In this document: piece after piece, positions 1 to 64,000 of the stretch
How positions within the stretch are numbered: the stretch's first letter is position 1
How the letters are laid out: every line of letters begins with the position of its first letter
NCBI RefSeq assembly: GCF_000428585.1
Contig: NZ_AUAF01000009.1
Coordinates: forward strand, 1-64,000
Direction: 5' to 3'
Source: Zooshikella ganghwensis DSM 15267
GTDB lineage: Bacteria; Pseudomonadota; Gammaproteobacteria; Pseudomonadales; Zooshikellaceae
DNA: 64,000 nucleotides
The notes under the pieces: generated by a model
The model's database searches: none
What the model saw: only the letters and a program-made list of their open reading frames with translations
What the model was told of the DNA's origin: nothing
Made by a program: the position numbers and the translations under genes

Positions 1-184
1 ACCGCCAGATATGTGTATCTTCATCTAGCCCAAAAAACTCGCCGATGAGCTCCATTGCAATCACTTCAGGATCAGAAAGGGAAGGCATAGTCCCTCGTTC
101 ACGTAATCGCTGGCCTTTAAGTAAATCATTAAAGGTATCATCAACCCAGCAATAAACTGCTATGATAAACTCTTCTACTGACAT
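1..184 (-). CDS. Transposase, N-terminal part (IS982/IS4-like), cut by window edge
   Basis: An open frame on the minus strand starts with ATG at 184 and runs without a stop to the left edge, giving about 61 residues. It begins MSVEEFIIAVYCWVDD and contains LSDPEVIAMELIGEFFGLDED. Short 'LSDxEVixMExxGEFLGxD' blocks of this kind are, from memory, typical of the N-terminus of IS982-type transposases, enzymes that move an insertion sequence by cutting and joining its ends. The catalytic DDE region would lie outside the window. The terminal inverted repeat should lie upstream of the start, perhaps near 225-245, but I cannot fix it without the other end. Whether the element is intact or a remnant cannot be seen. 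The family call is from recognition, not a search. Confidence 0.6.
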   Translation of the reverse strand, partial: MSVEEFIIAVYCWVDDTFNDLLKGQRLRERGTMPSLSDPEVIAMELIGEFFGLDEDTHIWR

Positions 185-731
185 CCCCTGTCCCTTTGAA
201 TTTGTTTCGGCAAAACAAAGGTTGGGGTCAGGGGTTGTCATTTCAAACTAATAAAAGTCGAGCATCGCGTTACTTTAAATTACTTATGTACAAGACGCTA
301 CTAAGACTTAGGTAGTTATATTTGCCTTTGGCAAAACAGAAGGCTCTAGTGAAATATCAATGATTTTTATATCCCATAATGAGCATAGCGTTAATCGATT
401 TATACCTGTAAGTGAATTAATAAAAGGGAGCATTCCTATTAAATACTGATTATCAATGATATGCAAAAGCTAAGCATAACTCTAAGTTATCTACTGCTGC
501 CCTCTTAGTAGTAGCACAATCAATTACAGCAATGGTTAGGAAAATACGATTTGTCTCTCGTCCAAAACTGTAGTTAAAGAAAGTCATAGGTAGCTGGGAT
601 AAGAAGTCTGATCTCCCCCACACTAAAAAGATGCCAGTACAATACTCAACGCAAAATGAAGTTGCCTTGATTCAGTTGTAGCTTAAGTATTAACAAGGGG
701 AAACTTTTCAGGATCTGGAAAAAAACAAAAA
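185..731. other. Intergenic region between transposase and plsB
   Basis: About 550 bases, AT-rich, with no open frame I can support. It should hold the outer end of the insertion sequence and the plsB promoter. I see no strong hairpin or RNA gene. Confidence 0.5.
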
Positions 732-3215
732 ATGTCGAAGATATCATTTCAACTCAAATCACTACTAAGACGTAGTTTAAGAAAAGTCTTATTCTTATGG
801 GTTAAAACCAGGCACATAGGGAAGTTACCCCTATTACCACCCTTACAGGAAAATGATGGAATATGCTATATTCTCGCCCGCCAGTCCTTATTTGACACAC
901 TAGTCCTTGAAGAGATTTGTCAGCGCGAAGGGCTCCCGCCCCCAAACCAAAAACTCATTGTCACGCACAACCAGCTACTACCCAACTGTTTGCATTTAAT
1001 TCAACAACCCACTATTTGGCGAATCTTTCCGCCACCAAAACCTTCAGAACAATTACACCAGCTTATCACTTTCCTTCAACGTCACCCAGAAAAAAATATT
1101 CAACTGATTCCCGTTACGATTTTGTGGGGACGCTCTCCACTGAAAGAACAGTCAGCATTCAAACTGTTATTCACCTATGATTATGCCGTGGGAGGGCGGT
1201 TACGCAAATTATTTGCCTTACTGATCCATGGCCGACAAACAATGATTAATTTCAGTACACCATTAGCGACAAGAGAGCTGGTTGATGATCAGCTTTCAAC
1301 AAGTCGTACGGTACGGAAATTAGCGCGAATTCTTCGTGTCCATTTTCGACAACTGCGTACAGCTTTAACAGGCCCTGAGCTTTCCCACAGAAAAACGCTG
1401 GTTAATCAGCTGTTGCATAGTCAACCCGTTAAGCAAGCTATTTTAGATCAAGCGAATGCGACACACGACAATATTAGTCGGCTAAATAATAAAGCGCGTA
1501 AATATGCAAATGAAATTGTCTCTGACTTTCGTTATCCAGCAATACGTTTTCTAGATATTGTACTAACATGGTTTTGGAATAAACTCTATAATGGCATTCA
1601 GGTAAATCACGTAGAACCCATCCAGCATTTGGCCAAAGACCACGAAATCATTTACGTACCCTGCCACCGCAGTCATATCGATTATTTACTTCTATCCTAC
1701 GTGCTCTATAAGCAAAATTTAAGCCCTCCCCATATTGCAGCAGGAATAAACCTAAACATGCCTCTGATTGGTGGTTTACTGCGTAGAGGTGGTGCATTTT
1801 TTATGCGTAGAAGCTTTAAAGGGAATAAACTTTATACGACTGTATTTAACGAGTACCTGCATACTTTACTGACCAGAGGCTTCTCCACAGAATACTTTAT
1901 TGAAGGTGGACGTAGCCGAACAGGCCGATTACTACAACCCAAAACAGGCATGCTAGCCCTCACGTTACAAAGCTACTTCAGGGATCAGCGTAAGCCTTTT
2001 TGCTTTGTACCTGTATATATTGGCTATGAGCGAGTACTAGAAGGAAATACTTACCTTGGTGAGTTACGCGGAAAAACAAAAAAAGCCGAATCACCTCTTG
2101 ATATCTTACGTATACTTTCAGCCTTGAAAAAAGAGTTTGGCGAAGTATGGGTGAATTTTGGTGAACCTATTTTGCTTAATCAATTTTTATCGCAACAAGA
2201 ACCAGATTGGCAATCTAGTATTTCATCAGAATCATCTAGCTACACGCGACAATCGTGGTTTCGCAACCTTACCCAACAGCTGGCAAATACAATTAATTGT
2301 CATATTAATGCCGCTGCTGTCGCTAACCCTGTGAACCTCATTGCAACCGCCCTACTCTCTGCACCTAAACAAGCAATGAGTGAGGAATCACTAAAAGAGC
2401 AAGTGACATTTTATAATTGGTTACTAGAAAAGCTGCCGTACAGTGAACGTATAATATCGCCTCTCAAAACACCCACTGAGACCATTCTTTACGTCGAAAA
2501 ATTAGGCTTTATCCGACGACAAACTGACTCTCTAGGTGATGTAATTTATACGGAAGGTAAACATGCTATTTTACTGACTTATTACAGAAATAACACATTA
2601 CACCTTTTTGCAATACCTTCTCTAATCAGCTGTTTCTTTAATAATAGCTCTCGAATTAAAGAAGCAGATCTTGTTCCGATGTGTAGTCAAATATATCCTT
2701 ACTTGCGCACAGAGCTTTTTTTACCTTGGCAACCTGATGAGTTTAAAATCCTGCTTAAACAGTGGTTGGACATACTTGTTGAGCACTCAATATTGCAAAG
2801 TGAAAATGGCTGGCTACAAAGTCCAAACCCTGACTCTGTCACCTCAGTCACTTTTAACTTTCTGGGTAAAACCATCATGCAAACGTTAGAGCGCTTTTAT
2901 ATGGCACTCAGCTTGTTGATTCGAAGTGGAAGTGAGCAAATAGATAGAGATACCTTGGAAAAGCAGTGTCATGAGCTTGCACAGCGGCTTTCATTTATAC
3001 AGGGAATAAATGCTCCAGAGTTTTTTGATAAATCACTTTTCAAAAACTTTATAGAAACACTTCGTCAGCAAAACTTAGTTCATTCTGACTCTCAACAAAA
3101 CTTATCATTTAGCCATAACATCCATGTTATTCTAAATAGTGCACGTTATGTACTTCCCAGTGAAGCCCGACGGGCTATTCAGCAATTAGCAACAGTACAC
3201 TTAAATAAACAGTAA
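732..3215 (+). CDS. plsB: Glycerol-3-phosphate 1-O-acyltransferase PlsB
   Basis: Transfers an acyl chain from acyl-CoA or acyl-ACP to position 1 of glycerol-3-phosphate at the inner membrane, the first step of phospholipid synthesis. The 827-residue product matches the family length (E. coli 807). The acyltransferase motifs are all visible: HRSHID at residues 312-317 (catalytic His and Asp), GGAFFMRRSF near 353-362, FIEGGRSRTG near 389-398 and FVPVYIGYE near 424-432. The N-terminal basic stretch and the long C-terminal part are as in PlsB. The Shine-Dalgarno is weak, but no better start is seen. It stands alone on the plus strand and converges on rsmJ 24 bases downstream, with a shared hairpin terminator. 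Confidence 0.95.
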   Translation: MSKISFQLKSLLRRSLRKVLFLWVKTRHIGKLPLLPPLQENDGICYILARQSLFDTLVLEEICQREGLPPPNQKLIVTHNQLLPNCLHLIQQPTIWRIFPPPKPSEQLHQLITFLQRHPEKNIQLIPVTILWGRSPLKEQSAFKLLFTYDYAVGGRLRKLFALLIHGRQTMINFSTPLATRELVDDQLSTSRTVRKLARILRVHFRQLRTALTGPELSHRKTLVNQLLHSQPVKQAILDQANATHDNISRLNNKARKYANEIVSDFRYPAIRFLDIVLTWFWNKLYNGIQVNHVEPIQHLAKDHEIIYVPCHRSHIDYLLLSYVLYKQNLSPPHIAAGINLNMPLIGGLLRRGGAFFMRRSFKGNKLYTTVFNEYLHTLLTRGFSTEYFIEGGRSRTGRLLQPKTGMLALTLQSYFRDQRKPFCFVPVYIGYERVLEGNTYLGELRGKTKKAESPLDILRILSALKKEFGEVWVNFGEPILLNQFLSQQEPDWQSSISSESSSYTRQSWFRNLTQQLANTINCHINAAAVANPVNLIATALLSAPKQAMSEESLKEQVTFYNWLLEKLPYSERIISPLKTPTETILYVEKLGFIRRQTDSLGDVIYTEGKHAILLTYYRNNTLHLFAIPSLISCFFNNSSRIKEADLVPMCSQIYPYLRTELFLPWQPDEFKILLKQWLDILVEHSILQSENGWLQSPNPDSVTSVTFNFLGKTIMQTLERFYMALSLLIRSGSEQIDRDTLEKQCHELAQRLSFIQGINAPEFFDKSLFKNFIETLRQQNLVHSDSQQNLSFSHNIHVILNSARYVLPSEARRAIQQLATVHLNKQ

Positions 3216-3225
3216 GTGGTGTATT

Positions 3226-3260
3226 AAGGCATAGCGCGTTAATGCGGTATGCCTTTTTTT
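3226..3260 (+). terminator. Rho-independent terminator of plsB, overlapping rsmJ 3' end
   Basis: Perfect 8-bp arms AAGGCATA (3226-3233) and TATGCCTT (3248-3255), with extra GC pairing inside the loop, followed by a run of seven T at 3254-3260. The hairpin begins 11 bases after the plsB stop and its right arm lies in the last codons of rsmJ, whose stop is at 3239-3241. It may act in both directions. Confidence 0.8.
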
Positions 3261-4036
3261 ACATAAATATCGAACCGATTAGCTTTTCCCATTAGTTGTA
3301 AAGTAGGCTTTTTTGCTGCCAGTAATGGTGCTAACCGTGGTCTTTTCACAACAACTCGATAGCGTGCAGCATTATAAGCATCAGAAAATAACTGGTCAGC
3401 ATCACTGTCTCCATCTAACAGCTTTTGAAAGAGCTGCATTTCTTTCTTTGACAGTGCCGACTTTTTATCTTGATGTGGAAACATAGGATCAAGGTAAACA
3501 CAGTCAAAGCTATCAGACTGACATTTTGACAAAAAGGATTTTGCATCTTGAAGCGGTTGTAATGTCATTTGCTCAATATATGATTGAATTTCCTGGCACT
3601 GTAATGCTCTTCTTAAACCATCGCGTAATAAACAATATACAACAGATGATCTTTCTAATAGTGTTAGTTGACAACCAAGGGTGGCAAGGATAAATGCATC
3701 TCGACCTAAACCAGCCGTTGCATCTAAAACTGAAGGCTTAAACTGTTTTTTAATCCCTATCGCCTTAGCAATAGCCTGTCCTTTACCTCCTCCATGAAGC
3801 CTTCGAAAAGCCAGTGGTCCATGGACAAAATCGACATATACTTTGCCCATTTTTTTCTCATGTAAAGCTTCCAAACTGACTTTATCTTGATCAACGACTA
3901 AAGCAAGCGTTGTGTCCAAGTCCAGCCCCTCACTGCTCTCCTTTAGCGGGAAAGCAAATTCTTCTGCTAACGCTTTAGCATCAGGTAATCCTTCAGGGGA
4001 AGCGGGTAGTACTATAACCTTGTTTTTTGAGCACAT
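3239..4036 (-). CDS. rsmJ: 16S rRNA (guanine1516-N2)-methyltransferase RsmJ
   Basis: Small-subunit rRNA methyltransferase of the YhiQ/DUF548 family, using S-adenosylmethionine to methylate G1516 of 16S rRNA. The product has 265 residues (family about 250). The SAM-binding loop is LDATAGLGRDAFILATLG, followed by an acidic residue in TLLERS. The catalytic-type block is VYLDPMFPHQDKKSALSKKEM, characteristic of RsmJ. Start ATG at 4036 gives MCSKNKV. It faces plsB tail to tail. No partner operon is visible; the next minus-strand gene upstream lies 129 bases away. Confidence 0.9.
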   Translation of the reverse strand: MCSKNKVIVLPASPEGLPDAKALAEEFAFPLKESSEGLDLDTTLALVVDQDKVSLEALHEKKMGKVYVDFVHGPLAFRRLHGGGKGQAIAKAIGIKKQFKPSVLDATAGLGRDAFILATLGCQLTLLERSSVVYCLLRDGLRRALQCQEIQSYIEQMTLQPLQDAKSFLSKCQSDSFDCVYLDPMFPHQDKKSALSKKEMQLFQKLLDGDSDADQLFSDAYNAARYRVVVKRPRLAPLLAAKKPTLQLMGKANRFDIYVKKGIPH

Positions 4037-4165
4037 AGTGAGGCTTACCTACAAGCATCTTCAAAGAGGGTAGCTGGTTGTTTTTTAATGTGTGCTAAAT
4101 AATGGCCAGCGAACAAAGAAGTTATAACGGGAGGAAAAGTAACAGATAAATCGACTTAAGGAAAT

Positions 4166-4498
4166 CTACACATAAATATCAATACCAAATAATTCAGTAC
4201 TACTAGCCTGCTCTAGTTCAAACTCAGCCACTTCCGAGTAAGTACGAATACTTTTAGGGAGGGGGTTAACTTGATATGGACGTGTTTGAAATGGCTGTTC
4301 AATTTGATGGCTTTTGTTCACTCGCTGGGTTTGAGCAAGTTTATACATTGCATCAGCTTGTCGTTCACTTTCATTTTGTGATGAATAATGAACATTTGCC
4401 ACAGGCTGGATAGCTTCTACTGTTTTTGGTGTCGTATTTGAACTACTGGGTAACAGATACTGTGCACCTAATGTCAAATGACCAACACTGGAAACCAC
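4166..4498 (-). CDS. Small hypothetical protein, GTG start
   Basis: I do not recognise a named family. The 110-residue product is polar and rich in Gln, Ser and Thr, with no membrane segment and no signal peptide. It ends in a short hydrophobic tail (ELFGIDIYV). That tail, preceded by a TYSEV segment, resembles small uncharacterised Pseudomonas-type proteins ending in 'xxFGxDxYx', but this is a recollection. Support that it is real: the GTG start has an excellent Shine-Dalgarno (AGAGGAG, 7 bases upstream). It is a single gene between rsmJ and uppP. Function unknown. Confidence 0.6.
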   Translation of the reverse strand: MVSSVGHLTLGAQYLLPSSSNTTPKTVEAIQPVANVHYSSQNESERQADAMYKLAQTQRVNKSHQIEQPFQTRPYQVNPLPKSIRTYSEVAEFELEQASSTELFGIDIYV

Positions 4499-4742
4499 AC
4501 CCCAACTCCTCTCACATTCACTGAACTATTGCTACGTTTTATATGTATACCCTTCTCGAATTAGTTTTATGCACCCATTCCATAGCGTTTACCCTAACAG
4601 ACCAGCGAAGTTGCTTTAATGTGTTCCCAACACATTTAATTAGAACAATCATTAAAATATATTACATATCCTTACTTAATTTTTTACACCGGTATTACCT
4701 TACTAGTAGTATAACAGGTTGCTCAGCAAAAAAATGAAAACA

Positions 4743-4760
4743 AGCGCCCAAAAGGACGCT
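4743..4760 (-). terminator. Rho-independent terminator of uppP
   Basis: Read on the minus strand, AGCGTCC pairs with GGGCGCT (7 bp, one G-U) around a UUUU loop, followed by a U-rich tail (TTGTTTTC). It lies about 60 bases past the uppP stop. Confidence 0.65.
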
Positions 4761-4821
4761 CTTAATTAAAAAACTCAGATCTTTGATAAAGCTGCTTATC
4801 TCTCATACACTTTATTACACA

Positions 4822-5631
4822 CTAAATGCTTGTGAAGTAAACAAAAAACAATGCTGCGCTCAAAAGTACACGATAAATAACAAAAGGCATCATTCCCATT
4901 CGTGCAATCATACTTAAAAATAAATGGATACATACATAGGCACTAATTCCCGCCACAAACACGCCTACAAAAATCGCGTCCCAGGCAACTGGCTCTGTAG
5001 CCATTACAAGATCTTTGGTTTTTAATAATCCTGCCGCAAAAATGACGGGTATTGATAATAAAAATGAAAATCTTGCGGCTGCATTCCGGGTGAAACCCAA
5101 CATTAATCCAGCGGTAATAGTAACACCTGATCGCGATGTGCCAGGAATAATAGCCAGCGCCTGAGCAATACCAATAATTAGTACTTGTTTCCAGGTTATC
5201 TCTGTTAGTTGTCGCTGTTGAGTTCCTGTACGATCAGCCCATCCTAGTAAAACCCCAAAAATCAATGTAGTACAAGCAATAATAAAGATTGAACGTAATT
5301 GATTTTCAACATCCATAAGGCTAATGGCCAGGCCAAACAATACAGCAGGTATGGTGCCCAAAATAATGTACCAACCCAAGTATCCTTCAAAAGACTTTTG
5401 CTTTCCAAACAGTCCTTCCAGCATACCTTTCATTACAGCCCATAAGTCGTCTCTAAAATATAAAACAACAGCAATCAGCGTCCCTATATGTACAGCCACA
5501 TCAAATGCCAAGCCCTGATCAGGCCAGCCTAGCAGCTGCGCTGGCAGCACCAAATGGGCTGAGCTTGATATAGGAAGAAACTCTGTTAGTCCTTGTATCA
5601 ACGCCAGAATAATCGCTTGAATCACATCCAT
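4822..5631 (-). CDS. uppP: Undecaprenyl-diphosphatase UppP (BacA)
   Basis: Inner-membrane enzyme that removes a phosphate from undecaprenyl pyrophosphate, recycling the lipid carrier for peptidoglycan and other envelope polymers; extra copies give bacitracin resistance. The product is 269 residues (E. coli 273) with about eight hydrophobic segments. Family signatures are LTEFLPISSSAHLVL near residue 15 (the Glu-rich and Ser catalytic block) and PGTSRSGVTI near residue 163 (the phosphate-binding loop). Start ATG at 5631 follows a weak AGGTAG Shine-Dalgarno. Single gene with its own hairpin terminator downstream. Confidence 0.95.
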   Translation of the reverse strand: MDVIQAIILALIQGLTEFLPISSSAHLVLPAQLLGWPDQGLAFDVAVHIGTLIAVVLYFRDDLWAVMKGMLEGLFGKQKSFEGYLGWYIILGTIPAVLFGLAISLMDVENQLRSIFIIACTTLIFGVLLGWADRTGTQQRQLTEITWKQVLIIGIAQALAIIPGTSRSGVTITAGLMLGFTRNAAARFSFLLSIPVIFAAGLLKTKDLVMATEPVAWDAIFVGVFVAGISAYVCIHLFLSMIARMGMMPFVIYRVLLSAALFFVYFTSI

Positions 5632-6033
5632 AAATGCACTACCTAATCTAAAAACTCAATTTAACGATACACTGGTAAATGTTACACAGTTAAAAGTGTG
5701 CCAAACTATTCACTGATAACCTGAAAGAGGCATATAAACCCACAGCGAAGGATTTTTTTGTGTGGCTAATCTGGTCTTTTAAGTTTAGCGCCAACAATAA
5801 TAGCTGTTTTAAACGTTCTAGCTGGGCCGTCACATGATTCTGATACGCTCCCCCTTTGTAAAACCAAAACATTATATGCCAAGAACTGTAACTCTAACGA
5901 AACTTTTTCCCATTTAAGACACGCGCATCAACAGCAAAATCTACAAAGTTCACATTATTAAACCATTGATGCATCAACTCAGATTAATATATTGGGATAG
6001 GCACAATAAGGAGATGAAAGATAACCTGGTTGG
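5632..6033. other. Intergenic region between tsaB and uppP
   Basis: About 400 bases. A 60-codon minus-strand frame at 5690-5872 has no Shine-Dalgarno and no recognisable sequence, so it is not called. GAAAGATA (6016-6023) and TATCTTTC (6035-6042) can form an 8-bp stem across the tsaB stop, followed on the plus strand by T-rich sequence. Its role is unclear. Confidence 0.4.
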
Positions 6034-6711
6034 CTATCTTTCTTGTTTTTTCTTGGCGACGTTGTCACGCAAGTAAACAGGAATCGCTTGTTCTGGAGGT
6101 ACTGTTTCTCCACATTTCCATGCCAGTTCACCCAACAAAGCAATATCCTGAGCATGAGGCAATATATCTTTGTAAATAACCTCAGGTTTAAAAGGAATTC
6201 TTGGCGAGTAGCTCCATCCACTACCTACACCTACCCACCCAATCATATCCTCATAACCTGTTGCATTTTCTGGACTGATGACGGACTCTGGAATGACGAG
6301 TGCTAATTTGCCTTCAGTATTTACGGTATAAGCAGCAAAGTAGATCTCATCCATTCTTGCATCTATTGCCGTAAATACCTTTTCATGTTGATAAACCCGA
6401 AAAGCATAATGTGCAAGTGCAGCTAAATTTGAGATACCAATAACAGGTAAATCTGCCGCATAAGCCAGCCCCTGAACAATACCTGCCGCAACTCGAACCC
6501 CCGTAAAAGCACCTGGACCCTGTCCAAACGCAATGGCGTCTAGCTGTTTTATACCCAGGCCTGCACTAGAAAGTAACTCATCAACCATAGGTAAAATGCG
6601 CTCGTTATGTTCTCTAGGTGCAACAACAAACGACTCTTTGACATCGCCCTCAATAAGTAATGCAGCAGAACAAGCTTCTGTTGCTGTATCAATAGCTAAT
6701 ATGCGACTCAT
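6034..6711 (-). CDS. tsaB: tRNA threonylcarbamoyladenosine synthesis protein TsaB
   Basis: Partner of TsaD and TsaE in making t6A37, the modification of ANN-decoding tRNAs. TsaB (YeaZ) is an inactive ASKHA-fold relative of TsaD that forms the heterodimer scaffold. The 225-residue product (E. coli 231) opens with MSRILAIDTATEACSAALL, the phosphate-1 loop of the fold, and carries FGQGPGAFTGVRVAAGIVQGLAY, the strongest family signature. Start ATG at 6711. It stands alone here; adk and ppc, nearby in some relatives, are several kilobases away. Confidence 0.93.
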   Translation of the reverse strand: MSRILAIDTATEACSAALLIEGDVKESFVVAPREHNERILPMVDELLSSAGLGIKQLDAIAFGQGPGAFTGVRVAAGIVQGLAYAADLPVIGISNLAALAHYAFRVYQHEKVFTAIDARMDEIYFAAYTVNTEGKLALVIPESVISPENATGYEDMIGWVGVGSGWSYSPRIPFKPEVIYKDILPHAQDIALLGELAWKCGETVPPEQAIPVYLRDNVAKKKQER

Positions 6712-7019
6712 AGTGTACCTAAATAATGCACTTATTTAACACGACAATACCCTTTGGGTTGGGCATACACTTAAAAATGAATGACTTCAACTGTGACTAA
6801 AAGTACTTTTTCTTAATACACCCGTAAACACTTTTATTTGCAATAATAGCAGAACCCACCTCTATATATCAGATTAGTGCTTTAAAGGGCCAGGTAGCAA
6901 ACCTATAAACATACACAAACATTTTTAAGATTAAGCCCGTGGGAGAGAAAGAAGAAGAAAGACTAAGGAGTGTATTGAAAGCAAATCTGGGTAGAAGTTT
7001 TAGAGTAACTCAAAAAAAT
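6712..7019. other. Intergenic region upstream of tsaB
   Basis: About 310 AT-rich bases between the terminator of the AlgP-like gene and the tsaB start. It presumably holds the tsaB promoter. I see no gene. Confidence 0.4.
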
Positions 7020-7042
7020 ATAGATGCCATCCTGGCATCTAT
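7020..7042 (-). terminator. Rho-independent terminator of the AlgP-like gene
   Basis: Perfect 9-bp stem TAGATGCCA (7021-7029) / TGGCATCTA (7033-7041) with a 3-base loop. On the minus strand it is followed by TATTTTTTT, a near-ideal terminator 56 bases past the stop codon. Confidence 0.85.
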
Positions 7043-7097
7043 TTAAGCTCAAGCTTGTTAAGTACAATAAATTTGTACTTAACCCACCTCTACAAGA

Positions 7098-8075
7098 CTA
7101 AGCTTGTTTTTTAGGTGGACGACCACGACGTTTAGTCGTTGTAGTTTTAGCTCTAGTAACTTTTGCTTTAGTGGTTGAACCTGCTGGACGTCCGCGACGC
7201 TTGGGTGCTGCCGTGCCAGTAGCGGTTGTTGTAGCAGCTGCTGCCTTTTTAGGTGGGCGACCACGACGCTTTGGAGTCGCACTAGTTGTTGCTGTTGTAG
7301 CAGCTGTTGCCTTTTTAGGTGGACGACCACGACGCTTTGGTGCAGTACTCTTAGCCGCGGTTGTTGTCGCTGTTGCTTTTTTAGGTGGACGACCACGACG
7401 CTTAGCTGTTGTGGAAGTTGCAGCAGTCGTTTTGGCTGTTGTAGATGCTGGCTTACGTCCCCGTTTTTTCGCACCTGCAGTAGAAGTTTTTTTCTCACCC
7501 ATTTCCTTAGCTTTAACTTCTACTTTTTTGAGCGCAACTTTCAATTTTTTGTTTTCTGCAACTTCACGCTTTTTAACTTTTGCTTGATCAGCGTGCTCAC
7601 GGCTTTTCAGCCACTTAGCTTCAAAGTTAGCAATTGCTTTTGCAAGATCTTGTTCAGCTTTTGCTTTTAAAGAGCCTTGATACTCTTCTACACGTTGCTT
7701 AGCAGCGTCTTTTAATTGTTCGCCTTTAGCAACAACCTTTTCAATTTCTACAGCCTGTTTTGCTGCTGCAAGCTTCTCACGCATTGCATTCCAATCGGCT
7801 TGAGCTTTTTCAATAGCAGCATTAGCGCGCTCTACTGCTTTTTTATTCGTAGCAGTAGCACTTGACTTCAATTTTGTTTTAGCTGTAGCCAATTTAGCTT
7901 TGGCTTCATCTACTTTGAGTTTTGCGTTTGCAACTCTTTCAGTTACCTTTTCCAGCTCAGCCATTACTTTTTCAAGACCAGTATAGGTAGCCGTTGTTTT
8001 TGTTGCTTTAGCAGCAACTGCTTTTTTTACAGGGGACTTTTTTGCTTTAGTCCCAGGTTTTCTACCTCTCGCCAT
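7098..8075 (-). CDS. AlgP-like (histone H1-like) protein with AT-hook repeats
   Basis: Likely a DNA-binding, nucleoid- or regulator-type protein related to AlgP/AlgR3, which in Pseudomonas aeruginosa affects alginate gene expression. Start chosen at ATG 8075 (MARGRKPGTKAKK), with CAGGAG 7 bases upstream; the frame continues further but without support. The product has 325 residues. Residues about 25-190 are rich in Ala, Lys and Glu and look like a long helix or coiled coil (AlgP-type). The C-terminal third is low-complexity Ala/Thr/Lys with six RGRPP or RGRKP cores, plus one at the N-terminus. RGRP is the core of the AT-hook that binds the minor groove of AT-rich DNA. P. aeruginosa AlgP instead has KPAA repeats. 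Single gene with its own terminator. Function in this organism is inferred. Confidence 0.8.
   Translation of the reverse strand: MARGRKPGTKAKKSPVKKAVAAKATKTTATYTGLEKVMAELEKVTERVANAKLKVDEAKAKLATAKTKLKSSATATNKKAVERANAAIEKAQADWNAMREKLAAAKQAVEIEKVVAKGEQLKDAAKQRVEEYQGSLKAKAEQDLAKAIANFEAKWLKSREHADQAKVKKREVAENKKLKVALKKVEVKAKEMGEKKTSTAGAKKRGRKPASTTAKTTAATSTTAKRRGRPPKKATATTTAAKSTAPKRRGRPPKKATAATTATTSATPKRRGRPPKKAAAATTTATGTAAPKRRGRPAGSTTKAKVTRAKTTTTKRRGRPPKKQA
7107..7470 (-). repeat. In-gene tandem repeats encoding AT-hook units
   Basis: The block around AGGTGG(A/G)CGACCACGACG recurs at about 7113, 7251, 7317 and 7383. The last three are spaced exactly 66 bases (22 codons) and a diverged unit lies near 7180. 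Each encodes a KRRGRPPKK-type motif separated by Ala/Thr-rich linkers. In-frame repeats of this length can change copy number between strains. Confidence 0.8.
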
Positions 8076-10080
8076 TTCATTTCTCCTGAGGGGAAATCTA
8101 ATATTAGAGTTATCAGTTAAAACATAGCACAAAAAACTGTGCATCAACAAACAGTTAGGGGCGAATAATATTTAAATCGTAAAAATTTTTCACCCTCTTT
8201 TTACACGAAAGTTGAATCTTTTTAAGATTTGATCACCAAACGACATATATCTTCTTTAAAAACCAGACACAAACTTGAGCTATCCTGCCTATCAATTCTT
8301 AGCCTAATCGCAATTTATTTTTGTAGTCAGACTCAATAAATAGCTCGATGAGTGCAGCTAACCTCGTATAGTTAAGATAAATCTGTAGCAAAGAATGTAT
8401 TCCTCTGTCTTTATCCTAACAAATTTAGAAACATAATTCTAAAATGATAACATATCCATTTATCCGCATCATTTAGAGAGTAACAGACTCCTCATACCCT
8501 TTATGCAATTAACATCCTTAATCAAAACAAACAACTATTCTAACATCTTACCGATTGCATTAACCAAAATGATTCAATCAACCTACATGAATTCAATTTC
8601 AGGTAGCAACACTAATCTAGCCAGTTTAACCACTTAATTTTACAAAAAGCTTATCTCTCACAGCTCTTTCTTTCACAAGTACGACAGCACCAATCTAAAT
8701 TGAAGGGAGTATATTCAACATGATTCCTCATAAAAAGACATACTAAACCACTAACAATATAATAAGCTCATTCACAAACTGAATAGGCTGACTTTGAAGT
8801 ATTTCTCTAGGTAAAAGAAGAAATAACCCGCCACTATCTTCTATATACAGACAACATGTCTTACCAATGTCTTGGGAGTATCAGCCAGACTGTCGCCTTA
8901 ACCTTCCAGATAACTTAACATTACAGATAAAAAGTACGACAAATTCTCGACACATAAGTCGGTTTGTTGCTATCACCAACAACAAGTTGAGAACAGTTGT
9001 GTTTATACTGACAACTTATATCACTCCGACTACTTACTCTTAAACGTCAAACAGAGAGCGATTTAGCCCTGAGGCTTGAATACAATATTATTTTTTCAAA
9101 TCACATTGATGACCTTATTTCTATACCGCCTACCAGAGCAATGGCATATATTTACTTATAAAACCACTTCTTAAAACACCCCTATAAAGCCTGTATGATG
9201 ACCGTAAAATGCCTAAATCCTTCTACAGAAACTTGTTTACCGCACTTGTAGCAGAACGATCAACATGAGTTATCGAGTCTTTAGTGGTCATTGGCATACA
9301 TTGAAGTACAACAGGTGCACATTTAGATATAACAAGAAATAGGATCACAACTATTTATGAAACAAGTGCTAGTAGTATTGTAAACAGTAGCAACGAAGGA
9401 TGATTTTCTGCTGAGAAAAGAGAAACTAATTAACGGATTGCATCAGCACAGTCACTACTCACAACAAACTATTTTTAGCAATTCAGGTTAATGGGTGATT
9501 ACAGCCTCACTTACAGTAACCACCCAGGCTCAGTTGTCTTTCGATTAAGCTATACAATCTTGAAAAAACAAATGGATAGGACATGCTTTGTTTAAAAAGA
9601 TAAACAGGCTCAACAACACCGATGAGGAAGATAATAGTATTTATGGTTAATAACCCTACCGATATCACTTCGTAAATTCACGTTGCATTGACTGTCCAAC
9701 AATCCTTATTAACATTAAGGCAACAGAGCTATCACAAATAAATTCAACCAGTGCAAACCTACATTTTGCAATCTCTAATGCTTAAATAAGCACTTGTGGT
9801 ATTTCGATATACGCCATTGGCAGACTACAAATACTAAAATTGATGCGCGGAGGGTATACATTGGAAACACATTAAAAGTAGTGATACTGTTCTAATATGA
9901 ACTTATTGCCTGTAAAGCATTATTTTATGAATTAAATGCTGAGACTCAAAAAGTAATCGACTCAATAAATGCATTACAGCCACAAAAAGTCACATGAAGC
10001 CTTCTATCTATAAAGCATCAAGGGTTTATAGGGCTATACTTTTTGAAAAAGAGATTGGGGGGCAGCGAGTGATAATAATT
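8076..10080. other. Long gene-free stretch (about 2 kb)
   Basis: No open frame of 60 codons or more on either strand, very AT-rich, with stops in every frame. A short coding-like run (codons from about 9897 to 9998, reading YELIACKALFYELNAETQKVI and ending in TGA) lacks a start and may be a gene remnant. A hairpin lies at 9493-9525. I recognise no tRNA, rRNA or known small RNA. The left end should hold the promoter of the AlgP-like gene. Confidence 0.5.
9493..9530. other. Hairpin with possible alternative pairing
   Basis: GGGTGATTAC (9493-9502) pairs with GTAACCACCC (9516-9525), 9 of 10 positions. AGCCT just inside the loop (9503-9507) is complementary to AGGCT just outside (9526-9530). This could be part of a small structured RNA or chance; no U-run follows. 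Confidence 0.3.
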
Positions 10081-10086
10081 ATTTAA

Positions 10087-10109
10087 GTTGAGGGGGAAAA
10101 TCCCCCAAC
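10087..10109 (-). terminator. Rho-independent terminator of adk
   Basis: GTTG-A-GGGGG (10087-10096) pairs with CCCCC-AAC (10102-10109) with one bulged base. On the minus strand it is followed by a T/A-rich tail. It begins 14 bases after the adk stop. Confidence 0.7.
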
Positions 10110-10122
10110 GACTGACTAATAT

Positions 10123-10806
<684 letters not shown>

Positions 10807-10985
10807 TTAGGCGGTATATGCTAAAAAATCGCCGATTCTATAACAAATAAAGCCGCTGCAAAACGCTTCTTGTACTTATTTCAGCTTTGCAACAGCCAAG
10901 ATCAATCAAAAGTAGCAGGTAAGATACACAGGTCGGTTGTGATGCTCAAGTTAAGCCTTTATTGTGCAACCATTGCGAAGCAAGT

Positions 10986-12422
10986 TTAAGCAGCTTGGGT
11001 AAATGCAAGCTGATCAGTCCGAGGATAGTCTTTAGCTACCTGCGTAAAATGCTGATCAACTAAGTCGAGTGATAACCCTAAGCAGGCAAACGCATGCTCC
11101 GGATAGTCAGAAAGTGTCGCATAGCTGACGCGGTGGCACGTTAACATATAATTTACCACCTGTAACATATGCACTAAGGGAGTTTCTGAGTGGCTGAGAA
11201 GTTGATGGCTTACCCCTTGGATCACTGGCTGGTTTAATCGCCAGCGTTTTAGTAACCACCCACCAAGCTGAGCATAACCAAACCGAAGAATCTCATGCGC
11301 TTGACCAAGTCCAACAAGTCTCTGTTCAAAGTCACTTAAGCAAATATGAGGCTGACAAGTAACCCACTTATTCAGCATGATAAACTCTGGTCTAAAAATA
11401 TGCCCTAGAAGCAATACCCCCACATGCTGCAATAAACAAGTTAAATGTAGGTTTGTGAGCTTCTGCTGATGATGTTTTGGTACATGTATTAACAGTGACT
11501 CCGCTAGAATACTACTGTATAGCGCATGCTGCCAAACACTGTTAAGGCCCAGAGGGCCACGCAATGGAACCCGAAAAGATAAGATAATGGCGCAAGCAAG
11601 CGCTAAATCGTAGGTCTTACAACCTCCTAGATGCTCAATAACCTCATGAGAACAACTGCATGGCTTGTGGCTGATAGCAGACCCAACCTTACAAAGTTGT
11701 CGGCTTATCAGTCCATGCTCATCGAGAAATGAAAGCAAAGCCACTTCATCTTCTCTTAGTTCCTGATGCCTAAGCAGCGCATTTGCTGTTGCTGAAGTCT
11801 CAGGCACCGCAGCTAAAGGCATAATATGATCCAGCTGATCATGCTCACTTGCGGTTGCAGTACCCGGAAAAATAATCAGCTCGCTATTATCTGTCGATGT
11901 TGGTAGTTGCTCGAACTCTGGCCACTCAAATAATTGAGCATGAGGGTGGAGAAACAAATACTCATCACTATCAACCCCTACTAATATCGATGGACAGCCA
12001 GAGACAAAATACACCTTGTCTTTTCTCATTAACGACTTATCAAGCATGCAGGGTAATTGATAGGGGACCGCTAAAGCGGGTTTGATACCTGGAGCACAAT
12101 CCGAAAATAGTTTGTCAACGTCATGATGTGGCACTAAGCGGATCGGCTCATGCAGCACATGTGACAACTGGCCACATGAAAGCACCCGATCAACACTTGT
12201 TACAACCATCCACTGACCTTGTCTGCGGGAAATAAGTATAGGTACAGCAACCTGAGAAGGATCAATGCCTATTTGAGACACGGCCTGAGAAAGTGATACA
12301 CCACAATTTAACTGATACAACGCATAGGGAACGCCTTTGGCGGCTAAATAGCGCTTGATCCGGGTAGCAATATGCATCCCAGTTTCCCCCTGGCCTAAGC
12401 CATAAACATACTTATTAGACAT
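10986..12422 (-). CDS. YbaK-type aminoacyl-tRNA deacylase domain fused to HDOD domain
   Basis: Two-domain protein of 478 residues from ATG at 12422. An in-frame TTG 12 bases upstream also exists, but AAAGGA lies directly against it. Residues about 8-150 resemble the YbaK/ProX editing fold, which hydrolyses mischarged tRNAs (IATRIKRYLAAKGVPYALY, VAVPILISRRQGQWMVVTSVDRVL, YFVSGCPSILVGVDSDEYLFLHP). After a linker of about 60 residues, the rest resembles an HDOD domain (VWQHALYSSILAESLLIHVPK, CLLQHVGVLLLGHIF, GQAHEILRFGYAQLGGWLLKRW), a metal-free relative of HD phosphohydrolases found in signalling proteins. I recall this pairing annotated as 'aminoacyl-tRNA deacylase and HDOD domain-containing protein'. 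Whether the deacylase part is active is unknown. Single gene downstream of ppc. Confidence 0.75.
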   Translation of the reverse strand: MSNKYVYGLGQGETGMHIATRIKRYLAAKGVPYALYQLNCGVSLSQAVSQIGIDPSQVAVPILISRRQGQWMVVTSVDRVLSCGQLSHVLHEPIRLVPHHDVDKLFSDCAPGIKPALAVPYQLPCMLDKSLMRKDKVYFVSGCPSILVGVDSDEYLFLHPHAQLFEWPEFEQLPTSTDNSELIIFPGTATASEHDQLDHIMPLAAVPETSATANALLRHQELREDEVALLSFLDEHGLISRQLCKVGSAISHKPCSCSHEVIEHLGGCKTYDLALACAIILSFRVPLRGPLGLNSVWQHALYSSILAESLLIHVPKHHQQKLTNLHLTCLLQHVGVLLLGHIFRPEFIMLNKWVTCQPHICLSDFEQRLVGLGQAHEILRFGYAQLGGWLLKRWRLNQPVIQGVSHQLLSHSETPLVHMLQVVNYMLTCHRVSYATLSDYPEHAFACLGLSLDLVDQHFTQVAKDYPRTDQLAFTQAA

Positions 12423-12738
12423 TAACGTAGCCAAATCCTTTGACCCTTTTTATCAATTTTATAAACTCAAACTGAATCAGCTTATTACCATAACCCATAG
12501 TAGAAGTTACAGTGGCATCCATTAAGTTTCATTATAGTTAGTTAAAACTGATTAGTTTGCAGAATTTATTACTTTTTATTAAATACGGAGGGATCATTTT
12601 TAATAATTTTTTGCCAGCCAATTAATTGTTAACATTCGAGTGGTGACAATCTACGACATAAACTCCATTTATACCGTCGTCTATTTATAGCGTTTCAACC
12701 TTCAGCTAATCTACTTCAGTTTCTTGTGTAAAACTCGC
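12423..12738. other. Intergenic region between the YbaK/HDOD gene and ppc
   Basis: About 315 AT-rich bases with no supported gene. It should hold the promoter of the YbaK/HDOD gene, and the ppc terminator lies at its right end. Confidence 0.4.
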
Positions 12739-12759
12739 CTGCAGCCTCCTTCGCTGCAG
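12739..12759 (-). terminator. Rho-independent terminator of ppc
   Basis: Perfect 7-bp GC-rich stem CTGCAGC (12739-12745) / GCTGCAG (12753-12759) with a 7-base loop, followed on the minus strand by GCGAGTTTTAC. It sits 15 bases past the ppc stop. Confidence 0.65.
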
Positions 12760-12774
12760 ACAGTTTCATCTTGA

Positions 12775-15408
12775 TTAGCCTGTATTTCTCATTCCTGCTG
12801 CAATACCGGCAATGGTGACCATTAATGCTTGTGGAATAAACGGCTTAATATTTTCTGCATCATGGCGTAAACGAAACAATAATTCAGCCTGCAATACATT
12901 GAGTGGGTCAGTGTAGGGATTTCTCAAGGCTATCGACTGTTGAATCCAAGGTTCATCGCTTAATAATTCATGCACTTTCTTCAAATAACGAACCACTTCA
13001 ACAGTACTGGCTAAACGGTGGCGTAACTCTGTCCCTAAAGCTTGCAGAGGCTCAGGAACAAGTCGTTGTTCATAGTAGGCTGCTAATGATAAATCCGTTT
13101 TCGCAAGCACCATCTCCAACATATTAACCCTGGCTCTAAAAAACGGCCATTCTGTCATCATCTCTCGTATTAATGTCTCCTGCTTATTATCAAGCGCCTG
13201 TTGAAGTGCTTCGCCACTTCCCAGCCAAGAGGGCAACATCAGTCGGTTTTGCGTCCAGGCAAATATCCAGGGAATAGCTCTCAAGCTCTCCAGTCCTCCA
13301 GATGTTTTTCGCTTTGCAGGACGACTACCCAGTGGCAACTTCGCAAGTTCTTGCTCAGGCGTTGCTGCACGGAAATAGGGAACAAAATCAGTATTTTCTT
13401 TGACAACACCGCGATAAGCCTCTAACGATGTTTCCGTCAAACTGTTCATCATCTCTCGCCAGCTGTCTTTAGGAACAGGAGGCGGAATCAGCTTAGCTTC
13501 TAATGCCGCATTGGTATACAGCGCAAGACTTCTAACCGCAACATTGGGTAATCCAAATTTGAAGCGAATCATCTCACCCTGCTCAGTGATTCGCATTCTT
13601 TCGCCAATTGAGCCTGGGGGCTGTGACAAAATAGCTGCATGAGCTGGGCCACCACCACGACCTATACTCCCACCCCGGCCATGGAATAAGGTCAACTTCA
13701 CACCAGCCTCAGCACATACTTCCACCAGTTTTTCCTGTGCTTGATACTGCGCCCAAGAAGCCATCAATGTGCCAGCATCTTTTGCAGAGTCAGAGTAACC
13801 AATCATTACTTCTTGACTACCTTGAATATAATCACGGTACCAACTGACACCCAGTAAGTTCTTGATTACGTCATCCGCATTTGCCAAGTCATTAAGTGTT
13901 TCAAATAGCGGCACAACTGGCACTCGATGCTGAACACCACACTCTTTCAGCAATAAAATAACTGCTAGCACATCTGACGGCTGTTTCGCCATGGAAATAA
14001 TATAGCTGCCAATCGCATGTGGCTCATGCCGACTAAGTACACGACATGTGTCTATAACTTCTTTGACCTCAGCGGAGGGCTGCCACTGGTTAGGCAGTAA
14101 AGGACGCTTACTGGCTAATTCCCTTAATAAAAAGGCTTGTTTTTGCTCCTCGGACCAAGTCTGATAATCACCCAATTCTAGATAGTTTGTCAGTTCTGCC
14201 ATCACATCACCATGACGACTACTGTCTTGACGTATATCCAGTTTGATCAGATTCAAACCAAAACAGTGTGCTCGATATAATGTATCTAGCAATGGCCCAT
14301 CAGCAATAACATGCATTCCACAGTCCTGCAGAGACTGATAACACAACTGTAATGGTGCTAACAAACCTTCCTTGTAAAGCAATACCTCCTTGGAGGGTTC
14401 AATATAGGTATGTGCAGCACTTTCAGCCCAATCGCGCGTTGCCCGTAACTGGGCTTGTAATTTTTTCAGGAGTACACGATACGGTTCACTCTGGTTGCCA
14501 ACTTCTTTCAGTAAACGTTGGCTACAGTCATTCATTGACAACTCACCAATGAGTGTATCCATATCCCGTAAATATAAATCAGCTGCCATCCAGCGACTCA
14601 ACATCAATACCTGATGAGTCACTGCGGCTGTCACATTAGGGTTACCATCACGGTCTCCCCCCATCCATGAAGCAAATCGAACAGGGGAAATATCTATAGG
14701 TAATCCCCGCTTAATACGCTGCTTTAACTGTTGATTCAGTTGGCGTAAAAACCGTGGTATGGCGTACCAGAGGGAGTACTCTATTGTTGAAAAACCCCAC
14801 TTAGCTTCATCTACAGGAGTGGGCCGCTCCTCACGGATTTCATTTGTATGCCAGGCTTGACTGACTAACTGTTGTAAACGATGTATCAGCTGCTCTTCTT
14901 CAGCTCCGGATAAGTAGTGGTGATCTTTTACATATAAACAGTTAGCAATTTCCTCGTACTTTTTAATCAGCGTACGACGCGTTACTTCTGTTGGGTGAGC
15001 GGTTAATACCAATTCAATTTTTAGCTTTGAAAGGTTCTCAATAATAGCGTCAGCACTGAACTGTCGTGCAAGTAGCTGATCCAGCAATTCAGCAATAGGG
15101 TTTAACTCTAGAGGGCACTGTTGCGAGTGCTTGGAAATGGTATGGTATTGTTCTGCAATATTCGCCAAATTCAAAAATTGATTGAATGCACGTGTTACAG
15201 GCAGTAACTCGTCATCCGTTAATCCTTTTAGTTCCGTCAATAGGGCTTCCTGACCCGCCTTACTGCCGGCCCTACTCGCTTTTGCGAGCTGCCGAATCAA
15301 CTCAATTTTATCTAAAAACTGCTCCCCCATATGCTCCTTGATGGTATTACCTAATAACTCACCAAGAAGGTGCACATTATTACGCAGCGCAGCATGTGTA
15401 TCGGGCAT
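12775..15408 (-). CDS. ppc: Phosphoenolpyruvate carboxylase
   Basis: Fixes bicarbonate onto phosphoenolpyruvate to make oxaloacetate, refilling the TCA cycle. Start ATG at 15408 (MPDTHAALRNNVHLLGELLG) has GGGGGAAGG just upstream; the frame extends 15 codons further without support. The 877-residue product matches E. coli (883). Signatures: VLTAHPTEVTRRTLIKKYEEI (first catalytic His), VMIGYSDSAKDAGTLMASWAQYQAQ (second signature), FHGRGGSIGRGGGPAHAAI (Gly-rich loop) and a C-terminus ending in RNTG, the conserved inhibitor-site tail. Single gene with a hairpin terminator. Confidence 0.96.
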   Translation of the reverse strand: MPDTHAALRNNVHLLGELLGNTIKEHMGEQFLDKIELIRQLAKASRAGSKAGQEALLTELKGLTDDELLPVTRAFNQFLNLANIAEQYHTISKHSQQCPLELNPIAELLDQLLARQFSADAIIENLSKLKIELVLTAHPTEVTRRTLIKKYEEIANCLYVKDHHYLSGAEEEQLIHRLQQLVSQAWHTNEIREERPTPVDEAKWGFSTIEYSLWYAIPRFLRQLNQQLKQRIKRGLPIDISPVRFASWMGGDRDGNPNVTAAVTHQVLMLSRWMAADLYLRDMDTLIGELSMNDCSQRLLKEVGNQSEPYRVLLKKLQAQLRATRDWAESAAHTYIEPSKEVLLYKEGLLAPLQLCYQSLQDCGMHVIADGPLLDTLYRAHCFGLNLIKLDIRQDSSRHGDVMAELTNYLELGDYQTWSEEQKQAFLLRELASKRPLLPNQWQPSAEVKEVIDTCRVLSRHEPHAIGSYIISMAKQPSDVLAVILLLKECGVQHRVPVVPLFETLNDLANADDVIKNLLGVSWYRDYIQGSQEVMIGYSDSAKDAGTLMASWAQYQAQEKLVEVCAEAGVKLTLFHGRGGSIGRGGGPAHAAILSQPPGSIGERMRITEQGEMIRFKFGLPNVAVRSLALYTNAALEAKLIPPPVPKDSWREMMNSLTETSLEAYRGVVKENTDFVPYFRAATPEQELAKLPLGSRPAKRKTSGGLESLRAIPWIFAWTQNRLMLPSWLGSGEALQQALDNKQETLIREMMTEWPFFRARVNMLEMVLAKTDLSLAAYYEQRLVPEPLQALGTELRHRLASTVEVVRYLKKVHELLSDEPWIQQSIALRNPYTDPLNVLQAELLFRLRHDAENIKPFIPQALMVTIAGIAAGMRNTG

Positions 15409-16062
15409 TAACCTTCCCCCAAACAAACAGCAATCTGGCTTACCCAAAAACAAACCAGGTGACTAATTACAGAAAAAAACATTCCCCATCGTGAAGGGCA
15501 CTTACCCAAAAATACGGATAGCTAGCATAGCCTAAAGGAATCTGTGTACTAAAGATAGTCCCCAACTATTAAGCAACGTCAGAGAAATAAGGAACACACT
15601 ACACAGTGACTTAGGTTAGCTATAACCTACAAGCTTCTCAGTCAGTTATTAATTGACCATAGTGAAAGATAGCTTTCATATTACATTAAAGGATTAACGA
15701 GTGGTTATGACATAGCCGTATTATAAGCTCAGTTTCATAAAGACCATGTGTAAAGCCATATCATTTCTATACAATCACTTTACATTCTAAATCAATAAGT
15801 TTATCCAACCCTTTTTAAACGCAATTATGACTATAATTCCTTTACTATCCCTTTGCAGACATTTCAGAGAAACATTTTAATTTTGTCTGCCGTTCGGTTA
15901 ACATACACTTAGGATTGAGTCGATAAAAATTTCTAAAACAAATAATAGTGGTATATCTAAAAAGCTTTTTTCGCCAGCATAAACACTAGTGCACGACGCT
16001 AACCTTAGGGAGATTAAAAAGCCTTTTTAGACAAAACCCGTATGATTAAAGTGAACCATACA
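15409..16062. other. Intergenic region between ppc and the small plus-strand gene
   Basis: About 650 AT-rich bases between divergent genes, with no supported gene. It should hold both promoters. I cannot assign a regulator site. Confidence 0.4.
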
Positions 16063-16404
16063 ATGAGCATTAAAGATTTAATTAATGAGTGGGAAAGCTC
16101 TGCGCGAGGTGCGGTTACTCATGACGCATTCTGTATCAAACTGCCCCTAGAAGATGCCGCTCGCCTTGCAGCACTAAGCGAAATGTACCCTCGCCGTCAT
16201 ATTGAAGAAATCATTCGAGACTTACTACATGCATCTCTGGATGAATTAGAACGATCCTTCCCTTATCAGCAAGGTCAACTTGTCGTAGCCGAAGATGAAG
16301 AAGGCAACCCACTCTACGAAGATATTGGCCCTACGCCCAAATACCTCGAATTATCCAGAAAGCATTTAAAGACATTTAAAGAAAACTTGCCTGATACCCA
16401 CTAA
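16063..16404 (+). CDS. Small conserved protein of the pseudomonad 'pilin assembly/type 1 pili tip' annotation group
   Basis: The product of 113 residues begins MSIKDLINEWESSARG and contains LPLEDAARLAALSEMYPRRHIEEIIRDLLHASLDELERSFPY, then EDEEGNPLYEDIGPTPKYLELSRKHL. I recall closely similar small proteins conserved across Pseudomonas and relatives, often labelled as a pilin assembly or pilus tip component with little evidence. The middle resembles a ribbon-helix-helix fold (basic strand then two helices), which could mean DNA binding, but this is inference. An upstream in-frame ATG at 16042 has no Shine-Dalgarno; 16063 fits the conserved N-terminus better. Single gene convergent with mazG. 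Confidence 0.6.
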   Translation: MSIKDLINEWESSARGAVTHDAFCIKLPLEDAARLAALSEMYPRRHIEEIIRDLLHASLDELERSFPYQQGQLVVAEDEEGNPLYEDIGPTPKYLELSRKHLKTFKENLPDTH

Positions 16405-16434
16405 GTAAATGGCTTCATAGCAAAAACAGTCAAG

Positions 16435-16469
16435 TAAAAAAACCAGTCACTTTCTCGTTAAAGTGACTG
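16435..16469 (-). terminator. Rho-independent terminator of the relA-mazG unit
   Basis: Perfect 10-bp stem CAGTCACTTT (16444-16453) / AAAGTGACTG (16460-16469) with a 6-base loop. On the minus strand it is followed by GTTTTTTTAC. It lies between convergent mazG and the small plus-strand gene and may serve both. Confidence 0.8.
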
Positions 16470-16524
16470 ATAAAACAGTGTTGCTTTGATCATACCCACC
16501 TTTAAACACAAACGATAAAAGCAC

Positions 16525-17343
16525 CTAAAGTCCTTTTTCTTTGGCTTGCCGCCATAAGTAATCCATTTCCACCAGCGAACTACTTTTACAGTCTTGCTCA
16601 TTAACAGCAAGCTGCTCCTCAATATAATGAAACCGCCGTGTAAATTTTGCATTACACTGTCGTACTGCTTGCTCAGCATCAACCTGTAAATGTCTTGCTA
16701 AATTAACACAACAAAAAATAAGATCCCCTATTTCATCCTGAATATGTTCTTCTTTGCCTGTTGCAATCGCTTGTTCAACTTCTTTGAGTTCTTCTTTGAT
16801 TTTATCAATCACAGGCTTGTGATCAGACCAGTCAAAACCTACTTGGGCAGCTCGGTGCTGTAATTTATGCGCTCGTTTTAAAGCAGGTAAACTCAGTGGA
16901 ATATCAGCCAGCAACTGCGTCTTATTCTGCTGAAGACGTTCCTGCTTTTTAATTTGCTCCCAACTTGCTTTAACATCCAGGTCAGAGACATTAACTTGTT
17001 CAGTCTCATCTTTTTTTACCTTGAGTTCACCACTAGGAAAAACATGAGGGTGCCGGCGTATTAATTTTGCCACTAAATTATTTACTATTTTGGCAAAATC
17101 AAAATAACCATTTTCCTCCCCCATTTGCGCATAAAAAATGACTTGAAAGAGTAAGTCTCCCAATTCATCACAAAGGTGTTGAAAGTCCTCCCGTTCGATG
17201 GCGTCTGCGACTTCGTAAGCTTCTTCTATCGTATAATTAACAATAGTAGAAAACGTTTGTTTAATATCCCAAGGACAGCCAGTCTTTGGATCACGCAACT
17301 GCGTCATTAAATACAGCAAATCATCCATTGTGTAATGAGGCAT
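16525..17343 (-). CDS. mazG: Nucleoside triphosphate pyrophosphohydrolase MazG
   Basis: Hydrolyses (d)NTPs to NMP and pyrophosphate; in E. coli it limits ppGpp build-up and clears non-canonical nucleotides. Start chosen at ATG 17343 (MPHYTMDDLLYLMTQLRDPKTGCPWD), 10 bases after AGGGGA; the frame runs 22 codons further. At 272 residues it matches E. coli (263). Two MazG repeats are visible, each with the metal-binding EExxE...ExxD pattern: EEAYEVADAIEREDFQHLCDELGDLLF and KEELKEVEQAI followed by QDEIGDLIFCCVNLARHL. It lies directly downstream of relA, as in E. coli, where mazEF lies between the two; here no toxin-antitoxin pair is present. Confidence 0.93.
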   Translation of the reverse strand: MPHYTMDDLLYLMTQLRDPKTGCPWDIKQTFSTIVNYTIEEAYEVADAIEREDFQHLCDELGDLLFQVIFYAQMGEENGYFDFAKIVNNLVAKLIRRHPHVFPSGELKVKKDETEQVNVSDLDVKASWEQIKKQERLQQNKTQLLADIPLSLPALKRAHKLQHRAAQVGFDWSDHKPVIDKIKEELKEVEQAIATGKEEHIQDEIGDLIFCCVNLARHLQVDAEQAVRQCNAKFTRRFHYIEEQLAVNEQDCKSSSLVEMDYLWRQAKEKGL

Positions 17344-17427
17344 AAATGACAGTTCCCCTAAATACTGCTTAAAGTACATATTATGTACGCTTAACCACAA
17401 AGAATGCACGACATCAAGTGTGTAGTA

Positions 17428-19674
17428 TTAGTGATTTTTCAGTCGGTGGCGATTGGCTTCAATGACATTAGGCAGCTGGTTTATTCGTGTAAGCACGCGT
17501 CCAAGCATTTGCAAACTAGGCACCTCGATGGTGAGTTGCATGCGTGCTAAGCTATCATGCTTACTTGACTGAGTATTAACAGCTAAAACGTTTACCCGCT
17601 CATTCGCAAGCACCACCGTAATATCCCGCAATAATCCTGGTCGATCATAAGCAAGAACTTCGACATCTACTGGATAGGTTTCTTCATATTTTCCACCCCA
17701 GTCCACTTCAATCATCCGTTCAGGCTCTTGTTCTTGCAGTTGAACTGCATTAGCACAGTCCATACGATGGATGGTTACACCTCGGCCAAAAGTAATATAG
17801 CCAATGATGGCGTCTCCAGGAACTGGATGACAGCAACCTGCCATATGCGTCAATAAATTACCAACGCCCTGTACAACCACCCCCGCATCCTGGCTTTTAT
17901 GTGGTGTTGGTTGTCTTGGGGTTAAGAACATAAACTCTTTCGCTTCATCAGGAGCCAAAATACGTTGCGCAGCATTAATAACATGAGCAACTTTTAAGTC
18001 CCCTGCTCCTACAGCCGCAAACATATCAGGCGCAGTTTTATAGTTAACCTGTTGAGCAAGCTCTTCATAGTTAATTTGACGCAAGGCTAACCGTTTAAAC
18101 TCTGCTTCTAATTGATGACGTCCAGCCAGCTCATTTTGTTCTTTGTCTTGCTGCTTAAACCAGTGGATTACTTTCGCTCTAGCCCGTGAAGTGGTGAGAT
18201 AACCCAGATTAGGGTTTAGCCAGTCTCGACTTGGGGTAGACCCAGGCATAGTCATGATTTCAACCTGATCACCCGTCTTTAGCTTATGAGTCAAAGGAAC
18301 TATCTTTCCACCGACCTTAGCCCCTCGACAGGTATGGCCCACTTCAGTATGAATACGGTACGCAAAGTCCAATGGTGTAGCACCGACCGCTAAATCTACC
18401 ACATGACCATCTTTGGTAAATAGATAAATACGGTCTGCTTCAACCGCTGCCTGCCACTGATCAGGTAGACCTTCAATATCGCCAAGCTCTTCTTGCCATT
18501 CTAAAACTTGTCGTAACCAGGCCAGTTTTTCTTCATAGCTGTCTCGATTAGAACCTAAATCCGTTCCTTTATAACGCCAGTGTGCACACACACCAAGTTC
18601 AGCCTCTTCATGCATATCATGTGTGCGTATTTGCACTTCCAGGGTTTTACCTTCAGGGCCAATCACTGCAGTGTGAAGGGATCGATAGCCATTTTCCTTA
18701 GGCGTTGCAATATAGTCATCAAACTCCCGGGGAATATGCCGCCACAGAGAGTGGACAACACCAAGGGTTGCGTAGCAATCTCGAACATGAGGAACCAAAA
18801 CACGAACTGCCCGAACATCATAGACATCTCTAAAATCAATGCCTTTACGGCGCATCTTGCGCCAAATACTGTAAATATGTTTGGCCCGACCGTTAACCTC
18901 TGCCTTAATACTCATTTCAGACAGTGACGATCGAAGTTGACCTACGACGTTTTTTATATAGTTTTCTCGGTCGATTCGTTTTTCATCAAGCAGCCGAGCT
19001 ATTTTTTTGTAGTCCTGGGGTTTCAGGTAACGAAAGGATAAATCTTCCAGTTCCCACTTGATATAACCAATGCCTAAACGGTGAGCGAGAGGGGCATAAA
19101 TGTTAAAAACTTCTTGAGCGACCTTACGCTTTTTGTCCTTAGTGGCCTGCTTCACTGCACGAATAGCACAAGTTCTCTCTGCAAGCTTAATGAGTGCTAC
19201 ACGCACATCATCAATAATTGACACCAGCATTTTTCGGACTTTTTCAAGCTGGCCCAGCCGATCCCCCAATACCGCACCACCACTCCGGGGCTGAACAGCC
19301 ATAATGGCCGCCATGCCAAGTACACCCTCAATTAATTTGGCAACCCTTTTACCACACTCTTTTTCTACATAATCCAGTGTGAGCTTTTCCTCTCTCACAC
19401 CTCGATACAGCACCGCAGCTATTAGCGTTTCCTGGTCAAGCTTCAAACCTGCTAAAATTTCAGCCATCTCCAGGCCAGTAATAAAACTACTGCTGCCTTC
19501 CCAACTATGATGACTGTCTTGGCTTTCTCTTTCTGCACGCTGACTTATTTCACACGCCTTGCGCAAGGCTGTATCATCTTCAGCGGCAACCTCTGCTTGA
19601 ATACGTTGCAACCATGCATCCAAATCAACTGTGCCATCAGAGTGGACAGGATGTTCTTCTCTAACCTTAACCAT
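17428..19674 (-). CDS. relA: GTP pyrophosphokinase RelA
   Basis: Ribosome-bound synthetase of (p)ppGpp, the alarmone of the stringent response, triggered by uncharged tRNA. The 748-residue product (E. coli 744) has the RelA order: a degenerate HD region lacking the HD pair (TLIAAVLYRGVREEKL, so hydrolase-inactive, unlike SpoT), the synthetase domain (RAKHIYSIWRKMRRKGIDFRDVYDVRAVRVLV), TGS (DRIYLFTKDGHVVDLAVGAT), a Cys/His-rich region (HMAGCCHPVPGDAIIGYIT) and a C-terminal ACT domain (YPVDVEVLAYDRPGLLRDITV). ATG at 19674 follows AAGGCG. It sits between rlmD and mazG, the order also seen in enterics and pseudomonads. Confidence 0.96.
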   Translation of the reverse strand: MVKVREEHPVHSDGTVDLDAWLQRIQAEVAAEDDTALRKACEISQRAERESQDSHHSWEGSSSFITGLEMAEILAGLKLDQETLIAAVLYRGVREEKLTLDYVEKECGKRVAKLIEGVLGMAAIMAVQPRSGGAVLGDRLGQLEKVRKMLVSIIDDVRVALIKLAERTCAIRAVKQATKDKKRKVAQEVFNIYAPLAHRLGIGYIKWELEDLSFRYLKPQDYKKIARLLDEKRIDRENYIKNVVGQLRSSLSEMSIKAEVNGRAKHIYSIWRKMRRKGIDFRDVYDVRAVRVLVPHVRDCYATLGVVHSLWRHIPREFDDYIATPKENGYRSLHTAVIGPEGKTLEVQIRTHDMHEEAELGVCAHWRYKGTDLGSNRDSYEEKLAWLRQVLEWQEELGDIEGLPDQWQAAVEADRIYLFTKDGHVVDLAVGATPLDFAYRIHTEVGHTCRGAKVGGKIVPLTHKLKTGDQVEIMTMPGSTPSRDWLNPNLGYLTTSRARAKVIHWFKQQDKEQNELAGRHQLEAEFKRLALRQINYEELAQQVNYKTAPDMFAAVGAGDLKVAHVINAAQRILAPDEAKEFMFLTPRQPTPHKSQDAGVVVQGVGNLLTHMAGCCHPVPGDAIIGYITFGRGVTIHRMDCANAVQLQEQEPERMIEVDWGGKYEETYPVDVEVLAYDRPGLLRDITVVLANERVNVLAVNTQSSKHDSLARMQLTIEVPSLQMLGRVLTRINQLPNVIEANRHRLKNH

Positions 19675-19817
19675 ATTCGCCTTGTGGTTTTACGGGTTAT
19701 TGTTTGGAATCGTTCTTATCATTTTTACATTAAGGACCTGTTTACAACACCAAATACACTAAAACGCAGGCCCCAAAAATACGATTTACCCACCTCAACA
19801 GCAGCCAGTATGAGCAG

Positions 19818-21179
19818 TTATCGGGTAAACAACGCCATTGTTTCTATATGGGCTGTGTGTGGAAACATATCAAGTACCCCCAACTGTAGGAGCTTATAAC
19901 CATGCTTTACCAGCACAGCAGTATCCCTCGCGAGGGTTGCTGGGTTACAGGAAATATAGACCACCCGCTGTGATTTTAATTCTGCTATTTGATTAACCAC
20001 CTCTAGAGCCCCTGCACGAGGAGGATCTAACAAAATCCCAGAAAACTCCTTTCCTTTTAAGCTACGAGGCAAGGGCTTGGCTACAGATAAGTCAGCTTGA
20101 TAGGTTGTAACATTAGTCACCCCATTAAGCTGGGCATTATGCAGGCAACGTTTAAGTGCAGACTTACTGACCTCAACCCCCGTAATATCAGCGCCAGAGT
20201 CCTTTGCTAAAGGCAGGGTAAAATTACCAATACCACAAAATAAATCGAGTAATGCCCCTCCAGCAAAGGGCTGCAACCAGTCAATAGCTTGCTTGACCAT
20301 TGCCTCATTAATATATGGGTTTGCTTGAATAAAGTCTGTTGGTAAGAAATTTAATCTAATTTCCTCGTTATACAACGAATAAAATAATGTCTCTGGTTGC
20401 TCTGCACGAAGAGGGACAAGCTCATGGTCAGGGCCATAATTCAACCAAACACACACATTATGCTGAGTTGCCCAATGCTCAAGCTGCTGTAAATCCGTTT
20501 CAGGTAAAGGCTTAACCAGCCTTAACGCTATCCCCAACGTAGTGTTCCCTTGAGCCATATCAATATGGCCAATACTGTGCTTACCCTTCAGGCTTGATAA
20601 CCTATCTTGAAGCGGACCAAGTAGTTGCCGCAGTTGAGGTACCAATGTCAAACATTGGGTGACTTCGACAATTTGTTCAGACTGTGAACTACGAAAACCT
20701 AAATGTAACTGCCCCTTCACCACTCGACAGGCAAGCCTTGCTCGGTGTCTATATCCCCAAGGTTGACTACCAATCACTGGCGCTACTGTTTTAACCTCAG
20801 TCTTCGCGATACGTTGAATTTGCTCGATGACTGCCTGCTGCTTCCAAAGCAGCTGCTGCTCTGCCTCCACAAACTGCCAATGACAACCTCCACAGCTAGC
20901 AAAGTGCTGACATTCAGGTGAAATACGGGCTGGTGCAGGCTCTATTAATGTGGTTACACTTGCCTCAAAAAATCGTGCTCGGCTTGATGTAATGTCCACC
21001 TTAACCAATTCACTGGGCAATGCCCCATTAATAAAAACAGGTTTATTCTGCCAGTAGGCAATACCACGGCCATCATGAGAAAGCTTTTCTACACGGAGTG
21101 CAGGTACTAAAAGTAAAGACTTTGATTGCTGGCGAGCTGAACGAGACGAATAAAACTGGACAGAGGTGCGTTTTTTCAT
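19818..21179 (-). CDS. rlmD: 23S rRNA (uracil1939-C5)-methyltransferase RlmD
   Basis: Methylates U1939 of 23S rRNA (RumA/YgcA family). The 453-residue product (E. coli 433) has a basic N-terminus, a TRAM domain (ALRVEKLSHDGRGIAYWQNKPVFINGALPSEL), the Cys cluster CQHFASCGGCHWQ that binds a 4Fe-4S centre with a further upstream or downstream Cys, the SAM loop LLDLFCGIGNFTLPLA, LLDPPRAGA and the catalytic YISCNPATLARD with its nucleophilic Cys. ATG at 21179. It lies 143 bases upstream of relA in the same direction, as in E. coli, where barA is also adjacent. Confidence 0.95.
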   Translation of the reverse strand: MKKRTSVQFYSSRSARQQSKSLLLVPALRVEKLSHDGRGIAYWQNKPVFINGALPSELVKVDITSSRARFFEASVTTLIEPAPARISPECQHFASCGGCHWQFVEAEQQLLWKQQAVIEQIQRIAKTEVKTVAPVIGSQPWGYRHRARLACRVVKGQLHLGFRSSQSEQIVEVTQCLTLVPQLRQLLGPLQDRLSSLKGKHSIGHIDMAQGNTTLGIALRLVKPLPETDLQQLEHWATQHNVCVWLNYGPDHELVPLRAEQPETLFYSLYNEEIRLNFLPTDFIQANPYINEAMVKQAIDWLQPFAGGALLDLFCGIGNFTLPLAKDSGADITGVEVSKSALKRCLHNAQLNGVTNVTTYQADLSVAKPLPRSLKGKEFSGILLDPPRAGALEVVNQIAELKSQRVVYISCNPATLARDTAVLVKHGYKLLQLGVLDMFPHTAHIETMALFTR

Positions 21180-21474
21180 GAGTGAGTAAGCTTAAAAAGC
21201 AGCTATTCCCAATACAATTATCATCACTACCCGCACTGAGAAGATATTACAAGGTATATGTGCAGCAACTGCTGTATTCTCACACCACCATAAAAGGGAA
21301 GAGCTCTAATCATCGCGGCCTGGTCTAGCACTTAACATTATTCTTAATGCAAACACTATCTATGCTATTAGCTGCATCATTATAAACTAAAATAGCTCTA
21401 TGAGGCAGCCCTTCACTCATGGCCCCGTACACCTTGACTCGTCAATATACTTATACTTGAAACTCTCTTCTACT

Positions 21475-22368
21475 TTAGTTAAAGATACCTGTTGATAAAT
21501 AACGATCCCCTCGATCACAAATAATCGCGACAATAGTTGCATTTTCTACTTCTGACGCAACACGTAAAGCCCCCACAACAGCACCACCAGACGATATACC
21601 ACACAGTATTCCCTCTTGCTGAGCTAAACGTCGTGTCATACTTTCTGCATCTTGCTGAGCAATATCCAGTACTCGATCAACCCGAGAGGCATCAAAAATT
21701 TTGGGTAAATACGCTTCTGGCCATCGTCTAATGCCAGGAATGGCAGAGCCTTCTTCAGGCTGCAAGCCAACAATTTCTATCGCTGGATTTTTTGTTTTAA
21801 GGTACTTTGAAGTACCCATTATTGTACCTGTTGTTCCCATAGCACTGACAAAATGGGTTATTCGTCCTTGGGTCTGCTGCCAGATCTCAGGACCTGTTCC
21901 CTGAAAATGGGCAAGTGGATTATCTTCATTGGCAAACTGGTCCAATACCACGCCTTTTCCTTCTTTTTTCATTTGCTCAGCTAAATCCCTGGCCCCTTCC
22001 ATACCAGCCTCTTTGCTAACCAGAACAATCTCTGCGCCATAAGCAACCATTGCTGCACGCCGCTCAGCGGTCATATTTTCTGGCATTATTAACACCATGC
22101 GGTAACCTTTGATCGCTGCGGCCATGGCCAGTGCAATACCTGTATTGCCGCTCGTGGCTTCAATCAATGTATCACCAGGACGCACAAAGCCACGCTGCTC
22201 AGCCTCATTAATCATGCTCAATGCAGGTCTATCTTTGACTGAACCCGCAGGGTTTTGTCCTTCCATTTTCAATAAAATGGTGTTGTTATGACCTGCATTT
22301 AACCGTTGCAAGCGAATCAATGGCGTATTGCCAATCAACGAGTCAATGGTGGGATAGTCACTCTGCAC
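21475..22368 (-). CDS. cysM: Cysteine synthase B
   Basis: Pyridoxal-phosphate enzyme that makes cysteine from O-acetylserine and sulfide or thiosulfate. The start is chosen at GTG 22368, giving MQSDYPTIDSLIGNTPLIRL with AAGGA 9 bases upstream. A TTG at 22374 is only 3 bases from that site and less likely. At 297 residues it is close to CysM (303). Signatures: the PLP lysine in NPAGSVKDRPAL, ATSGNTGIALAMAAAIKGYRM (phosphate-cup and Asn loop), SAMGTTGTIMGTSKYL and GISSGGAVVGAL. It is in the same direction as rlmD, 295 bases away, and divergent from the gacS-type kinase, an arrangement also known in Pseudomonas. Confidence 0.93.
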   Translation of the reverse strand: MQSDYPTIDSLIGNTPLIRLQRLNAGHNNTILLKMEGQNPAGSVKDRPALSMINEAEQRGFVRPGDTLIEATSGNTGIALAMAAAIKGYRMVLIMPENMTAERRAAMVAYGAEIVLVSKEAGMEGARDLAEQMKKEGKGVVLDQFANEDNPLAHFQGTGPEIWQQTQGRITHFVSAMGTTGTIMGTSKYLKTKNPAIEIVGLQPEEGSAIPGIRRWPEAYLPKIFDASRVDRVLDIAQQDAESMTRRLAQQEGILCGISSGGAVVGALRVASEVENATIVAIICDRGDRYLSTGIFN

Positions 22369-22754
22369 AACCAAAAGTCCTTCTGATAACTAACACAGTT
22401 CTTCAGCTAAGCCGTTACAGCAACAAAGCCTAACCGACAATACTACAAATGGTACCCACCCAAGTCTTTAAATGTTAATACTGATTAACTATATGATTAT
22501 TCTTCTAGGCTATTTAAAACACTATAGTTGGATCATTTTGATATATCTACCTTTTAAGCTATGGCAACACTTACCTCAAACCGGCTATCAAAAGTTATAA
22601 ACTTGCACCCTTTTTAGAGTCATGGCTTAATCCACGCTCAATAACGCTATACTCCAATTGCGACCTAATCGTTGATCACCTATCACCTGTAAACTAATAC
22701 ACAGGCTTGGTAGATAAGCAGTGTGATCAAACATTGATCCCCAAAGGGTTATTT
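22369..22754. other. Divergent promoter region of cysM and gacS
   Basis: About 385 bases between divergent genes, AT-rich. It must hold both promoters; I cannot name a specific site. Confidence 0.4.
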
Positions 22755-25586
22755 ATGCTTCGTAATAAGGGCTTAAAAAGTAGAGTTTTCGCTTTAGCAC
22801 TACTACCAACCATTACCATATCACTGGTATTAGGCGTCTTTTTTACGATTGCCCGTTTAAATGACCTAGATACCTTATTACTAGAGCGCAGCCAGGCCAC
22901 GGTTGAACAACTTATTCCTATGAGCGAATATGGCTTACAGCTTGAAAATAACAAGCTGTTACAGCGCCTTGCCAGCTCGGCATTAGAAAAAAACGATGTT
23001 CGTTCAATTACACTTTACGCACACAATAAACAACCGGTGATTCATGCGGGACCAAGAATGCTCACACAGCACTTGTCCAACATGAAGCATCCTCCTAACA
23101 GCCAGCAAATTACGATTCAGAAAGATACAATACACATTGCGCTTCCAGTTTTTACTCGGCAGACTCATACGATTAATCAAGACTTGCGGAGCAATGCCCA
23201 ACCCTCAAGTAAGCGCGTATTTTTAGGTTGGATTGAGGTCGAGTTTTCAAGAGCAAATACCGAGTTAAAAAAATATCAAACTATACTTGCCAGCACCTTG
23301 TTAATTATTTCTGGAATATTAATTAACTTATTTCTTGCCTTCCGTTTAGGGATTCATATTACGGAGCCATTACAAAAAATTATTAATGCCGTTGCTCATA
23401 TTCGCGACGGCAATCTTGATACACGTATTAACTCCGAAACAGCTGGTGAACTCAAAACACTCGAGTCAGGCATAAATGCCATGGTTGCATCCTTGCAACG
23501 GGCGCATTTAGAAATGCAGCAAAACATTGAGCAGTCCACTAAAGACTTACAGGAAACGCTAGAAACTATTGAAATTCAAAACATCGAACTGGATATGGCT
23601 CGAAAAGAAGCCTTAGAAGCCAGCCGTATTAAATCAGAGTTTTTAGCTAATATGAGCCATGAAATTAGAACGCCACTAAATGGCATTATAGGCTTTACAA
23701 ATTTATTACTTCGCTCCAAAGTGAATGAGCGTCAACGTGAGTATTTGTCGACTATACAAAAGTCTTCAGAAAACTTACTGGCTATTATTAATGACGTATT
23801 AGATTTCTCAAAAATTGAAGCAGGTAAACTTGAGCTAGAAAGCATTCCAATGAATTTGCGAGAAAGTATTGAAGAGGTATTAACCATTCTCGCCCCTGCT
23901 GCCCATGAAAAATCTCTTGAACTTGTCCCCTTAATTTATTCTGATACACCCACTCAGCTTATCGGTGACCCACTTCGCTTAAAACAAATTCTCACCAACC
24001 TTGTCAGTAATGCGATTAAATTTACCAATGATGGCTCTATTGTTATTCGTGCCATGTTAGAAGATGAAAAAGATAACAAAGTAACCATAAAAATCAGTGT
24101 AACTGACACCGGTATAGGTCTATCCAAAGAACAGCAAAATGAGCTTTTTAAAGCATTTTCTCAAGCCGATACCTCAACTACAAGAAATATTGGTGGAACT
24201 GGATTAGGGTTAGTTATATCCAAACATCTCGCACAAAAAATGCAAGGCGAAGTGGGCGTTGAAAGTGAACTAGGTAAAGGCTCCTCTTTCTGGTTTACAA
24301 TCACAGTGCCCATTGCCAATGAGCCAGCAATTAAAGAGCATTTTCCTGCCTTGTCTGGTAGCAGAATTATTATGTATGAGCATCATGAACTTGCAGCACA
24401 AGCAGTTATGCACCTGCTGCGTGATTTTGATCTGGATGTTACGCAATGTCATGACCCAAATGAATTAACGCAGCTTCTTGAACAAGCACGTTATGATCGC
24501 AATCCTTATGATATCGCATTAGTCAGTCATCACCCTTCATATACTGACTTAGATGTTATCCGGCAATTATTAAAAGCTACAGCAAACCGAAGTACACATT
24601 TAATTATTTTGGCTAATACCAATAAAGAAGCCTCCATTAATCGCTTATTGGAAAATAACAATAATGCTTTGTGTATCGTAAAACCATTATGCTATAACCG
24701 GTTATATCGTGCTTTATCCTATTTCATTGTAGAGCAACCTAACAGCTCTGGTAATCAGCACCAGCATGTTGCCAAACGAATTAACCAGGCTATTACTCGA
24801 CAGCCACATATTTTGGCAGTCGATGATAATCCCGCTAATTTAAAATTAGTTTCAGCATTACTTGAAGACTTAGGAGCAAAAGTCACTGCTGTTGATTCTG
24901 GAACAAAAGCCATCATAAAAACAAAGCAATATCATTTTGACTTGATTTTTATGGATGTACAAATGCCCGGCATGGATGGACTTGAAACCACTAAACGTAT
25001 CCGAGAACGCGAGCTTGGTGAGCGTCGAATTCCCATCATCGCCCTCACCGCACATGCTTTAGCCGAAGAAAAAAAGCAGCTTTTACTGGCAGGCATGGAT
25101 GACTACATGACTAAGCCAATTAATGAAAATCAGCTGCAACATGTCATTAAAAAATGGACCGGGTTACATGTTGCACCACTAGAAAACAGTGATGAGCAAA
25201 TAGCCTCGGCACACCATTCGGGTGATGATAGCTCTGGCATCGTCGATATGGCCCAAGGTATTAAGTTAGCCGGAGGCAAAGAAGATTTAGCTCAAGATAT
25301 GCTGAATATGTTACTTGCAGGTTTAGAGCAAGATAGAAACGAGATTCGTGCACTTTATCGGGAAAAAAACTGGGATAAATTACTTGAACAGATTCATCGA
25401 CTTCATGGTGCTACACGTTATTGTGGCGTTCCATTCCTTCGCCAAGCCTGCCATGATATGGAATCTATTTTAAAAGCTGCAGAAAACAATAAAGAAGAAC
25501 GAAGGAAAGTTGCCAGTGCAATGGAAGAATTAATTGAACAAACAGAACAGTTATTACAGTGGAATAAACAACACCAGTCTACTTAA
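22755..25586 (+). CDS. gacS: Hybrid sensor histidine kinase GacS/BarA
   Basis: Membrane sensor of the Gac/Rsm (BarA-UvrY) global system, which phosphorylates the response regulator GacA and so drives RsmY/Z-type small RNAs. ATG at 22755 has AAAGGG 7 bases upstream. The 943 residues run: TM near 12-32, periplasmic sensor to about 175, TM near 176-197, HAMP, then HisKA with H302 in [11 protein letters not shown], HATPase (NLVSNAIKF, GTGLGLVISKHL), a degenerate receiver around 535-655 lacking a clear phospho-Asp, a true receiver with D734 in IFMDVQMPGMDG, and Hpt with H884 in IHRLHGATRYCG. This is the GacS/BarA order (P. aeruginosa GacS about 925). gacA is not in the window. Confidence 0.92.
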   Translation: MLRNKGLKSRVFALALLPTITISLVLGVFFTIARLNDLDTLLLERSQATVEQLIPMSEYGLQLENNKLLQRLASSALEKNDVRSITLYAHNKQPVIHAGPRMLTQHLSNMKHPPNSQQITIQKDTIHIALPVFTRQTHTINQDLRSNAQPSSKRVFLGWIEVEFSRANTELKKYQTILASTLLIISGILINLFLAFRLGIHITEPLQKIINAVAHIRDGNLDTRINSETAGELKTLESGINAMVASLQRAHLEMQQNIEQSTKDLQETLETIEIQNIELDMARKEALEASRIKSEFLANMSHEIRTPLNGIIGFTNLLLRSKVNERQREYLSTIQKSSENLLAIINDVLDFSKIEAGKLELESIPMNLRESIEEVLTILAPAAHEKSLELVPLIYSDTPTQLIGDPLRLKQILTNLVSNAIKFTNDGSIVIRAMLEDEKDNKVTIKISVTDTGIGLSKEQQNELFKAFSQADTSTTRNIGGTGLGLVISKHLAQKMQGEVGVESELGKGSSFWFTITVPIANEPAIKEHFPALSGSRIIMYEHHELAAQAVMHLLRDFDLDVTQCHDPNELTQLLEQARYDRNPYDIALVSHHPSYTDLDVIRQLLKATANRSTHLIILANTNKEASINRLLENNNNALCIVKPLCYNRLYRALSYFIVEQPNSSGNQHQHVAKRINQAITRQPHILAVDDNPANLKLVSALLEDLGAKVTAVDSGTKAIIKTKQYHFDLIFMDVQMPGMDGLETTKRIRERELGERRIPIIALTAHALAEEKKQLLLAGMDDYMTKPINENQLQHVIKKWTGLHVAPLENSDEQIASAHHSGDDSSGIVDMAQGIKLAGGKEDLAQDMLNMLLAGLEQDRNEIRALYREKNWDKLLEQIHRLHGATRYCGVPFLRQACHDMESILKAAENNKEERRKVASAMEELIEQTEQLLQWNKQHQST

Positions 25587-25734
25587 GAAGACTCTACCGA
25601 CCCTGTAAATATTTCTGTGTATCCGCCCAGTTTTAAATCTAGGCTCATGGGGCTTCGTCACTCGATGGCCACATCTAAAAACCATTCGTATTGGGTATAT
25701 TAAATAATAACTGAAAGCAGCGTACTTTTCGCTA

Positions 25735-26112
25735 TCATGCACTCAATACAACAAATGCAACCACATAATCCTGCTCATCGGCAAGAGAAACATGACAGTG
25801 CTTGCCTCCCAGCTTTTCCATAGTGACTAATGCCTGTGCAGAAAAGTTTAAGGTAGGTGCTCCCAAATCATTATTGTTAACATGAATATGTTGCCACGAA
25901 ACCCCCTGCGCTATACCCGTCCCTAATGCTTTAGCAGCAGCCTCTTTAACTGCAAATCGCTTGGCTAAAAAAGCCGTAGGTTTAGGGTGAGACTGATAAC
26001 GTTGTAACTCAGTTGGAGTTAAAATACGTCGAGCAAAACGAGCGCCTAGGCGTTGTTCAACATCAGCAATACGCTCAATTTTTACAATATCAGTCCCTAC
26101 CCCAATAATCAT
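25735..26112 (-). CDS. acpS: Holo-[acyl-carrier-protein] synthase AcpS
   Basis: Moves the 4'-phosphopantetheine of coenzyme A onto apo-acyl carrier protein, switching on fatty acid synthesis. 125 residues (E. coli 126). Signatures: [15 protein letters not shown], with the metal-binding Asp, and [18 protein letters not shown], with the conserved Glu and Lys. Its ATG overlaps the pdxJ stop by four bases (ATGA, 26109-26112), so the two are probably translationally coupled. It is the last gene of the era-recO-pdxJ run and converges on gacS with about 150 bases between. Confidence 0.95.
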
Positions 26113-26861
26113 GCCTTTACATATCCTCGCGCTTGTAACATTAATTGTTTCATTTCCGTCACAGCACTTTTCAACCCTGTAAATAAAGCACGAGCAACAA
26201 TACCATGCCCAATATTTAATTCGTTTATTTGAGGCAACGCCGCAATAATTTCAACATTTTGGTAGTTAAGGCCATGACCTGCATTAACAATTAAGCCCTT
26301 ATCTGCCGCATATTTCGCCGCTTGCTTAATTCGTTCAAATTCCTGCTGTTGCACACCATTGCTAACAGCATCAGCATAAGCACCTGTATGCAATTCGATT
26401 ACAGGCGCACCACATTCAATGGCTGCATCAATTTGCGCTATATCTGGATCAATAAACAACGAAACTTCACTTTGGTGGATACCAAGTCTCTGACAGGCCT
26501 GCTTCACCTGATCAAAATGCTTAACAACATCTAATCCACCTTCTGTTGTTAATTCTTGTCGTTTTTCTGGCACCAAACAAACATGCTCTGGCAAAACCTG
26601 TGCAGCAAAAGCTAACATTTCCTCGGTCACAGCCATTTCCAGGTTCATTCGTGTTTGCAAAACTTGTTTTAAGATAGCAATATCTCTTTCCTGAATATGA
26701 CGTCGATCTTCCCTTAGATGCACAGTGATGCCATCAGCCCCTCCTTCCTCCGCCAGTAGTGCAGCCTGCACCGGATCAGGATAACGTGTACCTCTTGCCT
26801 GACGTATGGTGGCAATATGGTCAATATTTACGCCTAACTGTATTCGTTGAAATGGAATCAC
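26109..26861 (-). CDS. pdxJ: Pyridoxine 5'-phosphate synthase PdxJ
   Basis: Condenses 1-deoxyxylulose-5-phosphate with 3-amino-2-oxopropyl phosphate to form pyridoxine 5'-phosphate in the DXP-dependent vitamin B6 route. The 250-residue product (E. coli 243) has the N-terminal signature [38 protein letters not shown], a central TIM-barrel Glu/His block ([11 protein letters not shown]) and [10 protein letters not shown]. Start GTG at 26861 has AAGGA 8 bases upstream. It follows recO by 14 bases and overlaps acpS. Confidence 0.95.
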
Positions 26862-26875
26862 TGCTTTATTCCTTA

Positions 26876-27595
26876 TTATTTACGCTTCACTGGAAACAGC
26901 GCTCGACTATTGAGTGGCTTATCACCTAATAACTCCCTTAAAGCTAATCTCATCAAACGCTTTGCAGATTGGCGTGTACTTTTCTGCAGATAATTATCCT
27001 CTGCAATAGCCAGCAACTCCCTGCCTGAAAAGCAACGATACGCTTGTTGAGACAACTCATTTTTTGTTGCTTTTATAAAGCCTAATTCTGGTACAAAACA
27101 ATAAACCTTAGCAGGCTCAATAAAAGCATCACTTTCCGCTTCATATAACAGTGGTAAACCATACCCTAGAGCAATGAGTAACTGTTTTTCAAAACGTCGT
27201 AATACTATATCTAGTGTATTCTTGGCAATAGTAAGCGAACTCAAGGTCTGCGTATACAGCTGAAAAATATCAGTTGAAGTATCATGAGTGGGAAGTAAAC
27301 GATACAGAAGTTCATTTAAGTAAAAAGCACAATAGAGGGTATCGCCATTTAACTCAAAAGGAGATGCATTGTTTTCCCACTGATAGCAACTTAAAAGTGT
27401 CTGTTGTTTTTTTAGCTGCAACCAATAGGAAACAAAGGGTTGTAAGGTCGGAAGTGTTTGACGTTTTTGTTTTTTTGAGGTTTTACAAATAACCTTTAAG
27501 CGTCCCTGCTCTTTAGTGAATAAATCAACCAAAGTGCTATTTTCCCTATAGGGACGCTGATGAAGCACATAGCCAGATACTAACTCAACCGTCAT
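26876..27595 (-). CDS. recO: DNA repair protein RecO
   Basis: Helps RecR load RecA onto SSB-covered single-stranded DNA in the RecFOR pathway and can anneal strands. 239 residues (E. coli 242). The N-terminal OB-fold is seen in [31 protein letters not shown], and the helical C-terminal part in [14 protein letters not shown] and [18 protein letters not shown]. No zinc-binding Cys cluster is present, as in enteric RecO. The era TAA stop directly abuts its ATG, so it is probably co-translated with era. Confidence 0.92.
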
Positions 27596-28516
27596 TTACT
27601 GCCTGAAGTCATCATACCCTAGACTGCGCAGCGCACGCTCGTCATCAGACCAGCCACCTTTGACTTTTACCCATAAATTGAGCATTACCTGGCTATCAAA
27701 CAGTCGCTCCATATCTAGCCGTGCATCATGTCCAATAGACTTTAAGCGAGCACCTTTCGCACCAATGACAATGGCTTTTTGCCCATCTTTTTCAACAAGG
27801 ATCAGGGCACTGATATGAAGCACTTTTCCGTCCTGTTTAAACTCTTCTATTTCAACAGTAATTTGATAAGGAATTTCATCACCCAACTGACGCATAACTT
27901 TTTCTCTCACAAGTTCTGCGGCAAGAAAACGTGAGCTACGATCAGTGAGCTGATCTTCCTCATAGAAGTGAATACTTTCTGGTAAGTGTGCGGCTACTGC
28001 TGCTTCCAGTTGCTCAATACTTGCCCCGGTTTTGGCCGACATTGGAATTAATTCTGCGCTAGGCATACGCTTAGCAAGTTCCTCAAGTAAAGGCAGCAGT
28101 TGCTCTTTATCAGTTACTTTATCCACTTTATTAATGGCAACAATAAGTGGGCATTTCATTCCTTGTAGTTGGTCAAGCACCATTTGATCTTCATCTGTCC
28201 AGCGGTTACGGTCAATCATGAAAATGACCACATCAACATCGTTAATAGCTGAACTTGCTGCTCGATTCATGTAACGATTGATCGCCTTCTTGCCACTTTT
28301 ATGAAGTCCTGGCGTATCAACATAAATGGCTTGTACATCACCTGCTGTCTTTATTCCAATAATTTGATGACGCGTCGTTTGAGGCTTACGCGAGGTGATA
28401 CTCAGCTTTTGTCCTAGAATACGGTTCATTAATGTCGATTTACCCACATTAGGTCGACCGACAATAGCCACAAATCCACACCGGCTACTTGTACTAGAAT
28501 GATTGCTATCAACCAT
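27596..28516 (-). CDS. era: GTPase Era
   Basis: GTP-binding protein that binds the 3' end of 16S rRNA and checks late 30S assembly. The 306-residue product (E. coli 301) shows the G motifs in order: G1 [10 protein letters not shown]2 in [10 protein letters not shown]3 DTPGLH, G4 NKVDK, G5 SAKTG, then a C-terminal KH domain ([48 protein letters not shown]). Its ATG overlaps the rnc stop by eight bases. The rnc-era pair is conserved across gammaproteobacteria. Confidence 0.97.
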
Positions 28517-29198
28517 TAGCTTTGTCTACTCCTAAGTGTTCAAGCGCTTTTCGAGCCGCTTGCTGCTCAGCTCCACGGCGGCTGGAACCAATACCAATGG
28601 TTTTGTCTTGCAACATGGAAACATTACACTCGATGGTAAATGTCTGGGCATGTGCTTCACCTTCAATACTGATGACATCATACTGGGGTAAAGCTTCCTG
28701 ACGTGACTGTAAGAACTCCTGCAGTCGTGTTTTAGGGTCTTTCTGGGTGTCTTCCAACGTCAGCTGGTCAAGTCGAGACTCAAACCACTGAAGTACACAT
28801 TGTCTGCAAGCCTCCATCCCGCCATCCAGGTACATAGCACCGATAATGGCTTCTAAGGCATCAGCCAGGATAGACTCTCGGCGAAAACCGCCACTCTTAA
28901 GCTCTCCAGAACCTAACCTTAGGTAGTCCCCTAAGCCAAACTCCTTGGCAATTTCTGCCAAGGTTGCGCCACGCACTAAGCGTGCACGCAGCCGACTTAA
29001 ATGCCCTTCCTTCGCTTCTTGAAAGCGACTAAAGAGCTCTTCAGCAATTACAAAGTTAACAATAGAGTCACCCAAAAACTCCAAACGCTCATTATTCTGA
29101 CCTCCAAAACTGCGATGGGTTAATGCCAGTAATATGCGTGACGGGTCGTTAAAGTGATATCCGAGCTTTTTACAAAGTGGTGTTAATGACTTCTTCAC
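28509..29198 (-). CDS. rnc: Ribonuclease III
   Basis: Double-strand-specific endoribonuclease that processes rRNA precursors and regulates mRNAs. 229 residues (E. coli 226). The catalytic motif is [21 protein letters not shown], with the acidic residues that bind magnesium; [20 protein letters not shown] holds the second acidic pair. The C-terminal double-stranded RNA-binding domain is [14 protein letters not shown] and ending [19 protein letters not shown]. Start GTG at 29198 overlaps the previous gene's stop (GTGA). Confidence 0.96.
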
Positions 29199-29566
29199 TT
29201 AGTCTGCGTATTCCAATTATGTTCAAAGGTTAAAACAACATAAATATTTGCCAACAGGTGCTCACGCTTTTCATAGTTAATGACAACATTAACAACGCCA
29301 CCTTGTCGCTTCACTTTAACAGCATCGTTAGGAATATCTCTAATACTGTTAACCTGAAATCCTCGGCTAATTAAATCTCTAATTTCACTAGGAGAAGCAG
29401 AACCTATATCTGGTCGGTCTAAATTCTTCAGCACCCTGCCAATAGACATATCATCCAGGTAGTGAGGCAGCATTTTAAGTGTACACAACACAGCAAAGCC
29501 CCCTACCACAAATACAAATAACCAGCCGGCTAGCGTCATTCCTTGTTGTTTATGCATTAGCTTCAT
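29195..29566 (-). CDS. DUF4845 family membrane protein
   Basis: Small protein of 123 residues of the DUF4845 type found between lepB and rnc in many gammaproteobacteria. It has one N-terminal membrane helix ([25 protein letters not shown]), preceded by a short MKLMHKQQG segment, resembling a pseudopilin-like N-terminus. A soluble part follows, reading [29 protein letters not shown] and [25 protein letters not shown]. Function unknown. Overlap of four bases with rnc suggests joint translation. Confidence 0.85.
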
Positions 29567-29720
29567 AGCACCATCTCTTTTTCAATGATTGAACCAAAAA
29601 TAGTTAATCTGTAAGGTCTATTACAAAAATAGACCCATTTCGCAAATTTTATGCTATGAGCACTAAACTTCTTTTAAAAAACTACTCGGGAGTCAACGCC
29701 ATAAGACGAATGGCACCATA

Positions 29721-30542
29721 TTATTCAATAGCACCATTATTTTTAAAGCTCGGCAACTGTCCCCAGCTAGGCCAGTGCATCCAAATATAAATAGCTTTAC
29801 CTACAACATTAGCATCAGGCACAAACCCCCAGCTTCGGCTGTCATTACTGTTGTCGCGATTATCGCCCATCACAAAATAATGACCTTCAGGCACAGTCCA
29901 CTCACCATCTAAACGCCTTAGTTGGATTTGCATCCCAACATTTTCTCGAATTTGATGCTTTACCCCCCCTAAATTTTCTTCTAACAGCTTATAGGGAATG
30001 TTTTGCTCATGAAGTTGAGCGATAAATTGCTCTTCAACTAGCTCACCATTAATAAACAGCTGTTTATCTTTATATTGAATCGTATCGCCAGGAAGACCCA
30101 CTACCCGTTTGATAAAGTTAATCGTAGGGTTAGCAGGCTCTTTAAATACCATCACATCGCCACGTTGAGGGTCATTAACATTGACAACTTTGGTACCAAT
30201 CACGGGTAGGCGTATTCCATAAGCATATTTATTCACCAATATGAAATCACCAATAGCCAATGTTGGTTTCATAGAGCCTGAAGGGATTTGAAAAGGCTCA
30301 AAAAGAAAGGAGCGAACTACCAGTACAATGAGTAGTATTGGAAAAATTGACTTTGCCGTTTCAAAAACAGCTGGTTCTTTGGTGATTTTTAAGACCACCT
30401 CATCATCGACATCACTGGTAGACGCTTTATATTGGTCAACCGCAAGACGACGACGAGGCGCTAATAAAAAATAATCACATGCAGCCAATACACCCGTCAG
30501 AAAAACTGCAATGACTAAAATAAGTGGAAAGTTAAAGTCCAT
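29721..30542 (-). CDS. lepB: Signal peptidase I
   Basis: Cleaves signal peptides from exported proteins at the outer face of the inner membrane. 273 residues. Two N-terminal membrane segments (FPLILVIAVFLTGVLAACDYFLL and SIFPILLIVLVVRSFLFEPF) precede the catalytic Ser in PSGSMKPTLAIGDFILVNKYAYG and the general-base Lys in INFIKRVVGLPGDTI. The C-terminal box GHYFVMGDNRDNSNDSRSWG is present. The extra cytosolic loop is short, as in pseudomonads; E. coli LepB is longer (324). It lies 2 bases downstream of lepA. Confidence 0.96.
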   Translation of the reverse strand: MDFNFPLILVIAVFLTGVLAACDYFLLAPRRRLAVDQYKASTSDVDDEVVLKITKEPAVFETAKSIFPILLIVLVVRSFLFEPFQIPSGSMKPTLAIGDFILVNKYAYGIRLPVIGTKVVNVNDPQRGDVMVFKEPANPTINFIKRVVGLPGDTIQYKDKQLFINGELVEEQFIAQLHEQNIPYKLLEENLGGVKHQIRENVGMQIQLRRLDGEWTVPEGHYFVMGDNRDNSNDSRSWGFVPDANVVGKAIYIWMHWPSWGQLPSFKNNGAIE

Positions 30543-30544
30543 AA

Positions 30545-32344
30545 TTATTTCTCTACTTTTAGTACAGCAAGGAACGCATCCTGTGGTATTTCTACCCGCC
30601 CAACTTGCTTCATCCGTTTTTTACCTGCTTTTTGTTTTTCAAGCAGTTTACGTTTTCGGCTCACATCTCCGCCATAGCATTTTGCGGTTACATTTTTACG
30701 TAGTGCTTTAACTGTTTGACGAGCAATAATATGCCCTCCAATAGCCGCTTGAATGGCTACATCAAACATCTGCCGTGGAATTATTTCTTTCATTTTTTCT
30801 GTCAGGAGACGACCACGGTGCATAGCATGATCTTTATGAACAATAAGCGCTAAAGCATCAACTTTTTCACCATTGATCAAGATATCCAAACGGACCAAAT
30901 TGGCCGCCTGAAAGCGCTCAAAACTGTAGTCTAGTGAAGCAAACCCACGACTTACTGACTTCAAGCGATCAAAAAAGTCCAGTACTACCTCACTCATGGG
31001 AAGCTCATAGCTCAATGACACTTGTCCTCCAACAAACTGCATATCCTTTTGCACACCCCGCTTCTCCACACAAAGAGAAATAACATTACCTAAATAATCT
31101 TGTGGTACGAGGATATTTGCTTGAACAATGGGTTCACGCATTTCATTGACGACAGAAGGGTCAGGTAACCGAGAAGGATTATCCACATAATGAACAGAGC
31201 CATCCTTGTGTTCTACTTCATAAATTACCGTTGGGGCTGTGGTGATGAGGTCCAGATTATACTCACGCTCTAGACGTTCCTGGATAATTTCCATATGGAG
31301 CATACCCAGAAAACCACAGCGAAAACCAAAGCCTAACGCATCTGAAGATTCAGGCTCATAAAACAAAGATGCATCATTAAGCGACAGCTTACCCAGTGCC
31401 TCACGGAATGATTCAAAATCATCTGAGCTAATAGGAAATAATCCAGCATAGACCTGGGGTTTAACCTTTTGGAAACCAGGCAATGCAGGAACATCCCCCC
31501 CAGAAGATAGCACCAAGGTGTCACCAACGGGGGCACCGTGAATATCCTTAATGCTTGCCACAACATAGCCTACTTCACCAGCACGAAGAACACCGGTTTC
31601 ATGACGTTTTGGCGTAAAAATACCAACACCATCAACGACATGCACATCCCCAGTAGACTTAACTTTTACCTTATTGCCCTTATGTAAACTACCCTGAACA
31701 ACACGGACTAAAGACACAACACCCAAGTAGTTATCAAACCAGGAGTCAATAATCAGGGCCTGTAACGGCTTATCATAGTCGCCTTCAGGAGGTGGTATTA
31801 ATTGAATCAGGCGCTCTATAACATCTGAAACACCCAATCCACTTTTAGCACTACATTGCACTGCATCTGTCGCATCCAAGCCAATTATGTCTTCAATTTC
31901 TTGTGCAACACGCTCAGGTTCAGCCTGTGGTAAATCAATTTTATTGAGTACAGGCATCACCTCCAAACCTTGTTCTATCGCAGTGTAACAGTTTGCGACT
32001 GACTGTGCTTCAACACCCTGTGCGGCATCCACAACCAGCAATGCGCCTTCACATGCTGCAAGTGAACGAGAAACTTCATAGGAAAAGTCCACATGCCCTG
32101 GAGTATCAATAAAGTTTAGTTGGTATCTTTTCCCATCCAAGGCTTCATAGTTTAGGGTTACACTCTGCGCCTTAATGGTTATCCCACGCTCACGCTCAAT
32201 ATCCATGGAGTCTAACACTTGAGCGGCCATTTCACGATCAGACAAACCTCCACAGGTTTGAATAAAACGATCAGCCAGCGTGGACTTACCATGGTCAATA
32301 TGGGCAATAATGGAAAAATTGCGAATATGGCTTAAATCACTCAC
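30545..32344 (-). CDS. lepA: Elongation factor 4 (LepA)
   Basis: Ribosome-dependent GTPase thought to back-translocate or help initiation and 30S biogenesis. Start taken at GTG 32344, giving [23 protein letters not shown] and 599 residues, exactly the E. coli and Pseudomonas length. A TTG six codons upstream also opens the frame but would add an unusual leader. Domains: GTPase ([40 protein letters not shown]), domain II ([18 protein letters not shown]), EF-G-like III and V, and the LepA-specific C-terminal domain ([25 protein letters not shown]). Together with lepB it is downstream of the rpoE-rse-mucD genes. Confidence 0.96.
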
Positions 32345-32494
32345 GATACTTTGTGCCACCAATTGTCACTGATAAAAAAATGCTAGCCCTTATATTTACT
32401 TTCTTAAAGGGCTGCAACAGAACAGTATATCTACTTTGAAATCAAAGATTGACAGAAAGGCTGAATTCTAACGTATTTATTACCTTCCGGCTAT

Positions 32495-32528
32495 GCTGAC
32501 AGGGTTGAGGAGGAGCTAACCTGTCAGC
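32495..32528. other. Perfect 9-bp inverted repeat between mucD and lepA
   Basis: GCTGACAGG (32495-32503) and CCTGTCAGC (32520-32528) enclose a 16-base loop. No U-run follows on the minus strand, so it is not a classic terminator. It lies 17 bases after the mucD stop and could separate the mucD and lepA transcripts or stabilise a 3' end. Confidence 0.4.
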
Positions 32529-32544
32529 CTTTTATCCTTACTAC

Positions 32545-33954
32545 TTAGTTATCTGTAAGTTTAAATGTGATATAGCCTGGCTTGCCATGACGGACCAAAC
32601 GCATAGGGATGGATTTATTTGCAGGTAATTTGTCCACCACATCATAAAAGCTTTCGGCGGAATCAACTTTCTCGTTATAGATATCAGTAATGAAGTCACC
32701 TGAGCGCAAACCAACATCACGACCAGGGCCTTCAAGTACCTTACTCACAACCACACCATGGGCCAGGTCATGCTGCTCTTTCTCATCAGCTGTCAGCGTT
32801 TTAACTGTAACCCCTAGTCGATTTGACAAAGCTTTAGGCGTGTTTTGCTTGCTATCAACAAGATGTCGTTTATCTGGAAGCTCACCAATCATGACTGAAA
32901 GCGTTTGTTTTTCTCCCTTACGAAGTATATCAACCTCAACTTGCTTACCTACTGGTGTCCGGCCAACAATATAAGGCAAATCCGATGATTCTTTAATCTC
33001 TTGACCACCAAACTGTAAAATAATGTCGCCACTCTCAAAACCTGCTTTTTCTGCAGGGCTATCTTCAAGAACCTCTGCCACAAGTGCACCCATCGGTTTT
33101 TCTAAGTCAAATGACTCAGCAAGTTCCTTGTTCATAGCCTGAATCATAACCCCTAGCCAGCCTCGCGAGACATACCCCTTCTCTTTGAGCTGCTTAACCA
33201 CATCCATAGCAACATCCATGGGAATCGCAAAAGAAAGCCCCATAAACCCTCCAGATCGAGTATAAATCTGAGAGTTAATGCCAATCACCTCTCCATCTAA
33301 GTTCAGGAGTGGACCACCAGAGTTACCTGGGTTAATAGCAACATCCGTTTGAATAAATGGAACATAATTTTCACTAGGCAAGTTACGTCCTGTCGCGCTC
33401 ACAATTCCTGCGGTTACAGATGCTTCAAAACCAAATGGCGAGCCAATTGCCACAACCCACTGGCCAGGTTTAATCACTGCTTGAGTATTTACTTTAACAA
33501 CAGGTAAGTCTGAGGCCTCAATTTTAAGCAGTGCTAAATCTGATCGCTCATCAGCACCAATGACTTTTGCTTCAAGCTCTCTTCGGTCTCGCAACCTAAC
33601 TATTATTTCGTCAGCCCCAGAAATAACGTGATTATTTGTTAATACATAACCATCTTGAGAAACAATAAAGCCTGAGCCTAGTGAGTGAGCAGGCGTTTTA
33701 CTATCTTTACCAGGGGGGAATGGCTTTCCAAAAAAATCACGAAAAATATCAGGTAAATCTTGGTGAAACTCACGAAACTGGAGCTGCTGTCGCCTTTTAG
33801 GTTCCTGTCGTGTACTAATATTAACAACAGCAGGAGAGGTATTCTCGACTAGCTCGGTAAAGTCCGGATAAGATCCTGCACGAGCGGTGGAAAGTGTTAT
33901 CACTGTTGATAAAACAAATAGCCAAAGAAAGCGAACAGTTAGTACAGTTCTCAT
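32545..33954 (-). CDS. mucD: Periplasmic serine protease MucD (DegP/HtrA family)
   Basis: Periplasmic quality-control protease and chaperone. The 469-residue product has an N-terminal signal peptide (TVRFLWLFVLSTVITLSTARAG), the trypsin-like domain with the His-Asp-Ser triad in TNNHVISGADE, RSDLALLKIE and INPGNSGGPLLNLDGEV, and two PDZ domains (SRGWLGVMIQAMNKELAESFDL, and from about 375 VTVKTLTADEKEQ). It is the last gene of the sigma-E cluster, as algU-mucABCD in Pseudomonas; E. coli keeps degP elsewhere. MucD there lowers sigma-E activity by removing misfolded proteins. Confidence 0.93.
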   Translation of the reverse strand: MRTVLTVRFLWLFVLSTVITLSTARAGSYPDFTELVENTSPAVVNISTRQEPKRRQQLQFREFHQDLPDIFRDFFGKPFPPGKDSKTPAHSLGSGFIVSQDGYVLTNNHVISGADEIIVRLRDRRELEAKVIGADERSDLALLKIEASDLPVVKVNTQAVIKPGQWVVAIGSPFGFEASVTAGIVSATGRNLPSENYVPFIQTDVAINPGNSGGPLLNLDGEVIGINSQIYTRSGGFMGLSFAIPMDVAMDVVKQLKEKGYVSRGWLGVMIQAMNKELAESFDLEKPMGALVAEVLEDSPAEKAGFESGDIILQFGGQEIKESSDLPYIVGRTPVGKQVEVDILRKGEKQTLSVMIGELPDKRHLVDSKQNTPKALSNRLGVTVKTLTADEKEQHDLAHGVVVSKVLEGPGRDVGLRSGDFITDIYNEKVDSAESFYDVVDKLPANKSIPMRLVRHGKPGYITFKLTDN

Positions 33955-34013
33955 AAGAAACCAAAACCCTTAAAATCTGTTTATTATTTATTCAATTTAG
34001 TGGTTTTAACTAT

Positions 34014-34469
34014 TCAAGAAATTGCTTGAGCTGCTAGCTTCACACGTATTACTACAGGTAATGTTTTTTTCTGAACAAAATGCTTATGGCTATAGTCCCT
34101 CACCCCAACAAATGTCAGCAGTAATAAAGAAATCGCTACCCCTAAGCTTGCTAATTCATGTAACTGCCACCAATGACCTAAAAATAGTCCCAATAAAAGC
34201 GCACAGAGAGGCAGTAAGTAGACTAAAACTGAAGCATTAACTAGGGTATTTTCCTCGATACCAATGACTACCTCATCACCAACCTGTAAGGAGTAGTTAT
34301 CACTAAGTGCTTTGATATAGGCATGTTGGCGATTGGGAATCAGCTTTTCCATAAGGTTATGTCCGCACCCTGATTTAGCCTGACATTTGCCGCATGTAGT
34401 TCGCCGAATGGTTTGGACCCACACTGCACCAGGCTCGACAGCCATTACATGTCCTTGTTCTTCTATCAT
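34014..34469 (-). CDS. rseC: SoxR-reducing/sigma-E factor regulator RseC (MucC)
   Basis: Inner-membrane protein of 151 residues (E. coli RseC 159). It has an N-terminal Cys cluster CGKCQAKSGCG typical of RseC, then two membrane helices (NASVLVYLLPLCALLLGLFLGHWW and LGVAISLLLLTFVG), followed by a basic tail. RseC is linked to SoxR reduction and modest sigma-E control. The gene sits between rseB and mucD in the expected order. ATG at 34469. Confidence 0.9.
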   Translation of the reverse strand: MIEEQGHVMAVEPGAVWVQTIRRTTCGKCQAKSGCGHNLMEKLIPNRQHAYIKALSDNYSLQVGDEVVIGIEENTLVNASVLVYLLPLCALLLGLFLGHWWQLHELASLGVAISLLLLTFVGVRDYSHKHFVQKKTLPVVIRVKLAAQAIS

Positions 34470-34523
34470 ATTAGCTGATATCTTTTCTCTGATTTAAAAC
34501 GTTAAACTTTAGGTAATATTACT

Positions 34524-35537
34524 TTAACGCTTATTTAAAGCTGACTGCACTGAAACTGCAATTTTTTCAGCTGTTTTTTCAGGGACCTCACCGACAACAG
34601 TAACCAGATAAATGTTGTTGTTATCCTTTAACATTCGAGAAATAGCCGTCATTGCTCCTCGACGACTCAAGGCTTGTTGGGCAGCTGAACGCTCATCACC
34701 TTGCTCAACAAAAACAGAAAAGCCTGCCAGCCCATCTGAAAACATCAATGAGGCAATCGTCATACCATACCCTGAATGCTTACGCTCATCATGCCTCGAT
34801 AGTTCAAAACCATCAGGTACCCAGGATACATGCCAGCTTTGCAGGGTATCACTTGGTTGACGGCTAACGCTCTGGGTTGAAATAACTTGTTCAACCGCAT
34901 TTTCATCATTTAATGATGAAACCAGGCGCTCTTCTGCAATAGCCTCTCCAGTTTGAATGGAAGTAAACTGCAAACGTTCTAGTAGCTTGCCTTTGTTATC
35001 CAGTAGCACCGACTTTAATAAAAGTGCAGTATCCTGATCTAACCATAATCGATAACCATATCGATGCTGATCATTTGGCACGACATTAATCACAGTAGTC
35101 GACCGGTTTGCAATACGGCCGTGACCGTCTAACTCCAGCTTGTATAGCGAAGCAATTTTACTGAGGTTTTTTTGAAAAGCTTGAGCGAAAAGAATAGGTG
35201 TTCCTTGATGATCAAAACGGATTACTTCGTTTTTAGGGGTCACACATATTACTTTGTCCCCATAACGAATAACCTCTCGCGGCGGTCCATCTAAATACAC
35301 CAACCGCTCACGAACCTGTCCATCTTGGTAAGCATGAGCGATAGACATAGTGGTCAATCCGCGACTATGTTCGTACACAAATTGACCTTCATAATTCAGC
35401 TGTTGAGTAGCGACAACCATAGCTTGCAGCCAATCCAGTGCTGTTCTTTTTTCAGTTGCAGCAGCACTAAAGCTCGCCAATAACATAGCCACCGTGAGAA
35501 GAGTTTGACCTAAGCCCAGACGAACCCGCATACGCAT
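34524..35537 (-). CDS. rseB: Sigma-E regulator RseB (MucB)
   Basis: Periplasmic protein that binds RseA/MucA and shields it from the DegS-type protease until lipopolysaccharide or lipid signals release it. ATG chosen at 35537 (MRMRVRLGLGQTLLTVAMLLASFSAAA), a clear signal peptide beginning one base after the rseA stop. The frame opens at GTG 35594 inside rseA, which is less likely. The product of 337 residues (E. coli 318) has the lipid-binding N-domain starting ALDWLQAMVVATQQLNYEGQFVYEH and a C-domain from about 225 onward (WHVSWVPDGFELSRHDE). Overlap-type spacing suggests coupling to rseA. Confidence 0.9.
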   Translation of the reverse strand: MRMRVRLGLGQTLLTVAMLLASFSAAATEKRTALDWLQAMVVATQQLNYEGQFVYEHSRGLTTMSIAHAYQDGQVRERLVYLDGPPREVIRYGDKVICVTPKNEVIRFDHQGTPILFAQAFQKNLSKIASLYKLELDGHGRIANRSTTVINVVPNDQHRYGYRLWLDQDTALLLKSVLLDNKGKLLERLQFTSIQTGEAIAEERLVSSLNDENAVEQVISTQSVSRQPSDTLQSWHVSWVPDGFELSRHDERKHSGYGMTIASLMFSDGLAGFSVFVEQGDERSAAQQALSRRGAMTAISRMLKDNNNIYLVTVVGEVPEKTAEKIAVSVQSALNKR

Positions 35538-35538
35538 A

Positions 35539-36273
35539 TTACTTTGTCTCAAACTCATGGACTCTGGCAAATGGTAAAATGCCTTGATTAGCACTCAATG
35601 AACTGTATTCAGCATGCTGCAACATATAAGACTGAAAGCGCGTCTGTGCAGCCATCTCAGCTAGTTGTTTCGCACGTAACGCTGCTTCATGCTGATCCAC
35701 ACGAAGTGGTACGCGGTATGTGGGTTGATCAGGATACCCTGCTAGCATAGGAGCTGCCTGCCCTGTCACCAGTGGTGACTCTCTAACAACTGGGGAGGCC
35801 GCCGACACAGGAATAGTGTTTGTTGTAGCTTCAGCTTGAGCAGTCAGCTCTGCTTCCAAATTATTATTTGCAGAACGATTCACTAAATTTGCACCTAACA
35901 GCACAGCCAGGGTAACTGTTGCAGCAACAGCTGCACCACCCGCAGGACGCAACCATCGCGACCAACCATGAGCTACTGATACAGCACCACCCAAAACAGT
36001 TTGATCACTCATGGCCGTTTCATAGGCAGGCTGGTGATGTTCATGCATTGGCTCTGCATCAATAGCCGTACTTATCGCTGCAGACAAGTCAATGTGTGAA
36101 AAGTCATGAGTCTCTTTCCGCATGACTTCACCCACTAACTGGTATCGAAACGCCTTTGCTCGTGTTTCATCATTATCATGAAGATGCTTCAATACCCGGT
36201 GCAACTCCAGCTCATTCGCCTCACCATCCATGATGGCTGATAATGACTCGTAATTACGATCATCACTGCTCAT
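35539..36273 (-). CDS. rseA: Anti-sigma-E factor RseA (MucA)
   Basis: Single-pass membrane protein that holds sigma-E inactive in the cytosol until proteolysis. 244 residues. The N-terminal anti-sigma domain begins ESLSAIMDGEANELELHRVLKHLHDND and fits RseA. A membrane helix lies near 110-130 (PAGGAAVAATVTLAVLLGANLV). The periplasmic part contains Ala/Thr-rich linker sequence and ends LPFARVHEFETK, with no Val-Ala-Ala-type end seen as in E. coli RseA. ATG at 36273 follows GAGGTG. It follows rpoE by 117 bases. Confidence 0.9.
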   Translation of the reverse strand: MSSDDRNYESLSAIMDGEANELELHRVLKHLHDNDETRAKAFRYQLVGEVMRKETHDFSHIDLSAAISTAIDAEPMHEHHQPAYETAMSDQTVLGGAVSVAHGWSRWLRPAGGAAVAATVTLAVLLGANLVNRSANNNLEAELTAQAEATTNTIPVSAASPVVRESPLVTGQAAPMLAGYPDQPTYRVPLRVDQHEAALRAKQLAEMAAQTRFQSYMLQHAEYSSLSANQGILPFARVHEFETK

Positions 36274-36390
36274 AGAGGCACCTCATTGCACTGGAAAACA
36301 TCAAGATCTGCTCTCATTGCCACACCATCCGTTCCATATTAAAAATCAAACGCCGTATTATCAAAAATCATTTCTTATCACTGTTAAGTC

Positions 36391-36981
36391 TCAGCCAGCA
36401 GCGCTGGATAACAGAGGCTGCACCTGTTTATCAACAGCTTCTCTTGCTCTAAAAATTCTTGAGCGCACAGTACCTACTGGGCACTGCATAACTTCAGCAA
36501 TCTCCTCATAACTTAACCCATCAAACTCTCGAAGGGTGAGCGCTGAGCGTAAGTCATCAGGCAGACCTGCAATGGCTTTATACACAACCTTTTCAATTTC
36601 ATCACGAAGTAGACGGTTCTCAGGATTTTCAATTTCCTTTAAGGGGTTATGTCCCTCAAAATATTCAGCTTCTTCACTATCGACATCTGTATCAGGTGGA
36701 CGTCGGCCTTTTGATACCAGGTAGTTTTTCGCTGTGTTAATCGCGATACGGTAGAGCCAGGTATAAAATGCACTTTCACCACGAAATTTATCTATAGCTC
36801 GATAAGCTTTAATAAACGCCTCTTGAGTAACATCGTATACTTCCTGATGGTCATGCACATAGCGGCTGACCAAGCCAAGAATCTTATGCTGGTACTTTAG
36901 AACCAGCAGATCAAAAGCACGCTTGTCCCCCCGTTGGACTCGATCGATTAATTGTTGATCAGAGTCTTGCGCACTTACCAT
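36391..36981 (-). CDS. rpoE: RNA polymerase sigma factor RpoE (AlgU)
   Basis: Extracytoplasmic-function sigma factor for envelope stress. ATG at 36981 has GGAGG 4 bases upstream and gives MVSAQDSDQQLIDRVQRGDKRAFDLLVLKYQHKI, matching AlgU/RpoE; the frame continues 14 codons upstream (37023) without such a site. 196 residues (AlgU 193). Region 2 includes EAFIKAYRAIDKFRGESAFYTWLYRIAINTAKNYL, the -10 recognition block; region 4 includes LREFDGLSYEEIAEVMQCPVGTVRSRIFRAREAVD, a helix-turn-helix for -35. First gene of the rpoE-rseABC-mucD unit, divergent from nadB as in E. coli and Pseudomonas. Confidence 0.96.
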   Translation of the reverse strand: MVSAQDSDQQLIDRVQRGDKRAFDLLVLKYQHKILGLVSRYVHDHQEVYDVTQEAFIKAYRAIDKFRGESAFYTWLYRIAINTAKNYLVSKGRRPPDTDVDSEEAEYFEGHNPLKEIENPENRLLRDEIEKVVYKAIAGLPDDLRSALTLREFDGLSYEEIAEVMQCPVGTVRSRIFRAREAVDKQVQPLLSSAAG

Positions 36982-37052
36982 ACTCCCTCCGCTGTTCCCA
37001 AGAACAACAGAGCGTTCAGGCATTGCCGGGTGGTTAAGTTATGTTCTGTTGT

Positions 37053-37079
37053 GTAGACCATATGGATAAATAAAAGTTC
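37053..37079 (-). promoter_or_regulatory. Candidate sigma-E promoter of rpoE
   Basis: On the minus strand GAACTT (revcomp of 37074-37079) is followed after exactly 16 bases by TCTAC (revcomp of 37053-37057). The sigma-E consensus is GAACTT-N16-TCTRA, so the -35 is perfect and the -10 is close. It lies about 72 bases upstream of the chosen rpoE start and would allow autoregulation, which is known for rpoE and algU. Confidence 0.6.
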
Positions 37080-37622
37080 TCAACAGTTAGCTTGAGGTTA
37101 TTGGCGGAAATCACAAGATGTGATCATAAGTCAACATCCCATTTCGAAACGTTCAAAAGCAGCTCTAAGTAATGTAGCCAAACTCTTTGAATTCAGTTCA
37201 CTGATGGTATATCAACTGGTCTGATTTCAATGAAAAAACGCTTATATGCGCTTTTTCGATAAAATAAAGCCACTTCCTTTAAGATCCAACTCAACACTAC
37301 CAATAACAGTCTAGATGGAGTCACATACTTAAAATTGGTTCCCAATGACAATTATTCAATAGCGAACAAGTCACACTGCCAAACAAAATTAATCACAAAT
37401 ACTTGTGAGGCAGTCAGTCAGTTTAATTCTTCACTCAACATAAATCTCCTTGAGCAAAATCAAACCAGCCCATGATCTTCCATGCCAAGACTGCCTATTC
37501 GAGTAGGCATACTATATACTTCACCTCCTGCATGTTATGCGTAAAAAACCTGCAATCGTAAGTAAATGACGTTAGATTAACGCTAAAATTTAATTGGCGT
37601 CTGCAAAAATCAAGGATTCCTC
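37080..37622. other. Intergenic region between rpoE and nadB
   Basis: About 540 bases between divergent genes. It contains a hairpin-like element near 37233-37260 (AAAAAACGC...GCGCTTTTT, imperfect, with T-rich flank) that resembles a terminator but follows no known gene on the plus strand. A small RNA ending there is possible but unsupported. The nadB promoter must be nearer 37.5 kb. Confidence 0.35.
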
Positions 37623-39254
37623 ATGCCTCACGCATATCGCTATGATGTACTTGTCATTGGTAGTGGCGCTGCAGGGTTAACCTTAGCGTTAAATCTTGCT
37701 GACCACGTTAAAGTTGCTGTACTGAGTAAAGCCGAGCTTGTTGCAGGCTCAACTTATTGGGCACAAGGTGGTGTTGCAGGTGTTATTGACAAAAGTGATA
37801 CTATCGAAGCGCATGTCAGCGACACCCTGACCGCTGGGGCAGGACTGTGTAGCGAAGATGCTGTTCGGTTCACTATCGAACACAGCAAAGCAAGTATTGA
37901 TTGGTTGATAAGCCAGGGTGTTCCTTTTACTAAAGCGCAAATGGCGGATGGCCACGAAGACTATCATCTAACCAAAGAAGGTGGCCATAGTCATCGTCGA
38001 GTGATCCATGCTGCCGATGCAACAGGCCAGGCAATTTCTCAAACACTTATTGAACGAGCCTTAGCCCACCCTAATATAGAAACATTATCAAACCGCCTAG
38101 CCGTTGACTTAATCACATCTGAGAAACTCGGCATACATCCAAACCGCTGTGTAGGTGCTTATGTCCTTAACCTGAAAACTGATGAAGTTGAAGTATTTCA
38201 TGCCAATCATGTCGTGCTTGCTAGCGGTGGGGCTAGTAAAGTCTATCTGTATACGAGTAATGTCGATGGTGCAACAGGCGACGGTATAGCAATGGCCTGG
38301 CGGGCAGGGTGTCGAGTAGCCAATATGGAATTTAACCAATTTCACCCAACATGCCTGTTTCACCCACAAGCAAAGTCATTCCTGGTTACTGAAGCAATTA
38401 GAGGAGAGGGTGGATTACTCAAGCTTCCTGATGGCAGTCGCTTTATGGCTAAGTTTGATAAGCGGGAAGAGTTAGCACCAAGGGATATCGTCGCCAGAGC
38501 AATCGACCATGAAATGAAGCGACTAGGTATTGACTGTGTTTATTTAGATATCAGCCACAAGTCTAAAGAGTTCATCTTAAGTCACTTCCCCAATGTTTAT
38601 CAGCGCTGCCTGAGTTACGGTATTGATATTACTCAAGCCCCCATACCTGTTGTACCTGCTGCACACTATACCTGTGGTGGGATTATGGTAGACACTGCAG
38701 GGCGTACAGATATTAGAAACCTCTATGCCATTGGTGAGTGTAGCTTTACTGGCCTGCATGGTGCTAACCGATTAGCCAGTAATTCATTATTAGAGTGCGT
38801 GGTTTATGCGCTGGCTAGTGCTGAAGATATCAAGAAGCGTTTATCTGTACCTCTCACCCCCGTAGATATTCCTGACTGGGATGAAAGCCAAGTTACTGAC
38901 TCTGATGAAAATGTCATTATTGCGCACAACTGGGATGAGCTGCGGCGCTTTATGTGGGACTATGTTGGAATTGTAAGAACGACTAAACGGCTGATGCGAG
39001 CCAGACACCGCATCAATTTGCTGCATCAAGAAATTTACGAGTTTTACAGTAACTATAAAATCAGCAATGACTTAATCGAACTACGCAACTTAACAGTGGT
39101 TGCAGACCTCATTATTTCGTCCGCGATGGCCCGAAAAGAAAGTCGGGGGCTTCACTATACGCTGGACTATCCAGACTCACTCAGCAAAATTGAAGATACC
39201 ATTCTCTACCCAACCAACTACCATCCTTATGCGGACCGTGAACCCTCTAGCTAA
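37623..39254 (+). CDS. nadB: L-aspartate oxidase NadB
   Basis: Flavoenzyme that oxidises L-aspartate to iminoaspartate, the first step of NAD synthesis in bacteria; NadA uses the product. 543 residues (E. coli 540). FAD-binding motif [28 protein letters not shown] at residues 9-36, [13 protein letters not shown], the substrate/active site block [19 protein letters not shown]-type [11 protein letters not shown], and [30 protein letters not shown] at 37623 follows AAGGA. It is divergent from rpoE and its stop overlaps the convergent ygfX stop by four bases. Confidence 0.96.
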
Positions 39255-39715
39255 GGAAAAGTCGAGGCCTTTTCTTCAGACGATGACCAGCGCAGCACAA
39301 CACGGAGAGTGCGTAGCTGCTCTTGGTTAATAGCATCAGCCATAATAACAACAGGTAAAGGGCGAGCTTTACCACTAACGTTAAAATTCAGTACAACCAG
39401 CTTTGCCATTACCAACGTATCGAAGTGAAGTGCTGCCTCTAATAATGTGCAATCCCTAAGCAGCAGCAACCAGCCCGAGGGTGTCTGCTGAATCTGCACC
39501 ACACTTTTAGCTGCTGTTCGCCATACATGAAACCTTAGTAACCACAAGCAAGACCCAGCCATCATTATTAACAGCGTTAAATCCAGCCACCATAGCCATG
39601 GTGAAATAGTTAAGCCTAGTGCAGCTAAACTATGACTAAAAATCATCCAAGCAGCCAGGCAGCGGGATGGCTTTAGAGAAATAAAAAGGAGACCATTAGC
39701 TTGATGCAGGGACAT
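39251..39715 (-). CDS. ygfX: YgfX (CptA) family membrane protein
   Basis: Small membrane protein of 154 residues of the YgfX type encoded with sdhE. E. coli YgfX was proposed as a toxin acting on FtsZ and MreB, with SdhE (YgfY) as antitoxin, though SdhE now has a clear other role. Here two hydrophobic helices near residues 20-60 ([40 protein letters not shown]) are followed by a soluble C-terminal domain ([18 protein letters not shown]). Its start lies inside sdhE (20-base overlap). It converges on nadB. Identity rests on the sdhE linkage and topology. Confidence 0.8.
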
Positions 39716-39953
39716 GGTTCAAAATCATCTCAACAATAATCGCCAGCTCCGGATCATCAGGCTGCTCTTTTTGCATAAACCAGCGAAAAAGGTCTGGATC
39801 CTCACAGTCAATCAGCTTCTTGTAACGAGCCTGGTTTTCCTCACTTAATAATGGAAAAGCTTCTTTAACAAAAGGCACTAAGAGTACATCTAATTCCAGC
39901 ATACCGCGTCGGCTTCGCCAAAAAAGCCGATTATGTTCAGCCACTGATAACAT
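39696..39953 (-). CDS. sdhE: FAD assembly factor SdhE
   Basis: Small cytosolic protein that helps covalently attach FAD to succinate dehydrogenase SdhA (and fumarate reductase). 85 residues (E. coli YgfY 88). It has the conserved RGMLELD motif near residues 16-22 (the RGxxE core needed for flavinylation), then a helical body ELDVLLVPFVKEAFPLL, LIDCEDPDLFRWFM. First gene of the sdhE-ygfX pair, overlapping ygfX by 20 bases, and divergent from ygfZ. Confidence 0.92.
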   Translation of the reverse strand: MLSVAEHNRLFWRSRRGMLELDVLLVPFVKEAFPLLSEENQARYKKLIDCEDPDLFRWFMQKEQPDDPELAIIVEMILNHVPASS

Positions 39954-40111
39954 CTTGATCCCTTACTCAAACATCACTTTCTACAGGTCTGCCCACAAGT
40001 CGAAGTATAGTGGGGCAATCATCTTGCACAAAATTGCTAAGCTGCTGTATTGTCGGTTACTTATTTCTATTCTTGCAAGTCAATTTGGTTAATTGGAATC
40101 TGGAAAAACAC

Positions 40112-41137
40112 ATGAGTACATCATGGTCTGAATTTTTAGAAGCTCAAGGGGCACAGTTTAATGATGATCAGGTTTTAGCTTTTCCACAACCGCCCCTTTC
40201 CTCGCAACCTACCCTCGTTGATTTAACGCCAATGGGTATTATTCATATCTCTGGAGAAGGCAGTGACAAGCTACTACAAGGTCAACTCACTTGCGACATA
40301 AATCAAGTAAGTGAATCACAAGCACAATTTGGAGCATACTGTACTCCCAAAGGCCGAATGATTGGTAACTTCTGGATATGGCGAGTTGATAATGACTTTC
40401 TGCTTTTTTTAAGTCGTAACGTCATTGAGCATTTTATTCAAACCCTTAGCAAATACGCTGTTTTTTATAAATGCAGTATCAGCAACCACAGTCAAAAGTG
40501 GGTTCAACTGGCGATCCTGGGTAATGAGGCAAATACAACGCTTAGCCAGACAGGACTGCCAACCGCAAATGATACATTACAAGTAACTACTCAAAATCAA
40601 CTTCAAATAATCAGCCTACCAGGGCAGCAAGGCTATCTGATCAATTGCCCAATAGATCAAGCTGAGAATTACTGGCTCACCTTCAGTAAACACTGCTCAC
40701 CTGCTGGCTATGGTTACTGGCAGCATTATTTAGTAGATCAAGGGATAGCTTGGATTAATCAGCAATTTCAAGAGAAATACATTCCTCAACAGTTCAATAT
40801 GCAATTTATTGAGGGCATTAGCTTTAAAAAAGGCTGCTATACAGGACAGGAAATTGTTGCTCGCACCCAATACTTAGGCAAATTAAAAAGCCGCTTATAT
40901 CACTTAAAGCTTCCAGATAATGCCACAGCTCTTCCTGGACAGCCATTATACTCACCTGCACATAACAGCTCAGTGGGTGAAATTATCAGTTTAAACCACC
41001 CTACCCACTCAACTGAAGCACTTGCTGTTCTCATGACGAAAGCAGTCAATAACGACAACGTATACCTTGATCAAGATTTATCAAAAAAAGTTCAGCTACT
41101 TAGCTTACCCTATACTATAACTAATGAAGGTTCTTGA
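40112..41137 (+). CDS. ygfZ: tRNA-modifying/Fe-S cluster repair protein YgfZ
   Basis: Folate-binding protein of the GcvT-like family (COG0354) that helps maintain certain iron-sulfur enzymes such as MiaB. ATG chosen at 40112 (MSTSWSEFLEAQGAQFNDDQ). The frame extends 34 codons upstream from GTG 40010, but that part is a hydrophobic, unlikely leader. 341 residues (E. coli 326). The family signature KGCYTGQEIVARTQYLGKLKSRLY (with the conserved Cys in KGCYTGQE) lies near residue 245. The N-terminal part has ISGEGSDKLLQGQLTCDINQV. Divergent from sdhE. Confidence 0.9.
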   Translation: MSTSWSEFLEAQGAQFNDDQVLAFPQPPLSSQPTLVDLTPMGIIHISGEGSDKLLQGQLTCDINQVSESQAQFGAYCTPKGRMIGNFWIWRVDNDFLLFLSRNVIEHFIQTLSKYAVFYKCSISNHSQKWVQLAILGNEANTTLSQTGLPTANDTLQVTTQNQLQIISLPGQQGYLINCPIDQAENYWLTFSKHCSPAGYGYWQHYLVDQGIAWINQQFQEKYIPQQFNMQFIEGISFKKGCYTGQEIVARTQYLGKLKSRLYHLKLPDNATALPGQPLYSPAHNSSVGEIISLNHPTHSTEALAVLMTKAVNNDNVYLDQDLSKKVQLLSLPYTITNEGS

Positions 41138-41250
41138 GCTTAAAACCATTAATGACCGACAACTTTTGCGGGTGAGCCACCCGCCCGTTGTTACCCATAA
41201 ATCAATCAAGAACAAGATTTCGTTGTTAAAAATAAGTTAAAGGAAGCAAC

Positions 41251-42084
41251 ATGGCTAATCTTGCTGAGCAGATTTTAAACGAGCTTACTGAGGCCATCGA
41301 AAATGAAGAGCTATTCATGCCTACGTTACCAGAGGTTGCTCTAAGAATTCGCGAAACAGCAGAGGACCCAGATGTAGATGTGCCCACACTGGCTAAAGTA
41401 GTCGGTAATGATGCCGCTATTTCGGCAAGGATAATTAAGGTTGTTAACTCACCCTTAATGCGCGCATCCAGAGAAATTGACAATATTAATATGGCTGTAA
41501 ACCGGCTGGGTATTACCTATACCGCCAACTTAGCGACAGGGCTGGCCATGGAGCAAATGTTTCAGGCGACGTCAGATGTCGTAGATAAAATTCTTCGCAG
41601 TGTTTGGCAGCACAGCACCGAAGTTGCAGGCATCAGTCACGTCTTATGTCGACACTTTACTCGGCTAATGCCTGACCAGGCGACACTCGCAGGTTTATTG
41701 CATCAGATAGGCGTGCTCCCTATTCTGACCTATGTAGAAGAAAGAGGCTCAATACCCGACAGTATCAGCCTAAGCAGAGTTATTGAAGAAATTCATCCCA
41801 GGCTTGGTACACGCATTTTAAGAGCATGGGACTTCCCTGAAAATATTGCTGTCGTTCCCTCACAATACACTAATTTTAGCCGTGACTCTGATAAAGTTGA
41901 TTATGTCGATATTGTCATGGTTGCCAATCTGCAAACCTTAGCAGGCTCAGGCCACCCATACACCAAATTGGACTGGACTCAAATAAAAGCCTTTGAAAAA
42001 CTGGGTATAAATCCTGAAGATGAAGAAGGTGAAAGTGAAGACTTGACTGCCGAAATGGATGCCGCCATGTCGCTACTGCAATAA
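41251..42084 (+). CDS. HDOD domain signalling protein
   Basis: 277 residues made up essentially of one HDOD domain. The pattern is FMPTLPEVALRIRETAEDPDVDVPTLAKVVGNDAAISARIIKVVNSPLM, then MAVNRLGITYTANLATGLAMEQMF, WQHSTEVAGISHVLCRHF, TLAGLLHQIGVLPIL and PRLGTRILRAWDFPENI. HDOD proteins lack the metal ligands of HD hydrolases and usually relay signals (for example in motility, biofilm or c-di-GMP circuits). The C-terminal 25 residues are acidic. No fused output domain is present, so its partner is unknown. ATG at 41251 has AAAGGA 6 bases upstream. It follows ygfZ by 113 bases in the same direction, with a 7-bp GC-rich hairpin between. Confidence 0.85.
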   Translation: MANLAEQILNELTEAIENEELFMPTLPEVALRIRETAEDPDVDVPTLAKVVGNDAAISARIIKVVNSPLMRASREIDNINMAVNRLGITYTANLATGLAMEQMFQATSDVVDKILRSVWQHSTEVAGISHVLCRHFTRLMPDQATLAGLLHQIGVLPILTYVEERGSIPDSISLSRVIEEIHPRLGTRILRAWDFPENIAVVPSQYTNFSRDSDKVDYVDIVMVANLQTLAGSGHPYTKLDWTQIKAFEKLGINPEDEEGESEDLTAEMDAAMSLLQ

Positions 42085-42142
42085 TCAATCTGCATACGAA
42101 GCAAACATGGCAAAAGGCAACAAATGTTTTATAACGTAAGAT

Positions 42143-45100
42143 TTATTGGCTGACCTCCTCTAACATCGTCAGCTTTTCGCCCAGCCAGTCGGCCGCCTCA
42201 TCAAAATCAAAATTATCAATAAATCCTTCCAGCTGACTTAGTTCATTAGGCGCCAGCACTGTTGCAAAATCATGCTGATTGCGCTGGAACATAGCCATTA
42301 CCTCGATATCACCCGATGCCAGTTGCAACTGAAGCTCCTTGAGGCAATGTAGAATTTCGTTAAACGGTAATAATGATGTTACTGTTTTCTCATCCTGAGG
42401 GGATTCCGGCTCCGGTAAAGCAGGCAAATCCAATAATCCCGGCTTTAACCTTTTTACACTTTCCAAAAAATTATCCCACAATGTCTCTGTCAAATTATCA
42501 GGCGTTTCACGTAATGCTTTTTCCAGTTCATGGGCAGTTCGTTGTAATTGAATGGCGCCAATATTACCTGCCACACCTTTTAATGTATGTACCTGATATA
42601 AAATTGTTTCCCAATCATCATTCGCATAAGCATGTTGAACAGTGCTTTCTGCATCATTCAACTGCCGAACAAAATCATGTAATAACTTAAGGTATAGCCG
42701 ACGGTTGTTAACTAACCGGGACAAACCAATTTTAATATCAATGCCAGGCAGGGACTCAGGCAATATGACTTGATCAGCCTCTTGGTAAACCTCACCTTTG
42801 CCACTGCTGTGATGACTACCAAGCCAGTAACTCACCACTTGGGCCAATGCATCAGGGTCCAATGGTTTTGGCAAGTGATCATCCATCCCCGCAGCAATAC
42901 AGCGCTCTTTATCCCCAGCCATGGCATGGGCTGTCATCGCGACAATAGGCAACTGCTGATACTCTGGATCATTGCGTAAGTAAGTTGTAGCCTGATAACC
43001 ATCCATCTCTGGCATTTGAATATCCATAAATACCAAATCAAAGGTTTTTTGCTTAACCGCATTGATGGCTTCTAATCCATTTCCAGCAATCGTCACCGTC
43101 AACCCCATACCTTCTAACAGCTCTTTAGCCACTTGCTGATTGATATCATTATCTTCCACTAATAACACATTGCCTGAGCGCTGCAATGTCGCATTCTCTG
43201 GGGTTAAACTTCGCTGACGAGGATGGGTTTGCAGTTTTCCTTTACCAAAGGTTCGTAAAATAGTTTCTAATAATACCGAAGGGCTAACCGGCTTGATCAA
43301 AAAGGCATCAACTGTTTCCTGTGCCTGGCGCATTACCTCCTCACGACCATAAGCTGTCACCATAATAATGACAGGCGTATGCACAAGCTGTTGCATTTGT
43401 TTAATATGATACGAAGCATCAATGCCATCAGTATCAGGCATCCGCCAATCCATTAACACCAGTTCAAAGCAGTCACCTGCTTGACTATTAGCTTCAGCAA
43501 GACGTTCATAGGCTTCCTCTGCACAAGACACAACTTCAGCACGCATCGAAATTGATTGGAGCAAATCAGTCAACACCGTTTGTGAGGCTTTATTGTCATC
43601 AACCACCAAAACCCGCATGTCTTTTAATTCATCACTCATTAGCGCCAATTTATTATTAAACTGCTGCTGACCGAGGCGAACCGTAAAATAAAACTCACTG
43701 CCTTTTCCTAGCTCACTTTTAACCCAAATAGAACCTTGCATCATGCTGACAAGTTTTTTACAAATGGCCAGTCCTAGTCCAGTCCCTCCAAACTTGCGAG
43801 TGGTTGAGCTATCTACTTGGGAAAAAGAGTCAAATAAATGCGCCAGATGATCACTACTGATACCTATCCCAGTATCTTTAACTAAAAACTCAAGCTGAAC
43901 ATGATCCTGCTCCCAGTCCACCAACTTAACATATACTGAAACTGAGCCTTTATTAGTAAATTTGATGGCATTATGAGTTAGGTTAATCAGAATTTGTCCT
44001 AAGCGTAATGGATCACCCTCCAAGTGTCGTGGAACGTTATCGGCAATGTGATAATGAACTTCAATATTTTTTTCTTCTGCTTTCACCAGCATGATATTAC
44101 TTAAGTTCTCAAACACTTCATCTAAATCAAAGCTGATGGATTCCATTTCCATTCTTCCTGCTTCAATTTTTGAAAAGTCGAGAATATCATTAATTATTCC
44201 GAGTAATGCATGAGAAGCGGACTTAATTTTACTAATATAATCAAACTGCTTTTCAGATAAATCCGTCTGTAATGCCAAGTGACTCATACCAATAATTGCA
44301 TTCATGGGTGTTCGAATTTCATGGCTCATATTGGCTAGAAAATCACTTTTCGCGCGATTAGCTTGATCAGCAATTTCTTTTGCTTTATGCAAGTCTTCTT
44401 CCGCCTGTTTGCGATCCGTAATATTACGCCCAGACATAAACACATAGCCTTCCCCTTCGTACTCCATTAAGTTAGCGGTCACTTCAACAGGATACTCAGA
44501 GTTATCTTTACGCTTGCGTAATGTCTCAAAGGTAATCGCCTTTTCACGCTTTAATAATTTCCATAACCGATTCCAGGATTTTTGATCCACATTAGGGTCA
44601 ATTTCCGCTAACGGTTTATTGATAAGTTCTGATAATGAATAATCTAATGAACGACATAATTCACTGTTGGCATAGCTTAAATGCCCCTGCTGGTTAACCC
44701 ACTGAATTTCATCCGCAGAGTTATCCAGTGAAAAGTGAGCCAGTGATAACTCTCGCTGTCGACTTAACTCCTCACTGATGTCAACATGAGTACCTACTGC
44801 ACGTAATGGTTTGCCCTCTTCATCCCTAAAGACCACCTTACCTTTGGTTCTGACATAACACACACTGCCATCTTTACGAAAACAGCGATAAACGCGCTCA
44901 AATGACTCATTGCAAGTAGCCAGCATATTACGCAGGAAATCAATCATATCCCCTTTATCATCTGGATGAATGAGTGCCTCCCATGCAGCTGGTGTGCCTG
45001 CAATCTCACCGGGCTCATAACCAAGCATTCGCGCATAACGAGGACTTAAATAGATAGTTTCTTCAGGAATATTCCAATCCCACAAACCATCTGTCGCAGC

Positions 45101-47974
45101 ATCCATAGCCAATTGATAACGCTCTTCACTCACCCGTAATGCTTCTTCAGCATCTTTTTTGGCGCGACCAATAGCAATCAATTCCCCAACCCGCCGTAAT
45201 AGCGCAACCTCATCATGATTCCAGTGTTTATTTGTCATCACTGTCGCTTGCGCGAAACAGCCAACAACTCGCCCAGATAAAAGCATTGGTACATGAATAA
45301 CAGACCTGAGCTTTAACTCACTCAACAGCGACTTCATATCATGATCTTCAGCGCCTAACGTCCGTACACTGCTTTGCAAAGTACTTCCTTGTTTAGCCCG
45401 GTCAGCCAATAAAGGATACTTATCCACTAAGTAACTACGCTGAGAGGCTATAAATGCAGGCAGATCAGAGGCATACCATTCATGGGTCATCAATGCCTGC
45501 TGACCTCTAATAATTAATACATAGCCCCGATCAGCCCCCATAAACTCACCCACGACACGTAAGGTGTAGTTCACTGCCTCATCTAAATCACGATCCATAA
45601 ACTGGCGGGTAATATTGCTTAACAAACGGTCCATCTGCGCACGCATACGCAATGCTTTTTCTGCTTTTTGTCGTTCCGCAATTTCTCGTGATAACCGCCA
45701 GTTCCAATAAATAATTAATAAAATGATGGCCAGTGTTATAACAACACCAATAATAAACTCTTTGTTTGGACGCCAAGGTTGTGTTTGAATAGAAATCCAG
45801 TGGCGTTTAATTTCGTCTTTTTCCCGAGGTGTTACGCCACTCAATACTTTATTTAAAATGGTATTAAATTTATCCCAGTGCTTATGGGTCGCCATACGGA
45901 AACGGTAGTTATAACCTGCCTCCGCAGCAATTCGTAAGTTGGTGATTTTGGTACGCTCAATTTCGTGACTCGCAGTCGCCATGTTTACAATCATGGCATC
46001 CAGAGGCCCTAAAGAGACCTGTTTAAAGCCATCAGCAAAATCTTTGACATTGACAAAATCAATATCTGGATACTGTTTTTTTATAAAATCTGTAACTGCA
46101 AACTCAGGTAAAGTAGCAACTTTTTTACCCGCGAGATCTTTAATGCTGTTAATACTGTCATCAGTATTGCGAGCAATAATAACCGTTTGTACTTCCCAGT
46201 ACGGCTGCGTAAATGCAAAGCGTTTCGCCCGCTCTTCATTCCAGGCAATAACAGGCAGTAAGTCCACTTCTCGGTTACGTAACTTAGCAACCGCATCACT
46301 CCAGCTTGTTGAAGGGATATAGTTAAATGTTATGCCCAAACGTTTTTCGAGTATTTTGATATAGTCAGCTGCAACGCCTTGATAGTCACCGTTTTCATCA
46401 ACCGTCTCAAAAGGAGGATATCCAGGGTCTCCCGTAAATGTAATCACCGGATGATTGTGCAGCCACTCTTTTTCTTCCTCAGATAACTCAAGGGGAGATA
46501 CCTCATCAGAAAAAAAACGTAATTTGGGATCAACTAACCAACGTGCTTCCAGTTCAACGCGCTCTTGATGGTTAATTAAACTTAAACCATTATTAATTAA
46601 TTTCAGTAAGTCTTTTCGACCTGTGAGCACCCCCGCATAAAACTTTTCTTTATATAAATTTTTTCCCCATTGCTTAACCTCGCCTAATAACCCCAGTCGA
46701 TTCAGTAAAATATTGACTGAAATAGGCTCTGCAATAAAAGCACGTATTTCACCATCGAGCAGTGCCCGGATTAACTCTTCATTATTGTCATATTCTGTTA
46801 AATAGGCTTCTCTGATATTTTCCAGAACATACAAATACTGCGATGTTCCCTTTACCACCCCAATGCGAGACCCCGTCAGATCATCAAAGCTTTGCACTGG
46901 AATAGAGTCCGTTGCATAAAACAATGCAGAACTCATTTCATAAAAAGGTTGCGAAAAGTCCATCCATTCTTTTCGCATAGGTGTTTCTGATACACCTGAA
47001 TGAATATCAGCTTCACCATCTTTAATGGCTTCCAATGTATCGTGCCACTCACTGGCCCTAAAACGCACTTGCTTCTTTGTCTTTTCAGACCAAAGCCGCC
47101 AAAAATCAACAAAAAAACCTGCAGGACGTCCTTTTGAATTAATAAACGATAAGGGTGGAAAGTCTGAGTCAATAGCGATAATCAATGCATCACTTGAATA
47201 TGCACGGGTCTGCTCCAACCACTTTCCTTCCAGCACTTTACGATCAACCAAACTGATTTTTTGCATTCCATTACGAATAACTTCATCCAGCCCTGATTGA
47301 ACTTCATTAACTGCAGCATACAACGTACGCTGAAATAAAGGTTGCTCAGACTGATAATTAAATTCCTGAAGAGCACCCCGTGCCGCCATTAAGTATCGAA
47401 GTAAAGGGCCCTCTCCCACAAATACTCGAATATCCCCACGTGTGGCCGCATCCAGTAATTGTCGATAGCTGTTATAAGTGACCACCGAAGCATTCGGTAC
47501 ATTCTCTTCAATATATTGCTCAGCTTCTTCCCCGCGAATTACACCTATTTTAAACCCAGCAAGATCTTCTAATTTTTTTATATCCAGTAAGCTTTTATGG
47601 TAAAAGAAGTAAACGCCACTTTTTGCCAATGGTGTGCTGTATTTCAGTCTCTTATACTCATCTCGTCGATACACCCCAGCCAATACATCCGCATGACCAC
47701 GATTTACCATGGTTACTGCTACTTGCTCAGGCGCACCTAAAAACTTAACCTTAATGCCTGTCTGGTTGCTCCATTCACGCCAAATATCAATTAAATAACC
47801 CGCAGCTTTACCTTCATCATCACTAAATTGAAAGGGTTCTTGCCCTGTAGCGTAGGCAACAATCACTTGCTCAACAGGGGGCAATGACGCTGTTGAAGTA
47901 TCAGATTCTTCAGAGCAAGCGTATGAGTTCCACAAGAGGATAAAACCAAACCAAATTGCAAATAGGCGCTTCAT
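42143..47974 (-). CDS. BvgS-like hybrid histidine kinase with three periplasmic binding domains
   Basis: Membrane sensor kinase of 1943 residues. Order from the sequence: signal segment 1-20; three SBP_bac_3-like domains at about 38-255, 263-483 and 510-728, each with the family 'PPF...G...G...D...W' pattern; one TM near 740-758; GAF about 780-940; PAS about 950-1066 and 1078-1188; HisKA with H1218 in [11 protein letters not shown]; HATPase ([21 protein letters not shown]); REC with D1509 in [14 protein letters not shown] with D1651 in [11 protein letters not shown]; Hpt with H1796 in [13 protein letters not shown]. BvgS and EvgS have two binding domains, so three is an expansion. The signal could be amino acids or similar small solutes, which is inference. 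No dedicated response regulator gene is adjacent. It lies 222 bases downstream of mmsB in the same direction. Confidence 0.9.
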
Positions 47975-48085
47975 GGCGTAACCGTTAGACAGCGAGTCTT
48001 TTTATAATTGAATTTTATGGCAATAGCACAAGGTATTTTACCCCAAGAAGATGGGTATATACGCCATTATACTGACAGAACAGGC

Positions 48086-48117
48086 TAAGCCAATGTTAAA
48101 GTACTAACATTGGCTTA
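48086..48117. other. Strong 13-bp hairpin between mmsB and the hybrid kinase
   Basis: TAAGCCAATGTTA (48086-48098) and TAACATTGGCTTA (48105-48117) are perfect complements around a 6-base loop. No U-run follows on the minus strand, so it is not a textbook terminator. It may end the mmsA-mmsB transcript by another route, protect its 3' end, or be an operator ahead of the kinase gene. Confidence 0.55.
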
Positions 48118-48196
48118 ATGTTGGGGTGAAAAAGTTAACCTAGGGTGCTCCAAAGATATTTTCGTTTAGAGTACCCGTATTCTGCGCTCAACCAAA

Positions 48197-49087
48197 CTAC
48201 TCATCAATATGTCGTTGGTAAAGCTGCATGATGCTTGAAAAGTCACGTGCATGACTGCCTTGCGCAGAATGAATACTGTATAGATTCCGAGCCAATGCTC
48301 CCATGGGCGTGCGGCTTGTTTGGGAAAGTGCCATTTGCTCAGCCAGGCCAAGATCTTTCAGCATTAGCTCAACTCGAAATCCACCCTGATAATCATGGCT
48401 AGCGGGCGCTTCTGGCATTACTCCAGGATAGGGGTTATAACGTTGTAACACCCAGTTACCACCCGAGCTGTTATTCATAATATCAGCCAAGACCTGTGGA
48501 TCTAGTCCCTGCTCAACACCAAGCTGCAATGCCTCAGCTGTTCCTGCCATAGTAATCGCCAGCAACATGTTGTTGCATATTTTGGCGACCTGACCTGCGC
48601 CATTGGCACCTGCATGAAAAATATTTTTACCCATAACCTGTAATATAGGCTTAGCCATGGACACAGCATCAGCTTCTCCACCCACGATAAAAGTGAGTGT
48701 GCCGGCTTGGGCACCCGCTGTTCCCCCTGAAACAGGTGCGTCCAGCATTCTTATACCTCTTTTTTTTGCTTCAGACGCAACTAGTCGTGCACTATCCGGA
48801 TCAATCGTACTGGAATCAATCACTAAAGTTGAAGTATTAATACTATCCAGTAAATTACTCTCTAAATACAACTGCTTTACGTGCTCCCCTGCAGGCAGCA
48901 TACTAATAACCACATCAGCATTTTCTACTGCCATATGCGCGGTATGTGCAGCCTCCGCTCCTTCTTTTACCAGTAAATCAACTGCATTTGGAATTAAATC
49001 ATAGACACGAAGTCGGTGGCCTGCATTTATAAGGTTTTTGGCCATTGGGCAACCCATTTGCCCCAGCCCAATAAAACCAATGTCCAT
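48197..49087 (-). CDS. mmsB: 3-hydroxyisobutyrate dehydrogenase
   Basis: Oxidises 3-hydroxyisobutyrate to methylmalonate semialdehyde with NAD in valine breakdown. 296 residues (P. aeruginosa MmsB about 298). The NAD fold begins MDIGFIGLGQMGCPMAKNLINAGHRLRVYD, with the substrate motif DAPVSGGTAGAQAGTLTFIVGG and the catalytic-Lys block GAGQVAKICNNMLLAITMAGTAEAL. Last gene of the mmsA operon. ATG at 49087. Confidence 0.93.
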   Translation of the reverse strand: MDIGFIGLGQMGCPMAKNLINAGHRLRVYDLIPNAVDLLVKEGAEAAHTAHMAVENADVVISMLPAGEHVKQLYLESNLLDSINTSTLVIDSSTIDPDSARLVASEAKKRGIRMLDAPVSGGTAGAQAGTLTFIVGGEADAVSMAKPILQVMGKNIFHAGANGAGQVAKICNNMLLAITMAGTAEALQLGVEQGLDPQVLADIMNNSSGGNWVLQRYNPYPGVMPEAPASHDYQGGFRVELMLKDLGLAEQMALSQTSRTPMGALARNLYSIHSAQGSHARDFSSIMQLYQRHIDE

Positions 49088-49199
49088 TTTTTATTTTCCT
49101 CTTATTTTTATTTATGAGTCGCTTTTTTAATTTTTATAGCGGTAATTTAAAGTCTGTTGTCATTTAGTCAATTAATTGCCAATTATTCCAGGCTATACC

Positions 49200-50339
49200 T
49201 TATGCCAGTGATGCTAACGGATGCTGATCTGTAGGCCATAACGATTCAAAGTGTGTCTCGACCCAGTCTTTGGGTACATCTAATACAGTCGTGTAACGCC
49301 ATTTAGGATTGTTATCTTTATCTACTAACCGTGACCTAACACCTTCCACTAAATCACCATGTAAGCAACACTGAACCGACAACGTTAATTCCATTTGAAA
49401 AACTTCTGGTAATGACAAGTGCCTTCCACGTTTAATTTGTTCCCATACTAAGTAAGCGGTGGTTGGACATCCATGCAAAAAGCCTTTTATAGCTTTTTCC
49501 AGCCAACTATCTGTCGAGTCCCAACTGCCTGTCGACTCATAGTGTAGCCAGTCATGATAGATTTCGACCAAATTATCATGATCCATTAAACGTTGAATTT
49601 GCTTACTGTGCTGCTGTAAATTACTTTCAGGCAGTAACGTTTCAGCAGCTTTAGCAAAGCGCCGGAGAATTTTGCTCACAATAGCATGGTTGGCTTCTGG
49701 GTCTTTTTCCCAGTTTGACAGACGCAAGGCATCAATGACTTCTTGCTGCATACTGTGCTGTAAAAAACGATCAGCTAAACCCGCATAAAGGGCATCACCG
49801 GCATTTAGTGCACAACCTGTTATACCACAGAATAAGCCTGTCTTCCCTGGCATCCGATTGAGAAACCAGGAGCCTCCGACATCAGGATAAAGTCCAATTG
49901 CCATCTCTGGCATTGCCATTCGGGTGGTTTCTGTCACCACTCGATGACTGCCTCCCACCATTAAACCCAATCCACCGCCCATGACAATACCATGGCCCCA
50001 TACCACAACAGGTTTAGAGTAAGTATGTATTAAATAATCCAGGCGGTACTCATGGGAAAAGAATTGCTCAGCCTCTTTTTGTCCTAGCTTAAGATCTTCA
50101 CTTAATGCGGTAAACAACTGTCGTACATCACCACCAGCACAAAATGATTTATCCCCCTCGCCTTTTAGTATAATGCAAGCAATACGCTCATCATGCTGCC
50201 AAGCCAGTAACTGCTCATAAAGACAATCAATCATTGGCTGATTAATCGCATTTAAACTCGACGGCCGGTTAAGTGTTAACACTCCAATTTGCTGTCCACC
50301 CTCACAAGAAAGACAACTCACTACAATGGCATCACTCAT
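49200..50339 (-). CDS. 3-hydroxyisobutyryl-CoA hydrolase (enoyl-CoA hydratase/isomerase family)
   Basis: Removes CoA from 3-hydroxyisobutyryl-CoA, giving the substrate of mmsB. 379 residues, the length of HIBCH rather than of ordinary hydratases (about 260). Crotonase motifs: KSFCAGGDVRQLFTALSED, VVVWGHGIVMGGGLGLMVGGSHRVVTETTRMAMPEMAIGLYPDVGGSWFLNRM, with the extended C-terminal part of HIBCH. ATG at 50339 overlaps the stop of a short upstream ORF by four bases (ATGA). Its own Shine-Dalgarno is weak. Operon context (mmsA, acyl-CoA dehydrogenase, hydratase, mmsB) fits valine catabolism. Confidence 0.88.
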   Translation of the reverse strand: MSDAIVVSCLSCEGGQQIGVLTLNRPSSLNAINQPMIDCLYEQLLAWQHDERIACIILKGEGDKSFCAGGDVRQLFTALSEDLKLGQKEAEQFFSHEYRLDYLIHTYSKPVVVWGHGIVMGGGLGLMVGGSHRVVTETTRMAMPEMAIGLYPDVGGSWFLNRMPGKTGLFCGITGCALNAGDALYAGLADRFLQHSMQQEVIDALRLSNWEKDPEANHAIVSKILRRFAKAAETLLPESNLQQHSKQIQRLMDHDNLVEIYHDWLHYESTGSWDSTDSWLEKAIKGFLHGCPTTAYLVWEQIKRGRHLSLPEVFQMELTLSVQCCLHGDLVEGVRSRLVDKDNNPKWRYTTVLDVPKDWVETHFESLWPTDQHPLASLA

Positions 50340-50413
50340 ATCATTCTCATCTTCACAATCTTATTTAATCTCCTACAACAACATCCTAGAGGGAGACTCA
50401 CGCTTTTTTTCAT
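50336..50413 (-). CDS. Possible 25-codon leader ORF coupled to the hydrolase gene
   Basis: Minus-strand ATG at 50413 has GGAGGG with a 6-base spacer, stronger than the site of the next gene. It starts MKKSVSLPLG, then three consecutive Cys and two Arg, is basic, and ends in TGA that overlaps the ATG of the 3-hydroxyisobutyryl-CoA hydrolase (ATGA, 50336-50339). Such an ORF would re-initiate ribosomes at the hydrolase start. No homolog known to me; it may be a coupling device rather than a functional peptide. Confidence 0.4.
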   Translation of the reverse strand: MKKSVSLPLGCCCRRLNKIVKMRMI

Positions 50414-50443
50414 GGCACTCCCTCCATTGCTGTAGACAGTTAT

Positions 50444-51250
50444 TTATTTGTTTTGCCAGACAGCAGGACGCTTTTCTAAAAAGGCATTAACCCCTTCTTT
50501 TTGATCCGCCGTTTCAAATAATTCCAGGAAGGCTTCGCGCTCCATAGGAAGTACCGTGTGGAACGGTTGATGCTGTGCTGCAGAAATAAGTTCCTTACAG
50601 GCTTTCACGCTACAAGGGCTTTGTTGTGCCACTTGGCCAGCCAGTTTGAGAGCTAAAGAAACAACTTCCCCGCGTTTAACAACTTGCTCAACCAAACCAA
50701 TTTTCAATGCTTGTTCAGCTGTAAGCCGCTCACCGCATAAAATCATTCGCTTAGCCCAGCCTTCTCCGACCAGCCAAGGTAAACGCTGCGTCCCGCCAGC
50801 AGAAGGTAATAGACCCACACTGGCTTCAGGTAGAGCAAGCTGCGCATGCTCTTCAGCGATACGGATATCACACGCTAGAGCACACTCAAGGCCACCGCCC
50901 ATGGCATAGCCATTAATAGCAGCAATGGTTACTCCCCGATAAGCCGCCAGGGTTTCAAATGCCCGCCCAAATAAGCTGGCCATTTCCTGAGCTCTTCCCG
51001 TATTTCCATCAGCAAAAAGTTTTAAATCAGCCCCTGCAGAAAAAAACTTTTCACCTTCTCCCGTAATCACTACGGCATAAATTGAATCCACTTTATTTAA
51101 GGCATGCATTAATCGCTGCAGCGCAGCTAGATTTTCCTGATCCCATGTATGCGCAGGCGGATTATTCAATCTCACGAGCAAAGTATGCTCATGTTGTTCT
51201 AATTTGAGCTTATCCGTATCAACCAAGCTCAATAATTTTGCTAACTTCAT
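50444..51250 (-). CDS. Enoyl-CoA hydratase (valine/branched-chain operon)
   Basis: Hydrates an enoyl-CoA, here most likely methacrylyl-CoA to 3-hydroxyisobutyryl-CoA. 268 residues, the typical crotonase length. Motifs: EKFFSAGADLKLFADGN (first oxyanion loop), AAINGYAMGGGLECALACDIRIAEEHAQLALPEASVGLLPSAGGTQRLPWLVG, with catalytic Glu in the expected places (ALPEASVGLLP). ATG at 51250. It sits between the acyl-CoA dehydrogenase and the hydrolase. Exact substrate inferred from context. Confidence 0.88.
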   Translation of the reverse strand: MKLAKLLSLVDTDKLKLEQHEHTLLVRLNNPPAHTWDQENLAALQRLMHALNKVDSIYAVVITGEGEKFFSAGADLKLFADGNTGRAQEMASLFGRAFETLAAYRGVTIAAINGYAMGGGLECALACDIRIAEEHAQLALPEASVGLLPSAGGTQRLPWLVGEGWAKRMILCGERLTAEQALKIGLVEQVVKRGEVVSLALKLAGQVAQQSPCSVKACKELISAAQHQPFHTVLPMEREAFLELFETADQKEGVNAFLEKRPAVWQNK

Positions 51251-51321
51251 TGCTAATCATCGACCTCTTTTACTGAAAATAAAAACTGTCAAAAAATTAT
51301 TTTCTAAACTAATAAAAACAA

Positions 51322-52482
51322 TTAACCAAACAGATGATGCGTATCTCCTTGCAGCAATTGACGAGAAATAATGACACGCATAATTTCGTTGGTACCTTCT
51401 AAAATTTGATGAACCCGAGCATCTCGAACATAACGCTCTAATGGATATTCTCTGATATAACCATACCCACCATGCAGTTGTAAGGCATCATTACAAATCG
51501 CAAAACATTCATCAGTGGCAAACTGCTTAGCCATTGCACAATAAAGAGTGGCATCTTTTGCTTTTTTATCTAAACGACTGGCAGCTAAGCGAACCATTTG
51601 CTGTGATGCAACAAGCCGTGTAGCCATATCCGCCAGTTTGAACTGTAATGCTTGAAATTGAGCCAAGGGCTTACCAAACTGAGAACGCTCATGCATATAC
51701 TGTTGTGCATCTCTTAATGCAGCCTGGGCAACACCCACTGAGCAAGTGGCAATATTAACGCGCCCTCCATCCAGACCTTGCATAGCAATTTTAAAACCTT
51801 GGCCTTCATCTCCTAGCCGGTAATGAACTGGAACAGTGACATCACTGAAGGTAATGCTTCGGGTCGGCTGGCTGTTCCAACCCATTTTGCTCTCTTTTCG
51901 ACCATAAGTAATACCTTGGCTATCCGCAGGTACTAAAAAGCTGGAAATACCTTTCGCACCTTCACCACCTGTTCGAGCCATAACCACTAAAACATCGGTT
52001 GCGCCCGCGCCCGAAATAAACACCTTACTGCCGTTTAGTACATAGTGATCGCCATTTTTTACTGCCGTAGTTTTCAGAGAAGCCGCATCAGAGCCAGCAT
52101 TGGGTTCTGTTAAACAGTAGGAGCCTAATTTCTCGCCCGTTACCATCAAGGGGCACCACGCTTTACGAATTTCTTCCTGGGCATAGAGACTGATTATCCA
52201 TGTCACCATATTATGTATGGTGAGATATGCTGTTGTTGATGTACATCCTTGGGCGAGCTGTTCAAAAATAATTGAAGCATCTAATCGTGATAGTCCCAGC
52301 CCACCCTCATCTTCGGCACAATAAATACCACAAAATCCAAGCTCACCAGCACGCTTGATAACATCTACAGGAAAGTGCTGTTTTTCATCCCATAAAGCAG
52401 CGTGAGGAGCAAACTCCCCCTCAGCAAAGGCCTTTGCTGTGCGTTGGAATGCTTGTTGCTCTTCAGTCAACTCAAAATCCAT
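51322..52482 (-). CDS. Acyl-CoA dehydrogenase, probably isobutyryl-CoA dehydrogenase
   Basis: FAD enzyme that forms an enoyl-CoA from an acyl-CoA. 386 residues. Begins [33 protein letters not shown]. Signatures: [39 protein letters not shown] and the C-terminal [46 protein letters not shown], with the catalytic Glu probably in EGTNE. Very strong Shine-Dalgarno (AAGGAGG, 6 bases). Isobutyryl-CoA as substrate is inferred from its place between mmsA and the crotonases; 2-methylbutyryl-CoA cannot be excluded. Confidence 0.88.
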
Positions 52483-52579
52483 TGGGTACCTCCTTAATGG
52501 CTGACGCTTAAGGGTCCTCTAAAAAAAGTGCATTTCTAGGGATACCCTTAACAATGGATGTATTACAACGAGCTATTAA

Positions 52580-54076
52580 TTAACGCATCTGAATTGTCAT
52601 ATTAGGTGTAGCCGCCATACCTGGGTCAAACCAGCGCGCCGTAATCGTTTTAGTTTCAGTGTAAAACCGCACAGCTTGTTTACCATACGCATGATGATCA
52701 CCATAAAATGACTGCTTCCAGCCAGTAAACGAAAAGAAAGGTAGTGGTACTGGAATCGGCACATTAATGCCTACCTGTCCTACTTCAATGTAATGCTGAA
52801 AGTGTCGTGCAGATAAGCCTGATGAAGTAAAAATTGATGTGCCATTACCATAAGGGTTTTGATTAATAAGCTGAATAGCATCATCTAAAGAATTAACATG
52901 CATACAAAGCAACACTGGCCCAAATATTTCTTCTCGGTAAATCGTCATGTCAGCTGTTACTCCACTAAACAACGTGGGTCCAACCCAGTTACCATCAGGG
53001 TAATCAGCTACCCGGCAATCACTTCCATCTAAAAGGCACTGTGCACCTTCATGCTTACCCTGTGCAATCAAACCTAATACCCGCTCTTTTGCCTGGGGTG
53101 AGATTAGTGGGCCAAACCCTGCGGACTCATCGTTCCAAAAGCCTGGTTTTACTTTCGCCATCGCTTGTTGTAGATCAGTTATCCAGTCTGCACTCTCACC
53201 AACAAACACAGCAACACTAATCGCCATACAGCGTTGGCCTGCTGCCCCTACAGAAGAACCCACCAAATTACTGATCACTTGTGCTTTATCCGCATCAGGC
53301 ATAACTACCATATGATTTTTTGCGCCTGCGAAAGCCTGTACCCGTTTCAAGTGAGAAGTACCTGTCCGGTAAATATACTGAGCAACAGGTACTGACCCAA
53401 CAAAGGAAAGTGCTTTAATCAATGGATGTCGTAATAAATGGTCTACCTGTGCCTTTCGGCCATGGACAACTTGTAGCAGCCCTGGAGGAAACCCAGCCTC
53501 AGCAAATAGTTCAGCGATACGCATTGGCGTCATTGGATCTTGCTCAGAGGGTTTAAGCACAAACGCATTACCACAGGCAATTGCCATTGGGAACATCCAC
53601 AAAGGAATCATTGCGGGAAAGTTAAAAGGGGTAATCCCGGCACATACGCCAAGAGGTTGCATATAACTGTAGGTATCAATACCTCCCGCAACATTTTCAG
53701 CAGTTTCACCCATTAATAAAGAAGGAATATTGCAAGCCTGTTCAACAACCTCAATACCACGCCATACGTCACCTTTCGCATCCGCAAAGGTTTTTCCTGT
53801 TTCTTGGCTCAGTATTTCTGCAAGCTCATCGTGATGACTTTTTAAAAGTTGCTGAAAAACCATCATCAACCGTGCACGTTCTGGTGGGGGTACATCTCGC
53901 CACTGGTAAAAAGCATTTTGTGCATCATTAATCGCTTGTTCCATTTCCGCATCAGTGGCTTCTGGGACCTTCGTTAAAACTTCTTGGGTCGCGGGATTGG
54001 TCACAGGGATTGACTGGTCTGACTGGCTTGCAACCGATTCATTATTGATAAAGAGAGGCAGGTTAGCTGAAGGCAT
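52580..54076 (-). CDS. mmsA: Methylmalonate-semialdehyde dehydrogenase (acylating)
   Basis: Converts methylmalonate semialdehyde with CoA and NAD to propionyl-CoA and CO2, the last step from valine. Start at ATG 54076 ([18 protein letters not shown]) with AAAGGTG 5 bases upstream; an ATG six codons earlier has no such site. 498 residues, the MmsA length. Aldehyde dehydrogenase features: [48 protein letters not shown] and [17 protein letters not shown], with the catalytic Cys. First gene of the operon and divergent from the AraC-type regulator, as mmsR/mmsAB in P. aeruginosa. Confidence 0.95.
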
Positions 54077-54211
54077 GACAACACCTTTTTTCATTAATTA
54101 TTGTTAGTGTTGATACTCAGAGACTACAGAGTACCCTGAAAAATCACTGATAAAGATGGCCAGTTGTACCATGCAATTGTTACAGTAAGGATGGACAATA
54201 TTATTATGTGA

Positions 54212-55198
54212 ATGGACTTTTATACTGTTGTGTCAATTGCAAGCTATGCCTTAACCTCAAACTGGCCACTCAGCCAAACCAGTGTTCGATGGATCATTCC
54301 TGATGCCACCATCAAGCAGCTCAGCACGCATCCCTTGAGCCAAGATTGCTTTCCCCTTGGCTATGGTCATTACCCTTCCGCCAGCTGTCACCAAATGGAA
54401 AGAAGCTCACCTGTCGATCATCTGATTATTTACTGCCATCAAGGTAGTGGCTGGTTACAAATCAACCAGCAAAATGTTCCAGTCGTTGCAGGTGATGTTT
54501 TACTATTACCGCGCAGTATTCCTCACGCCTATGGTGCTGATAAGGCCAATCCTTGGAGCATCTTCTGGGTTCATTTTGAAGGGAAAAAGAGTGATGTTTT
54601 TATGGACTACCTGCAAACAACGTTGCTTTCAGCTAAACCTAGTCCTCATCATCACTACTGTAAACCTTGTGGTTTATCTAGCTATTTACTTGCACAGTTT
54701 GATCAACTGTTAAGCGTTCAAGATAGTGGTCAGCAATGGCAACGTTATATCTACAGCACCAAACTTTTGCAGCAGTTACTCAGCTATCTCCCTATTCTTC
54801 AAACCAAGCCAAAAAGTCCTACAGGAATCAACCTGACGACATTACAACTTTATATGGAAAGAAACATTCACCGAGGACTTACCCTGAAAGCACTGGCACA
54901 GCAGGTGAATCTATCACCTTCACACTTTAGCCGACAATTCAAAGCCTTGACTGGTTATGCGCCCTTACATTATTTCAACCAGTTAAAGGTTCAACGGGCA
55001 TGTTACCTATTAGATGTGAGTGACAAACCCATTGCTGCTGTAGCCCAGCATGTTGGCTTTAATGATGTGTATTATTTTTCCCGACTGTTTAAGCAGCACA
55101 CAGGAATTGCACCCAGCCAATACCGTCAACTACAGCGTCAATCACTACAGCAAGAACAAACTACGCCTGTGCATAGGCCATCTGCTCCATCTGTATAG
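54212..55198 (+). CDS. mmsR: AraC-family regulator, probably MmsR
   Basis: Likely activator of the divergent mmsA operon. 328 residues. The N-terminal part is an AraC-type cupin ([58 protein letters not shown]), followed by two helix-turn-helices at the C-terminus ([42 protein letters not shown] and [34 protein letters not shown]). Start ATG 54212 has no good Shine-Dalgarno; a 6-codon ATG...TGA precedes it immediately. The last 38 bases overlap the 3' end of the convergent ung gene. The name is based on position and domain match. Confidence 0.85.
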
Positions 55199-55871
55199 GC
55201 AGCTGCCAGTCTATTGGTGTCTTACCTTGCTGTTGCAAGTAGTGATTAGCCTGAGAAAAGTGCTTGCACCCCAAAAAGCCTCGGTGTGCTGAAAGTGGTG
55301 AAGGATGGACTGATTTCAACACTAAGTGCTTTGAAGTATCAATGTAGCTTCCTTTCTTTTGAGCATAAGCTCCCCAAAGCATGAACACGACACCTTCTCG
55401 AGACTGGTTAAGCACACTAATCGCATGATCAGTAAACTGTTCCCAGCCTCTTCCCTGATGTGCTGCAGCACGCCCCTGCTCAACGGTTAGCACACTGTTC
55501 AAAAGTAATACACCCTGCTTAGCCCAGCCTTCCAAACAGCCATGTTGTGGTGGTGTTATACCAAGATCTGCTTGCAACTCTTTATAAATATTGATCAGTG
55601 AAGGCGGGATTTTTACTTTAGGACGGACTGAAAAGCATAAGCCATGAGCTTGTCCAGGCCCATGATAGGGATCTTGTCCTAAAATAACGACTTTGACTTC
55701 TTCAAATGGTGTTAACGAAAAAGCTTGAAAATACTCACTACCTTTTGGATAAATCGTTTTACCCGCTTGCTTTTCAGCAACTAAAAAGGCTTTCAGTTGT
55801 TGCATATAAGCTTTGTTAAACTCACCACCTATTACTTTTTTCCAGGACGGTTCTAACTTTACTTCCGTCAT
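55161..55871 (-). CDS. ung: Uracil-DNA glycosylase (family 1)
   Basis: Removes uracil from DNA, starting base-excision repair. 236 residues (E. coli 229). Family-1 signatures: the catalytic water-activating loop [22 protein letters not shown] (with Asp), [12 protein letters not shown], and the minor-groove loop [21 protein letters not shown] (with the catalytic His). ATG at 55871 has GAGGTGAT just upstream. Its last 38 bases lie within the convergent mmsR 3' end. Confidence 0.97.
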
Positions 55872-56105
55872 TAATCACCTCAACTGAATCAACAAAGCTG
55901 CTATTATACGTTTATAATCAAAAAGGAATGAAGTATTGGGCTGTTTAGGTGAAAGCCTACTCACCCCCCCCACGACCTAAACCCACTAAAAAATGAAAGC
56001 TCAATAATAAATTCCAAGGATGAACGACACAAGAAAGCTAATGCAAGTTGTCGCTTTTAACTATGACGATCTTGGCTGTAAACAAATAAGGCAGTAAGAA
56101 TTTGT

Positions 56106-57002
56106 ATGGTTTCGTTGGATGTTATTGAAAAAGCCTTAACAAAGAAGTTAATTGAGTCACCTTTTAACTTTCCACAACTACCTTATCATACCCTTACGGT
56201 TAGACAGCTGGCAGCTAAAAGCAGCGTTCATTTAAATGAAATTGTTTTACTTATTGAGCAAGATAAAGGGCTTAGCCATCATCTGGAAAAGCTGGCCGAC
56301 TCACCACTCTACCGACAACCTGTCCCCCCATATGATTTAAAAGGCGCGATTGTTCGCATTGGCATTAAGGCGACCAGTAATGTCATTCTCACCTACGTAC
56401 TTAAAAATCTATTTCCTTGCCACTCGTATTTGGCCCGCAAATACCAAGGTGAAATCTGGCAACAAAGTCTAGTCTTTGCGGCGCTTAGCTCAATTTTAGC
56501 GAAACATGTAGGCTCTATTGATACAGATCGAGCACTACTCAGTGCATTATTGCAAGATGTAGGTAGCCTCTTTTTAGTCACGCAACTCGATGACTATCCA
56601 GACTGTATTAGCTCTCCCCAAAATGTACGCGCTATTTGTAACCAACTGAATCGGGTAGTAGGTTCCAAGTTGATAAACACTTGGCAACTGCCCAATGCCT
56701 TCAGTAATGTTATTAAAACTAAAGATTTATGGACTTTCTCAGTAAGTGAAAAATATAACTTAATTGATCATTCACTCATAGCGCGTTTTCTATTTCTATA
56801 TCAGAACCCAAGGACTAAACCTACAACTGAGTTATCTTCATTGCCCAGTTTTCTTAAGTCTCCTTTTCAATACTGGCGTCACGCCGATGCCATGCGCATT
56901 TATGCAATGCTATATGAAGAAACCTTACAGCTTGTTGATATGCTTGGTGGCAATGCAAAAGGTATTCTAATACCGCCACCCCGCAGTGTACTGGGAAAGT
57001 AG
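56106..57002 (+). CDS. HDOD domain protein (second stand-alone copy)
   Basis: 298 residues, mostly HDOD: FNFPQLPYHTLTVRQLAAKSSVHLNEIVLLIEQDKGLSHHLEKLADSPLYR, GAIVRIGIKATSNVILTYVLKNLF, IWQQSLVFAALSSILAKHV, ALLSALLQDVGSLFLV and VGSKLINTWQLPNAF. It is more diverged from the HDOD consensus than the protein at 41.2 kb. No output domain. The tail ends in GILIPPPRSVLGK. A weak Shine-Dalgarno precedes ATG 56106. No operon partner; it converges on a small membrane-protein gene. Function not known. Confidence 0.75.
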   Translation: MVSLDVIEKALTKKLIESPFNFPQLPYHTLTVRQLAAKSSVHLNEIVLLIEQDKGLSHHLEKLADSPLYRQPVPPYDLKGAIVRIGIKATSNVILTYVLKNLFPCHSYLARKYQGEIWQQSLVFAALSSILAKHVGSIDTDRALLSALLQDVGSLFLVTQLDDYPDCISSPQNVRAICNQLNRVVGSKLINTWQLPNAFSNVIKTKDLWTFSVSEKYNLIDHSLIARFLFLYQNPRTKPTTELSSLPSFLKSPFQYWRHADAMRIYAMLYEETLQLVDMLGGNAKGILIPPPRSVLGK

Positions 57003-57032
57003 TAGCACCACTTTCTAACCTTCCTGATGTCA

Positions 57033-57329
57033 CTAACAACGCACTGCTCGCTGTTTTCGATCAACCAAGACACCAACATTATCCTTTTGTTTTTTATGGT
57101 GTAATAACAAAACACCTTGCACACACTGAGCAGAATAATCTGCTGGTATATGCGATAGCTTTGTCTCAGTCGACTCTGTGGATTGCTTGATTAAATTAAA
57201 CTCAGCTAGATAAATTGAATCTTCTTCTGATGAGTGCCGTAAATATCCATTTTTGTCTAAGGTAATAACGGTAACGATAAGGGTTATTAATGCAACACCT
57301 ATTAACTGCCAGGAATGATTTATTTTCAC
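57033..57329 (-). CDS. Small single-pass membrane protein, hypothetical
   Basis: Not recognised. The start is chosen at GTG 57329 because AGAGGTG lies 7 bases upstream; the frame also opens at TTG 57368 with no such site. 98 residues with one N-terminal membrane helix (WQLIGVALITLIVTVITL near 6-24), then a polar region (KNGYLRHSSEEDSIYLAEFNL, STESTETKLSHIP), an isolated Cys pair and a basic end (KQRAVRC). The topology would put the C-terminal part outside the cytosol. It converges on the HDOD gene. Confidence 0.6.
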   Translation of the reverse strand: MKINHSWQLIGVALITLIVTVITLDKNGYLRHSSEEDSIYLAEFNLIKQSTESTETKLSHIPADYSAQCVQGVLLLHHKKQKDNVGVLVDRKQRAVRC

Positions 57330-57464
57330 AAATAAACACCTCTTAATACTGCTCTTTTCTCTTGACAATATTTATAATTACTTACTGCGCAAATAATAGC
57401 ACTGCTGTAAGCATTCCCTAAACCCAAAAAAATCTTACTTAATTAAAGCTCAACAAATAGCTCA

Positions 57465-58214
57465 TTAATTTTCACCCATATCGCTACCACCACGAGCAGG
57501 TGCATGCGCCAAAATACGATCAGCTAAGCGTGAAAAAGGTAAGCTCTGCAACCAAACACTACCTGTACCAGATAAGGTGGCCAACACAATTCCTTCTCCA
57601 CCAAACAGCATACTTTTTAAACCGCCACTTAGCTGAATGTCATAATCAATACCGTCAGAAAAAGCCACTAAACACCCTGTATCAACGCGCAGCGTTTCAT
57701 CATTAAGCTCCTTACGAATAACGGCACCTCCAGCATGTATAAAGGCCATTCCATCACCTTCTAAACGCTGCAAAATAAACCCTTCTCCACCAAAAAAGCC
57801 AGCGCCTAAACGTTTATTAAAAGCAACACTGAGCTTTGTGCCTAGCGCAGCAGCTAAAAAAGCATCCTTTTGACATAGTAAACGCCCACCAATGGCTTTC
57901 ATGTCCACAGGAATAATTGCGCCAGGATAAGGTGCTGCAAACGCCACTCGTCGCTTACCAACACCTTGGTTAGAAAAATGGGTCATAAACAGCGACTCTC
58001 CCGTTAGCATCCGCTTACCTGCACCGAATAATTTACCAATCATACCTTGGTTTGGGCTTGAGCCATCACCCATCTTGGTTTCAAACTCAATTCCCTGTTC
58101 CATATAATTCATAGCCCCAGCTTCAGCAATAACGGTTTCACCAGGATCTAACTCTATCTCTACCATTTGTAAATCATGGCCAATAATGTCGTAATCAACT
58201 TCATGGCAATTCAT
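57465..58214 (-). CDS. TIGR00266 / AIM24 family protein
   Basis: 249 residues, a beta-rich protein of the TIGR00266 family (Pfam AIM24). Visible motifs are [88 protein letters not shown] and [47 protein letters not shown]. Members are widespread in bacteria with no settled function; yeast AIM24 acts in mitochondrial inner-membrane organisation. ATG at 58214 has AGAGGA 7 bases upstream. Stands alone. Confidence 0.85.
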
Positions 58215-58486
58215 TAGGCTATCCTCTATATATAAAATAATTCATCTAAAATGCTCATTATCACCTCTGATATTACTACAGTATGACGAACAGAAAAAAC
58301 ATTTCACCTGAAGTGCACAATCATTATTTAAGTATAGGGGGAGAGAATTAAAAGGTTACTACTGAAGTAGACATCATATTTTTAGAGAAACTCTTTTTTA
58401 AATCATATGAAAATATAACTTTGTACGGAAAGATATCATTTACAAAAAAACTTCCCCAGAAATAGTTTTTACTTTTGCAAAAAAAA

Positions 58487-58507
58487 CGGCACTACATTGT
58501 AGTACCG
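58487..58507 (-). terminator. Rho-independent terminator of the TetR gene
   Basis: On the minus strand a 9-bp stem (with one G-U) flanks a 3-base loop at 58487-58507, followed by eight U (58479-58486). It lies 37 bases after the stop codon of the regulator. Near-ideal intrinsic terminator. Confidence 0.85.
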
Positions 58508-58543
58508 CCGAATAAAAATGACGCCAAAAAACAGCATCTACCG

Positions 58544-59257
58544 TTAATTTTCTGTATTATCAGGCAATTGTAAAATAAGCTGTAAATGGCGAGTAAGCTT
58601 GTGTTTAATCTGCTCTTGTGTAATGACTTCAGGATAGCCTAACAACGCGTCATACTCTAAACGTAAAATAACTGCTAACGTCAGGTAAGCATCTGTTTCA
58701 GGGTCAGATGTTTTAATTGCTTTAAAAAAGCGGGTTAAATCAACCAGCATGTTTTCCTGATGCAAACGCGCTAACTGACTTAAGCGTCCATCTCTTAGCG
58801 ATTCAAACTGAAAAGCCTGCTCAGCTAATAAGTAGTCACGGTGCTGTTCGATTTGTTGCATTAAATACTGAACACCCAGATCAACCAAACGCATTTGGAT
58901 AACACGTAAGTTATCACCTGAAGCAAGTTCATCGTTTAGCTGGGCAAATAAAACTTCTTCAGCGCCATTCCAAAAACGACGCATCGATTCTGCTCCAACT
59001 TCAACAAAATACGTAAAAGTATCAGCGATGAGGTCATTTATATCCTTAAAATAATAAGTTGTTGCAGAAAGAGGGACATCAGCCTCTTTAGCAACCGCAC
59101 GATGCCTTACGCCTCTCACACCTTCTCGAATGACTAATCGCAATGACGCATCAAGAATTAAACGACGGCGTTGTTCACTGCCATTTCTCCGTGTTTTACG
59201 TCCTTGATAGACGATAGTGCTAGGGGCTTCCCTAGAAGATAAACTCATTGTTTTCAT
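58544..59257 (-). CDS. TetR-family transcriptional regulator
   Basis: Repressor-type regulator. Start taken as ATG 59257 (MKTMSLSSREAPS); GTG 59266 and ATG 59248 are alternatives and none has a clear Shine-Dalgarno. About 237 residues. The DNA-binding part is QRRRLILDASLRLVIREGVRGVRHRAVAKEADVPLSATTYYFKDINDLIADTFTYFVE. The rest is helical ligand-binding type. It lies next to lysS, as a TetR gene (PA3699) does in P. aeruginosa from memory. Target genes unknown. Confidence 0.88.
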   Translation of the reverse strand: MKTMSLSSREAPSTIVYQGRKTRRNGSEQRRRLILDASLRLVIREGVRGVRHRAVAKEADVPLSATTYYFKDINDLIADTFTYFVEVGAESMRRFWNGAEEVLFAQLNDELASGDNLRVIQMRLVDLGVQYLMQQIEQHRDYLLAEQAFQFESLRDGRLSQLARLHQENMLVDLTRFFKAIKTSDPETDAYLTLAVILRLEYDALLGYPEVITQEQIKHKLTRHLQLILQLPDNTEN

Positions 59258-59482
59258 CTCAACCACTGCAGTTTTGTTGGTATCGGTTTTTTCTGTTTTA
59301 AGTTATTAACAGCTACATATTACCTAAAAGTGACTCGACGTTCCTCAAAAAAATAGTCACTATTGCATTAAGTCATGCTTTTTCACACAGGTAAGAAGTA
59401 TATGAATGATTTTTAATCAATCATTAACAAGATGGGAACAATGACAGATTTTAACGCGTTAAAAAAATTGTTAGGAGGGGGA

Positions 59483-59503
59483 TGCACCCTTAAAAAGGGT
59501 GCA
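59483..59503 (-). terminator. Hairpin after lysS
   Basis: Perfect 9-bp stem TGCACCCTT (59483-59491) / AAGGGTGCA (59495-59503) with a 3-base loop, 12 bases past the lysS stop. On the minus strand the U-run is 13 bases further on, so termination may be partial. Confidence 0.6.
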
Positions 59504-59514
59504 CAGTTCACATT

Positions 59515-61020
59515 TTATTTGTGACATTCTGGACGCATGTGCGGAAAAAGTAGTACGTCGCGAATAGATGGCGAATCTGTAAACAACATGACAAGGCGGT
59601 CAATACCAATACCTTCTCCTGCTGTTGGTGGTAACCCATATTCTAGTGCACGAATATAATCTTCGTCATAGAACATAGCTTCATCATCACCTGCTTCTTT
59701 CTCCGCAACTTGCGCTAGAAACCTTTCAGCCTGATCTTCAGGGTCATTTAACTCCGAAAATCCATTTGCAATTTCACGTCCACCTACAAAAAATTCAAAA
59801 CGATCTGTCACAAAGGGATTATTATCATTTCGTCTCGCCAGAGGTGAAACTTCTGTAGGATACTCAGTGATAAATGTAGGCTGTTGCAAACGATGTTCAG
59901 CTGTTTTCTCAAAAATTTCCAGCTGAATTTTACCAAGACCATAATTATCTTTAACGACAATGCCCAGCTTTTCCGCAACCTGTTTTGCAGAGTCTCGATC
60001 AGCTAAATCAGCTGCAGAAATATCTTTATTAAAGTGAACAATTGCCCCTACTACAGTCATCCGTTGAAATGGTTGGCTAAAGTCATACTCTTCACCTTGA
60101 TAACGTACTGTAGTATTACCCAGCACTTGCTGTGTAACTTCACGCAACATGTCTTCTGTTAAATCCATTAAATCATTATAGTCTGCATAGGCTTGGTAAA
60201 ACTCAAGCATAGTAAATTCAGGATTATGACGTGTTGATAAGCCTTCATTGCGGAAATTACGATTAATTTCAAAAACCCGCTCAATCCCCCCAACAACCAA
60301 GCGCTTTAAATAAAGCTCTGGTGCAATACGTAAATACATATCAATATCTAACGCATTGTGGTGAGTGATAAAAGGTCTTGCTGTGGCACCACCAGGAATA
60401 ACTTGTAACATGGGTGTTTCTACTTCCAGGTAATGTCTTTCCTGTAAGTAGTTGCGGATACAATCGATAACCTGAGACCTTACCTTAAACACTTCACGTG
60501 ACTCTTGATTAACAATCAGGTCCACATAGCGCTGACGGTAACGAATCTCTTTATCTTCCAGACCTTTATGCTTATCAGGTAAGGGGCGCAATGCTTTCGT
60601 TAGCAACAGTGCACTTTGTATATCAACGTACAAATCACCTTTACCAGAACGCTGCAGTGTTCCCTCAACGCCAACAATATCGCCTAAATCCCAGCCTTTT
60701 ATTTCATCCAGTTGCTCTTTAGCCAAAGCCTTACGGTTTACATAAAGCTGGATTCTGTCACTGACATCTTGAATGACAATAAACGCTCCACGGTTAAGCA
60801 TGATCCGACCAACCACTTTAACCGTAATAGTTTGTTCTGCTAAGGCTTGTTTATCTAGGTCCTTATACTTTTTCTGTAAATCACCAGCAAAACTGTCACG
60901 ACGAAAAGTATTGGGAAACGCATTGCGCTGTTTTCGTATTTCTGCCAATTTTTCTCGACGCTGAGCAATGAGTTTATTTTCATCTGATACTGTTACATCG
61001 GATTGCGTATCATCAGCCAT
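59515..61020 (-). CDS. lysS: Lysyl-tRNA synthetase (class II)
   Basis: Charges tRNA-Lys. 501 residues (E. coli LysS 505). Class II signatures: the N-terminal OB-fold anticodon domain ([30 protein letters not shown]), motif 1 ([22 protein letters not shown]), motif 2 ([36 protein letters not shown]) and motif 3 ([35 protein letters not shown]). ATG at 61020. It lies downstream of prfB in the same direction, the recJ-prfB-lysS order of E. coli. Confidence 0.97.
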
Positions 61021-61112
61021 GAGTGATTCCTGTAAATACCATAGAGGGAAATACCCCTCAAAAAGTTAACGACCTAAACAAACGAGAATAATTTTCATCT
61101 CGCCTATTAAAG

Positions 61113-61172
61113 CTTATCCTAAGATAGAAAATTACCAAGTTATGATCCTCAGTATGCTTATCTTAGGATAAG
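61113..61172. repeat. Paired near-palindromes between prfB and lysS
   Basis: CTTATCCTAAGATA (61113-61126) is the exact reverse complement of TATCTTAGGATAAG (61159-61172), 32 bases apart, and each arm is itself almost a palindrome (CTTATC-nnnn-GATAAG). The pair could fold into one long hairpin or be bound as two operator-like sites. It lies in the 251-base gap ahead of lysS, about 90 bases from its start. Confidence 0.6.
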
Positions 61173-61271
61173 TTATTAATGTATTTTTCTCAGCCCTTTC
61201 TAAAATCTATAAGTTCTTCAGCCTTAAACCGAAAGTGCCATTTTTGAGTTTAAATACAAAGAGAATATATT

Positions 61272-62370
61272 TTATAAGCCCTGTTTTAAGCTTGCTTCAA
61301 TAAACCGATCAATATCACCATCTAACACAGCATTACAGTTAGTGGTTTCAACACTTGTCCTTAAATCTTTAATGCGTGAAGCATCCAATACGTAAGAGCG
61401 TATCTGGCTACCCCAACCAATATCAGACTTACTATCTTCTAATGCCTGCTGTTCAGCTGTGCGCTTCTGCATCTCTAACTCATACAGTTTAGCTTTAAGC
61501 TGTTGCATGGCTTTGTCTTTGTTCTGATGCTGAGAGCGTTGGTTTTGACACTGAACAACGATGCCAGAAGGCATATGCGTAATACGAATAGCAGAGTCAG
61601 TGGTGTTAACATGCTGACCACCTGCTCCGCTGGAACGGTAGGTATCAATGCGTAAGTCTGCTGGGTTCACTTCAATTTCAATATCATCATCTATTTCAGG
61701 TGAAACAAATACTGAAGCAAATGAAGTATGCCTTCTGTTTCCAGAATCAAAAGGGGATTTGCGTACTAATCGGTGAACCCCTGTTTCTGTTCTCAACCAG
61801 CCAAAAGCATACTCACCGGAAAACTGAATTGTCGCACTTTTAATACCCGCTACATCACCCGCTGATACTTCAACAAGCTCAGTTTTAAAACCTTTACGTT
61901 CCCCCCAGCGCAAATACATTCTCAGTAACATATTCGCCCAGTCCTGAGCCTCTGTACCGCCAGAACCAGCCTGAATATCCAAGAACGCATTATTGGCATC
62001 CATACGACCAGCAAACATACGACGAAACTCTAACTGCTCAAGTTGAGCAGTGAGTCCTTCAAGCTCTTTTTCAACTTCAACAACTGTGTCTGCATCGTCT
62101 TCATCTACTGCCATCACCAACAAATCAGAGGCATCTGTTAAGCCCTGAGTAAGTGTATCAATGGTATTCACGACAGACTCTAATTGTGCACGCTCTTTAC
62201 CTAACTGCTGGGCACGCTCAGGTTCATTCCATACATCAGGATCTTCTAGCTCGCGCTCTACTTCGACAAGTCGCTCTTGTTTATGAGCGTAGTCAAAGAT
62301 ACCCCCTAAGCACGTCAGTTCGTGCTTGTAAGTCCTTAATAGATTGTGTCAACGGATTAATTTCGATCAT
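61272..62370 (-). CDS. prfB: Peptide chain release factor 2, with programmed +1 frameshift
   Basis: Release factor for UGA and UAA. The ATG at 62370 opens a 25-codon frame [14 protein letters not shown]...VLRGYL ending in TGA at 62293-62295. Just before it is the classic signal AGGGGGTATCTTTGAC: a Shine-Dalgarno-like AGGGGG, then CTT-TGA-C. Reading resumes in the +1 frame at GAC 62292-62294 ([19 protein letters not shown]) and gives 365 residues, exactly the E. coli length. SPF at 205-207 reads the stop codon and GGQ at 250-252 releases the peptide. A reading from an internal start (62171) would miss the first 66 residues. Gene order recJ-prfB-lysS is as in E. coli. RF2 thus controls its own synthesis. 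Confidence 0.97.
62292..62310 (-). promoter_or_regulatory. prfB recoding site (+1 frameshift)
   Basis: CTT-AGG-GGG-TAT-CTT-TGA-C on the minus strand. The TGA is in-frame at codon 26, the slippery CTT sits just before it, and the AGGGGG works as an internal Shine-Dalgarno a few bases upstream. Identical in layout to the E. coli RF2 site. Confidence 0.95.
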
Positions 62371-62482
62371 GCCGAACTCATATCTTCCAATGTTACTCTG
62401 ATAAAGCAGGCTATTTTAACGTAAGCCTGATAGCGAAGGAAATGCGCAAACTACGAAAGATCACAGATCAATGCTGTTATGA

Positions 62483-64000
62483 TCAGTTGCTTTCAATAGG
62501 CTCAAGATAATTAATCAACAGCTGTATATTTTGCTGTCCTTTATACTCATTCAGGTCAAGCTGATAAACCACCCGCACTTGTTGTACATTCAGGTTTGGC
62601 CAACACGAAAGGTCAACATTAAAAGCAATGCCATCTAAGTAACGCTCAGTTCCTGGCAGCATCAAAACCAGCTTTAAGTGCTTTTGCCCTACCAGCCGCT
62701 GCTGAATAATCAGAAACTCACCATAAAAGCTTGGCTCAGGAAAATGCTGCCCCCAAGGCCCTGCTTCTCTTAGTAGTGTCGCTGTTTGCAATGAAAAATC
62801 TTCAGGCTGAAGCAAACCATCAGTATGCAGCTCAGCTTCAAGCTCCGCTTCGGACAGCCACTGCCGCGCCACCGCATCAAATGCCTGTTTAAAATCAGGT
62901 AAATGTGCAGCAGGTAAACTCAGCCCTGCAGCCATCGCATGTCCACCAAACTTACTTAGTAACCCTGGCTGTTGGCTGGCAATAGCATCTAACGCATCAC
63001 GAATATGAAAGCCAGGGATCGACCGGGCTGAACCTTTGATTTCATCACCATCAGCAGCTGCAAAGGCAATGACCGGTCGATGCAAACGGTCTTTAATGCG
63101 GGATGCTAAAATCCCAATCACTCCCTGATGCCAGTTTTCATCATATAAGCAAACACCAACAGGAAGGTCCTGGCTGTCATCCAGCTGAATCTTTTCCAAA
63201 ACCGCTAAGGCCTGCTGCTGCATATCCGCCTCAATTTGCTTACGGTCCCTGTTAAGATCATCAAGCTGGAGAGCCATCTCTCGCGCCAGATAGGGATCAT
63301 CTGTTAATAAGCACTCTATTCCCAAAGACATATCATCTAGCCGGCCAGCAGCATTTAAACGAGGTCCTAGCGCAAACCCCAAATCAGCCGCCGTCAAGCG
63401 ATGAGGCTTTCGCCCTGAAACCTCAAGCAAGGCCATGATACCAGGCCGTGCTTTACCAGCACGCATCCGGCGTAAGCCCTGATATACCAACAGGCGGTTA
63501 TTGGTATCCAAAGGCACGACATCGGCTACGGTTCCTAAAGCAACAATATCCAAATAATGTGCAAGATTAGGTTCAGGCCGACGATCGTTAAACCAACCTC
63601 GTGCTCTTAGTGCTGAACGAAGTGCCATTAACACATAAAAAATAACACCAACACCTGCCGTATTTTTTCCTGCAAAACGACAACCTGGCTGATTGGGGTT
63701 CACTATCGCATCAGCCATTGGCAATTCAGTGCCGGCTAAGTGGTGATCAGTAACAAGCACTTTGATGCCTGCTGCTTTTGCTGCCGCAACACCACTGATA
63801 CTGGAAATACCGTTATCAACAGTGATAATAAGGTCAGGCGTATACTGTTGTGCTTCTTTAACAATTTCAGGGGACAACCCATACCCATAGGCAAAGCGAT
63901 TAGGTACTAGATAGCTAACATTTGATGCCCCCATCGCTCTCAATAGCAATACAGCTAATGCTGTACTGGTTGCGCCATCAGCATCAAAGTCACCAATAAT
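62483..64000 (-). CDS. recJ: Single-stranded-DNA-specific exonuclease RecJ, 5' end outside window
   Basis: 5'-3' single-strand exonuclease of recombination and mismatch repair. The frame is open to the right edge, so the N-terminus is missing. The first visible residues are IIGDFDADGATSTALAVLLLRAMG, holding the DHH-family motif DADG. Further motifs: DLIITVDNGISS, VLVTDHHLAG and VNPNQPGC, VDIVALGTVADVVPL, GPRLNAAGRLDDMSLGIECLL, and the DHHA1 block SKFGGHAMAAGLSLP. About 505 residues are in the window (E. coli RecJ 577). It ends 112 bases before prfB, as expected for the recJ-prfB-lysS order. Confidence 0.95.
   Translation of the reverse strand: MIGDFDADGATSTALAVLLLRAMGASNVSYLVPNRFAYGYGLSPEIVKEAQQYTPDLIITVDNGISSISGVAAAKAAGIKVLVTDHHLAGTELPMADAIVNPNQPGCRFAGKNTAGVGVIFYVLMALRSALRARGWFNDRRPEPNLAHYLDIVALGTVADVVPLDTNNRLLVYQGLRRMRAGKARPGIMALLEVSGRKPHRLTAADLGFALGPRLNAAGRLDDMSLGIECLLTDDPYLAREMALQLDDLNRDRKQIEADMQQQALAVLEKIQLDDSQDLPVGVCLYDENWHQGVIGILASRIKDRLHRPVIAFAAADGDEIKGSARSIPGFHIRDALDAIASQQPGLLSKFGGHAMAAGLSLPAAHLPDFKQAFDAVARQWLSEAELEAELHTDGLLQPEDFSLQTATLLREAGPWGQHFPEPSFYGEFLIIQQRLVGQKHLKLVLMLPGTERYLDGIAFNVDLSCWPNLNVQQVRVVYQLDLNEYKGQQNIQLLINYLEPIESN

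Follow-up and report, generated by a model that had tools for sequence, protein, structure and literature searches.

Gene and genomic surroundings

The open reading frame on the minus strand at positions 7098–8075 of the window, the 64,000-nucleotide stretch of DNA from the marine bacterium Zooshikella ganghwensis analysed here, is a real gene that encodes an H1-like AT-hook protein of 325 amino acids (hereafter the window gene and the window protein). Its ATG at position 8075 is accompanied by an AGGAG ribosome-binding site, and both the start codon and the AGGAG are kept in four genomes of the family. The downstream neighbour (6034–6711, minus strand) and the upstream neighbour (10123–10782, minus strand) are genes that we take, from their families, to be tsaB and adk, and both are conserved neighbours at the loci of a gene family of the adk–tsaB interval that we call family X.

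Conservation within the family extends over approximately 125 bases 5′ of the window gene (81% with loci L031 and L032). This conserved region (8070–8198, minus strand) comprises a sigma-70-like pair, GTGAAA-17-TATTAT, a GCACAGTTTTTTGTGC hairpin and the AGGAG, where the promoter-like pair and hairpin are pattern and consensus matches only. The hairpin (8127–8142) resides in the presumed 5′ untranslated region, and at least its second arm is kept in four family genomes. Between the window gene and tsaB lies a terminator-like hairpin of 10 pairs followed by a T run (7020–7042, minus strand), again a pattern match only. Because of the promoter-like pair upstream and the terminator-like hairpin before tsaB, the window gene looks like its own transcription unit.

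The gap to adk (8151–10122) is approximately 2 kb long, contains no open reading frame of at least 80 amino acids, and has a GC content of 35%, compared with 41% at the locus. The same gap measures 2.3–2.4 kb in L031 and L032, with a median of 289 bases in 84 loci, and conservation is restricted to the part adjoining the window gene. The best match to a known RNA in this gap was Afu_294 (E 0.19), which is below the gathering score.

Hook motifs and the basic tail

The window protein is made up of a short N-terminal segment, a helical Ala/Lys/Glu-rich part (about residues 31–197) and a disordered basic tail (residues 197–325; 7101–7487, minus strand). The N-terminus reads MARGRKPG, and its hook (ARGRKP, residues 2–7; 8055–8072, minus strand) is identical in Zooshikella harenae. 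Across the protein, RGRK starts at residues 3 and 205 and RGRP at residues 227, 249, 271, 294 and 317, giving spacings of 22, 22, 22, 23 and 23 residues between the tail hooks, while the tail DNA carries direct repeats of 66 nt. An earlier note on this DNA had described six RGRPP/RGRKP cores plus one at the N-terminus; the number holds, with seven cores overall, but the tail cores are four RGRPP, one RGRKP and one RGRPA. The tail is 128 amino acids long with a charge of +39 and no Asp or Glu, and KPAA is absent from the protein.

The same note had read these cores as AT-hook-type motifs, a reading borne out by three lines of evidence. First, 20,000 shuffles of the tail gave a mean of 0.05 RGR[PK] motifs and a maximum of 3, compared with the 6 observed. 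Second, the Pfam AT_hook model (PF02178), run on the tail alone as taken from the DNA, scored 23.8 bits across five stretches against a curated cut-off of 17.4. Third, the hooks are under purifying selection, as judged from the comparison described below. With the full-length protein as query, AT_hook gave no match at E ≤ 1, and the three single hooks of the window protein listed in a scan of the whole genome scored 13.9–14.9 bits, below the cut-off. A PDB sequence search with the tail returned no matches.

The partner for the selection analysis was Z. harenae (L004), whose protein shares 85% identity with the window protein. All 57 hook residues are identical between the two species, with 14 synonymous and no non-synonymous differences in the hook codons (dS 0.40, dN 0). 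For the core, 141 of 168 residues are identical (dN 0.087), and for the spacers 77 of 99 (dN 0.123), with seven gap columns, one of which adjoins a hook. Outside the hooks, 49 of 267 aligned residues differ, against 0 of 57 within them (Fisher p = 5e-5). Part of this conservation could reflect a general demand for basic residues.

The helical core

The core (7485–7982, minus strand) matched the family-X profile with an E-value of 6.8e-54, the profile being built from 14 rows that include the window protein. An AlphaFold2 model built on two sequences predicted helices at residues 33–71 and 75–197, with the remainder at low confidence (mean pLDDT 67, pTM 0.35). Searches of Pfam and NCBIfam gave no family for the core, with matches far below the cut-offs only. 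Among these, SMC, MutS2 and PspA were discounted as evidence, since such matches are typical of helical Ala/Lys/Glu sequence.

Family X in the adk–tsaB interval

Of 293 genomes of the order, 122 gave a match to the family-X profile at E ≤ 1e-3. Beyond the order, a sample of 274 genomes of the class (own genome included, E ≤ 1e-8) yielded one weak match. We counted 96 of the 101 genomes with a match down to E 1.3e-15, leaving out G001, G002, G049 and G037, which have short loci only (5, 10, 0 and 1 GRP, respectively), and G280, with no X open reading frame in its stretch. L199 was also left out, as the profile matched the AlgP locus there, and the remaining 21 of the 122 genomes, with weak or partial matches, are outside the counts.

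The gene order is adk, sometimes hemH, X, sometimes mobA, tsaB and uppP. Both flanks are collinear at 75 of the 96 loci, adk alone at 9, tsaB or uppP alone at 11, and neither at 1, so that 95 loci keep at least one of these neighbours; several of the partial loci lie near contig ends. The window gene has both the core profile match and the collinear adk and tsaB–uppP neighbours. From profile and synteny, it is a member of an unnamed family located between adk and tsaB–uppP and separate from AlgP. Among the titles and beginnings of abstracts searched, mostly of papers outside subscription journals, we recognised none as describing family X; a literature search of the same mostly subscription-free kind gave no paper treating both AlgP and the AT-hook.

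Relationship to AlgP

The window protein had been proposed to be an AlgP homolog. AlgP (AlgR3) of Pseudomonas likewise has a helical Ala/Lys/Glu N-terminal part and a long disordered tail of basic repeats; for the P. aeruginosa protein, the accessible text of PMC9239181 gives a 124-residue helical domain and a KPAA tail. Using the N-terminal part of P. aeruginosa AlgP as a query, we obtained strong matches (E ≤ 1e-41) in 12 genomes, all from a single family, presumably Pseudomonadaceae. All 12 of these canonical AlgPs have no GRP and 3–37 KPAA, as opposed to the AT-hook tail of the window protein, and the four whose surroundings were examined (L193–L196) adjoin algQ and ABC-F. No family-X match was found in the 12 genomes at E ≤ 1e-3.

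The window gene resides between tsaB and adk rather than between algQ–FKBP and ABC-F. In its own genome, contig C22 carries the latter neighbourhood, within which lies a second H1-like gene (G000:C22:32507–33655, minus strand, corresponding to L030 6508–7656), which encodes 382 amino acids with seven GRP hooks and the C-terminal sequence SIFDPATDM, and which synteny marks as the AlgP ortholog. Comparing profiles with hhalign, with 16 picked rows for the C22-type (AlgP-locus) family, we found 91–94% between the C22-type family and canonical AlgP, 96% between the window family and the C22-type family, and just 3.1 and 13.8%, in the two directions, between the window family and canonical AlgP. 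These last values are no detectable similarity when set against the reversed-profile controls, which reached 10% (the window family against itself reversed) and otherwise 0.04–2.3%. With the C22-type profile, 10 of 12 canonical AlgPs were recovered, at E-values between 8.7e-4 and 3.5e-7, whereas the window gene was matched only at E 4.6e-4. Together, the hhalign scores and the profile recovery identify the C22 gene as the ortholog of AlgP, with the window gene as a distant paralog. We have rejected AlgP orthology for the window gene on the adk–X–tsaB synteny and the lack of clear core profile similarity to canonical AlgP. The term 'AlgP-like' survives at the level of the distant kinship with the C22-type family, through which the link to Pseudomonas AlgP runs, and fails as any closer identity. 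The proposal of an AlgP whose KPAA repeats are replaced by AT-hooks misses the window gene yet describes the AlgP ortholog on C22. Being AlgP-like and rich in Ala and Lys is not enough to make a protein AlgP, as illustrated by this genome, which has one of each kind.

To describe the tails at the AlgP locus, we took the best 30 of 111 matching genomes. Four of these (G048, G072, G034 and G152) had no AlgP-neighbourhood marker and were not counted as AlgP, leaving 26; the genes of G120 (contig end) and G084 (internal stop) are incomplete. All five AlgP-locus genes from the organism's own family bear 7–11 GRP. The other 21 bear none in 20 cases and one in a single case, and hooks at both loci are thus seen, within these best 30 of 111, only in the organism's own family. 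In this set, most of the well-matched AlgP-locus members examined finish with an acidic segment containing S(I/L)F. Relatives of this family with hooks are also found away from the AlgP locus, with 7 GRP in G019 (L025), 2 in G072 and 1 in G152, and no tested marker within about 1.5 kb. L025 (G019:C4) is a further H1-like protein, at neither the adk–tsaB nor the AlgP markers; its genome also contains the other two genes.

At the nucleotide level, the window gene and the C22 hook DNA agree at best at 69%, along 224 bases in which synonymous codons are mixed. The hooks were thus not copied recently between the two genes, while an old exchange is possible.

The kinship with AlgP also bears on a different function, in which the core would bind polyphosphate, PHA or another body and the tail would merely hold DNA, tethering a granule to the nucleoid. 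AlgP localises to polyphosphate granules and its C-terminal tail is needed for granule spacing, according to the accessible part of PMC9239181, and the layout is common to PhaF, PhaM and AlgP in what is available of PMC13052382. Family X, being distantly related to the AlgP-locus family, could share such a role by analogy. Against this, X differs from canonical AlgP, an AlgP-locus relative coexists with X in 27 of 30 genomes (the best 30 of 111), and the window protein gave no phasin match in Pfam at E ≤ 1, unlike PhaF with its phasin domain. We regard a granule tether as somewhat unlikely.

Tail variation and genome composition

At least one GRP is present in 47 of the 96 family-X proteins; 28 have two or more and 14 five or more, and the members with no GRP have PAKKA-like tails. 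The earlier note would have counted it against its own reading if the hooked form were ordinary among relatives, and this is partly the case (28 of 96 with two or more hooks).

That note had also linked the hook tail to an AT-rich genome, in which the AlgP-type protein could become AT-selective. Similar composition and layout, the distant kinship via the AlgP-locus family, and the hooks on the genome's real AlgP ortholog speak for this view. In addition, two or more hooks are found somewhat more often below 45% GC (9 of 19) than from 50% upwards (14 of 50), with a Fisher p of 0.16. Yet synteny and profiles set the window gene apart from AlgP, and the number of GRPs does not correlate with GC, measured on the locus stretch, over the 96 members (Spearman rho −0.01, p 0.92). 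Tails with at least two hooks occur at 40 to 57% GC, and members at 53–57% GC bear 3–9 hooks. We have rejected the dependence of hooks on an AT-rich genome, and consider the combined proposal very improbable. A tree-corrected test of hooks against GC had four supported independent pairs only, too few to decide alone. The lack of correlation agrees with the RGR form being linked to silencers of low-AT genomes in the accessible text of PMC4466236.

On a quick tree of the core (87 of the 96 members, core score of at least 75 bits), the label 'two or more hooks' changes 8 times, with at least 4 of these changes forced by well-supported branches. All 19 single-hook members have their hook 3–13 residues from the C-terminus, suggesting that the hook arrays arose by amplification of an ancestral C-terminal hook. 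Hooks stand in place of PAKKA-type tails in several lineages, and growth from one terminal hook to an array is the probable route.

The same data could describe a generic polycation, with RGRP as one tolerated charge spacing that brings no AT selectivity. The mutual substitution of PAKKA-type and hook tails among homologs, the independence of hook number from GC, and the repeated changes on the tree are what a generic tail would give. However, GRP would not be needed in such a tail, and the hook cores are invariant between species while the spacers change, the spacing is regular at 22–23 residues, and single hooks are always at the C-terminal end. We judge a purely generic tail to be unlikely.

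Proposed function and comparison with known systems

Six regularly spaced hooks, a flexible tail and a helical stalk would fit a multivalent architectural protein, and we consider it reasonably likely that the window protein is a multivalent, minor-groove-binding, H1/HMGA-like nucleoid protein, with DNA binding and AT preference predicted from its sequence. The helical core would likely act as a self-association or partner-binding stalk. Each tail hook could occupy the minor groove at a short AT-tract and, with six hooks placed in this way, one molecule might hold several AT-tracts on one or several DNA segments. Such binding would compact DNA or bridge it in the manner of HMGA, with an H1-like protein as the scaffold.

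The likeness to animal HMGA (HMG-I/Y) lies in the possession of multiple AT-hooks, each a GRP core flanked by Lys, Arg and Pro (TPKRRGRPPKK in the window protein, TPKRPRGRPKK in the HMGA consensus). It is a resemblance in motif rather than a demonstrated homology; the window protein is bacterial, has more hooks and includes a long helical core. CarD of Myxococcus xanthus has an RNA-polymerase-binding N-terminal domain, and no such domain was found in the window protein in Pfam at E ≤ 1. Like the window protein, CarD is bacterial with an HMGA-like DNA-binding part (PMC8156234 and PMC4374960). The Q/RGR AT-hook-like motif of H-NS and Lsr2 inserts Arg-Gly-Arg in the AT-rich minor groove, as far as the available text of PMC4466236 goes; in these two proteins, one motif resides inside a folded domain, whereas the window protein has seven outside its helical core. 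The AlgP-locus family of non-Pseudomonas members of the order shares the AT-hook tail in this organism but lies beside algQ, FKBP and ABC-F, coexisting with the window gene as a paralog.

More tentatively, family X may be an order-wide bacterial HMGA/H1 hybrid family whose tail has switched several times between PAKKA-type repeats and AT-hook arrays grown from a terminal hook, independently of genome composition, with the AlgP paralog having acquired the same tail type in the organism's family. If so, one cell would hold two multi-hook nucleoid proteins, and nature would have supplied a series of variants in which to ask what an H1-like tail gains from minor-groove selectivity. In bacteria, such tails are usually regarded as non-specific DNA glue. 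With the same core and chromosomal position and a varying tail, family X would offer matched natural variants on whether minor-groove reading matters.

Single hooks are also present in two near-identical 77-residue proteins of the same genome (L206 1336–1569 and L210 1336–1569, on contigs C204 and C152), each with one PRGRP hook. The genes beside them are near-duplicates, lysozyme-like by eye, and the two proteins are possibly phage or other mobile copies.
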